A DNA stretch of 64,000 bases from Microbispora catharanthi (GTDB lineage Bacteria; Actinomycetota; Actinomycetes; Streptosporangiales; Streptosporangiaceae): assembly GCF_006334915.2 (NCBI RefSeq), contig NZ_VDMA02000001.1, positions 62,001 through 126,000 of the forward strand, in the 5' to 3' direction. A program made the translations under genes and the position numbers. Below are positions 1 through 64,000 of this stretch, one piece after another; position 1 is the stretch's first letter, and each line of letters opens with the position of its first letter. The notes below the pieces were generated by a model. That model did not search any database, was not told the DNA's origin, and was given only the letters and a program-made list of their open reading frames with translations.

Positions 1-1
1 G

Positions 2-466
2 CTGCTGCGCGACATGGGGCTGGACGTGGAGATCCCGGACTCCGGATGCTGCGGCATGGCCGGCAGCTTCGGCTACGAGGCCGGCGAGCACTACGCGGTG
101 TCGATGGCGGCGGGGGAGCGGGTGCTGCTCCCGAAGGTGCGCGCCGCCGACCCCGGCACCCTGATCGTCGCCGACGGGTTCAGCTGCCGGGGCCAGATCG
201 CCGCCGGCACCGGCCGCAGACCCCTGCACCTGGCCCAGGTGCTCGCGCTCGCGATCCGCGAGGGCGAACTCGGGCCCGCCGGCCACACCGTCGACAGCGC
301 CGTCGACAGCGCCGTCGACAGCGCCGCCGGTGGCGGAGCCGGCGGGCGTGAGGGCCTGCGCGGGCTCGTCGCGGGCGGCGCGGGAGCCGCCGTCGCCGTC
401 GCGGTGGCACTCGCCGCCAGGCGGCGCGTACGCCTTTCATCGAGGGAGACCCATCATGGGCGATGA
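2..466 (+). CDS. FAD/Fe-S oxidoreductase, C-terminal part (CCG domain), 5' partial
   Basis: The gene runs in from the left edge, so only its last ~154 codons are visible. The motif DSGCCGMAGSFGYE, followed by LPKVRAA, VADGFSCRGQI, TGR and LHLAQVL, is the C-terminal signature of glycolate-oxidase/lactate-dehydrogenase-like FAD proteins fused to a cysteine-rich (CCG) Fe-S domain. These oxidise 2-hydroxyacids and pass electrons to the respiratory chain. After the conserved part comes an odd tail: three direct VDSA repeats, a glycine-rich stretch and a hydrophobic run (GLVAGGAGAAVAVAVALAA) that looks like one membrane helix ending in Arg residues. A C-terminal anchor is not usual for the family. 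The stop overlaps the start of the next gene by 11 nt, suggesting translational coupling. The family call is firm; substrate is unknown. Confidence 0.8.
   Translation: MLRDMGLDVEIPDSGCCGMAGSFGYEAGEHYAVSMAAGERVLLPKVRAADPGTLIVADGFSCRGQIAAGTGRRPLHLAQVLALAIREGELGPAGHTVDSAVDSAVDSAAGGGAGGREGLRGLVAGGAGAAVAVAVALAARRRVRLSSRETHHGR
290..325 (+). repeat. Three tandem 12-bp repeats inside the oxidoreductase tail
   Basis: The unit GTCGACAGCGCC occurs three times back to back and encodes VDSA-VDSA-VDSA between the CCG domain and the putative membrane helix. The copies are identical, so copy number could vary by slippage. Confidence 0.9.
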
Positions 467-1307
467 GCTCACCGCCGCGGACGTCCTCGTCGACCGGCTG
501 ATCCGGTGGGGGGTGGACGTCGTCTTCGGGCTGCCGGGCGACGGCATCAACGGCTTCATGGACGCCCTGCACAACCGCAGGGGGGACCTGCGCTACATCC
601 ACTGCCGCCACGAGGAGGTGGCCGCGATGGCGGCCGTCGGCTACGCCAAGTTCACCGGGCGGCTCGGCGTGTGCTTCGCGACCTCGGGGCCTGGCGCCGC
701 CCACCTGCTCAACGGGCTGCTCGACGCGCGGACCGACCAGGCGCCGCTCCTGGCGATCAGCGGCATGACCTACCACGATCTCGTCGGCACCAGCTACCTG
801 CAGGACGTCAACACCGACTACATGTTCGACGACGTGGCGCTGTACAACCAGCGCATCATGGGGCCGGCGCACGTCGTCAACGTCACCGACTACGCCGTGC
901 GCACGGCGCTGACCCAGCGCGGCCCGGCGCACCTCACGTTCCCGATCGACTACCAGGCGGCCCCGGCGAACTCGGGCAGCCGCTTCCGGCGCAATGTCGA
1001 GGGCCACACCTCCACCGCGTACCGGCCGCCGATCCGGGTGCCGCGCCGGCAGGACCTCGACGCGGCCGCGCGGGTGCTGTCGGGGCGGAGCAGGCCGGTC
1101 ATCCTCGCCGGGGCGGGCGCCCGCGGCGCGGCGGACGAGATCGAGGCGGTCGCGGAGAAGCTCGGCGCGCCGATCGTCAAGGCCCAGCTCGGCGAGTCGA
1201 GCTTCGCGGCCAGCCCGGCGCACGCCGTGCCCCGCAAGGTCGGCCAGGCCGCGGCCACGCTGGTGGGCAGGCTCCGCGACCGCGCCAGGGGCGAGCACCC
1301 CGAGTAG
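456..1307 (+). CDS. Truncated thiamine-diphosphate enzyme (pyruvate oxidase/acetolactate synthase-like)
   Basis: The ATG at 456 follows a good ribosome site (GAGGGAGA). The 283-residue product starts with a clear ThDP-binding N-terminal domain: GLPGDGINGFMDAL, the CRHEEVAAMAAVGYAKFTG stretch with the catalytic glutamate, and TSGPGAAHLLNGL. It continues into the central domain (ARVLSGRSRPVILAGAGARGA, EKLGAPIVKAQLGESS) and then stops after an unrelated-looking tail. Family members have about 550-600 residues. The C-terminal pyrophosphate-binding domain with GDG...NN is missing, and I see no continuation in another frame before the converging phosphatase gene. Catalysis by itself is therefore unlikely. 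It may be a deletion derivative; whether it is expressed as a stable stub is unknown. Confidence 0.75.
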   Translation: MGDELTAADVLVDRLIRWGVDVVFGLPGDGINGFMDALHNRRGDLRYIHCRHEEVAAMAAVGYAKFTGRLGVCFATSGPGAAHLLNGLLDARTDQAPLLAISGMTYHDLVGTSYLQDVNTDYMFDDVALYNQRIMGPAHVVNVTDYAVRTALTQRGPAHLTFPIDYQAAPANSGSRFRRNVEGHTSTAYRPPIRVPRRQDLDAAARVLSGRSRPVILAGAGARGAADEIEAVAEKLGAPIVKAQLGESSFAASPAHAVPRKVGQAAATLVGRLRDRARGEHPE

Positions 1308-1334
1308 GGGCCGCGCTCGGCCAGGGTGCCGGGC

Positions 1335-2375
1335 TTATCCGGGATGACGGCGCAGCAGGAGCATGGCGGCGTCGTCGGGGAAGGGGCCGCCGACGTGGCG
1401 CAGCAGGTCGGCGCGCAGTTCGTCGAGGGCCATCTGCGGATCGGCGCCCCGCAGCAGATGCGCCCGCTCCGCGAGCGGGTAGAAGCGGCCCTGCCGGTCG
1501 CGCGCCTCGACCACGCCGTCGGTGTAGAAGAGGATCTGGTCGCCGTCCCCGAACGGCACCCGGTGCGGCTTCGGGCGCGGCGAGCCGAGCGCGCCGAGCC
1601 CGAGCGGGAGGGCCTCCTCCTGCGGCTCGGCGAAGTGGACGCCGCCGTCGCGCAGCAGCACGAGAGGGGCGGGGTGGCCGCAGTTGAGCAGGGAGATCTC
1701 CCCGTCGTGGACCTCCGCGAGTATGGCGGTGACGAACTTCTCGCCGCTCAGGTGCCGGGCCAGGCTGGTCTCCACGCGCTCGACCACTGCGGAAAGTTCG
1801 GACTGGTCGTAGGCGGCCTCGCGGAAGGCGCCGAGCACCCACGCCGCGGTCTCGACCGCCTCCAGACCCTTGCCCTGCACGTCGCCGATGAGGATCCGTA
1901 CGCCCTCCGGGGTCGTCACCACCTCGTAGAGGTCGCCGCCGATCTGGGCCTCCGCGGCGGCGGAGGTGTAGGAGAGCGCGACCCGCAGGTCGCCGGCGCG
2001 GCGGGGGACCGGGCGCAGGAGCACCCGCTGGGCCGCCTCGGCGACCAGGCGGACGTTGGCCAGCTCGCGCTCCCGCCGGTTCCGCAGCCTGCTGGCCAGC
2101 ATGCTCGCGGCGGTGACGCCGATGATCGCCGCGATCGTGAGGTTGTTCTGCGGCCTGCCGAGGAGACCGTCGTAGACGGCGAGGGGGATGCAGATGACGA
2201 GGGCGAGCAGGCCCACCAGGGCCGTGCGGCGCACGCCGCCCGCCACCGAGGCGAAGGTCGGGCCCAGGGTGAGGAGCGGCAGGAAGCCGACTCCGGGCCC
2301 ACTGACCAGGTCGACGACAATGACCAGGAGAATCGCGATGAACGGCAACGCACGCAGGATGCTCTGGGAACTCAT
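1335..2375 (-). CDS. Membrane-anchored PP2C-type (SpoIIE) serine phosphatase
   Basis: The 346-residue product starts at an ATG preceded by GGAG. Residues ~8-100 hold about four hydrophobic segments, then a short coiled linker (SRLRNRRERELANVRLVAEAAQRVLLRP) and a complete SpoIIE/RsbU phosphatase domain. Metal-binding motifs are visible: AEAQIGGDLYEVV, IGDVQGKGLEAV, LNCGHPAPLVL, FYTDGVVEAR and DDAAMLLLRR. Such enzymes dephosphorylate anti-anti-sigma factors in partner-switching pathways. No anti-sigma partner lies next to it, so its target is unknown. A longer TTG start at 2453 is possible, but the extra residues lack membrane or domain character. It converges on the truncated ThDP gene with a 27-nt gap. 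Confidence 0.88.
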   Translation of the reverse strand: MSSQSILRALPFIAILLVIVVDLVSGPGVGFLPLLTLGPTFASVAGGVRRTALVGLLALVICIPLAVYDGLLGRPQNNLTIAAIIGVTAASMLASRLRNRRERELANVRLVAEAAQRVLLRPVPRRAGDLRVALSYTSAAAEAQIGGDLYEVVTTPEGVRILIGDVQGKGLEAVETAAWVLGAFREAAYDQSELSAVVERVETSLARHLSGEKFVTAILAEVHDGEISLLNCGHPAPLVLLRDGGVHFAEPQEEALPLGLGALGSPRPKPHRVPFGDGDQILFYTDGVVEARDRQGRFYPLAERAHLLRGADPQMALDELRADLLRHVGGPFPDDAAMLLLRRHPG

Positions 2376-2605
2376 CGCGACTCCATAGCCGGCCCCCACG
2401 TCAGCACATGATTCCTTTCCTGATGGCTTTACTCCTTCCCGCGTAGTGAACAAGGCACTCCCCGATGTCCGCGACGGATGGCACCATTTCGGGCCGGTCG
2501 GTCAAGTCGCGGCGGGCCCCACTTGATCACTACGAGTAGTGACGTTACTCGAATTCGTGACGCGGCGGCCGGTAAAGCAGGACATCCGGACTTCCCTCCA
2601 TGCCG

Positions 2606-3259
2606 TCACGGCAGCTCAGCGAAGCGCTCGACCTGGTCCGTGCGGCCGGACACGATGATCACGTCGCCATAGCCGAGTTCGGTCTCGGCGGTGGCGTAGG
2701 TGAACTCCTCGCCCGGCCGCTTGACCGCCACCACCGTCACCCCGTACTTGCGGCGCAGGCTCGACTCGCCGAGGGGGACTCCGACGTACTCCTTGGGCGG
2801 AAGGGTCTTGACCAGGGCGAAGTTCTCGTCGACCTCCATGTAGTCGAGCATCCGCCCGCTCACCAGGTGGGCCACGCGCTCACCCATGTCGTACTCGGGA
2901 AAGACCACGTGCTGGACGCCGATCCGGCTGAGGATGCGGCCGTGCTGTTGGCTGACGGCCTTGGCCCAGATGTCGTTGATCTCCATCTCCACCAGCAGCG
3001 ACGAGGTGAGGATGCTCGCCTCCAGGTCGCTGCCGATGGCGCACACCGCGCGGTAGAAGTCCGGCAGGCCGAGCTGGCGCAACGCCTCGGGGTCGGTGGC
3101 GTCGGCGGTGGCGATGTGCGTGATCTGGCCCGCGAGGCTCTGCACGACCTTGGGGCGGTGGTCGATGGCGAGCACCTCGGTGCCGCGCCGCACCAGCTCC
3201 AGGGCGAGCGCGGTGCCGAAGCGGCCCAGACCGATCACGGCCACGGGGTCGTTTCTCAT
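2606..3259 (-). CDS. ktrA: KtrA/TrkA-type potassium uptake regulatory subunit
   Basis: This 217-residue cytosolic RCK protein gates a KtrB-type K+ channel. The N-terminal RCK_N Rossmann fold shows the nucleotide motif VIGLGRFGTALALELVRRG, the acidic residue at the end of beta 2 (LAIDHR), and ATADATDPEAL. The C-terminal RCK_C domain follows (ALVKTLPPKEYVGVPLGESSLRRKYGVTVVAVKR...GDVIIVSG). Its ATG lies one base after the ktrB stop, so the two are almost certainly co-translated. Regulation by adenine nucleotides or c-di-AMP is known for the family but cannot be seen here. Confidence 0.93.
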   Translation of the reverse strand: MRNDPVAVIGLGRFGTALALELVRRGTEVLAIDHRPKVVQSLAGQITHIATADATDPEALRQLGLPDFYRAVCAIGSDLEASILTSSLLVEMEINDIWAKAVSQQHGRILSRIGVQHVVFPEYDMGERVAHLVSGRMLDYMEVDENFALVKTLPPKEYVGVPLGESSLRRKYGVTVVAVKRPGEEFTYATAETELGYGDVIIVSGRTDQVERFAELP

Positions 3260-3260
3260 G

Positions 3261-4610
3261 TCAGCCAACGATGACGTCCTCCTCGGGTAATTCATAGCGG
3301 CGGGTGCGCTCCTTGAGCGCCAGTGCGGAGCCCAGCGTGAGCGGGCCGATCCGGCCGACGAACATCAGCAGCGTGAGCAGCACCTGCGCGGCGGGGGAGA
3401 CGGCGGAAACGACGCCGACGGACAGTCCGGTCGTGCCGAAGGCGGAGACGACCTCGAAGAGCACCCGGTCCAGGGAGTGCGGCGTCAGCACCAGCAGGAC
3501 GTAGGTGAACAGCGCGACCAGGGCCACGCTCAGCGCGGTCAGCGAGACCGCCTGTCGCTGCGCCGCCTCGGTGAGGCGGCGGTGGCCGATGTTCACCCGG
3601 CTCTCGCCGCGCAGCTCCGCCCAGACGATGAACGTGAGCAGGCCCAGCGTGGTGACCTTGATGCCGCCGGCGGTGCCCGCGCTGCCGCCGCCGACGAACA
3701 TCAGCAGCTCGGTGACGAGCCAGCTGGAGGGATGCATCTGCGTGATGTCGAGGCTGTTGAACCCGGCGCTGCGCGGCATGACCGCGGTGAAGAACGCGGA
3801 GAGCAGCTTGCTTTCCCCGTCCATCGGCCCGAGCGTGCGGGGATTGGTCCACTCCGTGAGGAGGAAGACCAGAGTGCCGCCCGCCAGCAGGACGGTGGTG
3901 ACCGTGAGCGTGATACGGGTGAGCAGCGACCAGCGGCCGGGGCGGCGCCAGGAACGGCGCAGCTCGAACACCACGGGGTAGCCGAGCCCGCCCACGATCA
4001 CCGCCGTCGCGACGGTCAGGCAGACCCACGGATCGGCGGCGAACCTGACGAGGCTGTCGGGCCACAGCGCGAAACCGGCGTTGTTGAACGACGAGACCGC
4101 GTGGAACAGGCCCAGATACAGGCCGCGCCCGACGGGCTCGCCATACCCGAGCACGAACCTGAGCGTGAGAACGGTTCCCACGACGGCCTCGCAGAGCAGG
4201 TTGAAGAGCACGACCTTGCCCACCACGCGCCGCAGGTCGCTGCCGTTGAGCACCCTGGTCTCGGCCTGCGCGGACAACCGGGCGCGCAGGCCCAGCCTGC
4301 GGGAGACGAGCAGGGTGAAGACGGTCGCCAGGGTCATGATGCCGAGGCCGCCCACCTGGATGAGGACGGCGATGACCACCTCGCCGAACGCCGACCAGTG
4401 CGTGGCCGTGTCGACGACGGTCAGCCCGTTCACGCACACCGCCGACGTCGCGGTGAACAGGGCGGTGATCCAGTCCGCGGGCTTCCCCGAGGTCGTGGCG
4501 AGCGGACTGGACAGCAGGGCGGTCCCCAGGAGGACCGTCACCCCGAACACTGTCGTGATGACCTGCGCCGGCTGGTGGAAACGCGCCACCATGGCCCAGA
4601 ACAGCCTCAT
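3261..4610 (-). CDS. ktrB: KtrB/TrkH-type potassium transporter, membrane subunit
   Basis: A 449-residue integral membrane protein with the four MPM pore repeats of the Trk/Ktr/HKT superfamily. The P-loop glycine motifs are visible as TSAVCVNGLT, SSFNNAGFAL, MPRSAGFNSLD and AFGTTGLSVG. It forms the K+ pore that is gated by the KtrA ring encoded directly downstream. The ATG overlaps the stop of the upstream antiporter gene by four bases, which shows tight translational coupling and selects this start over an in-frame extension reaching to 5246. Length matches KtrB rather than the longer TrkH. Confidence 0.93.
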   Translation of the reverse strand: MRLFWAMVARFHQPAQVITTVFGVTVLLGTALLSSPLATTSGKPADWITALFTATSAVCVNGLTVVDTATHWSAFGEVVIAVLIQVGGLGIMTLATVFTLLVSRRLGLRARLSAQAETRVLNGSDLRRVVGKVVLFNLLCEAVVGTVLTLRFVLGYGEPVGRGLYLGLFHAVSSFNNAGFALWPDSLVRFAADPWVCLTVATAVIVGGLGYPVVFELRRSWRRPGRWSLLTRITLTVTTVLLAGGTLVFLLTEWTNPRTLGPMDGESKLLSAFFTAVMPRSAGFNSLDITQMHPSSWLVTELLMFVGGGSAGTAGGIKVTTLGLLTFIVWAELRGESRVNIGHRRLTEAAQRQAVSLTALSVALVALFTYVLLVLTPHSLDRVLFEVVSAFGTTGLSVGVVSAVSPAAQVLLTLLMFVGRIGPLTLGSALALKERTRRYELPEEDVIVG

Positions 4611-5839
4611 GTGGGCTTCTCTCCGTCGTCGCGGCCCCGTACGCGTCCGCGCAGGCGGCCGTACCAGGCGGGGACCTCGCGTTCGTCGTCGAACCAGCGG
4701 GCCACCAGGATGTCGGTCGAGGAGTGCAGCAGGATCGAGGCGACGATGGTGACCGCGACGAGCTGGAAGACCTGCTGGGCGGCGGCGATGCCGGAGGCGA
4801 GCACGATGAGTCCGTAGACGACCGAGGCGAAGCCCTTGGGCCCGAACCACGCCGCCGCGGCCTGCTCGCGCACGCCCAGGCGCGAGCCGAGGAAGGACAC
4901 CCAGATGGCGACCGGCCGGGCCACGATGAGCGCCAGGATCGCGAAGACCCAGCCCGCCCAGCCGACCGAACCGAGCAGGGCCGGGCTGATCAGCGCGCCG
5001 AACACCAGCAGCGCGGCCAGCTTGAACAGCTCGGCGATGAGCTCGCCGAAGTGCTCGAACGACTCGCGCTGCCGCTCGCCGAAGGTCGCCACCGTGATGC
5101 CGGCGCAGAAGGCGGCCAGGAACAGGTTGCCGTGCGTGGCCTTGCCCAGCGCCAGCACCAGCAGGCCGATGGCCAGCGCGTTCAACGGCTCGTAGGCGGT
5201 GGAGGCGGAGAACCAGCGGGTGCGCTCCAGCCTGATCGCCAGCCACGGAACGGCCACGCCGATGAGCACGCCCACGCCCAGCTCCAGGCCGAGCTCACCC
5301 AGGTGCAGGTTGTCCGATCCGGCCGCGACGGCGAGGAAGACCATCACGAACGGCAGCGCCAGCCCGTCGTTGACGCCCGACTCGACGTTCAGCAGCCGGC
5401 GCAGCCGGGGCGGCACCTTCTCGTTGCCGACCAGCGCGGCGGCGAACACCGGGTCGGTGGGTGAGAGGATCGCGCCGATCAGCAGCGACTCGATCCAGCC
5501 CAGCCCGACCAGGTAGTGCGCGCCGACCGCGGTCACCAGCAGCGTGAGCGGCAGCCCCCAGCCCAGCGCCCGGCCGGGCAGCTTCCACGCCTCGCGCAAC
5601 TCGGCCCAGCCGACCCGCATGCCATCGGTGAACAGCACCGCGAACAGCGCGAGCTCCGCCAGCGTGCCGACGATCTCGTCGTCCGGCGCGATGGGCATCA
5701 CGCCCAGCACGCCGTCACCGAGGAGGAACCCGGCGACAAGGAACAACGCGGCGGTGGACAGGATCGTACGGTTGGCCAGGCTGGACAGCAGCACCGCCAG
5801 CAGCAGGACGCCCGCGAACGCCGGCAGCAGAGCGCTCAT
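4607..5839 (-). CDS. CPA1-type cation/proton antiporter (NhaP-like)
   Basis: A 410-residue protein with roughly 12 hydrophobic segments. It shows sodium/hydrogen-exchanger motifs: FTDGMRVGWAELR, ILSPTDPVFAAALV and LNVESGVNDGLALPFVM. The last contains the ND pair that carries cation and protons in CPA1 exchangers. It is first in the antiporter-ktrB-ktrA operon. The order suggests coupled control of K+ entry and Na+/K+ or H+ exchange at the membrane. Ion specificity cannot be read from the sequence. The ATG at 5839 starts the first membrane helix directly; a longer upstream reading frame lacks membrane or domain features. Confidence 0.9.
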   Translation of the reverse strand: MSALLPAFAGVLLLAVLLSSLANRTILSTAALFLVAGFLLGDGVLGVMPIAPDDEIVGTLAELALFAVLFTDGMRVGWAELREAWKLPGRALGWGLPLTLLVTAVGAHYLVGLGWIESLLIGAILSPTDPVFAAALVGNEKVPPRLRRLLNVESGVNDGLALPFVMVFLAVAAGSDNLHLGELGLELGVGVLIGVAVPWLAIRLERTRWFSASTAYEPLNALAIGLLVLALGKATHGNLFLAAFCAGITVATFGERQRESFEHFGELIAELFKLAALLVFGALISPALLGSVGWAGWVFAILALIVARPVAIWVSFLGSRLGVREQAAAAWFGPKGFASVVYGLIVLASGIAAAQQVFQLVAVTIVASILLHSSTDILVARWFDDEREVPAWYGRLRGRVRGRDDGEKPT

Positions 5840-6207
5840 CGGCGGCCCGCCTCGACGCGGCGCCGGCAGGCCGTCTTGAATACCACCGAGAACCTCCGTG
5901 CGGGCAACGAGATGACGTCGCCGACCAGACTTCCCGGCACACCGCGGCCTACCGTAACAGCACATTTCCCACCAGGCACATCAAGGCTCTCAACCGGTGG
6001 CACGATCGGGCGGTGTCGGTCCGCGAACCCGATGAAGCCGACGGCGAACGGCGGGTTCGTCAGCTGCGCGACGCTGCCGATCACGTTGCCGGCGAGCCGG
6101 CCGCCAATCGGTGGGGATTCGGTAAACCGCCGATGCCCGGATATCGAGCAGTTGAAGCCACTGACACGATGAGCTGTGGGCGGCGCGATTTCCCGCCGGG
6201 ATTTCGG
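5840..6207. other. Intergenic stretch upstream of the antiporter operon
   Basis: No gene with convincing homology or codon pattern is seen here. It should carry the promoter of the antiporter-ktrBA operon on the minus strand, but I could not pick one -10/-35 pair with confidence, and no known riboswitch fold was recognised by eye. Confidence 0.4.
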
Positions 6208-7383
6208 TCAGCCGGACGTGATGGCGAATGGGCCGCCGGCGCCGAACACGAGGCGGGCGAAGTTCTCGCCGATGCGGCCATGTCCCGCGGGGTCGGGGTG
6301 CACCTCGTCGGGCAGCGGCAGTTCCGCGTAGTCCGCCTCGCCGTAAAGGTCGCGGCCGTCGAGGTAGTGCAGGTTCGGGTCGTCGACCGCCCGCTGTCGC
6401 ACGATCCGGGCGAGTTCGTCGCGGATGACGTTGAGCGTCAGACGCCCGGCGGCGCGTTCGGCGGGGTCGCCCGTGGCCTTGAATCGCACGGTCCCGCCGT
6501 CGAAGTCGGGCGCGAGCGGGCCGGGGGTGTCCTCCTGGACCGGGCACAGGATGGCGGACACGACCAGCAGCGGCGTGGCCGGATGCCCCTCGCGGATGGT
6601 GTCGAGGAAGCCGTGGACCGCGGGGGTGAAGGCGCGCAGGCGCATCACGTCGCCGTTGACGATGTTGATGCCGATCTTGACGCTGATCAGGTCGGCGGGG
6701 GTGTCCCGCATCGCGCGGGCGGTGAACGGGTCGAGCAGCGCACTGCCGCCGAACCCCAGATTGATCAGCTCCACTCCGCCCAGGGCGGCGGCCAGGGCCG
6801 GCCAGATGGCGGTCGGGTGGGCGGCGTTCGAGCCGTGGCTGATGGAACTGCCGTGGTGCAGCCACACCCTGAGTCCGCTGTCCGGCGCCGGCTCGATCGG
6901 GGCGTCGGTGCGCAGGGCGATCAGCTCGGTGACCTCCGTATGAGGAAGCCAGATCTCGACGTTCTTGTCATACCCGGGAAGATCGGCGAACCGGGCGGTG
7001 CCGGGAGCTCCTTCGCGCAGCTCGGCGGACTGCGTGGCCATGTCGATCACGCGGACGTTGCCGCCGGTCACAGTGGCCTGGGCCGTGAGGCGGCCGTCGA
7101 CGAGCAGGTCGTATACGCCGTCCGCCGGGGCAGGAAGACCCCGGTAGGCCCTCTTGGTGGGCAGCGTGTCCAGTTCGATGGTGGTGGCCCGGGTCCGGAA
7201 CGCCAGGCGTACGCCGGACGGCTGGGCCTCGGCCATGGCCAGTTGCCCGTCGGGGATCTGCCGGCGAGCCCAGGCGGGCAGCCGATGCGGCAGCAGCCCG
7301 TGCGCGGTGCGTTCCACGTCGAGGACGCCGCGCAGGATGTCCGGGGTGACGGGGGTGGTGATCCAGTCGTGCTCGATGCTCAT
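6208..7383 (-). CDS. SGNH/GDSL-family hydrolase (carbohydrate-esterase-like)
   Basis: The 391-residue product has an N-terminal ~165-residue beta-rich region followed by a GDSL hydrolase domain. SGNH blocks are visible: HHGSSISHGSNA (block I, nucleophile Ser), LINLGFGGSALLD (block II, Gly), VKIGINIVNGD (block III, Asn) and PDEVHPDPAGHGRIG (block V, catalytic Asp-x-x-His). It has no signal peptide, so it probably acts in the cytoplasm on an acylated small molecule or sugar. It lies 62 bp downstream of a TetR gene on the same strand and is likely co-transcribed with it and controlled by that repressor. Substrate is unknown. Confidence 0.82.
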   Translation of the reverse strand: MSIEHDWITTPVTPDILRGVLDVERTAHGLLPHRLPAWARRQIPDGQLAMAEAQPSGVRLAFRTRATTIELDTLPTKRAYRGLPAPADGVYDLLVDGRLTAQATVTGGNVRVIDMATQSAELREGAPGTARFADLPGYDKNVEIWLPHTEVTELIALRTDAPIEPAPDSGLRVWLHHGSSISHGSNAAHPTAIWPALAAALGGVELINLGFGGSALLDPFTARAMRDTPADLISVKIGINIVNGDVMRLRAFTPAVHGFLDTIREGHPATPLLVVSAILCPVQEDTPGPLAPDFDGGTVRFKATGDPAERAAGRLTLNVIRDELARIVRQRAVDDPNLHYLDGRDLYGEADYAELPLPDEVHPDPAGHGRIGENFARLVFGAGGPFAITSG

Positions 7384-7445
7384 CGTCTCAACCTGTTGAT
7401 CGGGATTGCCGGAGTGTTCCACCGCGCCGGTGCAGCCCCTGGTGG

Positions 7446-8015
7446 TCAGGGCGTGGTCCGGTCGCGCAGCAGGGTGTCGAGGGAGTCCACGATCCAGGAC
7501 CAGGATTCCTCCGGGTCGACGGCGGTGTGGCTGAAGCCTCCGCTCATCTCCAGGCTGACGTAACCGTGGAAGACGCTGCCCAGCATCCGGACCGCGTGTG
7601 TCTGGTCCGGCTCCGTGATGTCGTAGCCGCGCAGGATGGCCCGCGTCATCTGCGAATGCCTGACGCCGGCGCTGGCGGCCGCCGTCTCGGGGTCGAGCCT
7701 GAGCCGGGCGGCGTCGTAGCGGCCGGGATGCTCCCGGGCGTAGCCGCGGTAGGCGTCCGCGAAGGCGGCCAGGGCGTCCTTGCCCGCGCGCCCGGCCAGC
7801 GCGTCCGCGACCCGGTCGGCGAGTTCCTCCAGCGCGAACAGGGCGATCCCGGTCTTCAGGTCCTGGGAGCTCTTCAAGTGGGAGTAGAGACTCGCGACCT
7901 TGACGCCGAACCGCCGGGCCAGCGCCGAGATCGTCACCTGGTCGAAGCCGACCTCGTCGGCCAGCTCCGCCCCCGCCCTGATCAGGCGTTCCGTGGTCAG
8001 CCCCGCCCGCGCCAT
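7446..8015 (-). CDS. TetR-family transcriptional regulator
   Basis: A 189-residue repressor. The N-terminal helix-turn-helix is clear (LADEVGFDQVTISALARRFGVKVASLYSHLKSSQDL), with the C-terminal ligand domain of the WHG/TetR_C type. The ATG is preceded by a strong GGGAGAGGG. A perfect 10+5+10 palindrome lies 35 bp upstream of the start (8050-8074) and is the obvious autoregulatory operator. Downstream on the same strand is an SGNH hydrolase that probably belongs to its regulon. The inducer is unknown. Confidence 0.9.
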   Translation of the reverse strand: MARAGLTTERLIRAGAELADEVGFDQVTISALARRFGVKVASLYSHLKSSQDLKTGIALFALEELADRVADALAGRAGKDALAAFADAYRGYAREHPGRYDAARLRLDPETAAASAGVRHSQMTRAILRGYDITEPDQTHAVRMLGSVFHGYVSLEMSGGFSHTAVDPEESWSWIVDSLDTLLRDRTTP

Positions 8016-8049
8016 AACCCTCTCCCTGCTTCACCTGAACCGATTATGG

Positions 8050-8074
8050 ATTTGCCTAACACATTTAGGCAAAT
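8050..8074. promoter_or_regulatory. Perfect palindromic operator for the TetR regulator
   Basis: ATTTGCCTAA and TTAGGCAAAT form perfect 10-bp arms around CACAT. The site is unusually AT-rich for this genome and sits between the divergent TetR and PadR genes, in the expected TetR promoter. Binding by the adjacent TetR is inferred. Confidence 0.8.
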
Positions 8075-8111
8075 CGTTGATGGATCTCGCGATGATGTGC
8101 GGCACGCTTGA

Positions 8112-8130
8112 ATATCATGTCTGCCGATAT
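8112..8130 (+). promoter_or_regulatory. PadR-type operator overlapping a -10
   Basis: ATATC (8112-8116) and GATAT (8126-8130) form an inverted repeat with a 9-nt spacer. GATATA at 8126-8131 can serve as the -10 of the padR operon, placing the transcript start at about 8138-8142. That makes a leaderless or near-leaderless GTG at 8142 possible. PadR repressors typically bind AT-rich dyads of this kind over their own promoter. Confidence 0.55.
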
Positions 8131-8141
8131 ATGCTGGGAGC

Positions 8142-8480
8142 GTGACAGCACGGGCGATGACGGAACCGGCGTTCCTCGTTCTCACCGCACTCGTCGACGA
8201 GCCGCGGCACGGCTACGGCATCGCGCAGGAGGTCGAGCGGCTCTCCGAAGGGCGCGTTCAACTCAAGATCGGCACCCTGTACGGCGTGCTCGACCGGCTC
8301 GCGGCCGACGGGTTCGTGGAGGCGGACCGCGAGGAGGTGCGGCAGGGACGGCTGCGCCGCTATTACCGGCTGACCGACGAGGGGGCGCGGGCGCTGGAAG
8401 AGGAGGCCGTACGGCTGGCCGACAACGCGCGCCGCGCCGTCGATCGGCTGCGGCTCAGGCAGGCGGGAGGGCTGGCATGA
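8142..8480 (+). CDS. PadR-family transcriptional regulator
   Basis: A 112-residue winged-helix repressor with the PadR signature: LTALVDEPRHGYGIAQEVERLSEGRVQLKIGTLYGVLDRLAADGFVE, then RRYYRLTDEGARAL. The GTG at 8142 lies two bases after GGGAG, which is very tight spacing. An ATG at 8157 would remove five residues and is the alternative. It overlaps the next gene by ATGA, the usual layout in which PadR controls the membrane protein it is coupled to. Confidence 0.9.
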   Translation: MTARAMTEPAFLVLTALVDEPRHGYGIAQEVERLSEGRVQLKIGTLYGVLDRLAADGFVEADREEVRQGRLRRYYRLTDEGARALEEEAVRLADNARRAVDRLRLRQAGGLA

Positions 8481-9592
8481 GCGAGCGAAGCGGTGGACGC
8501 AGCGAGCGAAGCGGTGGACGTAGCGTGCTCGAGGAGCGCTACCGGCGGTGGCTGCGGCTGCTGCCTGCGTCCTACCGGGCCGAGCGCGAGGAGGAGATGG
8601 TCTCGGCCTTCATGGAAGGCGCCCAGCCCGGGCGGATTGGAAACGACGACCAGCGTCCGCGTTTCCTGGAGATCGCCAGTGTGGCCGCGCTCGCGCTGCG
8701 GCTGCGGCTGGGCGGTCCGGGATCGCCGCCCGGGTCCTACCTGTGGGGTGAGGCGGTTCGCCGGGCCGCCCTGCTCGGCCTCGTCTTCTGGACGGTGATC
8801 GCCGGCCTGTACGCCGGGCAGGCGGTGCTGACGTACGGCATCCCCGTGGATGCTCTGCCTGACGGCGTCATGGGCATCGGCGATCCCGGGTCGCCCGATC
8901 GGATGCGGCTCGTGCTGGCGGACCTGACGCCCCTGCTGTGGGTGGCCGCCCTGGGCGCGCTCGTCCGAGGCCGCGCCCGCACGGCCAAGGCGGCGGCGAT
9001 CGCTGCCCTGGTCGTTCCGTACGCGCTGGTGCCGCCGTTCACCCTCGGGTGGGAGAGCGCGGTGCGCTGGGCCTGCTCGGCCCTTCCGGCCGTGGTCACG
9101 GTGCTGGCGCTGGCGATCGGGTTCCACCGCGACGCCCCGCCGCCCCGCCTGCCCGCGCGGCGGGCCCTGCTCCTGCTCGTGCTCCCGATCGCCGTGGGCC
9201 TCCTGCTCTCCCTGGTCGTCGGTGTGCTCGGGGCGGCGACGCGGGCGGGGACGATCTCGGAGCGGCTCCTCATACCGGTCTGGATGTGGGTCGACACGAC
9301 GGGCCTCGCGTGCGTGGCGCTGCTGGCGGTCGCGGTGTGGTGCGCGATCCGGCGCCGCACGCCGGGGCGGCCCGTCGCGCCCGTGGCACTGGCGGCGGCG
9401 ATCCTCACCGTGCCTGTCGCGCTCGCACGGGCGACCACATGGCCCCTGGGCGTGGCCGACGCGACCCGCCTCGCCGCGACCCTGCAACTGGCCGTGCTCG
9501 TGGCGAGCGGGATCACGCTCGTCGTCGTCGGCGTACGGGCGCTGCGGACGGCGGACGGAGGCCTTACCGAGGTGCGCGGGCAGCCCGGATGA
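8477..9592 (+). CDS. PadR-associated membrane protein with permease-prefix (HAAS-like) domain
   Basis: A 371-residue protein. After a short Ser/Arg/Gly repeat, residues ~18-45 (LEERYRRWLRLLPASYRAEREEEMVSAFME) match the small helical prefix found on permeases and sensors encoded beside PadR regulators. The rest contains about eight hydrophobic helices and no transporter motif that I recognise. The ATG overlaps the padR stop (ATGA), so the two are co-translated. The prefix is thought to interact with the PadR partner, which would make this a membrane-linked sensor or effector; that role is inference. Confidence 0.75.
   Translation: MSERSGGRSERSGGRSVLEERYRRWLRLLPASYRAEREEEMVSAFMEGAQPGRIGNDDQRPRFLEIASVAALALRLRLGGPGSPPGSYLWGEAVRRAALLGLVFWTVIAGLYAGQAVLTYGIPVDALPDGVMGIGDPGSPDRMRLVLADLTPLLWVAALGALVRGRARTAKAAAIAALVVPYALVPPFTLGWESAVRWACSALPAVVTVLALAIGFHRDAPPPRLPARRALLLLVLPIAVGLLLSLVVGVLGAATRAGTISERLLIPVWMWVDTTGLACVALLAVAVWCAIRRRTPGRPVAPVALAAAILTVPVALARATTWPLGVADATRLAATLQLAVLVASGITLVVVGVRALRTADGGLTEVRGQPG
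8480..8521 (+). repeat. Tandem 21-bp duplication at the start of the membrane-protein gene
   Basis: Two copies of a 21-bp unit (8480-8500 and 8501-8521), identical except for the last base, encode SERSGGR twice directly after the start codon. They displace the conserved prefix domain by 14 residues and look like recent slippage. Confidence 0.9.
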
Positions 9593-9732
9593 CGTCCGGC
9601 CGCGCCGCTCACGTACGTGGTGCCGGCCTCTCCGGCGGGTAACCGGCCGGGGTCGCCATAGGTGGGGCCTGGACCGAGCCGCACGAGGGGTCGTAGTAGC
9701 CCTCGGTGCCGTGGATGACGGCAAAAGACGGA

Positions 9733-9759
9733 AGCCGCCCCCGTCGGCCGGGGGCGGCT
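9733..9759 (-). terminator. Rho-independent terminator of the arabinofuranosidase gene
   Basis: AGCCGCCCCCG and CGGGGGCGGCT form a perfect 11-bp stem with a 5-nt loop, 18 bp past the GH54 stop codon. On the minus strand it is followed by a T-rich run (TCTTTT), so it is oriented for that gene. Confidence 0.8.
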
Positions 9760-9777
9760 CCGCTCATGCCGGAGGGC

Positions 9778-11337
9778 TTACGCCCAGGGCTGGGAGACGA
9801 CCCAGCTCACGTCGTCGTTCCATGCGGTGGCGTTGTCGAAGGAGTTCGAGCCGCCGTTGCTGGCGATGTAGACGGTGTTGTTGTAGTGGCGGATGAACCG
9901 GGTCGGGAAGTTGTAGGAGGCGAACGACGTGCCCTGACCGTTCTTCCCCGTCTGGGGGCAGAAGGTGGCGTCGGAGGCGAACAGCGAGCTGCCGTCGTTC
10001 GACTGCCGGTAGAGCTGGTAGTTGCGGTGCCGCAGGAAGTCGCCGGGGTAGTTCCTCGACTCGAACGACACGCACGAGCCGCTGGCCAGGCCGCTGCGCA
10101 CGATCCAGGTGGCGTCGCTCTTGTCCAGCGAGGAGCTGGAGGAGGTGATCACCGACGTGATGGCGTTGTCGTTCTGGTGCCGGATGTAGCGGTCGGTGTA
10201 GCCGGGCGTGGTCGCGCGCAGCGAGATCGACGAACCGGGGGTGAGCGATCCGCCGGGGTTGCTGCCGCCCGACGTCGAGTATCCCGCGGCGACGATGTTG
10301 GCCTGCACGGCGTTCTCGGTGGCGTCCGACGGGTAGCCGGAGGTCATGACGCCTTCATAGAAGGTGCCCCTGGCGCCGACGCTGTTGTCGCCGCCGATGC
10401 CGAGGATGATGGCGCCTTCCTTCTTCATGGGGTTGTAGCCGGCGACGTTGGGACGCACCCCGTTGTAGAAGGTCGACAGGCTGCCCGACTGGGCGTTGCC
10501 GCCGCGGATGGCCCAGTGGTTGGGCTCACCCTTGATGATGGCGGTCAGGAACCGGTGGCTGATGCTCGGGTCGCCCGCGTTGTAGTGCTGGTTCACGCCG
10601 GAGAACAGGCCGTTCTCCAGGTCGGCCATGATCCAGGGGCCGTTGCCTGCGCCGTAGCCCCAGACCTTGATGTTGCCGAAGTAGATGGCCTCCATCGTGC
10701 CGTTGCCGTTGTCGCGGCTGTTGGTCTCGGCGTTGCCGTAGTCGAAGCAGCAGCCGCCGTTGTAGTGGGTGCCGTCGAAGATGGCGTACATGCCCTCCGG
10801 CTGGTCGCCCGTGGCGACGCCGTTGGTGTTGTTGTTGCGGTAGCCGGTGCCGGGGGCCACGTAGACGCCGTAGGCCTTCTGCCCGCCGACCGTGATCGGC
10901 GCCGCGGTCGCGACCGCGAGGTTGTCGTAGCCGCCCGCGGCCGGGCCGGAGAACCCGCCGGGAGGCGCCTGGGTGAGGCGGTTGTTCCGGCCGGACTGGT
11001 CGTAGATGATCGTGATGAGGCAGGTGGTGCCGGCGCAGAAGGAGTCCTGCGCGGCGGCGTTGGCGACCCCGCCCGCGCTCAGCACGCCGATGTCGCGGGT
11101 GGCGTTGTCCGAGGAGCGGCGCACCTGGTAGAGCGAGCCGTTGTAGTTGCCGTACAGGGCGCGGGTCGTGCTGTGCGCCGCCACGCACGGCGTGCCACCG
11201 GCGGCATAGATGTCACACGGCCCCTGCGCGGCGGCCTCCGACGGTGCGGAGAGGCCGGCCAGCAGGCCGGCGGCGAGTGTGATCGCCGCGCCCGCGGACA
11301 GCGCCGCCCTCTTCAAATGCCCTAATCGGAAAATCAT
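9778..11337 (-). CDS. abfB: Secreted alpha-L-arabinofuranosidase, GH54 with CBM42
   Basis: The 519-residue product has a signal peptide (hydrophobic residues ~11-30, cleavage near AAAQG). It then carries the GH54 catalytic domain to about residue 350 and a C-terminal AbfB/CBM42 beta-trefoil from about 372. Diagnostic features are the vicinal cysteine pair in GGCCFDYGN, Glu216 in NGTMEAIYFG as probable nucleophile and Asp317 in LGIGGDNS as probable acid/base. CBM42 repeats show RYIRH, DFLRH and RFIRH. It removes arabinosyl side chains from arabinoxylan or arabinan outside the cell. A perfect LacI-type palindrome lies 48 bp upstream and a terminator follows. Length matches fungal and actinobacterial AbfB. 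Confidence 0.95.
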   Translation of the reverse strand: MIFRLGHLKRAALSAGAAITLAAGLLAGLSAPSEAAAQGPCDIYAAGGTPCVAAHSTTRALYGNYNGSLYQVRRSSDNATRDIGVLSAGGVANAAAQDSFCAGTTCLITIIYDQSGRNNRLTQAPPGGFSGPAAGGYDNLAVATAAPITVGGQKAYGVYVAPGTGYRNNNTNGVATGDQPEGMYAIFDGTHYNGGCCFDYGNAETNSRDNGNGTMEAIYFGNIKVWGYGAGNGPWIMADLENGLFSGVNQHYNAGDPSISHRFLTAIIKGEPNHWAIRGGNAQSGSLSTFYNGVRPNVAGYNPMKKEGAIILGIGGDNSVGARGTFYEGVMTSGYPSDATENAVQANIVAAGYSTSGGSNPGGSLTPGSSISLRATTPGYTDRYIRHQNDNAITSVITSSSSSLDKSDATWIVRSGLASGSCVSFESRNYPGDFLRHRNYQLYRQSNDGSSLFASDATFCPQTGKNGQGTSFASYNFPTRFIRHYNNTVYIASNGGSNSFDNATAWNDDVSWVVSQPWA

Positions 11338-11384
11338 GATGGCTTTCGTGCCTTCCTGGTGGGGGGTGTCTGGGATCAGTGAAG

Positions 11385-11398
11385 TGTTAGCGCTAACA
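11385..11398. promoter_or_regulatory. LacI-family operator TGTTAGCGCTAACA
   Basis: A perfect 14-bp palindrome with the central CG step typical of LacI/GalR operators, 48 bp upstream of the abfB start. A related site (TGTGAGCGTTAACA, two mismatches) precedes the GH43 arabinanase at 28334, which suggests one shared arabinan-responsive repressor encoded elsewhere. Confidence 0.8.
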
Positions 11399-11672
11399 AT
11401 TGCAGCTGTGAGCCCGCCGTTTCACAGTCGTGCACGGGGATCGGTGCGCTCAGTTTTGGCGTCTGACCCGTCTCCGTCAAGGCCCGAATTTGCGGAGAGG
11501 GCGTTCGCGTGCGCCGTCCGGCCCTCGTCCGGGGTTGACTTCCCGGACGGGACGCTGCGACCTGTTCGGGCTGATCGGCGCCGTATTACTCCAGGTCACC
11601 GGATATCTCGCGATACTCGCCCCGCTGTCGCGACGCCCGGATCCGGCCGGTCGCGCGGGGTTTGAACGGAAA

Positions 11673-11691
11673 GTCGTGAAAGTTTCACGAC
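11673..11691. promoter_or_regulatory. Perfect 19-bp palindrome with GAAAGTTTC core
   Basis: GTCGTGAAA-G-TTTCACGAC has perfect 9-bp arms around one G. The core matches the GAAA-N-TTTC operators of xylanase genes in Streptomyces. It lies about 335 bp upstream of abfB, with no gene start close by, so its target is unclear. Confidence 0.6.
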
Positions 11692-11854
11692 CGATGCCCC
11701 ACGCGCCGCAGTTCGACCTTTTGCGGTCTTGACGGGCGTGCCGGAATCCCCCACAGTGACGGCAGACGCCCGCCGTACCCGCCACCTGCGGGCGTCTCAT
11801 CCTGTCGTCCCCGACCTGAATGGCAGGCCAAATAGTTATAGATAACATTTGGGA

Positions 11855-12391
11855 TCACGGTCGCCCGGCCGCGCCGGGGGCGCCCACCGTGGCGAGCCAG
11901 CGGCGGGCCTGTCCTGCCGTGCGCAGCCGTACGACGGTGAGATGCGGATGCCTGCCGATGAGCTCCAGCGTGGTCGTCCGCTTCCGCTCGTGCTGTGACC
12001 ATGCCCAGCGGATGGGGTGCCCGGGATCGACCCAGTCCCGCACGCTCTCCCTGTTGCCGTTCCACAACTCCTTCCTCGACACGGCGTGGGCGAGCGAGCG
12101 GCGTACGACCCGGTGCATCACGGTGCGACGCGGGAGGTCGAGCCAGACGACGGTGTCGGCGCGTTCCCACAGCAGGTCGTCCAGGAAGGAGTGGTACTGG
12201 TCCTCCGTCACCCAGCGAGGCGCGGACGAGAAGCCGTCGACGTCGGACTCGAACTCCGGCCGCTTCGTCCAGCCCGGCCCGTGGTGCAACGCGTCGAGCT
12301 CGTGACGGGGGAGCCCGAGCCGCCGCTCCAGGGCCCTGGCCATCGTCGTCTTACCCGCCCCGGAGATGCCGGCGATCAGCACTCTGTTCAT
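11855..12391 (-). CDS. Adenylate-kinase-like P-loop protein (FlaR/topology-modulation family)
   Basis: A 178-residue cytosolic protein. The Walker A loop is at the extreme N-terminus (AGISGAGKTTMARALERRLGLPRHELDALHH), followed by a lid-like basic region (RTVMHRVVRRSL) and VVWLDLPR, as in small adenylate-kinase-related proteins often annotated as topology modulators. It probably phosphorylates or binds a nucleotide, but the substrate is not known for this family. It stands alone and convergent neighbours give no clue. Confidence 0.78.
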   Translation of the reverse strand: MNRVLIAGISGAGKTTMARALERRLGLPRHELDALHHGPGWTKRPEFESDVDGFSSAPRWVTEDQYHSFLDDLLWERADTVVWLDLPRRTVMHRVVRRSLAHAVSRKELWNGNRESVRDWVDPGHPIRWAWSQHERKRTTTLELIGRHPHLTVVRLRTAGQARRWLATVGAPGAAGRP

Positions 12392-12456
12392 GGTGACATT
12401 CCACCAGTGATCTCCGAGTGTTCAGCCCGCGCTCCCCGGCGAGCGAAGGGACGTCC

Positions 12457-12690
12457 TCAGACGAGGTGAGCCTCGTAGGCGGCGATGACCAGGTGGACGC
12501 GGGTGCGCGCACCGAGTTTGGTCAGCAGGTTGCTGACGTGCGTTTTCACCGTGCTGAGGCTGACGTACAGGCTCTGGGCGATCTCCGCGTTCGACAGCCC
12601 CCGCGCCACCAGGACGAGAACCTCACGCTCGCGTTCGGTGATGTCCAGGCCACCCGCCCGCGACGGAGTTCCACCCGTCGCTGCTGCCTT
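12457..12690 (-). pseudogene. LuxR/NarL response-regulator remnant, DNA-binding domain only
   Basis: Minus-strand translation ending at a TGA at 12457 gives a complete NarL helix-turn-helix: [38 protein letters not shown] and [19 protein letters not shown]. There is no receiver domain and no start codon with a ribosome site. Reading upstream soon runs into sequence that makes more sense on the other strand as a permease. This is a truncated two-component regulator left at a deletion junction near 12650-12690. Confidence 0.75.
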
Positions 12691-13019
12691 CCGGAGCCTG
12701 GACGGTGATGGCCGGGGGCACGCTCATGATCGTGGTGAGCCCGCTGCTCGGGCCGGCGCTCGGCACGGTGCTGCGCAACGGGGCCGTGGCGACCGCGGCA
12801 CTGGTGGCGATCGTCCTCGTGCTTCCGTTCGTCGCCCGCACGCTGCCATGGGGCGAGCGGATCAACCGGTTCCTTCCGGCGTACCCGGCGCTCCAGCTGA
12901 TCGAGCAGGTCCCGGACATCATGCCGACCTGGACGGCGTTCACCGTACTCGCCGGGTGGGCGGCGATCCCGCCGGTGATCGCGATGCGTTTCCGCCCTGA
13001 TCCCGGCCACCGGCCGCCG
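12654..13019 (+). pseudogene. ABC-2-type permease fragment
   Basis: One open frame encodes hydrophobic segments ([38 protein letters not shown]) and an end resembling ABC-transporter permeases (INRFLPAYPALQLIEQV, WTAFTVLAGWAAIPPVIAMRF). Only about 120 residues remain. The N-terminal part is missing at the LuxR junction and the reading frame runs on without a natural stop. Two-component regulators are often next to such permeases, so both fragments probably came from one ancestral cluster. Confidence 0.5.
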
Positions 13020-13086
13020 TCGAGCTCGGCCATGGTCGCCGCGGTCTTCAACGGCCGGTGTGCGGGTCACTTGTACGGTGCTGGGT

Positions 13087-13488
13087 GTGACTGGCGAGAC
13101 CGACCTGCGCGTTCTGCTGAGCGCCATGCGCCCGCGGCTCAACCCGGGCCGTTATGTGTTCACCACCGTCGACGGCGCAATCCCTCCCGGCGTCGGTCCC
13201 GTCGTCACGGTCGCCGAGGAGGAGGAGGGCCTGGCACTGGTCCTGCCGCAGCAGGAGGCCGACGCCGCGGGGCTGGCGTACGAGTACGTCGCGGGCTGGA
13301 TCACGCTGCGCGTCCACTCGGCGCTGGAGGCGGTCGGCCTGACCGCCGCCGTCGCGCGGGAGCTCGCGGACGCCGGCCTGAGTTGCAACGTCGTCGCCGG
13401 TTTCCACCACGACCATCTCTTCGTGCCGTACGCACGTGCCGCCGAGGCGGTGGCCGTGCTGGAGGGCCTCACGCGACGCTCCGCCTGA
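13087..13488 (+). CDS. ACT-domain protein
   Basis: A 133-residue soluble protein made of paired ACT-like folds: LRVLLSAMRPRLNPGRYVFTTV, VVTVAEEEEGLALVLPQQEAD, then WITLRVHSALEAVGLTAAVARELADAGLSCNVVAGF and HDHLFVPYARAAEAVAVLEGL. It matches stand-alone ACT proteins that probably bind an amino acid. The start is assigned to GTG at 13087, where similarity begins; a GTG at 13060 would add nine residues. It stands alone, so its physiological role is open. Confidence 0.8.
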   Translation: MTGETDLRVLLSAMRPRLNPGRYVFTTVDGAIPPGVGPVVTVAEEEEGLALVLPQQEADAAGLAYEYVAGWITLRVHSALEAVGLTAAVARELADAGLSCNVVAGFHHDHLFVPYARAAEAVAVLEGLTRRSA

Positions 13489-13539
13489 CTGTGGACGCTA
13501 CGGTGCGGCACGGCTGGCCGGGGGCACAGCCGGGAGATC

Positions 13540-13728
13540 TGAAAGTTTCAAGGCTCTGACCTGCGTTCTGACTCTGTCCACAGAAATCCGCAACGGTCGG
13601 ACAGTGGCCTCTGGCCAGGGATAATGCCGATCTATCCCATCCTTGGATCTCGGCGGCATCACGGGAATCGTTGACAATGGCGCGAGCATGGTCCGATACT
13701 TTCGCCAAAGCTCCGATAGTTTTCGGAG
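13540..13728 (+). promoter_or_regulatory. Xylanase promoter with three XlnR-like operators
   Basis: TTGACA (13671-13676), an 18-nt spacer and GATACT (13695-13700) form a vegetative-type promoter. Three imperfect GAAA-N-TTTC-type elements lie around it: TGAAAGTTTCA (13540-13550), CGATACTTTCG (13694-13704, covering the -10) and CTCCGATAGTTTTCGGAG (13711-13728, around the start of transcription). Triplicated CGAAA-N-TTTCG elements upstream of xylanase genes are known from Streptomyces lividans and are bound by LacI-type xylan repressors. Confidence 0.7.
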
Positions 13729-13823
13729 CGTACGGCACCGACGTGCGGTGGCCGCGACCCGCCCACTTTACGGCTCCGCCTGGTCGTCGTGCCCCCGTCA
13801 GCCTTCACGAGGAGGAAGCGCGC

Positions 13824-14831
13824 ATGATCGACGCTCCCGTTCACTGGTCAGGCCGCAGACGCGGCGGCCTCAGGCTGCTCGTCGTCCGGGCCTGCGCCGT
13901 GGCGCTGGCCGCGGCCGTGGCGCTGCTGCCCGGCGTCGCCCACGCGGCCGTCACGACGAACCAGACCGGCACCAACAACGGATACTTCTTCTCGTTCTGG
14001 ACCGACAGCCAGGGCACGGTCTCCATGGATCTGGGGTCCGGCGGCAACTACAGCACCTCCTGGCGCAACACCGGCAACTTCGTCGCCGGCAAGGGCTGGA
14101 AGCCCGGCGGGCGCAGGACCGTGACCTACTCCGGTAGCTTCAACCCCTCCGGCAACGCCTACCTGTCGCTGTACGGCTGGACGCGGAGCCCGCTGGTGGA
14201 GTACTACATCGTCGACAACTGGGGCACCTACCGGCCGACCGGGACCTACAAGGGCACCGTCACCACCGACGGCGGCACCTACGACATCTATGAGACCACC
14301 CGCTACAACGCCCCCTCCATCGACGGCAACCAGACCTTCAACCAGTACTGGAGCGTCCGGCAGCAGAAGCGGACCGGCGGCACCATCACCGTCGGCAACC
14401 ACTTCGACGCCTGGGCCCGCTACGGGATGAACCTCGGCAGCCACGACTACCAGATCCTCGCCACCGAGGGCTACCAGAGCAGCGGCAACTCCAACATCAC
14501 CATCGGCGGCTCCACCTCCACCGGCGACCCCACCACCTCTCCGAGCAACCCGCCGTCCGGCGGCGGTGGCTGCACCGCGACGCTGTCCGCCGGTCAGTCG
14601 TGGAGCGACCGGTACAACCTCAACGTGTCGGTCAGCGGCTCGAACAACTGGACCGTGACGATGAACGTGCCGTCCCCGGCGAAGGTCATCGCCACGTGGA
14701 ACATCAGCGCCAGCTACCCGAGCTCCCAGGTGCTGACCGCCAAGCCCAACGGCAGCGGCAACAACTTCGGGGTGACAATCCAGCACAACGGCAACTGGAC
14801 CTGGCCCACGGTCTCCTGTAGCGCGAGCTGA
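13824..14831 (+). CDS. Secreted endo-1,4-beta-xylanase, GH11 with CBM2
   Basis: The 335-residue product starts at an ATG with a strong GGAGGAAG. A twin-arginine-like basic N-terminus ([20 protein letters not shown]) and hydrophobic core form a signal peptide ending near AHA. Residues ~45-230 are the GH11 jelly roll with nucleophile Glu126 ([12 protein letters not shown]) and acid/base Glu215 (ATEGYQSSG). A Ser/Thr/Pro/Gly linker leads to a C-terminal CBM2 (residues ~250-335, cysteine-bracketed, [20 protein letters not shown]). It cuts the xylan backbone outside the cell and complements the GH54 debranching enzyme. A long perfect hairpin terminates it. Confidence 0.96.
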
Positions 14832-14885
14832 CCCCGGCGGCAGAAACGCCGCACCCGAAACACCCCACCAGGAAACACCGCACCC

Positions 14886-14916
14886 ATGGCGCGGCGGCCG
14901 ATGGCCGCCGCGCCAT
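14886..14916 (+). terminator. Terminator hairpin after the xylanase
   Basis: A perfect 14-bp stem (ATGGCGCGGCGGCC / GGCCGCCGCGCCAT) with loop GAT, 54 bp past the stop. No U-tract follows, as is common for actinobacterial terminators. The loop core GGCCGATGGCC is the same as in the hairpin at 55555. Confidence 0.75.
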
Positions 14917-15015
14917 CCTGCTGCCGGCGAGGCGCCTTCGTCGCCCGAACCGGGCACGCTTGACCGGGCGAATGTTACGGTCGGCTGATCTACGGGATCC
15001 CGAGGGACGGTCACG

Positions 15016-16134
15016 ATGAAACCCGCTGTCCGAGTGACCCTTGGCGCCGGTCGTCGTTCGGAACTGGCACCGCACGTGCTGACGGCGATGCTTCCCCTCG
15101 GAGACAAGAACCTCGAAGTGAGGATCTGGATCGAGGATCCCGCGCTCGCCGGCTGCATGGGGGCTCGAATGCTCGCACACGCCGCCGTCGCGAGCCTGCC
15201 CCTTGCCGCCACGGTCTCGGTCGTGTTGCTGAGCGGCTCTCCGGAGAGATACAACCTGGCTGTCGAGGACGGGGTGCGGCGTGCTCTCAACACCCGTGCC
15301 CGCGAGGTCGTCGCCTTCGACTGCACGACCATGATCGAAGCTGATCTCGCCATGCGGTCCGCGATGGCGATCTCCCTGCCGGACCGGTTCGAGGGCATGC
15401 ACGGAGCGTTGCTCCGGCTCAGGCGCAGGAACGCGGCCGAGGCCCCGAGCCGGACCGGAACCGTGGCGCTCCTCGGCGCGTCGGGTGCCGGGAAATCCCA
15501 CATCATCGCCCGCTTCCTCGCGGACCCGGAGTACGAGGTGACCGTCCTCGCCGAGGACTGGTTCGTGGCCTGCGCCGACACCGGCAGGGCGTACTTCTTT
15601 CCGGAGCGACGCGTACTGCTCAAGCACGAGACCGCCGCCATGTACTCCCGGTCCGGGTCGGCGCCGGAGCCGTCGTATCCCGACCCGGCCGACGGTGCCC
15701 GGGCTCTCTACGACGCCGACCGCCTGTTCGCTTCCGCCTACGCCTCCGATGACGGAGGAGAAGCCGTGATCGACACACTTGTGGTCCTGCGAGCGGAGAG
15801 CCCGGCGGCTCCCCACTTCCGGCGGTTGAGGTCAGAGGATGCTCAGTGGATCCGCACCGGTGAATACTCGGCGTATTACCAGGCGAACGAACAACTGCTC
15901 GACGGGAGCAGCGAAATCTTCACCCTGGCGCAAACAGAGCGGCGGCTGGCGAATCTGGTGCGTCTGGCCGGGCGGACATCGGCCTTCGTGTTCGCCGGAA
16001 GCCGGGCCCTGGACGGTCACGCGGTCCTTCGCGCGCTGCTTTCCGCCGGGCCAGAGCCCGATCCGTACCATTCGCGCGGGTCACCCGCACAGGTCTCGCA
16101 GGACGCGGACGGCGCGCAGGGGGTCGAGCACTGA
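15016..16134 (+). CDS. P-loop protein resembling HPr kinase
   Basis: A 372-residue cytosolic protein that I do not recognise as a named family. A Walker A motif sits mid-protein (VALLGASGAGKSHIIARFL, about residue 152), followed by LAEDWFVACADTGRAYFFPERRVLLKHE. That arrangement recalls HprK-type kinases, where a short P-loop precedes an acidic strand and a basic loop. The N-terminal ~140 residues (with MLPLGDKNLEVRIWIEDP and LAVEDGVRRAL) are not assignable. The ATG has GAGGGA upstream. Its 3' end overlaps the convergent pyruvate-kinase-like gene by 54 bp, so the pair may be conserved together. A kinase or ATP-binding sensor role is inference. Confidence 0.5.
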   Translation: MKPAVRVTLGAGRRSELAPHVLTAMLPLGDKNLEVRIWIEDPALAGCMGARMLAHAAVASLPLAATVSVVLLSGSPERYNLAVEDGVRRALNTRAREVVAFDCTTMIEADLAMRSAMAISLPDRFEGMHGALLRLRRRNAAEAPSRTGTVALLGASGAGKSHIIARFLADPEYEVTVLAEDWFVACADTGRAYFFPERRVLLKHETAAMYSRSGSAPEPSYPDPADGARALYDADRLFASAYASDDGGEAVIDTLVVLRAESPAAPHFRRLRSEDAQWIRTGEYSAYYQANEQLLDGSSEIFTLAQTERRLANLVRLAGRTSAFVFAGSRALDGHAVLRALLSAGPEPDPYHSRGSPAQVSQDADGAQGVEH

Positions 16135-17070
16135 GATCGAGCCGGCCACCAGGAGCCCGTCCACTCCCAGGCGCAGAAGCCGTCGTACGTCGGCGAGATC
16201 CGTCGCGGACGGCGTGGACCGGTCGCACAGGCTCTCGAGGATCCTCGACCCGACGACGACGGGCCGCCCGACACGCCGGCACAGCTCCACCGTGTTCCTG
16301 ACGACCTCACATACGGCGGAGGGGTCAAGCTCCACACCGAGATCGTGTCTGCCGACGAGCACGCCGTCAGCGGCTTCGGCTATGCGCTCCGCCTCGGCGT
16401 AGCCGCGGGCCGACTCGATCTTGGCGAACACCGTGACGCCGGCCGCGCTCTCGCGTATGCGGGTTATCTGGGACGCCTGCTCGCAGAAGGACACGACGAC
16501 AGCGTCCGCGAGCACTGGGCCGAGGCGAGCGGCGAGCTCGAGTTCCGGTGCGGTCGGGCAGGAGATGCTCAAGGCCGTGCTCCGCCGTCCGACGCTTCTG
16601 GCCGAGAGCGTCATGGGCGAGGACGCCACGCATCGCGTCGTCACTTCCGCTGAGTTCACAGCGTTGACGACGAACACGTAGGCCCCGTCGGCGACGACGA
16701 TCTCGTCCCCGACGGCCACGGCGTCGAGCAGCCGCCGACCGTGGTCGATCTCCATGACCCGCGATCCCGGCTTCCTTCGCGGCGCGTTCTCGGTGCTGTC
16801 GGCGAGGACGACCTCGTCACCGGCGACCAGGTGGAGGGCTCCCGTCAGCCGCCTGACCAGAGGCTTGTCGCCCGGAAGGTCGAGCAGCACCCGGAGGCCC
16901 CCGTCTCTCGCGGCATGAATCCAGGGGGTGAGTTCGCCGCGGTCAAGGAGCGGGAGGATGTTCCCCTTCGCGATGATCCGGACGCCTGTGCATCCTGCCG
17001 CAAGAAGATCGGCGGGAGCCGGCCAAGTCTCATTTCGATTCGACAGAGTCGTGAATATGTCGGTTCTCAT
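16081..17070 (-). CDS. Pyruvate-kinase-like TIM barrel protein
   Basis: A 329-residue protein; full pyruvate kinases have ~470. The barrel core is recognisable: VTVFAKIESARGYAEAERIAEAADGVLVGRHDLGVEL corresponds to the kinase segment with the phosphoryl-transfer Lys and metal-binding Glu/Asp. GRPVVVGSRILESL stands where kinases have ATQMLESM. A B-domain-like insert is present (VVADSTENAPRR...VGDEIVVADGAYVFVV). The C-terminal regulatory domain is absent, and ARGDLG is changed to VGRHDLG. It may be a kinase using another substrate or a barrel lyase. Start at ATG 17070 has GAAGG. It faces, and overlaps, the HPr-kinase-like gene. Confidence 0.65.
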   Translation of the reverse strand: MRTDIFTTLSNRNETWPAPADLLAAGCTGVRIIAKGNILPLLDRGELTPWIHAARDGGLRVLLDLPGDKPLVRRLTGALHLVAGDEVVLADSTENAPRRKPGSRVMEIDHGRRLLDAVAVGDEIVVADGAYVFVVNAVNSAEVTTRCVASSPMTLSARSVGRRSTALSISCPTAPELELAARLGPVLADAVVVSFCEQASQITRIRESAAGVTVFAKIESARGYAEAERIAEAADGVLVGRHDLGVELDPSAVCEVVRNTVELCRRVGRPVVVGSRILESLCDRSTPSATDLADVRRLLRLGVDGLLVAGSISVLDPLRAVRVLRDLCG

Positions 17071-17229
17071 GCTGACACCTTCGGCGGGAGTACGGTCGAC
17101 GCCGGTCGGGCATTCCCGGACGGCGATGAGGACCGTCCGGAAGATGGGTATCGGCACGATTGCCGCGTCGCGTCGGGGTGCATCACCTATGGTAAGCGCG
17201 GGGCCGTGCAGTCCATACTGGAGATCGCC

Positions 17230-18045
17230 ATGAGAACGATCCACTGGCGCGATTGGCTTGAGGCGGTCGCCGCGCTTCTCACCGTCACCGGCTTGCTTCT
17301 GCCCGTCGCGATATTAGCCGGCGTATCCGCGGGCCTGTGGGACTCGAAGGACCCTCTGCAGGACATCCGGCATGTTCTGGAGTTGGTCAGCGGAGCGGTC
17401 TCCGGGTTCATGCTGGCGGCGGGAATAGCGCTGTTCACCTTGCGGCGACAGAGTATGGCGAATGGGAAAAGAACGGCAGAGGTCGAAAAATCCGTACAGG
17501 CGCTTCAGTCGATGATCTTTCCGGAGGTCGACGGCGTGCTGAAACGCCGCGAGGCGATGCCGGGATGGCCGCTGACCTTGCGCGGCGGCCGGCGGCTGTC
17601 GCTCAGCGGTATGTCGCTGCGCGCCTTCTCCCTGGAGAACCTGGGGGACCTCGAACGCATCCTCGAAGCGGGCGGCAGCTGCAGAGTCTTGTTGATCGAG
17701 CCGGGATCCAAGTCCAGCGCCGTCGCGGCGTTGAATATTTTGAACCACTCCGACCCGGCCGAGTACGATCGCGATGTTCGTCAGAGCCTCGACAGATTCG
17801 CCTCCCTGCGCGATCGTTACGCGACTCAGATGCAAATCCGGTTGCTCGATCATGTTCCGGCCGTGAGCCTTGCCGTGGTCGATCAGGGCCTTCCCGACGC
17901 GCGCACTTTCGTGGAGTTCTACACGTATGAAAACTCTTCGAATGCTCGACCCCACCTGGAGCTCAGGCCGGCCACCTCCCCAGTATGGTATGGGTACTTC
18001 ACCAATCAGTTCGAAAAGATGTGGCAACGAGCCGCGAACTACTGA
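17230..18045 (+). CDS. Two-TM protein with PLD-like (DUF5919-type) cytosolic domain
   Basis: The 271-residue product begins with two membrane helices (residues ~8-32 and ~55-75). A short coiled segment follows (RTAEVEKSVQALQSM). Then comes a domain with LSLSGMSLRAFSLENLGDLERILEAGGSCRVLLIEPGS, MQIRLLDHVPAVSLAVVDQG, FVEFYTY and a WYGYFTNQFEKMWQRA end. This resembles phospholipase-D-fold domains that lack a complete HKD motif. The ATG at 17230 has GGAG; a GTG at 17206 is possible. It lies 13 bp before a Nudix gene, so the two are probably co-expressed. The function is unknown; membrane-attached nucleotide or lipid sensing is a guess. Confidence 0.55.
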   Translation: MRTIHWRDWLEAVAALLTVTGLLLPVAILAGVSAGLWDSKDPLQDIRHVLELVSGAVSGFMLAAGIALFTLRRQSMANGKRTAEVEKSVQALQSMIFPEVDGVLKRREAMPGWPLTLRGGRRLSLSGMSLRAFSLENLGDLERILEAGGSCRVLLIEPGSKSSAVAALNILNHSDPAEYDRDVRQSLDRFASLRDRYATQMQIRLLDHVPAVSLAVVDQGLPDARTFVEFYTYENSSNARPHLELRPATSPVWYGYFTNQFEKMWQRAANY

Positions 18046-18058
18046 CATGACGTGATGG

Positions 18059-18622
18059 ATGGTGGCCATGCGAGTGGACCGGATGCCCGCAGCGAAACGT
18101 GATTCTTTCCAGGTCGCTTACCACGGGAAGGTCTTCGACATAGCGACCCAAGCGACGCGGGATCCCGGCGGACAGCAGGTGCTCGCCGAATTCGCGGCCT
18201 GTGACGACGTGGTCAGGGTCTATCCGGTCGACGACGAGAACATATGGCTCATCAGGGAGAAGCGCCTCGGCATGGGCAGTGAGCTCGTCCTGCGAACCGT
18301 GGCCGGTGGGATCGAGGAGGGCGAGGATCCTCTGGTCGCCGCTCAGCGCGAGCTGCTTGAGGAACTGGGCATCGTGGCCGACTCTTTCGAGGTCTTCCAC
18401 GAGTCGACACCGATGCTCAAGGCGTTGCACACCGTCTATCACGTCGTGGCTCGGGGCCCGAGAACGTCGGCCGACGCCTCGCGGTACAGCGATCCCGCCG
18501 AATACATCGAGCCCGCGATCTTCCCCATCGACCAGGTCGAGCACCTTGTCTGGGACGGCTCGATCCGGGAGGACATCATCGCGTTCGGTCTGCTCAGACT
18601 GCTTCGCTGCCTCCGCCGATAA
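18059..18622 (+). CDS. Nudix hydrolase (ADP-sugar pyrophosphatase-like)
   Basis: A 187-residue cytosolic enzyme with a perfect Nudix box, GGIEEGEDPLVAAQRELLEELGI, which binds Mg2+ and hydrolyses nucleoside diphosphates linked to another moiety. The upstream part (FQVAYHGKVFDIATQATRD, VRVYPVDDENIWLIREKR) resembles NudF-type ADP-ribose/ADP-sugar pyrophosphatases. Starts at ATG 18059 or 18068 are both possible. It is encoded directly behind the 2-TM PLD-like gene, hinting that the two act on the same nucleotide. Confidence 0.88.
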   Translation: MVAMRVDRMPAAKRDSFQVAYHGKVFDIATQATRDPGGQQVLAEFAACDDVVRVYPVDDENIWLIREKRLGMGSELVLRTVAGGIEEGEDPLVAAQRELLEELGIVADSFEVFHESTPMLKALHTVYHVVARGPRTSADASRYSDPAEYIEPAIFPIDQVEHLVWDGSIREDIIAFGLLRLLRCLRR

Positions 18623-18912
18623 GGCGTCGACAGCGTCCGCGGTCGTCGCCGAGTCGACCGCTCCCGGGGTGCGAGCTGCCCACGATCACCTCGGGTAGCG
18701 GCAAGCCCGCGGGGGTGGTCGAGCAGGGCAAGCCGTCTCCGGCCCTTACCTGCTGGTTCCGGGATGCGGCAGGCGACATCCTGGCCTTCGTCTCCGTTGG
18801 TTGGCGCACGCCCCGACGCCCTACGTCCCCATGACTCCCCGGACTGCCCGGTGCCTGCTCCGCATGATTCTTTCGGCCTACTGCGGTCGCTTCCGCGTGG
18901 TGGGCTGGTCGC

Positions 18913-19419
18913 TCAGGGCTGCCAGTCGTCCTGGTAGTCGGTGTGCCAGTTGTACGCGGAAGCCTCCAGCTTCAGCAGGTGCTCCGCCTGCGCATGCTCC
19001 TCGAGCGCCAGGTAGAGCTCGTTGACGAGCACGGACTCCAGGAAATCCACGCGGTCCCGCTTCGCGCCCAGGTCTCGCTCCGCTTTGTGCGAGTTGCGCT
19101 CCCCGGCGTCCGCGGCCTTGTACGCCCGGTTCAAATCCTCGGCGATACGGGCCCGCAGGAAAGCGATCAACCCCGCGAACACGGTTTTCCCCTGATGCGC
19201 ACGGGCCCTGCGCGCGTCGGTCATGATCTCGCGGTAGCGGGCGGCGAGGGCGGGCTCGTCCGTGCTCGTCAGTTCCAGCCGGGGGAAGCGCCGTCGATGC
19301 GTTTCCCCGTCGCCCGGCTCTTCACCGTCAGCGGCCAGGGCGTCCCCGAGGAGCTCTGCTGCGAGCAGGGGACGGTTGCGGACCAGCTCCAGGAGCGTTC
19401 CGCGATCGATCCTTGTCAT
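18913..19419 (-). CDS. DUF6221-like protein
   Basis: A 168-residue protein without signal or membrane segments. The middle and end (GLIAFLRARIAEDLNRAYKAAD, RDRVDFLESVLVNELYLALEE, LLKLEASAYNWHTDYQDDWQP) resemble the small actinobacterial DUF6221 family, which typically starts with LVAFLRARLDEDE and ends with YADHPDYRxEWRP. Here about 75 extra residues precede that part (MTRIDRGTLLELVRNRPLLAAELLG). No function is known. It stands alone, with no readable gene in the 290 bp before the Nudix stop. Confidence 0.55.
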   Translation of the reverse strand: MTRIDRGTLLELVRNRPLLAAELLGDALAADGEEPGDGETHRRRFPRLELTSTDEPALAARYREIMTDARRARAHQGKTVFAGLIAFLRARIAEDLNRAYKAADAGERNSHKAERDLGAKRDRVDFLESVLVNELYLALEEHAQAEHLLKLEASAYNWHTDYQDDWQP

Positions 19420-19764
19420 GGCCAGGAGGTTACATGGAGTAATCGCGTACGCGCCAAGGGTGGCTGACGTGGGCTGTGGTGGTTTCCTTCCCTCCGGTGG
19501 AAGCTCTCTTCAACCCGGTGGTTCTTGACGACGTGCTCCGAGTCCCGGGCCAGGTTCGGGGGCAGCGTGAGGGTGAACACCGCTGCACTCGGCGCCGGCA
19601 ACGACGGTGCGGCGGTAGGCGCCCGGGCCACGCATTCTTGGGGGAGCGGCGAATTGTGCGAGAGTGAACGGTCCTCGCAATATTCGCCGCTTATGTCTCG
19701 ACTCGGACAAATTGCGGTGAACTGGTCTACGCCTGGCTGCGCGGTGCCTATAGCCTCGTCGCCC
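19420..19764. other. Intergenic stretch before the degenerate peptidase gene
   Basis: No convincing gene. The only signal is the TATAGC -10 candidate at 19749-19754 in front of the GTG at 19765. Confidence 0.5.
19749..19754 (+). promoter_or_regulatory. -10 element TATAGC of a probably leaderless transcript
   Basis: TATAGC ends 10 bp before the GTG at 19765. With a normal 6-8 bp discriminator, transcription would start within a few bases of the start codon. No ribosome site is present, consistent with leaderless translation. No clear -35. Confidence 0.45.
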
Positions 19765-20523
19765 GTGAAACAGAGCATGATCGCGCTTGCGGCCGCAACG
19801 GCGGTGGCGGTTGTCCCGGCCGGCTCCGCCGCGGCCCGCCCCGTCAAGGACAAGACCCTCACCGAGAACGCCCTGTACAAGGCCGGAGCGCTGCCCACCA
19901 CAGCGTGCCGGGAAAAGCCCATCAAGAAGCTCGACCCGAAATCGGCGAGAAGCTACCTCAATGGCGTCCTCGCCTGCCTCAACCGGACCTGGGCCGGGGA
20001 ATTGAAGGCGGCGGGCCTGAAGTGGTCGACGCCCAAGGTCGTGTACGCCACCAAGGCGCCGGCGAGATTCTGCGGAGCGAAGTGGAAGGACTGGGGCTCC
20101 TACTACTGCAAAGCCTCCCGCACGATTGAGATCGTCCTGGCCAAGGACCTCCTGGAGGAGACCGACGACCTTTTCCTGTTCTTCCTGATGGCCTCGCTCC
20201 ACGGCGAGCACGTGCAGAACCTTGGCGGCATCGCCCGCGCCGTGAACAAGCTTCCCTACGGCAGCAAGGCGGAGTTCGACGAGCAGAACCGGCGGTATTA
20301 CCTGCAGAACATCTGTCTCGCCAGCGCCTTCGTCGCGAGCGTCTGGAAGTCCCTGCACCGTGGTCGCGAGGACTGGGACGACCTGCTCTTCTACATGCGT
20401 GACTGGGCGGGCAAGAGCACCGGAAGCAGGAAGTCGGTCACCTACTGGGCCGGGCAGGGCTTCGCGACCGGCGACCCCGCCGCCTGCAACACGTGGACCG
20501 CGCCCTCCGCCAAGGTGGCCTGA
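19765..20523 (+). CDS. Secreted degenerate neutral zinc metallopeptidase homologue
   Basis: A 252-residue secreted protein with a signal peptide (VKQSMIALAAATAVAVVPAGSAAA). The rest follows the YpfJ/neutral zinc metallopeptidase layout: SYLNGVLACLNRTW, a cysteine pair segment (FCGAKWKDWGSYYCKASRTIEIVL), then the would-be active site helix LMASLHGEHVQNLGG. Family members have HEYGHHVQ here; this protein reads SLHGEHVQ, so the HExxH is gone. The later ADCFAG metal-ligand segment reads QNICLAS. It is therefore probably non-catalytic, a binding or inhibitor-like pseudoenzyme. Start codon is GTG without a ribosome site, close to a TATAGC -10. Confidence 0.7.
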   Translation: MKQSMIALAAATAVAVVPAGSAAARPVKDKTLTENALYKAGALPTTACREKPIKKLDPKSARSYLNGVLACLNRTWAGELKAAGLKWSTPKVVYATKAPARFCGAKWKDWGSYYCKASRTIEIVLAKDLLEETDDLFLFFLMASLHGEHVQNLGGIARAVNKLPYGSKAEFDEQNRRYYLQNICLASAFVASVWKSLHRGREDWDDLLFYMRDWAGKSTGSRKSVTYWAGQGFATGDPAACNTWTAPSAKVA

Positions 20524-20706
20524 CACCTTGTATCCCCCGACCAGGATGCCGAGCTCTTGCACTTCGACCACGTGGTGATCCGGCACCGATCGGCCGTCGC
20601 CGTCGTCCAGGGGATCGGCGGCCGCGCGAGCCGCTGGAAGGACACGCTGAAGCCGGCCAGGAAGGCCGCCGCGAGACTCGTCTCGGACTACCCGCGGCAG
20701 GCCTGA
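20524..20706 (+). pseudogene. C-terminal fragment of an unidentified protein
   Basis: Directly after the peptidase stop and in the same frame, 60 codons with high GC at third positions encode PDQDAELLHFDHVVIRHRSAVAVVQGIGG-type sequence and end at a TGA followed by a terminator hairpin. There is no plausible start codon with a ribosome site. It looks like the tail of a small extracellular sensor-type protein joined by deletion, but the family is not identified. Confidence 0.35.
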
Positions 20707-20707
20707 C

Positions 20708-20742
20708 GGCCTGCCGGGGAGGGAGGGCCTCCCCGGCAGGCC
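20708..20742. terminator. Bidirectional terminator hairpin
   Basis: A perfect 15-bp stem, GGCCTGCCGGGGAGG / CCTCCCCGGCAGGCC, with a 5-nt loop. It lies six bases upstream (on the + strand) of the end of the amidase gene, between convergent units, and can stop transcription in both directions. Confidence 0.8.
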
Positions 20743-20748
20743 GCACCG

Positions 20749-23202
20749 TCAGGGGGTCACCGGCCGGGTCGCCGCCGAGGTGGCGGTGGCCTTCGCATAG
20801 GCCTTCGCCGACACGGTCACCCGTACGGCGACGTGGGCGCCGCGGTCGTGGCCCGTGAGGTGATAGGTCCGCCCCGTGGCGCCCCTGACCGGAACGCCGT
20901 CGCGCAGCCACCGGTAGGTGACCTTCTCGGGCGACGGCGTCCACGTGCCGGGGGACGCCTTCAGCGTGCGGCCGACCTTCGGCGTTCCGCTCACGATGGG
21001 CGGCTCGGCCGAGGTGAACGTTCCCGGCGCGACCGGCGCGGTCGCCGCCGAACGTGCCGAGGTGGCCGTGAAGTACGGGTCGTCGACGGTCACCTCGACG
21101 AGCACGCTCTTGCCGAGGTCCGCGACGCCCGGCCGATATGTGGCCTTGGTGGCCCCGGAGACCGCCGTGCCGTCCACGTACCACTGGTAGGTGAAGCCCG
21201 CCACCTGCCGCGACCAGGTGCCGGGGGAGGCGGTGAGCTCATCGCCGACCTTGGCGGACCCGCCGATCACCGGCAGCGTGGTGTTGACCACCGGCGACCG
21301 CTGCGCGTCGTGGAGGTCTGCTTCGGCGGCGCGGACGAAGACCTGGCGGTGGGCGTACCAGAGTTGGTAGTAGCGGTCCTGTCCCTTGAGGTCGGTGCGG
21401 TCGCCCGGCGCCGATCCGTCGAACGACACCGCCCGGTAGTAGTCGGTGACGATGTCGTCGTCGCTCACGGCGTAGGCCTGGCCGACCGGGATCTTGTATT
21501 CCAGCGGCGACAGGGCCTGGACCGGAATGCCGGTGCCGGTGTAGGCGGTCGCCTCGGGGTAGGCGCGGCCGTAGACGGCGGCGGGGGTGGTCGCCCCGGC
21601 CTTCACGGTGACCGTCTTCGCCTGTGTGCGGACCACGACGGGATGGTCGGCGGGGTTGTGCAGCCAGGCGAGGGAGCCGGCCCACCACACGCCGAGCCAG
21701 TCGCCCTGCACCTGGGCGACGACGAGCTTGTGGCCGGACACGACGCGGGCGCTGATGTCGCTGACGTATGTCGTGCCCGCGGTGGCACCGGGTTTCCAGC
21801 CGGGGTCGGCGGCGAGCGGCGCGGTCTCGGAGGGTGACTGGTAGAGGGGCAGGAAGTTGGTGCCCGCTCCGGGGACGCAGTCGGGGGAGGGCGGGGAGGC
21901 GGCGGCGCAGCCGGTCAGTGGCTGCGGGTTGTCCTGGTAGCCGGTACGGACCTCCACGACGTCGCCGGGGGCGACGTCGGCCGTCGCGTCCCGGCCGCCG
22001 CCGACGGGGGCGCCGAGCAGGTCGAAGTAGTGGTCCCAGTCCCAGTAGGGGCCCGGGTCCCAGTGCATGCTCTTGGTGGCGCCGAGGACGGTTCCGGGCA
22101 CCTGGTCGTGGCCGATGACGTGCGCCCGGTCGAGGGGGATGCCGTACTTCTGTGCGAGGTGTTTCACCAGCGTGGCCGACGTCTGGTACATCGACTCGGT
22201 GAACCAGTTGGCGGTGCCGGCGAAGCCTTCGTGTTCGATGCCGATGGCGTGCATGTTGACGTACCAGTTGCCGGCGTGCCAGCCGACGTCCTTGGCGTCG
22301 AGGTGCTGGGCGATGTGGCCGTCGGAGGACCGGATGGTGTAGTTCCAAGCGAGGTATGTCGGGTCCTGGGCCAACCGCACCGAGGGGCCGTAGTAGCCCT
22401 CGGTGTCGTGGATGACGATGTAGTCGAGCTTGGGCCCGCCCGGCCCGGTCCTGTCGGCGATGTCGTGGTTGCCGTAGTCGGTCGTGTTGTCCGGCTCGCT
22501 GGCGGAGCCCTTGGCGTACGGTGCCTCCAGCCACTCACAGTCGAGGCCGGACGGGCAGTCGACGCCGGCATCGGCGGCGAGCCGCGCGGCAGGCAGGGCG
22601 ACCGAGTCGTCGGCGGCGAGGGTGACCCGCTGGCCGTCCGCGGTGACGCGGCTCTCGCCGGTGCGGAGGGTCTGGTAGACCTGCCGGACGAAGTCGTTCT
22701 TCGCCCCGAACCGCGCCACCGCGTCCCGCCAGGAGGCCAGGTCGTCGCCGTCGTCGTGGTAGGACGCCAGCAGCGCCGCGCCGCCGCAGATGCCGGCGTT
22801 CGGCTCCCGGCGCAGCGCGTCGGCCGTCAGACCGGTCAGCTCGGCCGCCGCCGCGATCTGGCTTTTCGACTCGGCCGCGCGGCCCTTGTCCGCGCCGTCC
22901 CAGGCCACGGGTGCTCGGTCGCTCAGGTCGAACACGCCGTAGCCGCCGTCGGAGCTCGGCTTGCCCTGGTGGTCGTCCCAGCGGGACAGCATGTACGCCA
23001 CGGCCTTCAGCAGCGGTTCCGGCACGCCCGCCGCCTTGGCCGCCTCGCCGAAGGCGGCTTCGCGAGTGGGCGCCGACAGCGTTGCCGTGCAGGAGACCCC
23101 CGGCCCGGCCGAGGAGGTGGAGGCCAGTACGGACGGCGCGGCGGGGAACAGCGCCGCCGCCGCGGCGACCGCGACGGCGATGCCGCGATGTGGAGTTCTC
23201 AA
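20749..23202 (-). CDS. Secreted N-acetylmuramoyl-L-alanine amidase with Ig-like repeats
   Basis: An 817-residue secreted cell-wall hydrolase. After a signal peptide (AVAVAAAAALFPAAPSVLAS) comes a ~220-residue N-terminal domain, then an Amidase_2/PGRP zinc domain at about residues 255-400. The key motifs are YIVIHDTEG, VGWHAGNWYVNMHAIGIEHEG, HVIGHDQVPG and HWDPGPYWDWDHY (His and acidic ligands all present). It cleaves the bond between MurNAc and the stem peptide. The middle holds SH3-like and beta-rich segments. The end carries two Ig-like repeats (KVGDELTASPGTW...YQW; KVGRTLKASPGTW...YRW), probably for wall binding. Start is a TTG with AAGGGG upstream. Confidence 0.88.
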   Translation of the reverse strand: MRTPHRGIAVAVAAAAALFPAAPSVLASTSSAGPGVSCTATLSAPTREAAFGEAAKAAGVPEPLLKAVAYMLSRWDDHQGKPSSDGGYGVFDLSDRAPVAWDGADKGRAAESKSQIAAAAELTGLTADALRREPNAGICGGAALLASYHDDGDDLASWRDAVARFGAKNDFVRQVYQTLRTGESRVTADGQRVTLAADDSVALPAARLAADAGVDCPSGLDCEWLEAPYAKGSASEPDNTTDYGNHDIADRTGPGGPKLDYIVIHDTEGYYGPSVRLAQDPTYLAWNYTIRSSDGHIAQHLDAKDVGWHAGNWYVNMHAIGIEHEGFAGTANWFTESMYQTSATLVKHLAQKYGIPLDRAHVIGHDQVPGTVLGATKSMHWDPGPYWDWDHYFDLLGAPVGGGRDATADVAPGDVVEVRTGYQDNPQPLTGCAAASPPSPDCVPGAGTNFLPLYQSPSETAPLAADPGWKPGATAGTTYVSDISARVVSGHKLVVAQVQGDWLGVWWAGSLAWLHNPADHPVVVRTQAKTVTVKAGATTPAAVYGRAYPEATAYTGTGIPVQALSPLEYKIPVGQAYAVSDDDIVTDYYRAVSFDGSAPGDRTDLKGQDRYYQLWYAHRQVFVRAAEADLHDAQRSPVVNTTLPVIGGSAKVGDELTASPGTWSRQVAGFTYQWYVDGTAVSGATKATYRPGVADLGKSVLVEVTVDDPYFTATSARSAATAPVAPGTFTSAEPPIVSGTPKVGRTLKASPGTWTPSPEKVTYRWLRDGVPVRGATGRTYHLTGHDRGAHVAVRVTVSAKAYAKATATSAATRPVTP

Positions 23203-23842
23203 CGTTGTGCGACCCCTTCTCGAATGCCTGTGGGGGGATCAGGCCGGGGCAATCACACCCCTGCGCGCCGCCGTACGCCAGAGCGCCACGCAAATCTCGT
23301 CGAGATCGTAACTTTTCACCAGACAGGCCGAGTCAGATGAAAATCCTCGCCCGGAGCGCAGGGCCGTCCTTCACGTGGTTGTAGGCGAACAGCGCCTTGC
23401 GCACGTTGGTGGCCGCGCCGGAGGCGCGCAGGTAGGCGGCCGCGGCGGGGATCGCGTCCGCGGGGTCGTAGACGTCGGTACGGCCGTCGCCGTTTCCATC
23501 GACCGCGTAAGCGGCGAAGGTGGCAGGAAGGGAACTGTATGGGCCCGCGAGCCCCGGCAGCCGGGCGGCGCCGGCGTCTCATCGGACGGTCTCCAGCACG
23601 AGGTCCTCGTGTACAACGTCGCCCCGGCGAACCCCCGTATCGTCCCCCACGCCGAGGCGTTGCGCCACACCTATACCCGGCCACGTGCAGGGCGACCGTG
23701 CCTGGCTGCTGGCCGCGGGCCGGCACTGGCGCGAGCACCTGAATCGCAAGTCCCGCCTGCCCGACCGGTGCGTCAGCTTCCGAGACCGCGGCCGGCCCTA
23801 CGAGGCGGCCGGGCTCTCTCCGGCGGCTTGGGCAAGCCGTCT
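23203..23842. other. Degenerate region between amidase and TetR genes
   Basis: The first part contains a transglycosylase remnant on the minus strand. The remainder on the plus strand has one frame with high GC at third positions (GDRAWLLAAGRHWREHLNRK) around 23690-23840 that I cannot assign; it lacks a start. Confidence 0.4.
23334..23560 (-). pseudogene. Lytic transglycosylase C-terminal remnant, frameshifted
   Basis: Reading the minus strand, GARGPIQF appears in one frame. The next frame continues as LPATFAAYAVDGNGDG, DVYDPADAIPAAAAYLRASGA and KALFAYNHV, ending at a TGA at 23334. This order (GPMQFLPATW..., NPADAI, AAAYL, YN) is the C-terminal half of SLT/MltB-type transglycosylases. One extra C in the run after the CAGTTC codons explains the frame change. 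The catalytic N-terminal half is absent. Confidence 0.75.
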
Positions 23843-24415
23843 TCAGCGCAGCAGGAGATCGATGGCTACCTCCAGTCGTTCGAGGTAGACCTCCCGTGAT
23901 GCGACCTGATGCTTGAGGCCGATCGATGCGCTGATCATCGTCTGTGCAACGGAGGGAGCCGCCTCTCGTCCCGACTTGATGGCGATCGCGTCTGTGATCA
24001 GTTCCTCAAATCGTCTCCGCGGGGTCTCGATGATCTCCCCGAGGAGGTCGGGATTGTCCTCGATGACCACCGCGACATCGCTCGTCAGCGGGCCGATGTA
24101 GCGGCCCGCCCACTGATCGAACGCTTCGACGAGACGCTCCAGAAGGGGTCGGTCAGTGTCGGCCAGGACGCGTTCGACCGCTGTGATGTCGCGATCCAAG
24201 GCCTGACTAACCGCAGCACGGAACAGAGTCTCCTTCGAGGAGAAGAGGAAATAGAGCCCGGGCCGGGAGATACGCGCCGCCCGCGCCACCTCCTCCATCG
24301 AGGTCTTCCGGTAACCGAATCGCGCGAACGTGACCATCGCGGAGTCCAGAACCATGGTCCGACGGTCGGTATCGGCGGCTGTCGACGGCGGGTGACCGAC
24401 CTCGGGACTGCTCAT
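23843..24415 (-). CDS. TetR-family transcriptional regulator
   Basis: A 190-residue repressor with a standard N-terminal helix-turn-helix (VTFARFGYRKTSMEEVARAARISRPGLYFLFSSKETLF) and a C-terminal domain of the type that includes KHQVASREVYLERLE. It is divergent from a short-chain dehydrogenase. Their 63-bp spacer contains an inverted repeat whose arms include the -10 hexamers of both promoters, so it very probably represses itself and the dehydrogenase. Confidence 0.9.
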   Translation of the reverse strand: MSSPEVGHPPSTAADTDRRTMVLDSAMVTFARFGYRKTSMEEVARAARISRPGLYFLFSSKETLFRAAVSQALDRDITAVERVLADTDRPLLERLVEAFDQWAGRYIGPLTSDVAVVIEDNPDLLGEIIETPRRRFEELITDAIAIKSGREAAPSVAQTMISASIGLKHQVASREVYLERLEVAIDLLLR

Positions 24416-24441
24416 GAGACGAGCATACGAGCGATATGCGC

Positions 24442-24471
24442 ACTATACAAATAGAGTCTAGTGTGTATAGT
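24442..24471. promoter_or_regulatory. Divergent promoter with operator arms on both -10 hexamers
   Basis: ACTATACA (24442-24449) and TGTATAGT (24464-24471) are perfect inverted repeats 14 nt apart. TATAGT on the plus strand (24466-24471) is an ideal -10 for the dehydrogenase, ending 8 bp before its GTG. The mirror TATAGT on the minus strand serves the TetR gene. An inner TAGA-G-TCTA dyad (24452-24460) lies between them. Confidence 0.7.
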
Positions 24472-24478
24472 CACCGCC

Positions 24479-25450
24479 GTGACTACTCGCAAACTCATCT
24501 CCACGCGCTTCACCTCCTCCAGCACCGCGGACGAGGTGCTGCGAGGGGTCGACCTCACCGGCGTCCGCGCGATCGTGACCGGAGGTTCCTCCGGAATCGG
24601 GACTGAGACGGCTCGTGCGCTGACCTCTGCCGGAGCGGAGGTAACACTCGCTGTCCGGAACACGGCCGCGGGTGACGCTGTCTCCGACACGATCGCGAAG
24701 TCGACCGGAGGGATCCGGCCCCGAGTCGTCCGGCTCGACCTCGCCGACAGGACCACCGTCGCGCGATTCGTCGACGCGTGGAACGGTCCGCTTCACCTGC
24801 TGATCAACAACGCGGGCGTGGTCACCGGTGGCCTCGAACGGACGTGTGAGGGCTGGGAGCTGCAATTCGCGACGAACCATCTCGGCCACTTCGCCCTGGC
24901 CATCGGCCTTCACGACGCCCTGGCCCGGGGAGCGATCGACCGCGACGGAGCACGGATCGTCTCGGTCAGTTCGACCGCGCACATGCGTTCGGGCATCGAC
25001 TTCGACGACCTCCACTTCGAGCGTCGCAGCTACGACCCGCAGATTGCCTACGCTCAATCGAAGACGGCGAACTCTCTGTTCGCCGTCGAGGCGACCCGCC
25101 TCTGGGCTTCCGACGGCATCGTTGCCAACACGGTGAACCCCGGCGGTGTCGCGACGGGACTGCAGCGCAACTTCACAGCGCAGCAGAAGGCGTCGCTCGA
25201 CGCGGCCGAGGCCGCCGGAGTCTTCACCTACAAAACGGTCGAGCAGGGAGCCGCCACCAGCATCGTCGCGGCCGTCGCCCCGGAGTTCGCTCACTCCGGA
25301 GGCCACTACCTCGACGATTCACAAGAGGCTTACACCGTGCCGGACGACGCCGACCTCGCGCAGCACCCGCACGGTGTCAAGGAATGGGCGCTCGATCCCG
25401 CCGCCGCCAAGCGCCTCTGGACGGTCTCGACCGACCTGCTCCGCGTCTGA
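24479..25450 (+). CDS. Short-chain dehydrogenase/reductase
   Basis: A 323-residue cytosolic NAD(P)-dependent oxidoreductase. Motifs: VTGGSSGIGTETARAL (cofactor binding), LDLADRTTV, LLINNAGVVTGG, VSVSSTAHM (Ser), YAQSKTANSL (catalytic Tyr/Lys) and VNPGGVATGL. It resembles the retinol-dehydrogenase/WWOX-like branch with an extended C-terminus. The start is placed at GTG 24479, eight bases after a TATAGT -10 and without a ribosome site, so it is probably leaderless. The divergent TetR regulator is its likely repressor. Substrate unknown. Confidence 0.9.
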   Translation: MTTRKLISTRFTSSSTADEVLRGVDLTGVRAIVTGGSSGIGTETARALTSAGAEVTLAVRNTAAGDAVSDTIAKSTGGIRPRVVRLDLADRTTVARFVDAWNGPLHLLINNAGVVTGGLERTCEGWELQFATNHLGHFALAIGLHDALARGAIDRDGARIVSVSSTAHMRSGIDFDDLHFERRSYDPQIAYAQSKTANSLFAVEATRLWASDGIVANTVNPGGVATGLQRNFTAQQKASLDAAEAAGVFTYKTVEQGAATSIVAAVAPEFAHSGGHYLDDSQEAYTVPDDADLAQHPHGVKEWALDPAAAKRLWTVSTDLLRV

Positions 25451-25573
25451 CCTCTAACGCGAGCTGGTCGAAGCCGGCGGGGAAGCAGTTCCCGGCTGCC
25501 GGCGCGTCGCCCGCCGTGCGCTCCGGGCTGGCGATCGCTACGGCGGGCAGGCCCGAGTAGACGCGTAAGTTCG

Positions 25574-25945
25574 GTGGACGCGCTGGTCGACATCACCACG
25601 GGTGAGGGAACGCTGGCCGCGACCGGAGGCCACAGGTTCTGGGTGCAGGGTCGGGGATGGACGCCCGCTGAGGCCCTCCACCCGGGAGACGCCCTGCGGA
25701 ACCCGTCCGGCGGGGCCGTGGGCGTGCCGGCGGTCTCGGTCGGACGACGTCATGCGCCGAGCGAGCTCGTCACCAACCCCGACCGAGCCCTGGCGATCCA
25801 GTGGGGACGCATCGAAGCCCTGTCGTCCGGCAGCGGGGTGGACTGGAGAGTCATAGCCGACCGGAAGAACAAGCTCGGGACCGCGTGGGAGCTGTACCGG
25901 CTCCGGACGTCGTACAGGCTCGCAACAAGGAATGGGGGGACATGA
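25574..25945 (+). pseudogene. HINT-domain fragment, probably from a polymorphic toxin
   Basis: The first ~50 residues (VDITTGEGTLAATGGHRFWVQGRGWTPAEALHPGDAL) are the middle of a Hedgehog/intein-type self-splicing fold, with the TxxHxFWV block. Such pretoxin-HINT modules lie between the delivery part and the toxin tip of secreted polymorphic toxins. The delivery part and the N-terminal HINT block with its Cys/Ser are missing. About 70 residues follow (WGRIEALSSGSGVDWRVIADRK, WELYRLRTSYRLATRNGG) that I cannot assign to a toxin family, although third-position GC bias indicates genuine coding sequence. The GTG start is arbitrary. It overlaps a small downstream gene by ATGA. Confidence 0.5.
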
Positions 25946-26166
25946 AGTTCTACATGAACCCGAACGGCAGGTTCGTCGAGGTGAAGCCGAATCCAGAGCT
26001 GTGGTGTCCGGACATCCGTGAACGCCTGAACCAACGCCCGATGCCGGGCCCGGCGACTCGCCGGTCCCGGCATCGCGGTGTCGTCGTCCTTCTCAACGTC
26101 GTCGACCGTCACTGCTGGTTACAGGCAAGGGTTCACTGCGCAGGCGCCAGCACCGGGCTGTTGTGA
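25942..26166 (+). CDS. Small protein coupled to the HINT fragment
   Basis: A 74-residue product starts at an ATG that overlaps the previous stop (ATGA) and follows a GGGGGG ribosome site. It begins MKFYMNPNGRFVEVKPNPELWCPDIRERLNQRP and is basic further on. No family is recognised. Its position right behind a toxin-type HINT fragment is where an immunity gene would be, but nothing else supports that. Its last 34 bp overlap the 3' end of the SnoaL-like gene on the other strand, which lowers confidence. Confidence 0.35.
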   Translation: MKFYMNPNGRFVEVKPNPELWCPDIRERLNQRPMPGPATRRSRHRGVVVLLNVVDRHCWLQARVHCAGASTGLL

Positions 26167-26546
26167 TAGGCGGCGATCAGCCACTGGCCGTCCCGCTTCT
26201 CGAAGACCCAGGTCGCGTTCACCTTACGCACGTCATCTGGGACCTCGGTCTCGCCGGGGAACAGGATGGCGGATTCGCTGATGACGATCGCGCCGTCCCT
26301 GCCGACGAAGCGGATGCCGAGCTGCTTGTTGTAGGTCGAGCTGCCCTTGAGCGGCCCCTCGAAGGCCAGGGCCATGCTCTGACGGATCACGTCACGGCTG
26401 TCGCGGAGCGAGCCGGTCATGATGGCGGTCGCATCCGCGGTGTAGTTGGCGACCATGCCGTCGGCGTCGCCGGCCTCCCACGCCTTATAGGAGTCAGCCA
26501 GTACGGCCTTGATGGCGGCCTCGTCTGCCGCACGACTGTTCGACAT
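26133..26546 (-). CDS. SnoaL-like/DUF4440 (SgcJ/EcaC family) protein
   Basis: A 137-residue cytosolic protein of the NTF2-like alpha+beta barrel fold: AADEAAIKAVLADSYKAWEAGDADGMVANYTADATAIMTG, RDVIRQSMALAFEGPLKGS, RFVGRDGAIVISESAILFPGE and ATWVFEKRDGQWLIAAYHNSPV. These are typical of SgcJ/EcaC-type SnoaL relatives. The ATG is preceded by GGGAGA. Many relatives are small-molecule-binding or isomerase proteins of unknown substrate. No obvious partner gene. Confidence 0.85.
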   Translation of the reverse strand: MSNSRAADEAAIKAVLADSYKAWEAGDADGMVANYTADATAIMTGSLRDSRDVIRQSMALAFEGPLKGSSTYNKQLGIRFVGRDGAIVISESAILFPGETEVPDDVRKVNATWVFEKRDGQWLIAAYHNSPVLAPAQ

Positions 26547-26862
26547 TGGATTCTCCCTTGTGATCGATTCGCCCGAGGTACTCCGGCGAGTTCGTGAGTA
26601 CATACCGGCGGTGGGGTCGGAACTCATCGCGGCAGATGAAAATCCGTCTCTCCGTCTTCGAGGGCGGCCTGGTGGCTGCCGTTCCGCCGGGCGTTGTACG
26701 CGCAACCCGAAGTGGCGCGAGATCCCGGTCACCGCTTGGCTGTTGAGACGCTGACCCTTCCTGGGGTCACAGGGGCAGTGAACCGGCGCGCCGCCAGGCC
26801 CGTCCTTACAGGGCAGACAATCCGCAGCCCTGGAGGACACATGCTTCGTCGTCTCCTCGTCT
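26547..26862. other. Intergenic stretch between SnoaL-like and GH43 genes
   Basis: No gene is supported. A hairpin-forming TGACCC-ttcctg-GGGTCA lies at 26752-26769 and could act as a weak terminator for the GH43 gene. Otherwise nothing is recognised. Confidence 0.35.
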
Positions 26863-28293
26863 TCAGTAGACGTAGGGCCAGTCGGCGCTGTCCCAGCCGA
26901 GCTTGTTGATGCCGAGGCGGGAGGAGCCGTCGTCGGCGTACCAGTGGTAGAAGAGGATGTCTCCGTCGTTGTCGGCGAGAACGGCCTGGTGGCCGGGACC
27001 GTGGATGCTCCCGTGCCCGGCCAGCACCTGCGTGCCGCCCCCTGACGTCATCGCCGTCCCGTTGCGGTCGACGTACGGGCCGGTGACCGAAGTGGAGCGG
27101 CCCACCATGATGCGGTAGGTGCTGGACGCGCCCTTGCAGCACAGGTCGAAGGAGACGAACTGGTAGTAGTAGCCGCCGTGCCGGTAGATGAACGGCGCCT
27201 CGATCGCGCCGCCGTTGCGGCCGGCGATGCTGCGGATCGTGCCGTCCAGCCGCTTGCCGGTGGCCGGGTCGAGCTGGACCATCTTGATCCCCGACCAGAA
27301 CGAGCCGAAGTCGAGCCACCAGCGGCCCTGGTCGTCGATGACGAGGTTGGGGTCGATGGCGTTCCAGTTGTCGGAGGTGGTCGACTCGACGACCAGGCCC
27401 TGGTTGCTCCACGATCCCGACGCGCCGGTCGTGCTGGTGGCCAGGAAGATGCCCGAGTGGTTGGAGCCGAAGGTCGAGGCCGCGTAGTACATGTAGTACT
27501 TGCCGTTGACGTAGGTGATGTCCGGCGCCCACAGGGTGTTGCTGCCGTTGGTGTAGGCATGCGTCCAGGAGGCCCCGCCGGGGAACGCCACGCCCGCGTT
27601 ACGCCAGGTGGTCCGGTCGGTCGAGGTCTTGAGCACGATGTTGTCGCCCGTGTGCGCGAGCAGGTAGGTGCCGTCCGGCTTCTTGGTCACCTCGGGGTCG
27701 TGCACGGTGATGTCACCGGTGACGTAGCCCGGGTCGGGGTAGGAGGTGACCTTGACGAGCTGCCACTGCTGGTTGGCGCCGTTGAGGTCGGCGTACTGGG
27801 AGACGCGGCCGCCGTCGGCGGTGGACCACTCCCAGACTTCGAGGGCCTTGCCGCTGTTGCGGTTGATCAGCTTGACGTATCCGCTGTCGGTGTCGACGAC
27901 CCGGAACTGCTGGTTGGTGGCGTTCTTGTCGGTGTACTGGATGACGTCGGCGCCGTCGGCCGTGGAGCGGCCGGAGATGTCGACGACCTTGCCGCTGTGG
28001 CGCGATCTGAGGCGGTAGTAGCCGCCGCCGGAGTCGACGAACTGCCACTGCTGCCAGGCGCCGTCGTTGCGGGACCACTGCACCAGGGGCGCGCCGTCGT
28101 TCGTCGCCATGTTGTAGACGTCCAGCGCCTTGCCGCTGTTGCGGTTGACCAGCACGTACGACGCGCTCGTGTCGACGCTCGCCGCATGGGCGGCACCGGC
28201 GGCCACGACGGATGGACAGATCGCGAGCAGCGCCAGGATCGCCAGGGCGAGGATGCGGCGCGGCCATGCGGGAGAACGTACGGAGGTCTCCAT
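26863..28293 (-). CDS. Secreted arabinan endo-1,5-alpha-L-arabinosidase-like GH43 with CBM13
   Basis: A 476-residue secreted enzyme. A signal peptide (AWPRRILALAILALLAICPSVVAAG) is followed by an N-terminal ricin-type beta-trefoil (CBM13, residues ~45-180) with three NRNSGKALDVY/HSGKVVDISG/NRNSGKALEVW repeats and QQWQF motifs. The GH43 five-blade propeller follows with catalytic Asp199 (TVHDPEV), Asp314 (NAIDPNLV) and Glu365 (GAIEAPFIY). The pattern best fits endo-arabinanases. It would cut arabinan chains outside the cell together with the GH54 enzyme. A LacI-type site related to the abfB operator lies 41 bp upstream. Confidence 0.93.
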   Translation of the reverse strand: METSVRSPAWPRRILALAILALLAICPSVVAAGAAHAASVDTSASYVLVNRNSGKALDVYNMATNDGAPLVQWSRNDGAWQQWQFVDSGGGYYRLRSRHSGKVVDISGRSTADGADVIQYTDKNATNQQFRVVDTDSGYVKLINRNSGKALEVWEWSTADGGRVSQYADLNGANQQWQLVKVTSYPDPGYVTGDITVHDPEVTKKPDGTYLLAHTGDNIVLKTSTDRTTWRNAGVAFPGGASWTHAYTNGSNTLWAPDITYVNGKYYMYYAASTFGSNHSGIFLATSTTGASGSWSNQGLVVESTTSDNWNAIDPNLVIDDQGRWWLDFGSFWSGIKMVQLDPATGKRLDGTIRSIAGRNGGAIEAPFIYRHGGYYYQFVSFDLCCKGASSTYRIMVGRSTSVTGPYVDRNGTAMTSGGGTQVLAGHGSIHGPGHQAVLADNDGDILFYHWYADDGSSRLGINKLGWDSADWPYVY

Positions 28294-28333
28294 GGGGGGT
28301 GCCTCTCGTCGGGACGGACGGTAAAGGTATCGA

Positions 28334-28347
28334 TGTGAGCGTTAACA
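28334..28347. promoter_or_regulatory. LacI-type operator TGTGAGCGTTAACA
   Basis: The 14-bp site differs at two positions from the perfect palindrome TGTTAGCGCTAACA in front of abfB and lies at a similar distance (41 bp) from the GH43 start. Shared regulation is inferred. Confidence 0.6.
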
Positions 28348-28581
28348 AACGCGGTCCGGAGTTGCCCTCGATCATGCTGTCGTTCACCGGAGATCGCCGC
28401 TCAGTGTCAGCGTCGGCTCCCGCGTCGTCAAGGGCCCCCGTCAAACGGCGCCGGTGCGCCCCGCGCTCGCCCGGCCGCGTACGCGCGCGATGAAAACGCT
28501 TGCGAGAACTCGGGTCGCCGGGCGGGAATCGTCCGCTTGACCTGCTTCCGGCGCTCGGGACCGGTCGTCGAGGTCTCCCGG

Positions 28582-28764
28582 TCAGGCGAGGCGTCCTTCC
28601 GGCGCCGAGAATGCGGCGACGGCGGTGAAAGTTTCTCTCCGCGCGCCGCGCCTCGCGTCGATGTCGAGCACGGCCACCGCGGCGGCGCTCCGGGCGAACC
28701 GGAGCGCCGCCGCGCGGCAGATCCCGCTGACGATCCCGGTGACCAGGCCCGCCTTTCGCGAAGT
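28582..28764 (-). pseudogene. Short-chain dehydrogenase N-terminal remnant
   Basis: The minus strand encodes KAGLVTGIVSGICRAAALRF, then ARSAAAVAVLDIDARRGARRETF, ending at a stop at 28582. This is the first ~45 residues of an SDR (consensus KVALVTGAGSGIGRAAALAFA...GAAVAVADID), with the glycine motif already damaged (SGIC). Catalytic and C-terminal parts are absent. It lies directly behind the small EthD-like gene, which may once have been its operon partner. Confidence 0.65.
28679..28713. terminator. Strong hairpin behind the EthD-like gene
   Basis: GCGGCGGCGCTCCGG / CCGGAGCGCCGCCGC form a perfect 15-bp stem with loop GCGAA, 57 bp past the EthD-like stop. It lies inside the SDR remnant, so it may be a new terminator or a coincidence of repetitive Ala/Arg codons. 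Confidence 0.5.
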
Positions 28765-28769
28765 GCCGC

Positions 28770-29087
28770 TTATGCCAGCGCCTCGTGGTTCGCCCAGGCG
28801 ACCTTGTACGGGTGCCGGGACTGCCAGCGGTCGATGACCTCGTGCATGCCCGGCGCGGTGAACGCCTTCGCGAGGGCGTCGGTGTCGGCGACGGCCACCT
28901 GCACGATCGCGGTCGCGATCAGGGCCGGAATGGCCTCCTCGCCAGGGATGGGAATGTGGCGCCGGGTCGCGACCGACTGCACGAAACCGGAGTCGAGCAT
29001 GACCTGTTCGATATCCGTGAGGTACTGGTCGAGCTCGGCGTCGGGCAGCGGCTGGTGGAAGGAGACAATCATCGTGTGGTTGATCAC
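28770..29087 (-). CDS. Small ferredoxin-like alpha+beta protein (EthD/Dabb-like)
   Basis: A 105-residue protein with the beta-alpha-beta-beta pattern of dimeric alpha/beta barrels: MIVSFHQPLPDAELDQYLTDIEQVMLDSGFVQSVATRRHI and IVQVAVADTDALAKAFTAPGMHEVIDRWQSRHPYKVAWAN. The exact family is uncertain. The start is placed at GTG 29087, with ATG 29072 as alternative; neither has a strong ribosome site. It is divergent from a LysR regulator 70 bp away, which usually controls such a neighbour. Confidence 0.6.
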   Translation of the reverse strand: MINHTMIVSFHQPLPDAELDQYLTDIEQVMLDSGFVQSVATRRHIPIPGEEAIPALIATAIVQVAVADTDALAKAFTAPGMHEVIDRWQSRHPYKVAWANHEALA

Positions 29088-29157
29088 GCAGCCATTCTGG
29101 GCTCCGTACGGCACCCGCGTCCAAGACCGGTTCGCCATTCGGCGATAACCTGGAGGC

Positions 29158-30078
29158 ATGGTCGAACTGGAGACTCGCGAGCTCGAGTACTTCGTCGCAC
29201 TGGCCGACGAGCTGCACTTCGGCCGGGCCGCAGTCCGGCTCTCGATCGCCCAGCCGGCGCTGTCGAAGGCCATCCGACGGATCGAGAGCCGGCTCGGTGT
29301 CCCGCTCTTCATCCGCTCCAGCCGGCACGTCGAGCTCACCCCGGCAGGGAAGGCGTTGCAGGAACATGGCCGGCACGCGCTCAACGCGGTCAGCGCCGCC
29401 ATCCGGCACGCCCAGCGTGCCGGCGACGTCCAGGCCCACCTGCGGCTCGTGCTCAAACCCGGCGGCGACGCGGGCCTGCTCTCCGGGCTCCTGGCCGAAT
29501 ACGCGCACCAGCCCGACGCCCGCCAGGTGGACATCCTGTTCAGCGGCCCGGCCGATCGCGCCGACTTCCTGCGTGACGGCCGGGCCGACGTCGGCCTGCT
29601 CTACGCGCCGTTCGATGACCTCGACGGCCTGGCCCACGAGACGCTGCACACCGAGGATCGCGTGGTCATCGTTCCGGCCGGACACCGGCTGGCCGGGCAC
29701 ACTTCGGTGCGCATGTCCGATCTGGAGGGTGAGACGCTACCCCGCTGGAAAGGAATACCCGGGGGCGACGGCACCGGTCCCGAGGTCGCCGACGTGGTCC
29801 AGATGCTCCAGATGATCACGGTGGGCCGGATGATCGGGGTGCTGCCCCGCTCGCTGGTCGAACCGGTCCCGGCCGGCCTGGTCTGCGTCCCGGTGGCCGA
29901 CGCGCCGCCCAGCCGCCTGGTGCTCGCCTGGATCGAACAGGACCGCCGACCGTTGGTCGCCTCGTTCGTGGCCGCCGCACTCAGGTCGCGCCGGGACAAG
30001 ACTCGATCAGACATCGACGAACCTGACGCGCCGCGCCCCGTTCTGTCGGCGGACCAGTCCCGTGGCGCCGTTCGATGA
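29158..30078 (+). CDS. LysR-family transcriptional regulator
   Basis: A 306-residue regulator with the canonical N-terminal winged helix (LETRELEYFVALADELHFGRAAVRLSIAQPALSKAIRRIESRLGVPLFIRSSRHVELTPAG) and a periplasmic-binding-protein-like effector domain (LLYAPFDDLDGLAHETLHTEDRVVIVPAGHRLAG). The ATG follows GGAGG. It is divergent from the small EthD-like gene, the likely target. The inducer is unknown. Confidence 0.93.
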   Translation: MVELETRELEYFVALADELHFGRAAVRLSIAQPALSKAIRRIESRLGVPLFIRSSRHVELTPAGKALQEHGRHALNAVSAAIRHAQRAGDVQAHLRLVLKPGGDAGLLSGLLAEYAHQPDARQVDILFSGPADRADFLRDGRADVGLLYAPFDDLDGLAHETLHTEDRVVIVPAGHRLAGHTSVRMSDLEGETLPRWKGIPGGDGTGPEVADVVQMLQMITVGRMIGVLPRSLVEPVPAGLVCVPVADAPPSRLVLAWIEQDRRPLVASFVAAALRSRRDKTRSDIDEPDAPRPVLSADQSRGAVR

Positions 30079-30194
30079 GGGTGCCGGGTCGATCCGTATC
30101 GTCGCGGCGTGTGCCGCGGGGCTCGCGACGAGGGCGCCGGCCCCCACCCGGATCTGCCCGTGGCTGTCCTTTGTGCCGCCTGGTATCAGCGGGA

Positions 30195-30415
30195 ACTGGC
30201 GCGATCTGCCACGGCCCGCAGGCGCCGGCCGCGCTGGGCCTGCTGCGCGGCCGTACCACGGCGGCGTTCCCACCTTGCGGGCCAGCATGGAGATGGCCGG
30301 TGCGACCTTCGTAGACGGCCCGGCCGTGGTGGACGGCCCGATGGTCTCCTGTCGTGGCCGGCCGGACCTGCCCGAACGGTCGCGTGAGTTCATGCGCGTG
30401 CTGGAGGGCGCGAAC
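30195..30415 (+). pseudogene. DJ-1/PfpI-family remnant, frameshifted
   Basis: GAICHGPQAPAALGLLRGRTTAAFP is read in one frame and VDGPAVVDGPMVSCRGRPDLPERSREFMRVLE in another. Together they match the C-terminal half of DJ-1/PfpI proteins: the nucleophile elbow AICHGP, then FVD...VVVDGNLVTSRxPxDLPAFMxxL. At least one frameshift lies between 30230 and 30300, and the N-terminus is not found. Confidence 0.65.
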
Positions 30416-30461
30416 GCGTCGGTGCGAGGTGATTCGACCGATCGTGCCGCCATCCACGACG

Positions 30462-30575
30462 CCGGTGGTGCACCGCGACCTCAAGCCGGGCATCGCCCGC
30501 CTCGGCGTGGGTGACGGCCGGCACCACCGAAGGACTCCTCGGCACCCCCACCTATATGGCGGCCGCGGGCTGGAG
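30462..30575 (+). pseudogene. Ser/Thr protein kinase remnant
   Basis: PVVHRDLKPGIARL in one frame is followed in another by VTAGTTEGLLGTPTYMAAAGWSG. These correspond to the catalytic loop HRDLKPxN, the GIARL that follows the DFG motif and the activation segment GTPxYMAPE of Hanks-type kinases. The stretch between HRDLKP and GIARL is deleted and the frame is broken, so only about 40 residues remain. Confidence 0.6.
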
Positions 30576-30633
30576 CGGACCGTCACGTGCCGGCACCTCT
30601 CCCTCGCTTCTGAGTCCGTCAACTGACTAGGAG

Positions 30634-30686
30634 TGGACAAGTGGTCTCGAAGGCCGCTACGGTTCTTCTCAGTCAGTCAGCTAACT
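30634..30686 (+). promoter_or_regulatory. Promoter and operator-like dyad of the NmrA operon
   Basis: TGGACA (30634-30639), an 18-nt spacer and TACGGT (30658-30663) fit a vegetative promoter. Just downstream, AGTCAGCTAACT (30675-30686) is a palindrome with one mismatched pair inside a run of AGTC/ACTC repeats. It overlaps the expected transcript start, as a repressor site would. The regulator is not encoded nearby. Confidence 0.45.
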
Positions 30687-30702
30687 CACTCAGGAGCCAA
30701 TC

Positions 30703-31518
30703 ATGATCGTGGTAACGGGTGCCACCGGAAACGTCGGCGGCCAGGTGGTCGCGCTGCTCACCGCCGCGGGCGAGCGGGTGACCGCCGTCTCCCGGCGGAC
30801 CGCCGAGCTGCCCGAGGGCGTACGGCATGTGCGAGCCGACCTGGACGACCCCGCCGGGCTGAAGGACGCCTTCGACGGTGCGGACGCGCTGTTCCTGCTG
30901 GTGGCCGGTCAGGACCCGCGGGCGATCCTCGACGCCGCCCGCGCCGGCGGGGTCCGGCGTGTCGTCCTGCTGTCCTCGCAGGGGGCGGGGACCAGGCCGG
31001 AGTTCTACCGCCACCCCGCCGCCTTCGAGGACGCGGTGCGCCGGTCCGGCCTGGAGTGGACGATCCTGCGGCCCGGCGGCTTCCACTCCAACGCCTACGC
31101 CTGGGCGGAGTCCATCCGCGGCGGCCGTACGGCCGCCGCCCCGTTCGGTGACACCGGCCTGCCGACCATCGACCCGGCCGACATCGCCGAGGTCGCCGCG
31201 ACCGTCCTGCGCGAGGACGGGCATGCCGGCCGCGTCTACGAACTGACCGGTCCCGCGCTGACCACGCCGCGGGAACGGGCGGCGGCGATCGGCGCCGCGG
31301 TGGGCACGCCGGTGCGGTTCGCCGAACAGACCCGGGAGGAGGCCCGGGCGCAGATGCTGCAGTTCATGCCCGAACAGGTGGTGGAAGGGACGCTCGCCAT
31401 CCTGGGGGAGCCGACGGACGCCGAGCGGCAGGTCAGCCCGGACGTCGAGCGCGTCCTCGGCCGTGCTCCCCGATCCTTCGCCGACTGGGCGGGCCGCAAC
31501 GTCGCCGCCTTCCGATGA
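30703..31518 (+). CDS. NmrA/NAD(P)H-binding reductase-like protein
   Basis: A 271-residue Rossmann protein: IVVTGATGNVGGQVVALL (cofactor loop), VSRRTAELPEGVRHVRADLDD, ARAGGVRRVVLLSSQGAG, WTILRPGGFHSNAY and IDPADIAEVAATVL. The layout matches the NmrA/NAD(P)H azoreductase-like atypical SDRs; no YxxxK catalytic pair is evident. The ATG has AGGAG. It overlaps the next gene by ATGA and begins an operon with a PPOX protein and a haloalkane-dehalogenase-like enzyme, suggesting a detoxification or redox module. Confidence 0.88.
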   Translation: MIVVTGATGNVGGQVVALLTAAGERVTAVSRRTAELPEGVRHVRADLDDPAGLKDAFDGADALFLLVAGQDPRAILDAARAGGVRRVVLLSSQGAGTRPEFYRHPAAFEDAVRRSGLEWTILRPGGFHSNAYAWAESIRGGRTAAAPFGDTGLPTIDPADIAEVAATVLREDGHAGRVYELTGPALTTPRERAAAIGAAVGTPVRFAEQTREEARAQMLQFMPEQVVEGTLAILGEPTDAERQVSPDVERVLGRAPRSFADWAGRNVAAFR

Positions 31519-31892
31519 GCCTGACCGAGGCGTTCCTGGCCGAGCCGTCGGTGGCGACCCTGACCACCCTCCGCCCAGACGGCTCCCCGCACGTGGCGGC
31601 CGTGCGCTTCACCTGGGACCACCGAGCGGCCCTGGCCCGCGTGCTGACCGTGGCCTCCTCTCGCAAGGCCCGAAATCTGGCCGCCGGCTCCGGTGGCCGG
31701 GCCGCGCTCTGCCAGGTGGACGGGTTCCGCTGGATCACGCTCGAAGGTCCCGCCGCCGTCCACGACGACTCCGGCCGCGTCGGCGAGGCGGTCCGTCGCT
31801 ACGCCGGCCGCTACGGCGCCGCCCCGCCCAACCCGCCCGGCCGTGTCGTCATCGAGATCGCGGTCGATCGAATCATGAAGCTCAACCTCTGA
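31515..31892 (+). CDS. PPOX-class (F420/FMN) oxidoreductase
   Basis: A 125-residue split-barrel flavin/deazaflavin-binding protein: FLAEPSVATLTTLRPDGSPHVAAVRFTWD, TVASSRKARNLAAG, AALCQVDGFRWITLEGPAAV and RVVIEIAVDRIMKLNL. This is the usual pattern of actinobacterial PPOX-class F420-dependent enzymes. The start codon overlaps the NmrA stop (ATGA). The cofactor, F420 or FMN, cannot be decided from sequence by eye. Confidence 0.88.
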   Translation: MSLTEAFLAEPSVATLTTLRPDGSPHVAAVRFTWDHRAALARVLTVASSRKARNLAAGSGGRAALCQVDGFRWITLEGPAAVHDDSGRVGEAVRRYAGRYGAAPPNPPGRVVIEIAVDRIMKLNL

Positions 31893-31903
31893 AAGGACCT
31901 GTC

Positions 31904-32764
31904 GTGCCCGTTCAGCACGTTCTCGGCTCCACCATCCACTACCGCGACACCGGCTCCGGGGCGCCGATGGTCTTCCTGCACGGCAACCCCACCTCATCCC
32001 ACCTGTGGAGGCACGTCATCCCCGCGATCGGCGAGGGCCGCCGGCTGGCCCCCGACCTGATCGGCATGGGTGATTCCGGCAAGCCCGACATCGCGTACAC
32101 CTTCGCCGATCACGCCCGCTATCTGGACGCCTGGTTCGACGCCCTCGGCCTTCACGACGTGGTCCTCGTCGGCCACGACTGGGGCGGCGCACTTGCCTTC
32201 GACTGGGCCGCCCGTCACCCGGACCGGGTGCGGGGAATCGCCTTCACCGAAACCATCGTCAAGCCGATGACCTGGGAGGAGTTCCCCGAGGGCGGCCGGG
32301 AGCTGTTCGCGGCGATCAAGACCGAGGGCGTCGGAGAGAAGATGATCCTGGATGACAACGCCTTCATCGAACAGGGGTTGCCGGCCACCGTCGTGGCCCC
32401 CATGGACCAGAGCGACCTGGCCGTCTACCGCAAGCCGTACCCGACGCGCGAGAGCCGCCTGCCGCTGCTGCGGTGGGCGCGCTCGATGCCGCTCGGAGGT
32501 GAGCCCGCCGACGTGGTGGCACGCGTGGAGGCGTACGACAGGTGGCTGGCCGCCAGCCCGGAGGTGCCGAAGCTCCTGCTCGCCTTCGCGCCCGGGACCG
32601 GCACCATGGTGCACCAGGACATGATCGACTGGTGTGCGGCCACCATGGCCGGCCTCGAGATCCGGCAGTACGACGAGGTCGCGGGGCACCACACCCCGGA
32701 AGACCACCCGGAGCTGATCGCCGCGGCCGTCGCGGCCTGGGCGGAGGCGCACGGGCTGCGGTGA
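31904..32764 (+). CDS. Haloalkane dehalogenase (alpha/beta hydrolase)
   Basis: A 286-residue enzyme beginning at GTG 31904 behind AAAGGA. All haloalkane dehalogenase landmarks are present: HGNPTSSHLWR (halide-stabilising Asn28), LVGHDWGGALAFDWA (nucleophile Asp92, halide-binding Trp93), FTETIV (Glu116 as probable catalytic acid) and GHHTPEDHPELIA (catalytic His263). It would replace a halogen by hydroxyl in the cytoplasm. It closes the NmrA-PPOX operon with an 11-bp gap. It matches the DhaA type in length. Confidence 0.9.
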   Translation: MPVQHVLGSTIHYRDTGSGAPMVFLHGNPTSSHLWRHVIPAIGEGRRLAPDLIGMGDSGKPDIAYTFADHARYLDAWFDALGLHDVVLVGHDWGGALAFDWAARHPDRVRGIAFTETIVKPMTWEEFPEGGRELFAAIKTEGVGEKMILDDNAFIEQGLPATVVAPMDQSDLAVYRKPYPTRESRLPLLRWARSMPLGGEPADVVARVEAYDRWLAASPEVPKLLLAFAPGTGTMVHQDMIDWCAATMAGLEIRQYDEVAGHHTPEDHPELIAAAVAAWAEAHGLR

Positions 32765-32982
32765 CACCCGGACGCCCGCTCCCGCTCGTCGGAAAGAGCG
32801 TCGAAGCGCTACGACAGCCGGGTCCCCTGCCTCGCGCAGGTCGCAACTGTCGGTGCCCTCCAATACGGTCTTCTCGGCACGCGGAGCCCCGCCCGCCTCT
32901 CGTGGCGGGCGGGACTCCGCGATCGGGCGGGATGCGGCGCGGATCGGTGAGACGGACCCGCGACATGGATCGGGGGGACCGG

Positions 32983-34575
32983 ATGGCGGACCGCAGGGCG
33001 CTGGACCTCGACTCGCTGGCGATCAGCGATCGGTTCAGGCTGTTCAACTTCACCAGGCGCGACGACCACGTGGCCTATCTCTGGGTCCTGCGGGCGATGG
33101 ACCGGCTGCGAGAGGTGCACCAGGTCCAGGTGGACGCCGGTGAGGTGCAGGCGGCCCTGAACGAGCTGGCCCGGCTCCACGACGAGGTCCCCACGTTCGA
33201 CGGCAACCTGCGCGACCGGCTGGACGCCCTGTACGAGGACGGGGTGGTGCACCGGTTCGACGACGCGTCCCGGGCCGGCAACCTCGTCCGCTACCGCAAC
33301 AGACAGTCGGTCTACCAGTTCAGCGAGCTGGGCTACTGGGCGTACACGTCGGTCGAGGGACTGCTCGCGGCCCGCATCCAGGACGCCAACCTGTCGCGGC
33401 TGGTCTTCTCCGACATCCTGGAGGACCTCAAGGCGCTCGCGGCGGCCAACCGCGCGGGGGAGGGCGAGCAGGTCTACCGCCGGTTGTCCCGGCTGGACTC
33501 GGTGATGGAGGACATGGGACGCCGCTCCGCGCACTTCCATGTGACGCTCGGCGAGATCATCCGGTCCACCGACGCCTCTCCGGAGACGTTCCTGCGCTAC
33601 AAGAACGCCCTGCTGACGCACATGTCGGAGTTCATGGCGGAGCTCGACCGCTACCTGCCCCGCCTGGCCACGGCCGTGCGGGATGTCGAGGCGAGTGGTC
33701 TGGCCTTCCTGCTCGACCGCGCGGCGGCGGCGGACGAGCGGCCCTTCATGGATCGGCACGAGCGGCTGGAGGACTGGCGCCGCCGCTGGTCCGCCCTGCG
33801 GGCGTGGTTCGCCCCTGAGGGATCGCAGGAGTCCCGTGCCGGGGAGCTGCGCAACGCCACGCGCATCGCGGTCTCGGGGGTGATCGCGCTGCTGCGGCAG
33901 ATCTCGGAGGCGCAGCGCGGCGGCGTCAACCGGGCCACCCAGCTGCGGCATCTGGCCGAGTGGGTCTGGAACGCGCCGGACGAGGGCGCCGCCCACGCGC
34001 TGATGGGCGCGGCTTTCAACCTGCGGAGCGCACGGCACCTGGGCGCCGCCCACGAGGACACCGAACAGATCTCGCCCAGGGCGACCTGGTGGGACGCGCC
34101 GGGGGTGGAGGTGTCGGTCACGCTCTTCCGCAGCGGCAAGGCGCCCACCCCGGGCGTGCCCGCGCCGGTGCGCGGCAACCCCGGCGCGCGGGCGGCGCTG
34201 CGCCGCGAGCAGGCCGCGGAGCGCGCGGCCGAGCGCGAGGCCGCCGGCCACCTGACGGATCTGGGCGCGCACGGGCGGGTGCTCGACGAGTCCGAGACCC
34301 GGATCCTGCTGAAACTGATGACGCGGGCGCTGGAGGGACGAACGGTCGTCGCCGGCCGTCTGAAGAGAGGATCCGGTGCCGACGACGCCGTGATGATCCG
34401 GCTCGTGCCGAGCGACACCGGAAGCGCCGTGCGCACCGCGCAGGGACTGCTCCACCTGCCCGGATTCCGGGTCGAACTCGCCGGGCGGACGCCGGTGACA
34501 GGTCCCGGGGCAGGTTCGAAGACGGGTTCGATGACGGGTTCGAAGGCAGGTTCGATGACAGGGGGTGCCAGGTGA
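32983..34575 (+). CDS. jetA: Wadjet-type JetA-like protein (DUF2397/TIGR02677)
   Basis: A 530-residue protein: SDRFRLFNFTRRDDHVAYLWVLRAMDRLREVHQVQV, VVHRFDDASRAGNLVRYRNRQSVYQFSELGYWAYTSVE, SDILEDLKALAAANRAGEGEQVYRRLSRLDSVMEDMGRRSAHFHVTLGEI. These match the DUF2397 kleisin-like subunit of SMC defence systems that silence plasmids. Start at ATG 32983 follows GGGGGG; ATG 32965 is possible. The C-terminus ends in a tandem GSKTGSMT repeat. It overlaps jetB by GTGA, forming a compact jetABC operon. Confidence 0.88.
   Translation: MADRRALDLDSLAISDRFRLFNFTRRDDHVAYLWVLRAMDRLREVHQVQVDAGEVQAALNELARLHDEVPTFDGNLRDRLDALYEDGVVHRFDDASRAGNLVRYRNRQSVYQFSELGYWAYTSVEGLLAARIQDANLSRLVFSDILEDLKALAAANRAGEGEQVYRRLSRLDSVMEDMGRRSAHFHVTLGEIIRSTDASPETFLRYKNALLTHMSEFMAELDRYLPRLATAVRDVEASGLAFLLDRAAAADERPFMDRHERLEDWRRRWSALRAWFAPEGSQESRAGELRNATRIAVSGVIALLRQISEAQRGGVNRATQLRHLAEWVWNAPDEGAAHALMGAAFNLRSARHLGAAHEDTEQISPRATWWDAPGVEVSVTLFRSGKAPTPGVPAPVRGNPGARAALRREQAAERAAEREAAGHLTDLGAHGRVLDESETRILLKLMTRALEGRTVVAGRLKRGSGADDAVMIRLVPSDTGSAVRTAQGLLHLPGFRVELAGRTPVTGPGAGSKTGSMTGSKAGSMTGGAR
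34510..34557 (+). repeat. Four tandem 12-bp repeats at the 3' end of jetA
   Basis: Units GCAGGTTCGAAG, ACGGGTTCGATG, ACGGGTTCGAAG and GCAGGTTCGATG encode (A)GSK/TGSM/TGSK/AGSM. They form a disordered tail just before the jetB start and could expand or shrink by slippage. Confidence 0.85.
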
Positions 34576-36011
34576 CCAGTCCTCGCGCCCGGGCCGCCGC
34601 CGGCGTCTCCGTCGCCGACCTCGGCTCCTACCAGCAGGCGGTCCGCCGCGTGCTGACCTGCGATCTGATCACCAAGGAGCGGCCGCGGCCCGGCGTGCTC
34701 GACCAGGTGCTGCGCTGGGCCGACGAGATGGCGCGCGACTTCCGCGAGCTGCTCGGCTACACACTGATCGCCACGACCCACCACGTACGGCTGGTCCGCC
34801 GCCTCGACGTCCTGGACGACACACAGCAATCGATCTTCTCCCGCAGGGGCAAGCCGTTCGACCGCCGCAGGCTGGCCTACCTGTGCCTGGTCCTCGGGTC
34901 GTTCCAGCGCTCCCGCATCGAGATCAGTCTGGCGGACCTGGTGCGGATCTTCACTCCGCTGGCCAACACCATCGACGGCCTCGGCTTCGACCCCGCGATC
35001 GGATCGCACAAGGCGGCCATCGTCGACGTGCTGGGCTGGCTGGTGGACCGCGGCGCGCTCCGGCTGTCCGACGGCAGCCTGGAGTGGTGGGCGCGCGACA
35101 CCGAACGCGGCGACGCGCTGTACGACATCGACCATGACATCTGCGCGGTGCTGTTCAAGCCGGCCCGGCCCGTCCAGCACCTCACCAGCGCGGCCGGCCT
35201 GGTGCACGAGCCGCCGCATTCGAACCCGGCCCGCAGGGCGCGGCGGCTGCTCGTCGAGTTCCCCGTGGCGTACTACGCGGACGTCGAGCCGGAGGTGGCC
35301 GACGCGCTGCGTGCCCCGGGTCTCGCCGAGGACCTCGTCCGGTTCACCGGCCTGGTCCTGGAACGGCGCGCGGAGGGCGTCATGCTCGCCGACCCGGGCG
35401 GCGTCTTCACCGACCGGCCGTTCCCCGGCCGGGGCAACGCGGTGAGCCGGGCGGCCGGGCTGCTGCTGGCGAAGATCGCCGACCTGCTGGAGGACCCCGA
35501 GCACGTGCCGGAGCCGCTGCCCGTGCCCGCGCTCGCCGACGACCAGGCCGACCTCGTGTCCCGGATGGACGCGGGCCTGCCCCGCGACGGAATCGTCGCC
35601 GAGCTCGCCTGGTCCCCGTCCGAGGCCGAGCCGCCGTCCCCCGACGACCGGCCCGCGCCCGCCGAGGCGCCGTTCGTGGAGCGCAGCCGACTCGAGACGA
35701 TGACGACCGAGCTCTACGACGAGTTCGGGGCGGCCTCGTTCACCACCACCTGGCAGCAGGACCCCCGGGGGCTGCTCGACGCCGTCATCGGCTTCCTCTC
35801 GGACCTGATGCTGCTCAGGCCGGTGCCCGGCGGCGTGCTCGTCCTGCCCGCCGCCCTGCGGTATCGCAACATCCGGGCCGCCCTGCCCACCCGGAGCTCG
35901 GGCGGCCAGTTGGCGCTGGTGGCGCTGCCGGAGCCGGCCACGCGGAAGGACCCGCCACTACAAGATCCGCGCACGCAGGAGGTTTCGTACACACAGGAGG
36001 AAGAGCGATGA
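34572..36011 (+). CDS. jetB: Wadjet-type JetB-like protein (DUF2398/TIGR02678)
   Basis: A 479-residue protein starting at a GTG that overlaps the jetA stop. Typical family sequence: LGSYQQAVRRVLTCDLITKERPRPGVLDQVLRWADEMARDFRELLGYTL, FDRRRLAYLCLVLGSFQRSRIEISLADLV, GALRLSDGSLEWWARD, DALYDIDHDICAVLF. DUF2398 proteins have winged-helix folds and act as the KITE-like partner bridging JetA and the SMC subunit. It overlaps jetC by ATGA. Confidence 0.88.
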   Translation: MTSPRARAAAGVSVADLGSYQQAVRRVLTCDLITKERPRPGVLDQVLRWADEMARDFRELLGYTLIATTHHVRLVRRLDVLDDTQQSIFSRRGKPFDRRRLAYLCLVLGSFQRSRIEISLADLVRIFTPLANTIDGLGFDPAIGSHKAAIVDVLGWLVDRGALRLSDGSLEWWARDTERGDALYDIDHDICAVLFKPARPVQHLTSAAGLVHEPPHSNPARRARRLLVEFPVAYYADVEPEVADALRAPGLAEDLVRFTGLVLERRAEGVMLADPGGVFTDRPFPGRGNAVSRAAGLLLAKIADLLEDPEHVPEPLPVPALADDQADLVSRMDAGLPRDGIVAELAWSPSEAEPPSPDDRPAPAEAPFVERSRLETMTTELYDEFGAASFTTTWQQDPRGLLDAVIGFLSDLMLLRPVPGGVLVLPAALRYRNIRAALPTRSSGGQLALVALPEPATRKDPPLQDPRTQEVSYTQEEER

Positions 36012-39000
36012 CGCCGCCGCCCGACCGGTTCCAGCCCAGCAGGGCCGGTGTGATCAACGTCTGGGACTACGTGGACGAGGAGTTCGCCTTCGCCGACGGA
36101 CGCCTGGTTCTGCGCGGGCACAACGGCTCGGGCAAGACCAAGGCGCTGGAGGTGCTCTTCCCGTTCATCCTCGACGGCGTGGCTGACGCCCGGCGGCTCG
36201 ACCCGTTCAGCGGCGAGAACCGCACGATGAAGTCCAACCTGCTCTACCGGGGGCAGGAGGCCGAGTACGGCTACGTGTGGATGGAGTTCGCCCGGCGGGA
36301 GATCGGGGCGGAGCCGGCCGCGACCGACGAGACCGTCACCCTCATCATCGGCATCCGCGCGCACCGGCACAGGGACGGGGTGCGGACCTCGTTCTTCGTC
36401 ACCGACAAGCGCCTCGGCGTCGACTTCGGGCTGCTGGCGCCCGACTCCCGGCCGCTCACCGAGCGGCAGCTCAAGGCCGTCCTCGGACCGGACGCCCACA
36501 GTGAGACCGCCACCCAGTATCGGGACGCGGTGGACGCCCGGCTGTTCGGGCTGGGCAGGGAGCGCTACACCCAGCTCCTCGACCTGCTGCTGGCGCTGCG
36601 CCGCCCGCTGCTGGCCAAGGACCTCGACCCCGACAAGGTCTCGGCCACGCTCACCTCGGGTCTCAGCCCCATCGACGAGGAACTGGTCGACCAGGCGGCC
36701 CGCGACTTCGAGAACCTGGCGGCGGTCCAGAAGCAGTTCGACGACTTCGCCGTCGCGGACTCGGCCGTGCGGGCGTTCCTGACCGACTACGTGGCATACC
36801 TGCGCACCCATGCCAAGGCCCGGCTCGCCCGCATCCAGACCGAGATGGACGGTGCAGTGGAGCACGCCCGCACGCTCGTCCGGGCCGAGGACGCGCGCAA
36901 GAGGGCCGTGGCCGCACGCGAGGCCGCCTCGGCGGCGGCCACCACGGCCGAGGCCGAACGGGAAGGGCTGGAGCGCCGCCTCGCCGCGCTGCGCGCGGAC
37001 GACGCCTACCGCGCGCGGGGAGAGCTGGAACTGCGCCGCCGTCAGATCGCCAAGACCGGCGAGGAGGTCGAACGGGAGCGTGCCCGGCTGGCGGACGGCG
37101 CCGAACACCTGGCCGTCCTGGAAGGCGAGGCGGGCGAACTCGCGGAGCGACTGGAGAGCGCACGGGCGGCGATCGTCCGTTATGCCACCGACCTCGCCGA
37201 CGCGGCGGAGCGGGCCGGCGTCTCCCACGACGGGGACGGCCCGGCCGACACGGGGGAGGACCTGCTCACGACGGCGCGGGCACGTGCGACCGCACGGCGG
37301 GACGACGTCGCGAAGGTCCGCGACGAGATCGCAAGGGTGTCGGGGGCGGAGCGGGACCGCCTGCGGGCGGAGACCGACAGGGACAAGGCGGACAAGGACG
37401 TCGCGGAACGCGAATCGCGGTGCGAGACCGCCGACGCCGCGCTGACGACGGCACGCCGCCTCGCGGGGGAGGCGCTCGACGTCTGGGCCGCCCGCTGGGC
37501 CCGCTCGTCGAGGCTCCCGGGAGACGACCTGGAGGACGGGCGCCCGGAGGACGACGAGGCGGTGGCCGGGCCCGCCGATGTGGCGGCGCTGGCGGAGGCC
37601 CTCGCCCACGCCGGAGACGCCGGGGCGCCGTCCCTGGCCGAGGTCTACAGCGTGCGGGCCGAGGAACGGCGGACGGAGGCGGCCAGGTCCGCGGAACGCC
37701 TGTCCGCACGGGTGCGCGACCTCGCCGCCGACCTCGTCCGCCTGCGCCGCGAGCGGGAGGAGATCGCGGCGGAACGCGACGAGGCGCCGCCGCACGACGA
37801 TCGCCGGACGGCGGACCGCGACGGACGCCCGGGGGCGCCCCTGTGGCGGCTCGTCCGGTTCGCCGACGGCCTCGACGAGAAGGAGGCGGCCGGCCTCGAA
37901 GGCGCTCTGTACGGCGCGGGACTGCTGACCGCCTGGGTTCACCCGGAGGCGCGGCAGACTCTCGACGCCGTCGAGGTCCTGGAATCCGACGGTTACCTGA
38001 TCCCGCTCCCCGAGGAGAGCCGCCCGTCCGGCCGTACGCTCGCCGACGTCCTCGTGCCGGAGGATCAGGACCTGGTGCCGGCGGCGGTCGTCGCGGACGT
38101 GCTGCGGTCGGTCGCGGTATCCGACACGGTCACGCCCTGCCGGGACCAGCAGGGCGGACCGGCGCCGACGGTGACCGGCCGGGCCCAGTTCGGCCTCGGC
38201 CTCCTCTTCGGCGCCCGGCCCAAGCCGTCGCCCGAGTACATCGGCGCCACGAACCGGGCCGATCGCCGCGTGGCCAGGCTCGCCGAGTATGACGAGATGA
38301 TCGGCGAGACGAGCCGGGCGCACGAGGACGCCGAGCACGATCTGGCACGCGCCAATCGCCGGCTGGAGGACTTCGCCCGAGCCCGGCGGGAGCTCCCGCC
38401 CGCCACGGCGGTCGTCGAGGCCGTCACCCGAGTGACTCAGGAGTCCGCACTGCTGGCCCAGGCGCGCTCGGCGCTCGCGGACCGCCGCCGCGACCTCGAC
38501 GCCTCGGTGGCCCAGGTCGACGCGGCGCGCCGGCGGCTGCGGCAGGTCGCGGCGGAAAGGAGCATGCCTGTCGCGGAACAGGAGGTCGACGCGGTCGCGC
38601 GGGCCGTCGACGACTTCCTCGCCACGGCGCAGCGGCTGCACGACGGCCGCGAGCGGGCCGCGTCCGAGGAGCGGGACCTCGCGTCGCGGCAGGCCGCGAT
38701 CGCCCGGCAGCGCGAGCGGCACGACGCGGACTCCCGCGCTCTGGGGGACAAGGAGCGGGAGCACCGAGCCGAGGTCGAGGAGTTCAGGGCGGGCGAGGAG
38801 GCCCTGGACGCGCCGTTGCGCGAGGTGCTCGCCCATATCGGCGAGGCCGAGCAACGCCTCGCCGAGGTCCGTGAGCGGTGCGAGGAGCATTCCGCCGCTG
38901 CGGCGCGGGAGAACGAGGCGCTGATCGTCGCCCAGGCCGACCTCAGGCACGGCCAGGCTTCCCTCGGCCAGGCGCTCGGGCACCTCTTCGAGCACGTCGC

Positions 39001-40360
39001 GGCGTTCGGGCCGTACGCGCATCTGGAGCTGCGCCCGCTCCTCGGCGTCACCGCCACGGCCCCGTGGCCCGCCCATGTCGGCTGGCCCGAACCGGCGGAG
39101 GCGGCCGCGTCGGCGGCGGCGGAGCTGTCCGCGCACCCTGGCGCCGGAGAGGGGGGCGGACCGTCGCCCGATCCCGCCGCCCTGGTCGGCCGGGTGCTGC
39201 CGGGAGACGTGGCCGCGCTGCTGGACGCCTTCGCCGCGGAGATGGCCGACATCCGCGTGCCCGGGGAGAGCACGCTCAAGAACGCCGCGACCAGGCTGTC
39301 GGCCTCGCTGCGGACCTTCCAGGACGCGCTCGACGGCTGCGCCGAGGACTACCGCCTGGAGCACGACCCCACCGGCGTCGTCATGGTCTACGTCAGCGAC
39401 GAGGGCGGCCGCAATCCGGTCGCCGCCTTCGCCCGGCGGGTCGCCGACCGCGTCCAGGAGCAGGGAATGCTGCTTGAGAAGCGGGAGCGGACCGTGCTGG
39501 AGGACGAGTTGCTCACCGCGCTCGCCCAGCAGGTGCACGACCGGGTCCGCACCGCACGCGACCTGGTGCGCGGCATGAACGACGACACCCGGTCACGGCC
39601 CATGTCGTCCGGCACCAGGATCGGCATCCGCTGGGGCCGCTCTGACCGGCTGAACGACCGGCAGGTCGCGGTGTCGCGGCTCCTCGACAGGGACGCGCAG
39701 GGGCTCGGCGCGGCCGGGCTGGCCGAGCTGCGCGGCCTGCTGCGGGAGATGATCCGCGACTACCGGGCCGCGCATCCGCGTGCCACGTACAAGCAGGCCC
39801 TGGCCGACGTGCTCGACTACCGCACCTGGTACGGCTTCGAGCTGGTGCTCGCCGTGCCGGGGGAGAAGGAGGTGAAGCTCACCCGGGCCAAGCACGAGGA
39901 GATGTCCGGCGGGGAGAAGTCGGCGGCCATCCACCTCCCGCTGTTCGCCGCGGCCAACGCCCTCTACTCGTCCGCCAAGCCCACGTGCCCGCGGATGATC
40001 GCGCTGGACGAGGCGTTCGCCGGCATCGACGACCGGTACAAGCCCGAGCTGCTGGGCCTGACCGTGAAATTCGGCCTCGACCTGTTCATGACCGGCCACG
40101 ACCTGTGGGTCCACTTCGACACCGTGCCGATGGCCGCGCACTACGACATGCACCACGACAAGAGCGCGCACGCGGTGTCGGCGATGCTGATGCTCTGGGA
40201 CGGCGCCCAGACCATCGACGCCGACGCCGGTTTCTCCGGCAACGAGGAGCTGGCCGAAACGCTGCTCGGCCTCCGGCCGAGCCGCCGCGCCCCCGCCCTC
40301 ACCGAGGGCACGCTCCTCGCCGCCGACGGCGACGAGGAACCCGAAGACGTGCCTCAGTGA
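36008..40360 (+). CDS. jetC: Wadjet-type JetC-like SMC ATPase (TIGR02680)
   Basis: A 1450-residue SMC-like ATPase. Walker A is at the N-terminus (LRGHNGSGKTKALEVLF, residues ~37-44). Two long Glu/Arg/Ala-rich coiled-coil arms span roughly residues 260-1000 around a hinge-like section. The ABC signature (EEMSGGEKSAAIHLPLF, about 1298) and Walker B (PRMIALDEAFAGID, about 1330) are near the end. All ATPase motifs look intact. In Wadjet systems the JetABC motor extrudes DNA and delivers small circular DNA to JetD for cutting. In the usual gene order the DUF2399/TIGR02679 jetD follows directly, but here no intact jetD is present. Confidence 0.93.
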   Translation: MTPPPDRFQPSRAGVINVWDYVDEEFAFADGRLVLRGHNGSGKTKALEVLFPFILDGVADARRLDPFSGENRTMKSNLLYRGQEAEYGYVWMEFARREIGAEPAATDETVTLIIGIRAHRHRDGVRTSFFVTDKRLGVDFGLLAPDSRPLTERQLKAVLGPDAHSETATQYRDAVDARLFGLGRERYTQLLDLLLALRRPLLAKDLDPDKVSATLTSGLSPIDEELVDQAARDFENLAAVQKQFDDFAVADSAVRAFLTDYVAYLRTHAKARLARIQTEMDGAVEHARTLVRAEDARKRAVAAREAASAAATTAEAEREGLERRLAALRADDAYRARGELELRRRQIAKTGEEVERERARLADGAEHLAVLEGEAGELAERLESARAAIVRYATDLADAAERAGVSHDGDGPADTGEDLLTTARARATARRDDVAKVRDEIARVSGAERDRLRAETDRDKADKDVAERESRCETADAALTTARRLAGEALDVWAARWARSSRLPGDDLEDGRPEDDEAVAGPADVAALAEALAHAGDAGAPSLAEVYSVRAEERRTEAARSAERLSARVRDLAADLVRLRREREEIAAERDEAPPHDDRRTADRDGRPGAPLWRLVRFADGLDEKEAAGLEGALYGAGLLTAWVHPEARQTLDAVEVLESDGYLIPLPEESRPSGRTLADVLVPEDQDLVPAAVVADVLRSVAVSDTVTPCRDQQGGPAPTVTGRAQFGLGLLFGARPKPSPEYIGATNRADRRVARLAEYDEMIGETSRAHEDAEHDLARANRRLEDFARARRELPPATAVVEAVTRVTQESALLAQARSALADRRRDLDASVAQVDAARRRLRQVAAERSMPVAEQEVDAVARAVDDFLATAQRLHDGRERAASEERDLASRQAAIARQRERHDADSRALGDKEREHRAEVEEFRAGEEALDAPLREVLAHIGEAEQRLAEVRERCEEHSAAAARENEALIVAQADLRHGQASLGQALGHLFEHVAAFGPYAHLELRPLLGVTATAPWPAHVGWPEPAEAAASAAAELSAHPGAGEGGGPSPDPAALVGRVLPGDVAALLDAFAAEMADIRVPGESTLKNAATRLSASLRTFQDALDGCAEDYRLEHDPTGVVMVYVSDEGGRNPVAAFARRVADRVQEQGMLLEKRERTVLEDELLTALAQQVHDRVRTARDLVRGMNDDTRSRPMSSGTRIGIRWGRSDRLNDRQVAVSRLLDRDAQGLGAAGLAELRGLLREMIRDYRAAHPRATYKQALADVLDYRTWYGFELVLAVPGEKEVKLTRAKHEEMSGGEKSAAIHLPLFAAANALYSSAKPTCPRMIALDEAFAGIDDRYKPELLGLTVKFGLDLFMTGHDLWVHFDTVPMAAHYDMHHDKSAHAVSAMLMLWDGAQTIDADAGFSGNEELAETLLGLRPSRRAPALTEGTLLAADGDEEPEDVPQ

Positions 40361-40361
40361 G

Positions 40362-40412
40362 GCCCGATTCGACGGGGCGGTCTTCACCGGGGACACCTCG
40401 TTTCGCGCGTCG
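40362..40412 (+). pseudogene. Pentapeptide-repeat remnant at the jetC 3' junction
   Basis: ARFDGAVFTGDTSFRA is read immediately after the jetC stop. The alternating A-x-F-x-G pattern matches actinobacterial pentapeptide-repeat proteins (ATFTGDARF...). No start or continuation is found, so this is a fragment brought in or left at a recombination scar. Confidence 0.35.
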
Positions 40413-40437
40413 AGGATGGTGCCGAGCGCGCGCGGTG

Positions 40438-40575
40438 TCATGTGCACGAGCCGGCCGCGCACGTCGAGGTGTCGGGGTGCTCGGGGCCGGGGACGCGATC
40501 GTAGACGGGGAGTAGCGCGGCGAGCTGGTCGCGGGCCACCCGCGCGGCAGCAGCTGCTCGCCGAGCTCCAGCCCG
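40438..40575 (-). pseudogene. Tetratricopeptide-repeat remnant
   Basis: The minus strand encodes ARDQLAALLPVYDRVPGPEHPDTSTC, a clear copy of the repeat found in actinobacterial NB-ARC/TPR proteins (ARDQYAALLPVRERVLGPEHPDTLTTR). Only about one repeat survives before a stop. It may derive from a relative of the AfsR-like gene next to it. Confidence 0.55.
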
Positions 40576-40757
40576 GTCTCCCCCGGCTGCAGGTCGTCCG
40601 GCCTCCGTCCGGCCAGGGAGGCGCGAGCCGGATCGCTGCGGCTCGCAGCCCTCCCTGTGGATGCGCGCGATCGCGCGACTGGGGATTGATCCGCTGGGTC
40701 CCGCGGTAGGGACGTCCCGGGCGTGCGCGTCGAGGTCAGGCTCTCCCTCCGGCGTCG

Positions 40758-43676
40758 TCAACGCCCGCCTCGGGAGCCGGCGCGAAGGTCACGCAGCGCC
40801 CGGATCACCCGTGCCTCCCAGTGGGGTGCCCGCATTCGCCTGCTGACGGCGACGGCCCGGTGGAGACAGTCGGCCGCCTCGTCGTAACGGCGCTGGCCCT
40901 GCCGGCTGTCCGCCAGGGCCAGCAGGATACGCACCTGGTAGTCCTGCTGCAGGTCCTGACGCGCCTGGGTCAGGGCCGCCCCCAGGTAGGACTCGGCGTT
41001 GTCGTACGCGCCTGTCCGCGAGCAGACGATGCCGAGCCCATACAGGGCGTGGACCTGGAGACGGGGGGAGCCGGTTTGGTGGGCGGCGTCGAGCACCTCG
41101 CCGAAGACCGACCGCGCGTCGGCCAGGCGGTCGCCGGCCACCCGCAGCTCACCGAAGATTGCCAGGGCTCTCAGCCGTGAGTAGTGGCCGCCGGCCTCCC
41201 CGAGCGCGAGAGCCCGCTCCACAGCCTGCTCGGCGAGGTCGAGCTCGCCGAGATCGAGGTGAAGCTGAGCAGCACACCGCAAGGCCATCGCGAGGGCGCC
41301 CCGGCTTCCCGACCTCTGGAGAATCGCGACGGCCCGCTGGTAGTGGAACAACGCTTCGCGGAACCGCCCGCGCTTGTAGTCGATCCAGCCGGCGAGGACG
41401 AGAACGCGGCCGAGCGTCTCCTCGTCCCGGGACTCCAGCAGAGGAACGCTGGCCTCCAGGGCCATCTCGGCCTGTCCCCACTGATGCATGTCCGCGTACA
41501 TCAGGGCGAGACTGCCGTTCACCGCGGCTACGCCGAGGTCGTCACCCCCCGCGACGGCAGCCGACAGCGCCACCTGGTGAGTCTGCCGCCACTCGTCGTA
41601 CGCATGGGTGGATTCGTAGAGGAAGGTGGCGCCGATCGCGAGCGTCCAGCACGTCCGGTGCATCCCCAGATTCGCGGCCTGACGCACGGCCGTGACGATG
41701 TTCGCCCTTTCGGCGTGGAACCAACGAAGCGGGACCGAGGACCCGCCGTCGGCGGCCGGGCCGGCAACAGGGGACCGCCGGTGCCCGCGCGCCAGGAAGA
41801 AGTCGCTGCCCCAGTCCGCTTCGTGAACGCGCTCGATCAGCTCCCCGAGGCGGTCGAAGACCCTGCGAAGGGCCTGGCGACGCTCTGGCTCAGGCTCGTC
41901 CCTGTAGGCGCATTCAGACGCGAAGGCGCGCACGAGATCGTGAAAGCGGTAACGGATCTCGCCAGTCTCCGCCGCCCTGACCGCGGTCAGCAGATGCGCG
42001 TCCACAAGGCACTCGGCCAGTTCCTCCGTCTCGGCCGGCGACCGGTCGAGCAGGGCCGTGACCGCCCAGCCGGCGAAGTCGCCCATGTCGAGTAGCCCCA
42101 GCAGCCGGAACAGCCGCCGCATCGCGGGAGCCAGGCCGGCATAGCTGAGTTCCAGACCGGCACGCACGTCCAGCGCTCCGACGGCCAGGTGGTCGAGCGG
42201 ATTCGCGGCGTCGGCGAGGCGGCGGACCAGCGAGGCCACCGGCTGGTGAGGCCGCATCGCCGTACGCGCTCCGGCGATGCGCAGAGCGAGGGGCAGACGC
42301 CCGCACAGGTCGGCCAGACCGGCGACGGCTCGCGGCTCGCCGGCGGCTCGGCCGTCCCCGATGATGCGCGCAAGCAGTTCGATTGCCTCGGACCGCTCCA
42401 GGACGTCCAGGGCGACATGTCGCATCCCGTACGGCTCGGCCAGACGTGCGCGGGTGGTCACCAGGACCGCCGAGGTGGCCTGACCCGGCAGTAGGGGACG
42501 GATCTGGTCGAGACCGGCCGCGTTGTCCAAAACCACCAGGACACGCCTTTCCGACAGCAGGGCGCGGAACACCTCTGTCCGCTCGTCCACGCCTTCCGGT
42601 ATGGCGGTGGCATGGATTCCCAGCGCGCGGAGGAAGCGGGCGAGAATCTGCGCGGGGTGTGCGGGATGCGGCCCATGGGCGTGCAGGTCCACGAAGAGTT
42701 GCCCATCCGGGAAGCGCTCCGTCAGACGGTGGGCGGCGTGGACGGCGAGCGCGGTCTTGCCGACACCCGGCATCCCGGATATCGCGACCATGCCGGCGGA
42801 GCCGACGGCCTCGCCGGCCAACGCGTCGACGACGAGGGCGAGGTCACGCTCGCGGCCGGTGAAGTCCGGCAGGTCGGGCGGAAGCAGGCAGGGCCGGGGC
42901 TCTTTGGGGGCGGCCGTGGGCGCAGGAGCGTCCAGGAGTCCGAGGTAGGCCTCGACGAGTGGCGGCGACGGCTCCACGCCGAGCTCGTCGGCCAGGCGAC
43001 GGCGCAGCGTCGCGAACCGCCGCCGCGCCTCGGCGCGGCGGCCGCAGCGCGCGAGCAGCGTGATCACATGAGCATGCACGATCTCGTCGAAGGGCAGCTC
43101 ATCGGCCAGCCGCTCCAGAGGATCGAGCGCGGCATCCGGGCGGCCACGCTCCACTGCCGCCTCCGCCAACCGGCACGCGCAGTCGACGCGGGCCTTCTCC
43201 AACTCTCCGGCGACGGCCGAAGCCCCGGGTTCCAAGAGCCCGTCGAGTGTGGGGCCCCGCCACACCGCGAGCGCGGATCGCAGCAGCTCCACGCGGAGAT
43301 CCGGATCCCGCTCTTCCCGGGACTGGCGGGCCAGGTCGCGAAACCTGCCGACGTCGATGTTCTCGGGCGGCACCTCGAGCCGGTAGTCGTGCCCGACCCG
43401 GGTGACGACGCCGGCGAGACCGACCTGTTCCTCCAGCCAGCCACGGAGCCTGAAGATCGTGGTGTGCAGGGTCCGCTGGTCGCAGCCGCTCGGACCCCAC
43501 ACCTGATCCACCAGAAGCCCTCTGTTGACCAGGCGTCCGGGCGTGAGCAGCAGTGCGCCGAGCAGTCGCGCGACGTTCCGCCGGGAGATCGCGTGCTCCC
43601 CGCCTCCGGCCCATACGCGCAGCGGTCCGAGGATGCCGAAATACGCGGTCGCGGCCGAGCCCCCATAGCCGTCCAT
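40758..43676 (-). CDS. AfsR/SARP-type regulator with BTAD, NB-ARC and TPR domains
   Basis: A 972-residue regulator. Order: OmpR-like winged helix (YFGILGPLRVWAGGGEHAISRRNVARLLGALLLTPGRLV, residues ~12-95), BTAD helices (~105-245), NB-ARC ATPase with Walker A (ISGMPGVGKTALAVHAAHRL, ~315) and Walker B-like VLVVLDNAAG, then a long TPR array to the end. Such proteins activate secondary-metabolite or morphological genes. No biosynthetic cluster is adjacent; the only near partner is the divergent giant secreted Fn3 gene 283 bp away. ATG 43676 is chosen; GTG 43685 is also possible. Confidence 0.9.
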   Translation of the reverse strand: MDGYGGSAATAYFGILGPLRVWAGGGEHAISRRNVARLLGALLLTPGRLVNRGLLVDQVWGPSGCDQRTLHTTIFRLRGWLEEQVGLAGVVTRVGHDYRLEVPPENIDVGRFRDLARQSREERDPDLRVELLRSALAVWRGPTLDGLLEPGASAVAGELEKARVDCACRLAEAAVERGRPDAALDPLERLADELPFDEIVHAHVITLLARCGRRAEARRRFATLRRRLADELGVEPSPPLVEAYLGLLDAPAPTAAPKEPRPCLLPPDLPDFTGRERDLALVVDALAGEAVGSAGMVAISGMPGVGKTALAVHAAHRLTERFPDGQLFVDLHAHGPHPAHPAQILARFLRALGIHATAIPEGVDERTEVFRALLSERRVLVVLDNAAGLDQIRPLLPGQATSAVLVTTRARLAEPYGMRHVALDVLERSEAIELLARIIGDGRAAGEPRAVAGLADLCGRLPLALRIAGARTAMRPHQPVASLVRRLADAANPLDHLAVGALDVRAGLELSYAGLAPAMRRLFRLLGLLDMGDFAGWAVTALLDRSPAETEELAECLVDAHLLTAVRAAETGEIRYRFHDLVRAFASECAYRDEPEPERRQALRRVFDRLGELIERVHEADWGSDFFLARGHRRSPVAGPAADGGSSVPLRWFHAERANIVTAVRQAANLGMHRTCWTLAIGATFLYESTHAYDEWRQTHQVALSAAVAGGDDLGVAAVNGSLALMYADMHQWGQAEMALEASVPLLESRDEETLGRVLVLAGWIDYKRGRFREALFHYQRAVAILQRSGSRGALAMALRCAAQLHLDLGELDLAEQAVERALALGEAGGHYSRLRALAIFGELRVAGDRLADARSVFGEVLDAAHQTGSPRLQVHALYGLGIVCSRTGAYDNAESYLGAALTQARQDLQQDYQVRILLALADSRQGQRRYDEAADCLHRAVAVSRRMRAPHWEARVIRALRDLRAGSRGGR

Positions 43677-43959
43677 GCATCCCACCGTCCCCCGGCGGCG
43701 CGTGTCCGCGCGCCGGTTTGCGGAGTACCGAAATCAGCAATTTCCCGGTCATAGATCGGTCAGAACGATTTTTTATCATAAGCCTGACTCGAAAATGATC
43801 AAGTAGTAAATCTCGCCCGCGCCGGAACAGAGCCCCCTGTCCGGAAGGGAATCGCACGACGCCGGGACGTCCGCCCGGCGGTGTCCCACTGGGCCGAACG
43901 CCGCATGCGCGGCCCTGACGACGGTCGTCACCCCCGCGACCCTCGGATGAGGAGTCCCC
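43677..43959. promoter_or_regulatory. AT-rich divergent promoter region (AfsR-like / Fn3 protein)
   Basis: The stretch around 43735-43810 is distinctly AT-rich for this genome (for example GATTTTTTATCATAAG) and must carry promoters for both flanking genes. I could not assign individual -10/-35 elements or SARP direct repeats with confidence. Confidence 0.4.
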
Positions 43960-46900
43960 ATGATCAATCGCTGGCTGAGGTTCCTGGCGGCGCTCGCCCT
44001 CGTGGCGAGCGCGCTGGTCACGCTCCCGGTGCCCGCCCTCGCGGCGAAGTCCGCGCCCTCCCCGCCTCCCCGGCCGGCCGCCCGACAGGTCGCGTCCCAG
44101 TCCGCGGCCGCGCTGAGCCCGGCCGCCGGCCAGTACTTCGGCGCACGGGTCCGCGTGCTCTCCAACGTCTCGATCGCGGCCGGCGCCACGACGACGGTCA
44201 AGGTGACGGGGGTCGGTACCGTTCCCGCCACCGGGGTCTCGGCCATCGCGATCAACCTCGCGGCAAAGGGCGCCAGTGCCTCCGGAGGCCTGATCGTCTA
44301 CCCGTCGGATCTGACGGCCGCCCCGGGCGTGACGGGTACCCGCTATCGCTCGGGGGTGTACGACGACGGCCTCCTGATCGTCAAGGTCGGGAGCGACGGC
44401 CAGATCAAGGTGCAGAACACCGGTAGCTCGGCCGCCGGCGTCTACGCCGACATCCACGGTTACTTCACCTCCGCAGCCGGGACGACGGCGGGCGCGACGT
44501 ACGTACCCCTCGACACGGCCCGGGTCGTCAGCAAGCAGACGGTGGCCGCAGGCGGCACCTCCGCCTTCACCATGACCGGCACCGGCGGGGTTCCTGCCAC
44601 CGGCGTCGCATACGTGGTGTTCCACCTCATCGTGAAGGGCACGGCGTCGAGCAAGGTCATCGCCTACCCGTCGGGCACGTCGATCCCCAGCGGTTCCGAC
44701 ATCGACTACCGCCCGTCCAGTGAAATGTCCAACCTCGTCATCGCGGCGCCGGGCAGCGACGGGAAGATCGCCATCAACAACGACGGCACCGCCGCGCTGA
44801 CCGTCTATGCCGACGTCGCCGGCTATTTCGCCGCGCCCTCCGCCACCACAGCCGGGTCCGCCGCGGTGCCCGTCACGCCGGCGCGTATCACCAACAGCGT
44901 CACGGTCGCCGCGAACGGCACCTACACCGTCTCTCCGCTCGGCGTCGGCGGCGTGCCGGCCACCGGCGTGAGCGCGGTCGCCGTCAACCTGACGGCCAAG
45001 GGAACCGCCGCCAGCACGCTGCGGGTCTACCCCTCCGATCAGGCGAGTCCGCCGTCCGGCGGCTCGATCGTCTACCAGGCGGGCGACTGGTGGTCCAACC
45101 AGGTCCCGGTCAAGCTGGGCGCCGACGGCACGTTCGTCGTCCGCAACGCCGGCTCCGCCTCCGTCACCCTGGCGGTGGACACCTTCGCGTACTTCAAGAA
45201 GCCGGCCGTACCGTCGGCTCCCACCGGGGTGACCGCGACGGCGGGCGACTCCTCCGCGACCGTCTCCTGGACCGCCCCCGCCGACGGCGGCGCTTCGATC
45301 ACGGGGTACACGGTGACGGCGAGCCCGGGCGGTGCGAAGGCGACCACGACCGGCGCGACCACCGCCACCGTCACCGGCCTGACCAACGGCACCGCCTACA
45401 CCTTCACCGTGACCGCGACCAACGCCGTCGGCACCTCGGCCGCCTCCGCCTCCTCGGCGCCCGTCACACCGCGGTCCGCGGTGTCCCCGCCGGGTCCCCC
45501 GCTCGGCGTCACGGCGAGCCCGGGGGACGGCTCGGCCGTCGTGAGCTGGCGCGCCCCGTCGGACGGCGGCTCTCCCATCACGGGGTACACGGTGACCGCG
45601 AGCCCGGGCGGTGCGAAGGCGACCACGACCGGCGCGACCACCGCCACCGTCACCGGCCTGACCAACGGCACCGCCTACACCTTCACCGTGACCGCGACCA
45701 ACGCCGTCGGCACCTCGGCCGCCTCCGCTCCCTCCGATCCGGTGACGCCGGGCCCGGCCACGCCGCCGGGCAAACCGTTCGTCACCGATGTGCAATCGCG
45801 TGACTCGGCCGTCGAGGTCACCTGGACCCCGCCGGACACCGGCACCACCGGCGTCACCGAATACATCGTCACGGCATCGCCCGGCGGCGCCACCGTACGC
45901 GTCTCCGCCGGGCAGACCAGCGCGGTCCTCGGGGGACTGAGCAACGGCACGGCCTACACCTTCACCGTGACCGCGGTGAACGCCGCGGGCGCCGGCGACC
46001 CCTCCTGGGAGTCGGACCCGGCGACACCCGTCGCGGCGGTCGCCCCGCTGAAGCCCGTCGCCCTGCAGGTCTTCTCCGCCGACAGGGCCCTGGACGTGCA
46101 GTGGGCGGCCCCGCTGGACGGCGGCTCGTCCATCACCGGTTACACGGTGACCGTCAGTCCGGGCGACGTCACGGTGAACGTCCCCGCGGGCACGACCGTG
46201 ACCCGGGTGACCGGCCTGACCAACGGCACCGGGTACACGGTCTCCGTGGTCGCGGCCAACGCGGCGGGCACCAGCGACGCGGCCACCGCCGACCCCGTCG
46301 CCCCCGCCGCCGCCAGGCCGCCGGGCGCGCCCACCCACATCACCGCCACGGCGAGCGACAACGGCTCGGTCTCGGTCTCCTGGCAGCCGCCCGTCGATCC
46401 GGGCACCAGTGCGATCACCGGCTACACCGTGACCGCGAGCCCCGGCGGGAAGACCGTGACCGGCACCTCCACCAGTGCGACCGTCACCGGCCTGACCACC
46501 ACCACCGCCTACACCTTCACGGTGACCGCGACCAACGCCGCGGGGGTGAGCCCCCCGAGCGACCCGACCGACCCGCTGCTGCCCGCCAAGAGTCTCAAGC
46601 AGGCGCCGCTCGTGCTGTCCAACGCCGACCTCGCCACCCTGCGGACGGTCCACTCCGACGGCACGCTCGTCTTCGAGCAGCCGCCCGCCGAGATCGCCGC
46701 CCTGGCCGTCGGCACGATCCTCTACGGTCCGGCGACCCAGATGCTTCCTCAGGGTTTCCTGGGCCGGGTGTCTCAGATCACCAAGCAGAACGGCCTGTTC
46801 ATCGTCACCACCACGCCGGCGGCGCTCGCCGACGTCTACGCCGCGGGTGACATGTGGCTGGACGTGCCGCTCGACAGCGGCGACCTGACCTTCGTGCCGA

Positions 46901-49611
46901 CCGCGCCCGGTGTCCGCGTCGTCGCGCCCACGGTGAACGGCAGGGCCGTCCGCCCGCTCGCCGACGGCGAGGTCTCCCCGGCGAGCGTGGGCTGGCGCCG
47001 CGGCAGCCTCATCCTGGAGGTCAGCAAGAAGATCGAGGCAAGAGGAAAGCTGCCCATAAGCGCCGCCATCGAGGCGCAGGGCGAGTTGACGCCGCACGTC
47101 AAGTGGCACGCCAGGTTCGGCGGATCCAACCCCTATGCCGACTTCGGCCTCACCGGAGACTTCTCCTTCGAGGCCCGCGGCAAGATCGGCTTCGCCGCCG
47201 AGGTCTCACCACCCGCGCTGGAACTGGGCTACGTCGAAGGTCCCTGCTTCTACGTGGGCGGCTACACGGTGATCTGCATGCGGGCCAACGTCAAGCTCAA
47301 GTTCGAGGCGGACGGCAGCGTGGGCGTCACCTACGCCGCCAGCTGGAAGCACACGTTCGGAGTGCAATGCCATGCGACGGCGGCGAGCAGCTCGTGCGAC
47401 GGCGTGAGCAGCGGCGACGGAGGCGCGTTCAACAAGACGGTGCAGGCCTACGGCGACGCCAACATCACCGTCTCCACCCCGCTCGACCTGCAGCTCCTGG
47501 TCGACCACGTCGTCGGTCCCGCGGCCGCGGTCACGCCGTACCTGCAGCTCAAGGCCGACACTACGCAGAACCCCTGGTGGGAGCTGCGGCTGGGGGCGAA
47601 GCTCGGTGTCACGCTCGACCTGGTCGCTGTGGAGAAGGACTTCTCGCTCTTCCGCAAAGACGATTTGATGGACTATTTCGTCACGCTGGCGGCGGGCGGC
47701 CCCTATTCGGGGCTGCTGATCGTTCCCCAGGCCGCGACGACCTCGGTCCGGGAGCCGTACACGTTCCATTACTCCGTCTCCCGTGTGCCCGACGACGGAC
47801 CTGTTCAATGGTCCGTCCAGGGCGACCCCTTCTTCGCCACTATCAACAACGGCGGGACGTTCGTGTCCGACCACCCCGGCACGTTCCTCGTTCGGGCCAC
47901 GGCGCCCGAGACCGGTGCGCACGAGGAACTGGAAGCCGAGGCGAGGATCACCGTCGACGGCGTCTTCGGCGCGCCGCGCGCCCCCACCATAGAAAAGAAC
48001 TGGTCTGTGCCCACGGTCGGCGGCGTCGCGGTGAGCTGGCAGCCTCCCACCGACGTCGGCGCGAGCCCGATCACCGACTATGTGATCACCGCGCAGGAGT
48101 TCGCGACGCGCAATATCACGGTGGCGTACGCCTCCGCGGACGCCACCCATCAGCTGCTCCAGGGGCTCACCCCGGGGGTGGAGTACGTCATCTCGGTGCT
48201 GGCCAGGAACAGCAACGGGGTCGGTCTGCCCTCCGAGCAGCAGACCTTCACCCCGCTGGACGTGACCTTCCCCGGGCCGCCGTCGCCCCGCGGTCTCGAC
48301 CTGGCCAGCAGCATGGAGCAACCGAGCAGGCCCGACTCCACCGGCGCGGCGGGCGGAATGAACGGCGGGACCATCTCCGGCGACGGACGGTACATCGTGT
48401 TCATCACCCAGGGGCGCAGCAACCTCATGCCGCACGACTCCCCGTACTACCACCCGGCCAGCAGGTACCCGTACATCGTCAGGAAGGACCTCGCTACCCT
48501 CCAAAATCCCTTCGTCGTGGCGTCCATCGAGCCGGACGGACTGCCCAGCTACACCATGTACACCGATCCGCTGATCAGCAGAGACGGCAACGTGGTCGCC
48601 TACACCGGCTTCAGCTACAACGCCCCGAGCGTCCACAGGGGCGTCATTCGCGACATCGCCGCGGGGGCATCGTGGGCGACCGAAGACGGCAGCGACATCT
48701 GGGGCGTCAGCGACAACGGGCAGGCGGTCATCTATACGAAGGGCGGAAACCTCTACCGTCAGGCCAAGGGCGCCGCGACGCAGCAGCTGACGACCTGCAC
48801 GGGAAGCGGTGACCTGCAGTGCCCGATTCTCTCCCCCGGCAGGGGAATGCTGTCCGGTGACGGCAACCGCGTCGTGTGGTCCACGTACGGCGCCGACAAG
48901 CACAATCACAGCTGGCTCTACGACGCCGCCGCCGGCACCACCAAGGAGATCTTCCCCGGCTCTGATGTGACCGAGCCGATCATCTCCGGCGATGGGCAGA
49001 AGGTCGCCCTGGTCTACACCCCGCCCACTCCGGCGCCCGACCTCGGATCGTGCCTCGTGGTCATGCCGCTGGGCGGTGCCGCCCCCGCCACCTCCAACTG
49101 CCTCGTCAAGAACGGCACCGACGGACACGGCGATCCGGTCTTCCTGAGCAAGGACGGCCACGCGCTCGCCTACCGCTACACCGTCTACGGCCGTGACCCC
49201 GGCGCCCACAACATGACGAGCCTTCGGACCTACGTCAACGGCGCGACCCACATCGCGGGCGGCTCGTCGAGCACCTGGCCGGCCTACGTGTCCATTGGCG
49301 ACCACAACCCCCTGCTGCCCGACACGCCCGACGTTGTGGTCTACGCGCTCTGGCAGCAGAACTTCCAGACCAGCACCTCGTCCACCGACACGACGGTGCC
49401 GGGACTCTGGCTGGATTTCGCAAGCGACGCCGCCTTCTTCGCCCAGGGCACGGGCGCCGAGATCGGCGAGACGGCGGCGTCCGCCACCTCGGCCGCCCCG
49501 GCCAGACCCGAACCCCTCACACCCAAGCCGATCAAGGTCCACGCGCCCCCACCCACCAATGGAGACCGAGCCGTCCCACCGGGCGTCGCCCATGGTCCGA
49601 CGGCGTCATGA
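43960..49611 (+). CDS. Giant secreted Fn3-repeat protein with C-terminal beta-propeller
   Basis: An 1883-residue secreted protein with a signal peptide (RFLAALALVASALVTLPVPALAA). Residues ~50-415 hold three ~125-residue repeats of the VPATGVSAVAVNLTAKG...VKVGSDGQIKVQNTG...ADIHGYF type found in actinobacterial surface proteins. Five fibronectin-III domains follow (~418-875, with ITGYTVTASPGG and GTAYTFTVTATNA). A ~450-residue unassigned region comes next, then a sixth Fn3 (~1340-1430), then about six PD40/TolB-like repeats (ISGDGRYIVF, ISRDGNVVAY, LSGDGNRVVW, ISGDGQKVAL, LSKDGHALAY). There is no sortase motif or membrane anchor. Start ATG has GAGGAG. It is probably an adhesin or matrix-binding protein; function is unproven. 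Confidence 0.8.
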   Translation: MINRWLRFLAALALVASALVTLPVPALAAKSAPSPPPRPAARQVASQSAAALSPAAGQYFGARVRVLSNVSIAAGATTTVKVTGVGTVPATGVSAIAINLAAKGASASGGLIVYPSDLTAAPGVTGTRYRSGVYDDGLLIVKVGSDGQIKVQNTGSSAAGVYADIHGYFTSAAGTTAGATYVPLDTARVVSKQTVAAGGTSAFTMTGTGGVPATGVAYVVFHLIVKGTASSKVIAYPSGTSIPSGSDIDYRPSSEMSNLVIAAPGSDGKIAINNDGTAALTVYADVAGYFAAPSATTAGSAAVPVTPARITNSVTVAANGTYTVSPLGVGGVPATGVSAVAVNLTAKGTAASTLRVYPSDQASPPSGGSIVYQAGDWWSNQVPVKLGADGTFVVRNAGSASVTLAVDTFAYFKKPAVPSAPTGVTATAGDSSATVSWTAPADGGASITGYTVTASPGGAKATTTGATTATVTGLTNGTAYTFTVTATNAVGTSAASASSAPVTPRSAVSPPGPPLGVTASPGDGSAVVSWRAPSDGGSPITGYTVTASPGGAKATTTGATTATVTGLTNGTAYTFTVTATNAVGTSAASAPSDPVTPGPATPPGKPFVTDVQSRDSAVEVTWTPPDTGTTGVTEYIVTASPGGATVRVSAGQTSAVLGGLSNGTAYTFTVTAVNAAGAGDPSWESDPATPVAAVAPLKPVALQVFSADRALDVQWAAPLDGGSSITGYTVTVSPGDVTVNVPAGTTVTRVTGLTNGTGYTVSVVAANAAGTSDAATADPVAPAAARPPGAPTHITATASDNGSVSVSWQPPVDPGTSAITGYTVTASPGGKTVTGTSTSATVTGLTTTTAYTFTVTATNAAGVSPPSDPTDPLLPAKSLKQAPLVLSNADLATLRTVHSDGTLVFEQPPAEIAALAVGTILYGPATQMLPQGFLGRVSQITKQNGLFIVTTTPAALADVYAAGDMWLDVPLDSGDLTFVPTAPGVRVVAPTVNGRAVRPLADGEVSPASVGWRRGSLILEVSKKIEARGKLPISAAIEAQGELTPHVKWHARFGGSNPYADFGLTGDFSFEARGKIGFAAEVSPPALELGYVEGPCFYVGGYTVICMRANVKLKFEADGSVGVTYAASWKHTFGVQCHATAASSSCDGVSSGDGGAFNKTVQAYGDANITVSTPLDLQLLVDHVVGPAAAVTPYLQLKADTTQNPWWELRLGAKLGVTLDLVAVEKDFSLFRKDDLMDYFVTLAAGGPYSGLLIVPQAATTSVREPYTFHYSVSRVPDDGPVQWSVQGDPFFATINNGGTFVSDHPGTFLVRATAPETGAHEELEAEARITVDGVFGAPRAPTIEKNWSVPTVGGVAVSWQPPTDVGASPITDYVITAQEFATRNITVAYASADATHQLLQGLTPGVEYVISVLARNSNGVGLPSEQQTFTPLDVTFPGPPSPRGLDLASSMEQPSRPDSTGAAGGMNGGTISGDGRYIVFITQGRSNLMPHDSPYYHPASRYPYIVRKDLATLQNPFVVASIEPDGLPSYTMYTDPLISRDGNVVAYTGFSYNAPSVHRGVIRDIAAGASWATEDGSDIWGVSDNGQAVIYTKGGNLYRQAKGAATQQLTTCTGSGDLQCPILSPGRGMLSGDGNRVVWSTYGADKHNHSWLYDAAAGTTKEIFPGSDVTEPIISGDGQKVALVYTPPTPAPDLGSCLVVMPLGGAAPATSNCLVKNGTDGHGDPVFLSKDGHALAYRYTVYGRDPGAHNMTSLRTYVNGATHIAGGSSSTWPAYVSIGDHNPLLPDTPDVVVYALWQQNFQTSTSSTDTTVPGLWLDFASDAAFFAQGTGAEIGETAASATSAAPARPEPLTPKPIKVHAPPPTNGDRAVPPGVAHGPTAS
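45298..45449 (+). repeat. 152-bp duplicated Fn3 segment, copy 1
   Basis: Nearly identical (one mismatch seen) to 45577-45728, 279 bp further on. Each copy encodes ITGYTVTASPGG through TNAVGTSAAS of adjacent Fn3 domains. Confidence 0.9.
45577..45728 (+). repeat. 152-bp duplicated Fn3 segment, copy 2
   Basis: Second copy of the 45298-45449 segment. Nearly perfect nucleotide identity, including synonymous sites, points to recent duplication or ongoing gene conversion between neighbouring Fn3 domains. Confidence 0.9.
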
Positions 49612-50247
49612 CCACTCGATGAGCGCAGCCGGGAGCCGGGTGGCGACCACGTCATCCGGCTCCTGGCCTCGCGAGAGCTGGGGAGAGAGAGGTCCCCTCT
49701 CGGAGGAGAAGGCGGCGTCGAAGGCTGCGGCCGGTGGGGTGATGGCGTTGAGCGAGCGGATGTAGGCGAGGGATTCCGGCGCGCCGTGCAGCCGGTCCAT
49801 GCCCGCGTCGTCCTCCCACTCAAGGCCAGGCGGCCTGGCCGTCGTCGCCGCCGACGCTCGACCAGGCGGCGGACGAGGTGTCCCGCACGTTGGAGGGCCT
49901 GGCGTCGGCGCTGGGCCCTGCGCGGTCACCGTGTTCGGGCTCGCAACTGTAGTTGGCGAGGGCCTGCTGGAGGCGGCGCAGCGGGCGACGAAAGGTGGGG
50001 TAGCCAGTGATGCCTCCGAGTACGGATCCGCCGAACTGAACAAGCCGCGGAGGGTGGCCCGGATCTTCGAGCTCCAGGCAAGCAACCAGATCACGAACGA
50101 GCTCGCACTCAAGATCAGGGAGAAGACGAGCGCGTCCGCGAGGCTGTGGATGATTGCGGCTTCGAGGATCGCGTACATGCCCATGAGGGCCAGGGCCCCC
50201 GGCACCAGAACCGTCAGGACGATCGCCACGGGCTTTCTGGCCACCAC
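49606..50247 (-). CDS. Putative two-TM membrane protein
   Basis: A 213-residue open frame starting at GTG with GAGGGAAG upstream. The N-terminal ~70 residues contain two hydrophobic helices (VAIVLTVLVPGALALMGMYAIL and LADALVFSLILSASSFVIWLLAW) and a basic end (SSKIRATLRGLF). The remainder is Pro/Ser/Thr-rich, then MDRLHGAPESLAYIRSLNAITPPAAAF. No family is recognised. Its last six bases overlap the Fn3 gene end. The membrane part looks real; the low-complexity middle leaves doubt. Confidence 0.4.
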   Translation of the reverse strand: MVARKPVAIVLTVLVPGALALMGMYAILEAAIIHSLADALVFSLILSASSFVIWLLAWSSKIRATLRGLFSSADPYSEASLATPPFVARCAASSRPSPTTVASPNTVTAQGPAPTPGPPTCGTPRPPPGRASAATTARPPGLEWEDDAGMDRLHGAPESLAYIRSLNAITPPAAAFDAAFSSERGPLSPQLSRGQEPDDVVATRLPAALIEWS

Positions 50248-50265
50248 CCGCTTCTTCCCTCGGCC

Positions 50266-50575
50266 ACCCTGTCCAGTCTGGTCCTGCGGGCCCTGGCGAT
50301 CCGCGCGGGCGTTCCCGCTCCGGGCGCGGCGGAGGAGCGCCGCGATCTGTGGGACCGCCTTGAGGTGGTCGTCGACGACCTCGCCAGCCGGATCCTCCTC
50401 CTGAACCTGCCGGCGGAGGGCGAGGGGCTGGGGGAGTGGCTGACCGGCGCCGTCGCCCGGCGCCGCAGCGCGGAGCCCTGGCGCATGACCGCCGCCGACT
50501 ACCTCGCCGGTCTTGCGGACCGCGGTCTACGAGGAGGCCGTCGCCGGCTCGCTGGTGGCGGATCTTCGGGGGTGA
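50266..50575 (+). pseudogene. Decayed jetD (DUF2399/TIGR02679-like) 3' fragment
   Basis: One frame gives LSSLVLRALAIRAGVPAPGAA, EERRDLWDRLEVVVDDLASRILLLNLPAEGEGLGEWLTG and EPWRMTAADYLAG. After a frame change near 50510, LRTAVYEEAVAGSLVADLRG ends at a TGA at 50573. From memory of the family, DUF2399/TIGR02679 proteins carry TLVLRALALRxGxPxPxxAxERRxLWxxxGVVVDDLxSxVLVLNLP and end with AVYEEAVAxxLLADL. The first ~130 residues, the part between LNLP and WRMTAADY, and the metal-binding core are missing. It lies 9.9 kb beyond jetC in the same orientation. Homology is by eye only. Confidence 0.6.
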
Positions 50576-50634
50576 CACGGCGCGAGCGACGGTCGTACGT
50601 TGACGTCCGTGGCCTGCGCGACAAAGGAGTCACC

Positions 50635-52329
50635 GTGAGCGAGACGACCAGCACCCATGTCTTCAGGGAAGCCCGCGACCTGCTGCTCAGCCTGAGGGAG
50701 GAGCCCGAGCGGGCGGCACGCGAGTTCGCCTGGCCGGTCTTCGGCGACAGGTTCAACTGGGCCACGGACTGGTTCGACGCGATCGCCCGGGGCAACCCCC
50801 GTACGGCGTTGTGGATCGTGGAGGAGGACGGCTCCGAGCGGCGCCACTCCTTCGACGAGATGGCCCGGCGCTCCGATCAGGTGGCGGCCTGGCTGGCCGC
50901 CCAGGGGGTCGGCAAGGGCGACCACGTGCTGCTGATGCTCGGCAACCAGGTCGAGCTGTGGGAGTCGATGCTGGCGGTGATGAAGCTCGGCGCGGTGATC
51001 ATGCCGGCGACCACCGCCCTGGGCGCGGCGGATCTCTCCGACCGCGTAGGGCGGGGACGCGTCCGGCACGTCATCGCCAACGCGGCCGACACGCACAAGT
51101 TCGACGGCGTGCCGGGAGAGTACGGCCGCGTCTGCGTGGGCGAGGCGACCGGGTGGCTCCGGTACGGCGACGCCTACGCGACGCCGGCGCCGGACCCGTT
51201 CGAGGCCAGGACCTCTCCCGGCGACCCGCTTCTGCTGTACTTCACCTCGGGGACGACGAGCAGGCCCAAGCTCGTGCGGCACACCCAGGTGTCCTATCCG
51301 GTGGGGCACCTAACGACGATGTACTTCATCGGGGTGCGGCCGGGCGACGTCCACCTCAACATCAGCTCGCCCGGCTGGGCCAAGCACGCCTGGAGTTGCT
51401 TCTTCGCGCCGTGGAACGCCGAGGCGACGGTGTTCGTGCACAACTACTCCCGTTTCGACGCCGCCGCCCTGCTCGGGCAGATCCGCCGCGCCGGGGTCAC
51501 CACGTTCTGCGCGCCGCCCACGGTCTGGCGGATGCTCATCCAGGCCGACCTCGGCGACGGGCCGGGCAGCCTGCGTGAGGCGGTCGCCGCAGGGGAGCCG
51601 CTGAATCCCGAGGTCATCGCCCAGGTGGAGCGGGCGTGGGGGCTGACGGTCCGCGACGGGTACGGGCAGACCGAGACGACTGCGTTGATCGCCAACACGC
51701 CCGGCGTGCCCGTGAAGGCCGGCTCGATGGGCCGCCCCCTTCCCGGCGTCCCGGTCGTCGTCGTCGATCCGGTGACCGGCCGGCCGGCGGACGAGGGCGA
51801 GATCTGCCTCGACCTCGCCGCCCGCCCGGTCAACCTGATGACCGGATACCTGGACGGTGAGGAGGGGGCCATGTCCGAGGGCCTCTATCACACCGGCGAC
51901 GTCGCGGCCCGGGACGCCGACGGCTCGATCACCTTCGTGGGACGCACCGACGACGTGTTCAAGGCGTCCGACTACAAGATCTCGCCGTTCGAGCTGGAGA
52001 GCGTGCTCATCGAGCATCCCGCCGTCGCGGAGGCGGCGGTCGTGCCCGCCCCCGACCCGATCCGCCTCGCCGTGCCCAAGGCGTACGTGGTGCCGGCCGA
52101 GGGCTGGGAGCCGAACAGGGAGACCGCCGCAGCCATCCTGCGGCACGCCCGTGAGAGGCTCGCGCCCTACCAGCGGGTGCGCCGGCTCGAGTTCGCCGAG
52201 CTGCCCAAGACCATCTCGGGGAAGATCCGCCGGGTCGAGTTGCGGGCCAGGGAGAGCGACGCCGCGGAGGCCGGCGCCCCGCCGTCCGGGGAGTGGCGGG
52301 ACGACCAGTTCCCCGAGCTGCGGGGCTGA
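50635..52329 (+). CDS. AMP-forming acyl-CoA synthetase
   Basis: A 564-residue ANL-superfamily ligase that activates a carboxylic acid to an adenylate and then a CoA thioester. The P-loop reads LLYFTSGTTSRPKLV (usual TSGTTGxPK with Gly to Ser). It also has PPTVWRMLIQ, VRDGYGQTETTALIAN, GEICLDLA, LYHTGDVAARDADGSITFVGRTDDVFKASDYKISPFELE and the catalytic lysine in LPKTISGKIRRVELR. Start GTG 50635 follows AAAGGAG. It resembles medium-chain acyl-CoA or acetyl-CoA synthetase-like enzymes; substrate unknown. It follows the jetD remnant by 59 bp. Confidence 0.92.
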   Translation: MSETTSTHVFREARDLLLSLREEPERAAREFAWPVFGDRFNWATDWFDAIARGNPRTALWIVEEDGSERRHSFDEMARRSDQVAAWLAAQGVGKGDHVLLMLGNQVELWESMLAVMKLGAVIMPATTALGAADLSDRVGRGRVRHVIANAADTHKFDGVPGEYGRVCVGEATGWLRYGDAYATPAPDPFEARTSPGDPLLLYFTSGTTSRPKLVRHTQVSYPVGHLTTMYFIGVRPGDVHLNISSPGWAKHAWSCFFAPWNAEATVFVHNYSRFDAAALLGQIRRAGVTTFCAPPTVWRMLIQADLGDGPGSLREAVAAGEPLNPEVIAQVERAWGLTVRDGYGQTETTALIANTPGVPVKAGSMGRPLPGVPVVVVDPVTGRPADEGEICLDLAARPVNLMTGYLDGEEGAMSEGLYHTGDVAARDADGSITFVGRTDDVFKASDYKISPFELESVLIEHPAVAEAAVVPAPDPIRLAVPKAYVVPAEGWEPNRETAAAILRHARERLAPYQRVRRLEFAELPKTISGKIRRVELRARESDAAEAGAPPSGEWRDDQFPELRG

Positions 52330-52405
52330 CCCGGCCGGCCCCGGCAGGCCCGGCGCCCAGAAGCGGGCACAGAAAGGGGGGGCTGGGCAGCGGGGCCGGG
52401 GGCCG

Positions 52406-53293
52406 TCACCGCGCGCCGTGCGCGAGGAGGCGGGCGACCGGCTCCTCGGTCAGCCCCACAACCCCGTCGAAGTCCGTCGAACGGCTGACGGCGGCCCAGC
52501 GCTCCGCCTCGGCCGCGCGGGAGCGGGACGCCTGCTCGGCCATGCGCAGCGCGTCGGAGCCGAGCAGGAGCCGCAGCGGCGGATCGTCCACGTCGACCAG
52601 CCCGGCGATCACCCTGGCCGCCCGCCGGGGGTCGCCCGGCTGGGTGCCGTCCACCGCTCGCCGATAGGCGTTGACCCGGCCGACGGTCTGCTCGTAGTCG
52701 GGTCCCACCGGCGGGATGCGCATCGACGAGCCGCCCCAGTCCGTACGGAACCCGCCGGGCTCGACGATGACGACGGTGATCCCCAGCGGCCGGACCTCGC
52801 TGTTCAGCACCTCGGAGAACCCCTCGACGGCGAACTTGGCCGCCTGGTAGGCGCCGAGCCCAGGCCTGCCCCCGACCCGGCCGCCCACGGAGCCGATCTG
52901 CAGGATGTGACCGGACCGCTGCGCGCGCAGCACCGGCAGCGCGGCTTTGGTCATGGTGACGACGCCGAACAGGTTGGTCTCGAACTGTGCCCGGAAGTCC
53001 TCGTCGGAGGTCTCCTCGATGGGTGCGGAGTTCGCGTACCCCGCGTTGTTCACCAGCACGTCCAGCGAGCCGAACTCCTCGACGGCCAGCCCTACGGCCC
53101 GCTGCGCCGCCGCGGCGTGGGTGACGTCCAGTGCGACGGCGCGTGCCCGGTCGCCGTGGGCCCGGACGAGGTCGTCCAGCGGTTCCGGCCGGCGGGCGGT
53201 GGCCACGAGGCGGTCGCCGCGTTCGAGCACCTCCCGGGCCAGAGCGTGTCCCAGGCCCCGGGACGCACCGGTGATGAGCCATGTCCTCCGCAT
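52406..53293 (-). CDS. Short-chain dehydrogenase/reductase
   Basis: A 295-residue classical SDR: TWLITGASRGLGHALAREVLERGDRLVATARRPE, VALDVTH, DVLVNNAGYANSAPIEE, LQIGSVGGRVG and YQAAKFAVEGFSEVL (catalytic Tyr/Lys), then IVEPGGFRTDWGG. It resembles the 17-beta-HSD-like ketoreductase group common in actinomycetes. It lies 26 bp behind the MFS gene in the same direction and is probably part of the same TetR-controlled operon. Substrate unknown. Confidence 0.92.
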   Translation of the reverse strand: MRRTWLITGASRGLGHALAREVLERGDRLVATARRPEPLDDLVRAHGDRARAVALDVTHAAAAQRAVGLAVEEFGSLDVLVNNAGYANSAPIEETSDEDFRAQFETNLFGVVTMTKAALPVLRAQRSGHILQIGSVGGRVGGRPGLGAYQAAKFAVEGFSEVLNSEVRPLGITVVIVEPGGFRTDWGGSSMRIPPVGPDYEQTVGRVNAYRRAVDGTQPGDPRRAARVIAGLVDVDDPPLRLLLGSDALRMAEQASRSRAAEAERWAAVSRSTDFDGVVGLTEEPVARLLAHGAR

Positions 53294-53319
53294 GATGTGT
53301 TGTCTCCTTTCCACGATGT

Positions 53320-54753
53320 TCAGCGCGCCGCGCCCGCCGGGACCGGCTCGGCCGCCTCGACGGCGGGCGCCGTACGGCGGCGCGCCCCCGGGACCAGCAG
53401 CGCCACGGCGACGGTGGCCGCCAGGGTCACGGCCAGCACCAGGAAGGCGGTGGTGAAGCCCGACTCGTACGGCAGCCCGTCCGGACGCAGGTGACCGGTG
53501 ACGACGGAGCTGACCACGGCGGTGCCGATGGAGCCGCCGATGGTGCGGATGTTGGTGTTCATTCCGCCGGCGACGGCGGTCTGGCCGGCCGGCACGCTCT
53601 GCACGATCAGGTTGGTCATCGAGGCGTAGGCCAGGCCGAGACCGAGCCCGAACACGGCGGTCGCGACGGCGAGCTGCCAGGGCCGGTCGTGCCAGAGGGC
53701 GACGCCGGCGCTCGACAGCGCGCCGAGCGCGCATCCCCACACGAGCTGAGCCTTGACCCCGGCGACGCGGGAGATCGGGCCGCTCACCATGCCGGCGACG
53801 GCCATGGTGACGAGCATGGGCAGCATCAGCAGCCCGGCCTCGGTCACGCTCGACCCGAACCCGTAGCCCGTCACGGCCGCCGGCATCTGCATGAACTGCG
53901 GGAGGAACGCGTACGAGGCGAACATGCCGGCGCCGAACAGCAGCGCCACCAGGTTGGTCGTCCAGACGGCCGGCAGCCGCATCATGCGCATGTCGATCAG
54001 TGGGTCGCGCGAGCGCAGCTCGACCGCGATCCATGCGGCGAACAGCAACGCGGCGGCGGCGAGCGGCGCGATGACGGCGGCCGAACCCCAGCCCCAGGCG
54101 GACGCCTCGGTGAGCGGGACCAGCAGTGCCACCAGCCATCCGGACAGCAGCGCCGCGGCCGCCCAGTTGACCCGGCCGGGCGTGCGCACCGGGGACCGGG
54201 GAACGTTGCGGTATGCCAGGAACGCGGTGGCGACGACGATGATCGTCGGGATCCAGAACAGCCAGCGCCAGCCCAGAGCGTCGACGATCGGGCCGGCGAG
54301 CACGATTCCGACGCCGCCACCTGCCGCGATGACGGCGGAAAGGACGCCGACCATCGAGGGCACCCGGGTGGCGGGGAACTCGTCGCGCACGATTCCGAAC
54401 GACACGGGGAACACGGCGCCGCCGAGCCCCTGCACGATCCGTCCGGCGATGAGCACCCCGACATTGGGGGCGACGGCGGCGACGACGCAGCCGAGCGCGA
54501 TGGCGGCCAGCGCGATGAGCAGCGTGCGGTCCTTGCCGATCATGTCGGCGATGCGGCCCATCAGCGGCGTGGCGACGGACGCGGACAGCAGCCAGGCGGT
54601 GAGCACCCAGGTCACCGTGCTCTGGCCGGTGTGCAGGTCGTGCTGGATCGTGGACAGCACGGGGCTGACCAGGGACTGCAGCATGGAGAACGAGGCCGTG
54701 GCGGCTGCCAGCGCGAGGAAGGTCAGCCGTTGCGGCGAGGTGGTGCGTGACAT
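53320..54753 (-). CDS. MFS drug efflux transporter (DHA2/EmrB-like)
   Basis: A 477-residue membrane protein with 12-14 hydrophobic helices. Motif A is seen as LMGRIADMIGKDRTLLIAL. Drug/H+ antiporter features include VTWVLTAWLLSASVATPLMG, GRIVQGLGGAVFPVSFGIVRDEFP and GVGIVLAGPIVDALGWRWLFWI (motif C-like). The ATG is preceded by GAAGGA. It is divergent from a TetR repressor with two operators in between, the standard layout for inducible export of a toxic compound, and is followed by an SDR that might modify the same compound. Confidence 0.92.
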   Translation of the reverse strand: MSRTTSPQRLTFLALAAATASFSMLQSLVSPVLSTIQHDLHTGQSTVTWVLTAWLLSASVATPLMGRIADMIGKDRTLLIALAAIALGCVVAAVAPNVGVLIAGRIVQGLGGAVFPVSFGIVRDEFPATRVPSMVGVLSAVIAAGGGVGIVLAGPIVDALGWRWLFWIPTIIVVATAFLAYRNVPRSPVRTPGRVNWAAAALLSGWLVALLVPLTEASAWGWGSAAVIAPLAAAALLFAAWIAVELRSRDPLIDMRMMRLPAVWTTNLVALLFGAGMFASYAFLPQFMQMPAAVTGYGFGSSVTEAGLLMLPMLVTMAVAGMVSGPISRVAGVKAQLVWGCALGALSSAGVALWHDRPWQLAVATAVFGLGLGLAYASMTNLIVQSVPAGQTAVAGGMNTNIRTIGGSIGTAVVSSVVTGHLRPDGLPYESGFTTAFLVLAVTLAATVAVALLVPGARRRTAPAVEAAEPVPAGAAR

Positions 54754-54892
54754 CGAACATCCTTCGACAGGAGGAACCCGCGCGACGAGGCGCGCCGGTG
54801 ACGCCGCCCGGCCACGGGACGGCGCGAAACAAAGACGACGATCAGGGCGGCGTTGGCAGGGAAGACGCGAACGCGAATGCCCGCCTGCTAAA

Positions 54893-54931
54893 GTGGAGGT
54901 GTGCCTCCACATTAGCGGAGGTATGCCTCCG
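54893..54931. promoter_or_regulatory. Two tandem TetR operators
   Basis: GTGGAGG-TGTG-CCTCCAC (54893-54910, perfect 7-bp arms) and CGGAGG-TATG-CCTCCG (54916-54931, perfect 6-bp arms) share the core GGAGG-N4-CCTCC. Their centres are 22 bp apart, two helical turns, so two dimers would sit on the same face. They lie between the MFS gene and the tetR gene they presumably control. Confidence 0.85.
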
Positions 54932-54954
54932 GTTCAACTTCGGGAGGAAGACCG

Positions 54955-55533
54955 GTGAAGGAGAAGGCGGCCGAAGGCCCCCGGACGAGGGTGCGACGCC
55001 CCCAGCGCGCCGACGCGCGGCGCAACTTCGACGCGCTGCTCGCCGCCGCGCGGGAGGCGTTCGCCGAACACGGCACGGCGGCCTCGCTGGAGGACATCGC
55101 CCGGCGCGCCGGCGTCGGCATCGGCACGCTCTACCGCAACTTCCCCACGCGGCAGGACCTGTTCGACAGCGTCTACCTGGACGAGATCGACGAGCTGTGC
55201 CGCGCCGCGGGGCAGGTCGCCGACCTGCCGCCGTGGGAGGCGCTGGCCGCCTGGCTGCGCCGGTTCGTGGACTACGCGGCCACCAAGCGGGCCATCTACG
55301 AGGCGCTCAACCGCGACTCGGAGATGATGCGGTCAAGCCGGACCGCCATGTACGAGGCGGGGGAGCCGCTGTTCGACCGGGCGAGGGAGGCCGGGGAGGT
55401 CCGCGGCGACGTGACCTTCGACGACGTCCTGCGGATGATCTCCGGCATCACCGGAGGCGGGTTCGTCGACGACGACCAGCGTGAGCGGGTGCTGGCCATG
55501 GCCCTCGACGGCGTCCGCTCCCGCCCGGCCTGA
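54955..55533 (+). CDS. TetR-family repressor of the MFS-SDR operon
   Basis: A 192-residue regulator: ADARRNFDALLAAAREAFAEHGTAASLEDIARRAGVGIGTLYRNFPTRQDLFDSVY is a textbook TetR DNA-binding domain, followed by a TetR_C33-like ligand domain. Start GTG 54955 follows GGAGGAAG. It is divergent from the MFS transporter, with two operator palindromes 24-62 bp upstream of its start, implying autoregulation and control of efflux. A terminator hairpin follows. Confidence 0.93.
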   Translation: MKEKAAEGPRTRVRRPQRADARRNFDALLAAAREAFAEHGTAASLEDIARRAGVGIGTLYRNFPTRQDLFDSVYLDEIDELCRAAGQVADLPPWEALAAWLRRFVDYAATKRAIYEALNRDSEMMRSSRTAMYEAGEPLFDRAREAGEVRGDVTFDDVLRMISGITGGGFVDDDQRERVLAMALDGVRSRPA

Positions 55534-55554
55534 ATCCCGGCGGAAGACGGGAAC

Positions 55555-55583
55555 GCCGGGCGGGGCCGATGGCCCCGCCCGGC
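55555..55583. terminator. Bidirectional terminator hairpin
   Basis: GCCGGGCGGGGCC / GGCCCCGCCCGGC is a perfect 13-bp stem with loop GAT, between the convergent tetR and large glycosidase genes. It shares the GGCCGATGGCC core with the xylanase terminator at 14886. Confidence 0.8.
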
Positions 55584-55610
55584 TGGTGTACCCGGCGTGT
55601 TACTCGGTGC

Positions 55611-58600
55611 CTACTTGGCGATCGGCGTTACCGCGATCTTGTCGATGATCGGGGCGTACTTCGATCGGAGCAGGATGTCCGGGAAGGTCTCGGAGATGTA
55701 GGTGTCGCCGTCGAAGTTCGGCAGTTCTCGTGAGGCGAAGGCGACGGTGTTGGCTCCCTTCTTGAGCTGGACGGGGATGGTCAGCTCCCAGAAGTTGTCG
55801 GCGTGGAACGAGTGGGGGAACCAGGCCCGTCGCGGTGTGGCGCCGTTGACGGAGATCTCGGCGTGGCGGGCCAGCGGGTCGGGGTTGTAGTGGGACGCGG
55901 GGGACTGCTCGGGGTTGGAGTAGCGAACCGTCAGTGCGTACGTCCCGTTCCTGGGGGCGGCGACGTCGAAGGTCAGGGTGTTGGCGTTGCCGGGGGCGCC
56001 GCCGATGTCGGTGACGGCCTTCCCGTCGCTCGCCAGCGGATAGGCGGCAACCTTGGCGGCGCCGGCGACGTGGGCGGACTCGGCCTCATACCAGGCCGGC
56101 GTGAGCGCGCCCTCGGTCTTCTCGACCCGCAGCCGGTCCAGCCGCACCCTGCCCGTCCGCGCCACGTAGGTGATCTTGTTGACGCCGCCGGACAGGAATG
56201 CCTTGACCTTGGAGGACCCGGACGGCTCGGCGATGTCCTGCCCGTTGACGGTCAGCGTGCCCTTGCCGCCGCCGCGCAGGTCGACGCGGAGCGTGGACTC
56301 GCCGTCGCCGGGCGAGTAGACCCAGAACGTCGCCGACTGTCCCTTGCGCAGGTCGGCCACGCCGGAGCCGGACACCTTCTTCTCGCTGTAGTCGGTGCTC
56401 GCTCCGTCGAGCGTGGCGTACTCCGCCTCGTAGACGGCCTGGCTCGCGGCCGGATTGGCGAGGGTCAGGTCGATCTTGTCGACGAGCGCGTCCCCCTTGG
56501 TGGCGCGGGTGCCGTCGAGGCTCCTGGCGGCCAGCGTGATCGTGTGGTCGCCCTTGGACAGCGTGACCTTCGTGTCGGTGTGGTCCCAGACCACCCACTT
56601 GTACCCGAGCGGAAGGTGGAGCTCCCGCTCGTCCTTGCCGTCGACCCGGAGGAAGACGTTGGTCGGGCCCTGCTCCTGAACCGCGCCGTAGGTGTTCAGC
56701 GAGTTCGCGAAGACCGACAGGTCGTACGTGCCGTCCTGCGGGACCGACACCGGGAAGTTCAACGTGACGTCGGAGCCGGTGCGCAGCCCGCCGACGTCGT
56801 AGCCGCCGGAGGTGTAGAACTTGCCGACGTCGGACGGAGTCCCCTCGGGACCGTTGCGGCTGTACCCCGCGCCGGTGTGGCCGGCGTCCTCCGCCTCGTA
56901 CGTCGCCTGCCAGAGCGTGGTCGCCGGAGTGCCGGAGGCGCCGCCCTCGCCGGGGGTGAGGATGATCTGGTAGGCCGACGACTCCTTCAAGGCGGGCAGC
57001 GCGGACCCGAACTCGAAGGTCACCGAGCCGTCCGTCACCTTCTGGTTGAGCTCGGCGACGACGCGCGGCTGCGGGGAGTCGCCGATCTGGCCGGTCCACG
57101 GGATCTCCTGGATCAGGGCGTGCACCGTGCCGCCGAACCCCGTGCCCCCGAACCCCGTGCCCCCGAACCCCGTGCGGCCGAACAGCGCCGTGTCCACGTT
57201 GTCGAAATGGATGCCGACGAGACCGGACGCTCCGCCGAACAGCGCGCGGGCCTGCGCCTTCGCCTTGTCGAGCGTCGCGACGCCCTGCAGGGTGTAGCTG
57301 ACGTTCGGCCGCGGCGGAGTGACCTTGACCGTGTCGCCGGTCATCTGGCCGTAGGCGTGGAGCAGCCACCACTGGCCGTTGCCGCGATTGGCCTGCACGG
57401 CCGAGTCGGACAGGTTGCCGTCGATGTTCCAGTACGCGATGTCGGCGTCGACCTTCGACTCCTCGATGGCCGAGGCCCACTGGACCATCTGGCCGGGCAC
57501 CGACGTGTGGTAGTTGAAGGCGTACTCGTCGAGGTTGATCGGGAGCTGCCTGCCCTCATACGGGGTGCCCGTGAAGATGGCCTGCTCCCACTGGCGGTAT
57601 TTCGCCACGTTGGTGCGGATGCGGGCCGGGTCGCCCAGCTCGTGCCAGGTCATGACCTCGGGGACCGTCCCCGCCTGCACGGCGTGCCGCAGGAAGCCCT
57701 GCACCTGGTCGTACAGGACACTGGTGTTGGGGCCGGCGATCCTGGCCTTCGGCATCTTGCCCTTGATCAGGGCGTTGACCTCGTCCCAGGCCTTGAAGTA
57801 ATACTGGGGGTCGCTCAGCCAGTTGATCTTGTTGTAGCTCCACGTGCCGGTGCCGAACATGTTGCCCTCAGGCTCGTTGAACGGCACGAAGACGATGTGG
57901 TCCTGATATTTCGGGTCAAGCTTGAGGACCTGGTCGACCTGCTTGGCGATCTTGGCCTTGAAGTCGTCCAGCCTGGCCTCGGGCGTGTCGCCGGGCCACT
58001 GGTAGGGGAAGCCGCGGTAGATGTCGGTCATGTAGATGTACACGTCGCCGCCGGTGCTGTCGGCGAGCGGCTTGACCACCTCCAGCGCGTCGGCGCCGGG
58101 GTGCTGCGGGCCGTCCTGGGCCTTCGTCGCGACCGTGCGCAGCCGCATGCCCTCGAGGAGGTTGGAGGTCGGCACGCCCTCGCCGTTCACGCCGTACAGG
58201 GTGCCGGACGCGCCGCCGTGGAAGGCGCCGGTCTCGGTGCCGAGGTCGATGGTCAGGTCGTTGGCGACGACCTTGACCGTGGCCTCGACGGTGGTCCCGT
58301 ACGCGGTGCCCTTGACCGTGAACTGGCCCGGCTTGGCGTACCCGGCCGGGTCGACCGCCTCCCAGGTGACCGGCACGCCCCGGCGGATGCCGTCGGAGAA
58401 CTGCGCGTTGACGGTCGCGGGCAGCGCCGGTGCGGTGCCCGGATAGGTGGTGATCTCGAAGGAGGTCTGCTCGACCTTGGTGAGAGCCGCCTTGCGGTCT
58501 CCGGCGAGCTCCGCGACCTGCTCGGCGTTCATGGCGGCGTCGTAGACGCGGAAGTCGTCCAGGTCGCCGGCCAGGAACGGGTGCCCGCCCCAGAACGCCT

Positions 58601-59309
58601 TGCCCAGGAAGCCGGAGGTGCTGTTGCGGTCGGAGTGCATGACCGCGGCCAGGTCGATCTGGGCGGTGGTGCTGCCGATGGCCACGCCGTTCACGTAGTA
58701 GGTGAGGGTCCTGCCGTCGATCGTGGTGACGAGGTTGACCCACTGACCGGTGGGCAGCTTCTGCGCGCCCGGCACCCCCACCTCGGCGCTGCCGTTGACC
58801 GGCTTGATGGACGATCTCGTGGTGGCGTCACCGGCGTAGGACGGGGTGACGAAGGTGGCGGTCGCGGCGTCCTTGCCGAGGTTGTAGACCCACTGGAAGT
58901 CGGCGCCGCCCGCCCACTTCAGCCACGTGGAGATGGTCATGGCGTGGCGGTCGCGGAACAGGCCGTTCGGGATCGTCACGTAGGGGGCGGTCGCCGAGCC
59001 GGTCGGCCCGCCGGGCAGCGACAGGGCCTGCGTGCCGTCGGGACCCGCGGCGGTTTTGGCCGAGCCGGGGTTGGCCAGGGCCCCGTCGAGGCCGGAGGGG
59101 GAGAGGTCCTCGATGACGCCGCTCGACAGGTCGCCTTCGAAGTCGTAGTGGAGGACGAGCGCCGGTGCGTCGGCGCTCTGGGTCGATGAGGCGAGTGCCG
59201 GTAGGGCGGCGAGGGGGATCGCGGTCATCGCGAGGGCGGAGGCGAGAACGGTGTGAGGCGCGAGCCTGCGTGCTCGCCCGGACAAGGGTACGGCCATGCG
59301 CTGTCCCAT
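55611..59309 (-). CDS. Secreted LamG / clan-A glycoside hydrolase / CBM6 protein
   Basis: A 1232-residue secreted enzyme. Signal peptide (HTVLASALAMTAIPLAALPALASS), then a LamG/concanavalin-like domain (~50-270: LHYDFEGDL, MTISTWLKWAGG, DDFRVYDAAMNAEQVAELAG). A bacterial Ig-like linker follows (~285-350), then a TIM-barrel glycosidase (~355-720) with the acid/base motif FVPFNEPEGN (Glu ~478) and the probable nucleophile NLDEYAF (Glu ~595), as in clan GH-A, closest in feel to GH39. CBM6-like jelly rolls (YEAEDAGHTG, YEAEYATLDG, YEAESAHVAG) fill the C-terminus. Start at 59309 lacks a ribosome site; ATG 59297 has GGGACAG. It is divergent from a sugar ABC operon with matching operators. The polysaccharide is unknown. 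Confidence 0.82.
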   Translation of the reverse strand: MGQRMAVPLSGRARRLAPHTVLASALAMTAIPLAALPALASSTQSADAPALVLHYDFEGDLSSGVIEDLSPSGLDGALANPGSAKTAAGPDGTQALSLPGGPTGSATAPYVTIPNGLFRDRHAMTISTWLKWAGGADFQWVYNLGKDAATATFVTPSYAGDATTRSSIKPVNGSAEVGVPGAQKLPTGQWVNLVTTIDGRTLTYYVNGVAIGSTTAQIDLAAVMHSDRNSTSGFLGKAFWGGHPFLAGDLDDFRVYDAAMNAEQVAELAGDRKAALTKVEQTSFEITTYPGTAPALPATVNAQFSDGIRRGVPVTWEAVDPAGYAKPGQFTVKGTAYGTTVEATVKVVANDLTIDLGTETGAFHGGASGTLYGVNGEGVPTSNLLEGMRLRTVATKAQDGPQHPGADALEVVKPLADSTGGDVYIYMTDIYRGFPYQWPGDTPEARLDDFKAKIAKQVDQVLKLDPKYQDHIVFVPFNEPEGNMFGTGTWSYNKINWLSDPQYYFKAWDEVNALIKGKMPKARIAGPNTSVLYDQVQGFLRHAVQAGTVPEVMTWHELGDPARIRTNVAKYRQWEQAIFTGTPYEGRQLPINLDEYAFNYHTSVPGQMVQWASAIEESKVDADIAYWNIDGNLSDSAVQANRGNGQWWLLHAYGQMTGDTVKVTPPRPNVSYTLQGVATLDKAKAQARALFGGASGLVGIHFDNVDTALFGRTGFGGTGFGGTGFGGTVHALIQEIPWTGQIGDSPQPRVVAELNQKVTDGSVTFEFGSALPALKESSAYQIILTPGEGGASGTPATTLWQATYEAEDAGHTGAGYSRNGPEGTPSDVGKFYTSGGYDVGGLRTGSDVTLNFPVSVPQDGTYDLSVFANSLNTYGAVQEQGPTNVFLRVDGKDERELHLPLGYKWVVWDHTDTKVTLSKGDHTITLAARSLDGTRATKGDALVDKIDLTLANPAASQAVYEAEYATLDGASTDYSEKKVSGSGVADLRKGQSATFWVYSPGDGESTLRVDLRGGGKGTLTVNGQDIAEPSGSSKVKAFLSGGVNKITYVARTGRVRLDRLRVEKTEGALTPAWYEAESAHVAGAAKVAAYPLASDGKAVTDIGGAPGNANTLTFDVAAPRNGTYALTVRYSNPEQSPASHYNPDPLARHAEISVNGATPRRAWFPHSFHADNFWELTIPVQLKKGANTVAFASRELPNFDGDTYISETFPDILLRSKYAPIIDKIAVTPIAK
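57133..57177 (-). repeat. Three tandem 15-bp repeats in the glycosidase gene
   Basis: On the plus strand the unit CCGAACCCCGTGCCC is repeated three times (the last differs at two bases). On the coding strand it gives GFGGT three times, inserting a flexible loop in the barrel after the predicted nucleophile. Confidence 0.85.
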
Positions 59310-59345
59310 TCGCGGGGGGAGTACTGGACTGAATCAAAGACATGT

Positions 59346-59405
59346 CGAATCGATTCGGCGAATCGATTCGACTGGACGATAAGCAGGGTGCCGCGAAACG
59401 GTCAA
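59346..59405 (-). promoter_or_regulatory. Promoter and double operator of the large glycosidase gene
   Basis: On the minus strand, TTGACC (59400-59405), an 18-nt spacer and TATCGT (59376-59381) form the promoter. Directly downstream lie two perfect copies of CGAATCGATTCG (59346-59357 and 59359-59370) separated by one base, together a 27-bp palindrome. A repressor bound there would block the transcript start. LacI-type binding is inferred. Confidence 0.8.
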
Positions 59406-59556
59406 GGGCCCGAAACCCTCCCGGCACGTCATCGTCACCTCGTCGTCACGCGCCGGCGCATGTCACGGCCCGCACCGGACGACGGCACCGCGAGCCCGGG
59501 AAGCCGCACCGAGCACGCCGACGCCGACGTCTCCGCAAATCGTGCCGCGCATCCCA

Positions 59557-59614
59557 TTGACGCATGCGACGGACCGGGCCTATCGTCAGCGAACCGATTC
59601 GCCGAATCGGTTCG
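59557..59614 (+). promoter_or_regulatory. Promoter and double operator of the sugar ABC operon
   Basis: TTGACG (59557-59562), an 18-nt spacer and TATCGT (59581-59586) form a promoter almost identical to the divergent one. Three bases later CGAACCGATTCG (59590-59601) and CGAATCGGTTCG (59603-59614) form a 25-bp palindrome around one base. This is the same design as at 59346-59370, so both transcripts very probably answer to one repressor. Confidence 0.8.
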
Positions 59615-59662
59615 ACTTCGATCGGAAACAGGCGCGTAACGCTGTCAGTGGAGGTCACGTCA

Positions 59663-60943
59663 ATGAGACCAGGGTCAAGCGGCCGGCGTGCGGCCGGGAT
59701 GGGTGCGGCGGTCCTCGCGGCCGCCGCCGGGCTGGCCGCCTGCTCGTCGCCGTCCGACGGCACCGGCGCTCCCTCGGCGGGCGCGAGCCAGGCCGCCGCC
59801 GGGGGCGGGACCTACACGATCTGGGATCCGTATCCGCAGTACGACAAGAGCTCCGACTGGGTGAAGCTGCTGGAGTCGTGCGGCACCCAGGCGGGGGTGA
59901 AGGTCGAGCGGACCGGCTACGACACCAGCGACCTGACCAACAAGGCGCTGCTGGCGGCCCAGCAGGGCAACTCGCCGGACGTGCTGATCGTGGACAACCC
60001 GGTGGTCTCGACGCTGGCCGAGGCCGGCGTGCTGACGACGACCGAGGAGAACAAGCTCGACGTCACGTCGATCGCGCCGAACCTGCTCGCGGCGGGCCAG
60101 CTCGGCGGCAAGACGTACGGGGTCCCGATCGGGGCCAACACCCTCGCCCTCTATTACAACAAGGGGGTGTTGAAGAAGGCCGGCGTGGACGCGGCCGCGG
60201 TGAAGGACTGGGCGTCGCTGACCGCGGCGCTGGAGAAGGTGAAGGCGGCGGGCAAGAAGGGCATCACGTTCTCGGCGATCGGCACCGAGGAGGGCAGCTT
60301 CCAGTTCCTGCCCTGGTTCTGGGGCTCCGGCGCGAACCTCACCAAACTCGACTCACCCGAGGGTGTCTCCGCGGTGGCCCTGTGGGCCGACTGGCTCAAG
60401 AAGGGCTACGCGCCCAACTCGGTCATCAACAACACCCAGACCACGAGCTGGCAGGAGTTCGCGACCGGGGACTTCGCCTTCGCCGAGAACGGCACCTGGC
60501 AGCTGGCCAACGCCAAGAAGACCGGCTTCGACTACGGCATCATCCCGATCCCCGCCAAGGACGGCGGCACCGCCCCCGCCCCGACCGGCGGCGAGTTCGT
60601 CAGCATCCCGGTGCAGTCGGACACCGCACGCTACGCCACCTCCCAGAAGCTCGTGAGCTGCCTGACCAGCACCGAAAACTCACTGGCGACCACGACCACG
60701 CTGTCGTACATCGCGCCGACGGAAGCGGTGCAGGCCAAGCAGGTCGAGCAGAACGCCGAGCTCGAGGTGTGGGTGGCGGCGGTCAAGGCGGCCAAGGGCC
60801 GCACCAGCGACAACCTCGGCACGAAGTATCCGAAGATCTCCGAGCCGATGTGGGGCGCCGTGCAGGCGGCGCTGAGCGGTTCCACGGCTCCGCAGGAGGC
60901 GATGGCGGCGGCGCAGTCGGCGGCGGCGAGCGCGACCCAGTAA
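59663..60943 (+). CDS. Sugar ABC transporter substrate-binding lipoprotein
   Basis: A 426-residue family-1 extracellular solute-binding protein. The lipobox is LAACSSPSD with the lipidated Cys at about residue 27. Core motifs include GTYTIWDPYPQYDKSSDW, LLAAQQGNSPDVLIVDNP, GKTYGVPIGANTLALYYNKGVLKKAG, WQEFATGDFAFAENGTWQL and TGGEFVSIPVQS. It captures an oligosaccharide at the membrane surface and delivers it to the two permeases encoded downstream. Start ATG 59663 follows GGAGG. No ATPase gene is included, as usual for actinobacterial sugar ABC operons that share MsiK. Confidence 0.93.
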   Translation: MRPGSSGRRAAGMGAAVLAAAAGLAACSSPSDGTGAPSAGASQAAAGGGTYTIWDPYPQYDKSSDWVKLLESCGTQAGVKVERTGYDTSDLTNKALLAAQQGNSPDVLIVDNPVVSTLAEAGVLTTTEENKLDVTSIAPNLLAAGQLGGKTYGVPIGANTLALYYNKGVLKKAGVDAAAVKDWASLTAALEKVKAAGKKGITFSAIGTEEGSFQFLPWFWGSGANLTKLDSPEGVSAVALWADWLKKGYAPNSVINNTQTTSWQEFATGDFAFAENGTWQLANAKKTGFDYGIIPIPAKDGGTAPAPTGGEFVSIPVQSDTARYATSQKLVSCLTSTENSLATTTTLSYIAPTEAVQAKQVEQNAELEVWVAAVKAAKGRTSDNLGTKYPKISEPMWGAVQAALSGSTAPQEAMAAAQSAAASATQ

Positions 60944-61911
60944 TGAGCATGAGCCGAGTGACACGAACGCCGGTGCGTACCGCCCGCGCCCCCGTCCCCG
61001 CTCAGGGGCGGGAGCGCCGGGCGGCACGCACTCGATCGGGGCAGTGGGCGGCGTGGGCGTTCCTCGCCCCCGTCGTCGTCTACCTGCTGATCTTCTACGC
61101 CTATCCGCTGTATCGCAACGTCGAGCTGAGCCTGCGCAACTACACGGTGCGCTCGTTCGTGCAGGGGGACGCGCCGTTCGCCGGATTCGCCAACTACGCC
61201 AAGGTGTTCGCCGACGCCACCTTCGCCCCGGCGCTGTGGCACACGATCGTGTTCACGGTGGTGTCGCTGGCCTTCCAGTTCACCATCGGGCTCGCCCTGG
61301 CCGTGTTCTTCAGCCGGAACTTCCGGCTGTCCGCCACACTGCGCGCGCTGTTCCTGGTGCCGTGGCTGCTGCCGCTGATCGTGTCCGCCTCGACCTGGTC
61401 GTGGATGCTCAACAGCGACTCCGGCGTGGTCAACGCCGCCCTGAGCTGGGCCGGCGCCGGCCCGGTCAACTGGCTGACCTCACCCGACTGGTCGCTGTGG
61501 TCGGTGATCATCGCGAACATCTGGATCGGTATCCCGTTCAACCTGGTCGTGCTCTACAGCGGTCTGCAGGCGATCCCCTCGGCGGTGTACGAGGCGGCGG
61601 CGCTGGACGGGGCCGGTGCCTGGCAGCGGTTCTGGCGGGTGACCTTCCCGCTGCTGCGTCCCGTGTCGGCGATCACCGTCCTGCTGGGGCTGGTCTACAC
61701 GCTCAAGGTGTTCGACATCATCTGGATCATGACCAAGGGCGGGCCGAGCGGGTCCTCCAGCACGTTCGCCACGTGGTCCTACCGGCTGGGCTTCGGCAAC
61801 CTCGTGCCCTCCTTCGGCCCCGGCGCGGCGGTGGGCAATCTGCTGATCCTCATGGCGCTGGCCTTCGGGCTCGTCTACATCCGCGTGCAGCGACGGCAGG
61901 CCGCGGCATGA
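60943..61911 (+). CDS. Sugar ABC transporter permease (MalF-like)
   Basis: A 322-residue permease with six membrane helices (WAAWAFLAPVVVYLLIFYAYPLYRNVELSLRNY and so on) and the cytoplasmic EAA loop YEAAALDGAGAWQRFWRVTFPLLRPV that contacts the ATPase. Its ATG overlaps the last base of the binding-protein stop (TAATG). It pairs with the next gene, which it overlaps by ATGA. Confidence 0.94.
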   Translation: MSMSRVTRTPVRTARAPVPAQGRERRAARTRSGQWAAWAFLAPVVVYLLIFYAYPLYRNVELSLRNYTVRSFVQGDAPFAGFANYAKVFADATFAPALWHTIVFTVVSLAFQFTIGLALAVFFSRNFRLSATLRALFLVPWLLPLIVSASTWSWMLNSDSGVVNAALSWAGAGPVNWLTSPDWSLWSVIIANIWIGIPFNLVVLYSGLQAIPSAVYEAAALDGAGAWQRFWRVTFPLLRPVSAITVLLGLVYTLKVFDIIWIMTKGGPSGSSSTFATWSYRLGFGNLVPSFGPGAAVGNLLILMALAFGLVYIRVQRRQAAA

Positions 61912-62714
61912 GGCGGCTCAAGACCGCCGTCGGGCTGGCGCTGACGGCCGTGATGCTGTTCCCGGTCTACTGGATGGTCAACGTGTCGTTCACGCGGGAC
62001 CAGGACATGCGCAAGTCGCCGCCGTACTGGTTCCCCGTCCACGGCACGCTGGAGGGGTACCGGGCGGTGCTGGAGCGGCAGTTGCCCTACCTGGGGGTGA
62101 GCCTGGTCGTCGGGCTGGGCACCGTCGCGCTGACCCTCCTGATCGCCGCGCCGGCCGCGTACTCGCTGGCCAAGCTGCGCCCGCGCGGCGGCGGCGTGCT
62201 GAGCTTCGTGCTGCTGATCGCGCAGATGATCCCGGGGATCATCATGGCGATGGGCTTCTACGCCATCTTCCTCACCACCGGCGTGCTCAACACCGTTCCC
62301 GGACTGATCGTGGCCGACTCCACCCTCGCGGTGCCGTTCGCCGTGCTGATCCTCACCGCGTTCATGTCCGGCATTCCCGAGGAGCTGCTGCAGGCGGCCC
62401 GGGTGGACGGCGCCGGGGTGATGCGCACGTTCGTCTCGATCGTGCTGCCGGTCTCCCGTAATTCGATCATCACGGTCTCCCTGTTCGCGTTCCTGTGGGC
62501 CTGGTCGGACTTCGTCTTCGCCTCCACCCTCGACCAGGGCGGCGCCCATCAGCCGATCACGCTGGGGATCTACCACTACATCGGCAACAACAACCAGGAG
62601 TGGAACGCCATCATGGCCACCGCCGTGGTCGCCTCCATCCCGGCCACCGTTCTGCTCATCGTCGCCCAGCGTTATGTCGCCGCAGGCGTCACCGCCGGCG
62701 CCGTCAAGGACTGA
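61908..62714 (+). CDS. Sugar ABC transporter permease (MalG-like)
   Basis: A 268-residue second permease: ALTAVMLFPVYWMVNVSFT, YRAVLERQLPYLGVSLVVGLGTVALTLLIAAPAAYSLAKL, and an EAA loop EELLQAARVDGAGVMRTFVSIVLPVSR. It forms the transmembrane heterodimer with the upstream permease. The ATG overlaps the preceding stop. A 27-bp gap follows before the glycosidase gene. Confidence 0.94.
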   Translation: MRRLKTAVGLALTAVMLFPVYWMVNVSFTRDQDMRKSPPYWFPVHGTLEGYRAVLERQLPYLGVSLVVGLGTVALTLLIAAPAAYSLAKLRPRGGGVLSFVLLIAQMIPGIIMAMGFYAIFLTTGVLNTVPGLIVADSTLAVPFAVLILTAFMSGIPEELLQAARVDGAGVMRTFVSIVLPVSRNSIITVSLFAFLWAWSDFVFASTLDQGGAHQPITLGIYHYIGNNNQEWNAIMATAVVASIPATVLLIVAQRYVAAGVTAGAVKD

Positions 62715-62741
62715 GCCTTTTCGAGAAGGGACCCCCTCTTC

Positions 62742-64000
62742 ATGACCGTCGCCGCTTCAGGCCCGGTGTTCTCCCTGCGGGAAATCCCGTTCAGCTACCG
62801 CGGCTCCTGGTTCGGCTTCTCGCCGGTGGTCGCCCAGAAGACGTACGCCCGGGACGTGCACCTGGTCTCCCACCAGACCGGCATGCATCCGATCCTGCGG
62901 CTGGCGCCGTCCGCCGAGAGCGACGTCACCGCCACGCCCCACCAGCTCACCTGGAGCCGCGCCGACGGCCGGATCGAACTCGCCTACGAAAACGCCGACA
63001 CGGTGCGGCTGCGCGGCCGGGGCCTCGGGCTGAGCGTCCTGGCCGCCGACCCCGTCCTGACCCCGTTCAGCGGTCCGTACTTCTACCAGGACCCGGCGGA
63101 CGGATCGTTCGTCTTCACCGTCTACCAGACCGGCCGCCGCTATCGGGTCACGGTGCTCGCCGGTCAGGCCGAGGCGCGGGGCGCCCAGGCGCTCGGCACC
63201 GCAGAACGGGGCGTCGTCCTGAGCGGCGAGTGGGAGATCGCCGTCGAGGAGTACGAGACCGCTCGCGCCCCCTATGCGCGCACGGACGCCTTCGAGCAGG
63301 TGGCCGAGGCGGCGCGGGGGGAGTTCGACGCGTTCACCGCGGCGGTCGCGCCCTGGCGCAGCGACCGGACGCCCGCGGCCGAGCTGGCCGCCTACGTCCT
63401 GTGGTCGGCGACCGTACGCCCGGCCGGGTTCGTCACCCGGCCCGCCGTGCTGATGTCCAAGCACTGGATGGACAAGGTGTGGAGCTGGGACCACTGCTTC
63501 AACGCCATCGCCCTCGCCGACGGCCTGCCCGGCCTGGCCTGGGACCAGTTCCGGCTGCCCTTCGACCACCAGGACGACGCGGGGGCGCTGCCCGACTCCG
63601 TCACCCACTCGGAGATCCTCTACAACTTCGTGAAGCCGCCCATCCACGGCTGGGCCCTGCGCAGCCTCCCGCCGGCGGCCGAGCCTGAGGAGGTCTACCG
63701 GCTGCTGGAACGCTGGACGACCTTCTGGCTCACGGCGCGGCGCGTCCCGGGCCGTGAACTGCCGCACTACCAGCACGGCAACGACAGCGGCTGGGACAAC
63801 GCCACGACCTTCGACCCCGAACGCGTCGTCGAGACCGCCGACCTGGCCGCCTTCCTCGTCCTGCAGCTGCGTGAGCTGGCCCGCCGGGCCCCGGACCCGG
63901 CCGCGGCGGCCCACTGGTCCGGCGCCGCCGACCGGATGCGTGACGCGCTGCTCGCCGAGCTGTGGACGGGGGACCGCTTCGTCGCCCGCGGCGCGCACTC
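62742..64000 (+). CDS. GH63/MGH1-like alpha-glycosidase, 3' partial
   Basis: The frame starts at ATG 62742 (AAGGG upstream) and runs off the right edge after 419 codons. There is no signal peptide, so it probably acts in the cytoplasm on the imported sugar. An N-terminal beta domain (~1-200: VHLVSHQTGMHPILRLAP, WEIAVEEYETARAPYAR) is followed by an (alpha/alpha)6 barrel. The barrel shows MSKHWMDKVWSWDHCFNAIALADGL, FDHQDDAGALPDS, HYQHGNDSGWDNATTFD (probable catalytic Asp) and VVETADLAAFLVLQL, as in GH63 and mannosylglycerate-hydrolase-like enzymes. Operon position links it to the upstream ABC transporter. Confidence 0.82.
   Translation, partial: MTVAASGPVFSLREIPFSYRGSWFGFSPVVAQKTYARDVHLVSHQTGMHPILRLAPSAESDVTATPHQLTWSRADGRIELAYENADTVRLRGRGLGLSVLAADPVLTPFSGPYFYQDPADGSFVFTVYQTGRRYRVTVLAGQAEARGAQALGTAERGVVLSGEWEIAVEEYETARAPYARTDAFEQVAEAARGEFDAFTAAVAPWRSDRTPAAELAAYVLWSATVRPAGFVTRPAVLMSKHWMDKVWSWDHCFNAIALADGLPGLAWDQFRLPFDHQDDAGALPDSVTHSEILYNFVKPPIHGWALRSLPPAAEPEEVYRLLERWTTFWLTARRVPGRELPHYQHGNDSGWDNATTFDPERVVETADLAAFLVLQLRELARRAPDPAAAAHWSGAADRMRDALLAELWTGDRFVARGAH

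Follow-up and report, generated by a model that had tools for sequence, protein, structure and literature searches.

Divergent mirror-image promoters of Microbispora catharanthi with double palindromic operators, and a LacI-type gene preceded by the same site

According to the portion of a 2014 survey drawn on here (PMC4052901), the motifs of LacI-family regulators are mostly even palindromes with a central CG, and the distances between their sites peak at 13, 22, and 32 bp. In the same portion, a spacing of approximately 13 bp is described upstream of 110 operons, the tested case cited being E. coli GntR at gntKU, and dimers placed 13 bp apart are held to be unable to interact in the available structures, with which the spacing is hard to reconcile. 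Obligatory double LacI-family sites are also described there for RafR and ScrR, but these lie 21-22 bp apart, i.e., two turns and one face of the helix, whereas the 13 bp described below amount to about 1.24 turns and would set the two sites about 85 degrees apart (arithmetic, with 10.5 bp per turn). The double palindromes at two divergent promoters of Microbispora catharanthi are a clean further case of this known 13-bp class, within a regulon that is itself ordinary; the first-pass annotation regarded two dimers side by side 13 bp apart as an unusual operator design, a view that gives way before the 110 operons already collected in the survey (PMC4052901). As far as that portion of PMC4052901 goes, the even palindromes with a central CG, the conservation in orthologues, and the association with sugar genes are shared with the surveyed class, while the present doublets differ in that both palindromes are exact in the 45 doublets of the family and in their fixed placement after the -10 element. 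The lineage (actinobacteria of the Streptosporangiaceae and Micromonospora types) and the LacI subfamily are different too, and go unnamed in section 9 of the survey. Neither CGAATCGATTCG nor CGAACCGGTTCG was found in a search of 5.39 million articles under open licence, and the literature search returned no system closer than that of PMC4052901.

In the window (the whole stretch of 64,000 nucleotides that was analysed, corresponding to C11:62001-126000), each of the two promoters is followed by two copies of a palindrome with the consensus CGAAYCGRTTCG, separated by one base. On the + strand, the promoter of the ABC operon consists of a -35 TTGACG (59557-59562) and, after an 18-bp spacer, a -10 TATCGT (59581-59586), 3 bases before a double operator at 59590-59614 that is composed of CGAACCGATTCG (59590-59601), a C, and CGAATCGGTTCG (59603-59614) and is palindromic across its full 25 bp. 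On the - strand, the glycosidase promoter has its -35 TTGACC at 59400-59405, again an 18-bp spacer, its -10 TATCGT at 59376-59381, and, 5 bases further on, a double operator at 59346-59370 formed by two copies of CGAATCGATTCG (59346-59357 and 59359-59370) with centres 13 bp apart. The letters and coordinates of both promoters and the tandem palindromes one base apart on each side are those of the first-pass annotation, whose distance of three or four bases after the -10 element has to be corrected to 3 bases for the + strand and 5 for the - strand. Promoters of the form TTGACG/TTGACC-18 bp-TATCGT were found twice, whereas 50 shuffles gave 0.0 on average, and the 12-bp operators are even palindromes with a central CG, like those of the LacI/GalR family. 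The genome-wide search for the doublet that had been proposed in that annotation returned, with up to three mismatches allowed, no copy beyond these two in the 9,249,895 bases of the genome; the pattern in reverse, used as a control, gave 0 matches in the same search.

The leftward promoter precedes the gene of a secreted, multi-domain glycosidase-like protein, P0003 (55611-59309, - strand; 1232 aa from the ATG at 59309, with a second possible ATG at 59297). Searches of Pfam, NCBIfam, and PDB sequences assigned to it Laminin_G_3, Big_4, and CBM_35 domains and a catalytic middle part matching the PDB entries 5u22 (titled "N2152") and 8uwt ("Possible beta-xylosidase diverged, family 5/39"); 5u22 is an enzyme of the GH39 type whose substrates are arabinosyl sugars. 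Between the catalytic part and the CBM-like parts of P0003 lies a short internal repeat, RTGFGGTGFGGTGFGGT. The rightward promoter precedes, all on the + strand, the genes of a sugar ABC substrate-binding lipoprotein (SBP_bac_8; 59663-60943, with GGAGG 8 bases upstream of the start), of two ABC permeases named from their place and sequence (60943-61911 and 61908-62714), and of an MGH1-like glycoside hydrolase (PF22422; 62742-64000, extending 464 bases beyond the window), which closes the operon and is followed by CGAATCGATTCG and then by a LacI gene.

That gene, P0001 (C11:126518-127525; 335 aa, GTG start), begins 518 bases past the end of the window, encodes PF00356 and PF13377 domains above cut-off, and has CGAATCGATTCG at C11:126472-126483, 34 bp upstream of its GTG. 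The first reading was right that the window itself contains no LacI-type gene, since the only two of the 40 LacI HTH matches of the genome that are on this contig (C11:39368-39505 and C11:126524-126658) lie outside it; its prediction of a LacI-family gene whose own promoter carries the site is borne out by P0001, and its proposal of mirror-image promoters with LacI-type operators is supported accordingly. E. coli LacI carries a C-terminal tail for tetramerisation, whereas P0001 ends 4 residues after its Peripla_BP_3 match (match end at residue 331 of 335) and has no such extension, and a looping LacI tetramer was rejected. A paralogue, P0002, 61% identical to P0001 over 333 residues, is encoded on the 7.7-kb contig C50 in the surroundings of a glycosidase-like gene (P0005) and three further 12-mers. 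P0005 matches ricin-type lectin chains solely through its carbohydrate-binding beta-trefoil. A near-identical copy of its gene at G000:C22:205750-207180 (L049:3250-4680) encodes residues 1-477 with 99.4% identity, has one CGAATCGGTTCG about 87 bp upstream, and has arisen either by duplication in recent times or through the assembly of the short contig C50.

The genome contains 13 exact 12-mers: four form the two doublets, one precedes the lacI gene, three are on C50, three (C22, C54, and C67) are located some 60-90 bp upstream of genes with the glycosidase or the sugar-binding domain of P0005, and two (C5 and C33) are inside long ORFs, where they may have arisen by chance. The distribution of the motif is non-random: 11 of the 13 copies precede lacI, ABC, or glycosidase/CBM genes. 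A search for other 13-bp palindrome doublets within 1.5 kb on either side of 30 of the 40 LacI genes, requiring a perfect first palindrome and hence missing imperfect ones, found none; the sole pair was at 30 bp, with none at 12-29 bp, which shows that the doublet design is not general in the source genome. For annotation, the gain is a defined sugar regulon with its operator, comprising two LacI paralogues, one ABC transporter, and several glycosidases.

From the sequence, promoter layout, conservation, and spacing of the sites and their tie to a LacI subfamily, we infer as the likely mechanism that LacI-type repressors recognise CGAAYCGRTTCG and block both promoters until an inducing sugar binds, with the doublet accommodating two dimers. 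Specifically, CGAAYCGRTTCG would be recognised by P0001, and probably by its paralogue P0002. In the absence of inducer, the repressor would occupy the doublets, whose first base is 3-5 bases from the -10 element and which thus cover the predicted transcription start, and would block initiation both at the gene of the secreted glycosidase and at the operon of the ABC transporter. Sugar released by the glycosidases and imported by the ABC transporter would then bind the repressor and free the two promoters together. Most likely, two dimers occupy the doublet simultaneously, which would tighten the repression of the structural genes, while single sites remain at lacI itself and at several outlying glycosidase genes.

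The tie to LacI was assessed in 341 genomes of the family, searched for two 12-mers with 0-30 bases between them. The survey returned 49 pairs in 35 genomes, belonging to 10 of 68 genera; the gap was 1 base in 45 pairs, so that a centre distance of 13 bp is conserved in orthologues, 0 in two (G007 and G214), 20 in G107, and 22 in G099. The LacI subfamily, defined by at least 52% identity to P0001 (the next matches are at most 44% identical), is encoded in 65 of the 341 genomes, including 33/33 of those with a gap-0 or gap-1 pair, and is absent from G107 and G099; Fisher's test gives 4e-28 for the association, a value that overstates the certainty because related genomes are treated as independent. 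Conversely, 32 of the 65 subfamily genomes are without an exact gap-0 or gap-1 pair. By tblastn, the doublets precede the ABC binding-protein gene or P0003-like or P0005-like genes and, in many genomes, separate the ABC gene from a lacI gene of opposite orientation; for 2 of the 45 family doublets (L103:10717 and L119), none of these queries matched within 900 bp. In G099 and G107, copies of CGAATCGATTCG are paired at 34 and 32 bp, respectively, in a ATTCGTCGAATCGATTCG-like context (L101:9909-9954 and L102:9999-10042), and these wide-gap pairs probably serve another regulator. Further single 12-mers lie just before or after lacI in many family loci (e.g., L085:8638, L086:11065, and L105:11343), pointing to additional regulon members.

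The regularity of the spacing was also evident in 87 fetched loci (1.37 Mb), selected for such pairs or for the LacI subfamily. They contain 253 exact 12-mers and 51 pairs with starts no more than 60 bp apart, of which 45 are at 13 bp, 2 at 10, 2 at 12, 1 at 32, and 1 at 34; in the same loci, none of six permuted palindromes formed a pair, and the number of their exact sites was 0-7. At offset 13, the partner is exact for 108 of 279 distinct sites and has 1-3 mismatches for 14, the rest being background-like, while at offset 14 none of the 279 has a partner with up to three mismatches. The second palindrome is thus a both-or-none element, nearly perfect or absent. The position of the doublet relative to the promoter is constrained as well: 53 of 58 gap-1 doublets (45 of the family and 13 from other named genomes, among the matches listed) are placed 3-6 bases downstream of TTGAC(C/G/T)-17/18-TANNNT, a promoter score reached at 30 of 20,000 positions drawn at random from the family loci and at 65 of 145 isolated 12-mers. 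The doublets without a strong promoter are 2/45 in the family and 3/13 in the named genomes (L100, L119, L207, L228, and L264); L207, L228, and L264, which matched nothing but LacI proteins of about 30% identity, were scored as misses in this count and excluded from the half-site counts below.

Relatives in which the same promoter has only one palindrome bear on whether the two are occupied together. In 14/14 relatives picked among the 32 subfamily genomes that have no exact gap-0 or gap-1 pair, the ABC promoter carries the promoter-side CGAACCGATTCG alone, followed by an A, which makes the second palindrome dispensable in these relatives. Single-palindrome ABC promoters occur in six relatives of the same genus as the source; the single site of L185 is followed by a C, and five relatives have a partner palindrome with 1-2 mismatches. 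The same ABC promoter thus has one palindrome in some genomes and two in others, having gained or lost a unit of 13 bp. The existence of orthologous promoters with one palindrome is compatible with a doublet that offers alternative registers to one LacI dimer at a time, the pair raising the local affinity or allowing the dimer to hop; likewise, the contact zones extend approximately 7 bp from each centre in both directions and abut at the middle base, and interaction between dimers at a distance of 13 bp is held to be impossible in the portion of PMC4052901 drawn on here. A mere statistical gain would, however, need no single spacing, yet 45 of 49 pairs have a gap of 1 where 31 gaps were allowed, and the offset-13 partners are nearly perfect or absent, so that occupancy by one dimer at a time is possible but doubtful.

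Other features of the doublets hint at a closer arrangement of the two dimers, namely the A kept after single sites, the freedom of the middle base in doublets (A 4, C 22, G 16, and T 11 of 53), and the bias of CGAAT half-sites towards inner positions (88/106 inner, 48/106 outer, and 215/314 isolated), a bias to which the outer half on the side of the promoter contributes much (T in 15/53), in counts that take related genomes as independent. We tentatively consider, as a minority view, that the doublet could be one unit read by two interlocked LacI-family dimers, a mode absent from solved LacI-DNA structures, in which, for instance, the DNA between the two centres would be locally unwound. If this were true, adding or losing the 13-bp unit would switch a promoter between loose and tight repression. 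Near-perfect doublets, single-palindrome relatives, and a defined repressor together offer a model for the question of whether 25 bp can accommodate two dimers, and in what way.

Recognition of the 25-bp element as one long palindrome by another factor, such as a pair of TetR-type dimers, with the LacI link incidental, is highly improbable. Paired dimers of the QacR kind are known among TetR proteins, the element at 59590-59614 is palindromic as a whole, and a TetR gene is present at 54955-55533; but this gene adjoins an MFS transporter gene, the lone 12-mer precedes lacI genes and outlying glycosidases, and the LacI subfamily accompanies the doublet in 33/33 genomes. The TetR gene is probably not tied to the sites, and this reading was rejected. 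Least probable of all is a role of the doublet in the transcript, as a 5' hairpin setting mRNA stability or attenuation, which was rejected as the main reading because, although both leaders fold into a hairpin of 9-10 pairs and a terminator scan returned a 13-pair stem on the - strand, palindromes fold trivially, the folding energies are ordinary (z -0.65, with 51/200 shuffles as good, and z -1.79, with 13/200), the orthologous promoters with a single palindrome have no hairpin, and the pairing of the whole doublet is lost in 7/54 doublets (type CT|TT).

Outside the family, a scan of named genomes returned at least 119 stretches and, as a sample of the spacings, at least 82 pairs in at least 80 loci, with a gap of 0 in at least 1, 1 in at least 19, 2 in at least 12, 3 in at least 11, and other values in at least 39. 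The gap-1 loci are at least 18, five of which (L200, L218, L246, L268, and L278) duplicate family genomes and were counted once; among the matches listed, they belong to Micromonospora, Asanoa, Rhizocola, Peterkaempfera, one Streptomyces (S. tateyamensis, with P0005-like genes), and family members, and in three more listed loci (two Streptomyces and one Nocardioides) the LacI subfamily is absent from the stretch. In Streptomyces, orthologues of the regulon have a LacI protein 61-62% identical over the full length, where complete, and orthologous SBP and GH genes, but in 11 loci among the matches listed the sites are CGAACCGGTTCG (with one CGAATCGGTTCG) and lie 27-40 bp apart. Microbacteriaceae and relatives share the half-site, and their 12-mer doublet is located 47-103 bp upstream of a LacI-family gene in 10/12 loci among the matches listed; these doublets differ in having a gap of 2 (14 bp), with AT between the palindromes in 11/12 of the same listed loci, and the adjacent LacI proteins are only 27-32% identical to P0001/P0002. 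The gap of 2 and the spacings of 27-40 bp found elsewhere indicate that the 13-bp spacing is a habit of the lineage and not a need of the half-site. The 14-bp doublets that directly precede a LacI-family gene are in L205, L224, L225, L229, L231, L232, L236, L244, L256, and L270, and in the 9 of these 10 loci in which it was resolved (all but L231) the recognition helix, compared by eye, reads STASLAFSG, as opposed to STVSYALSG in the present system.
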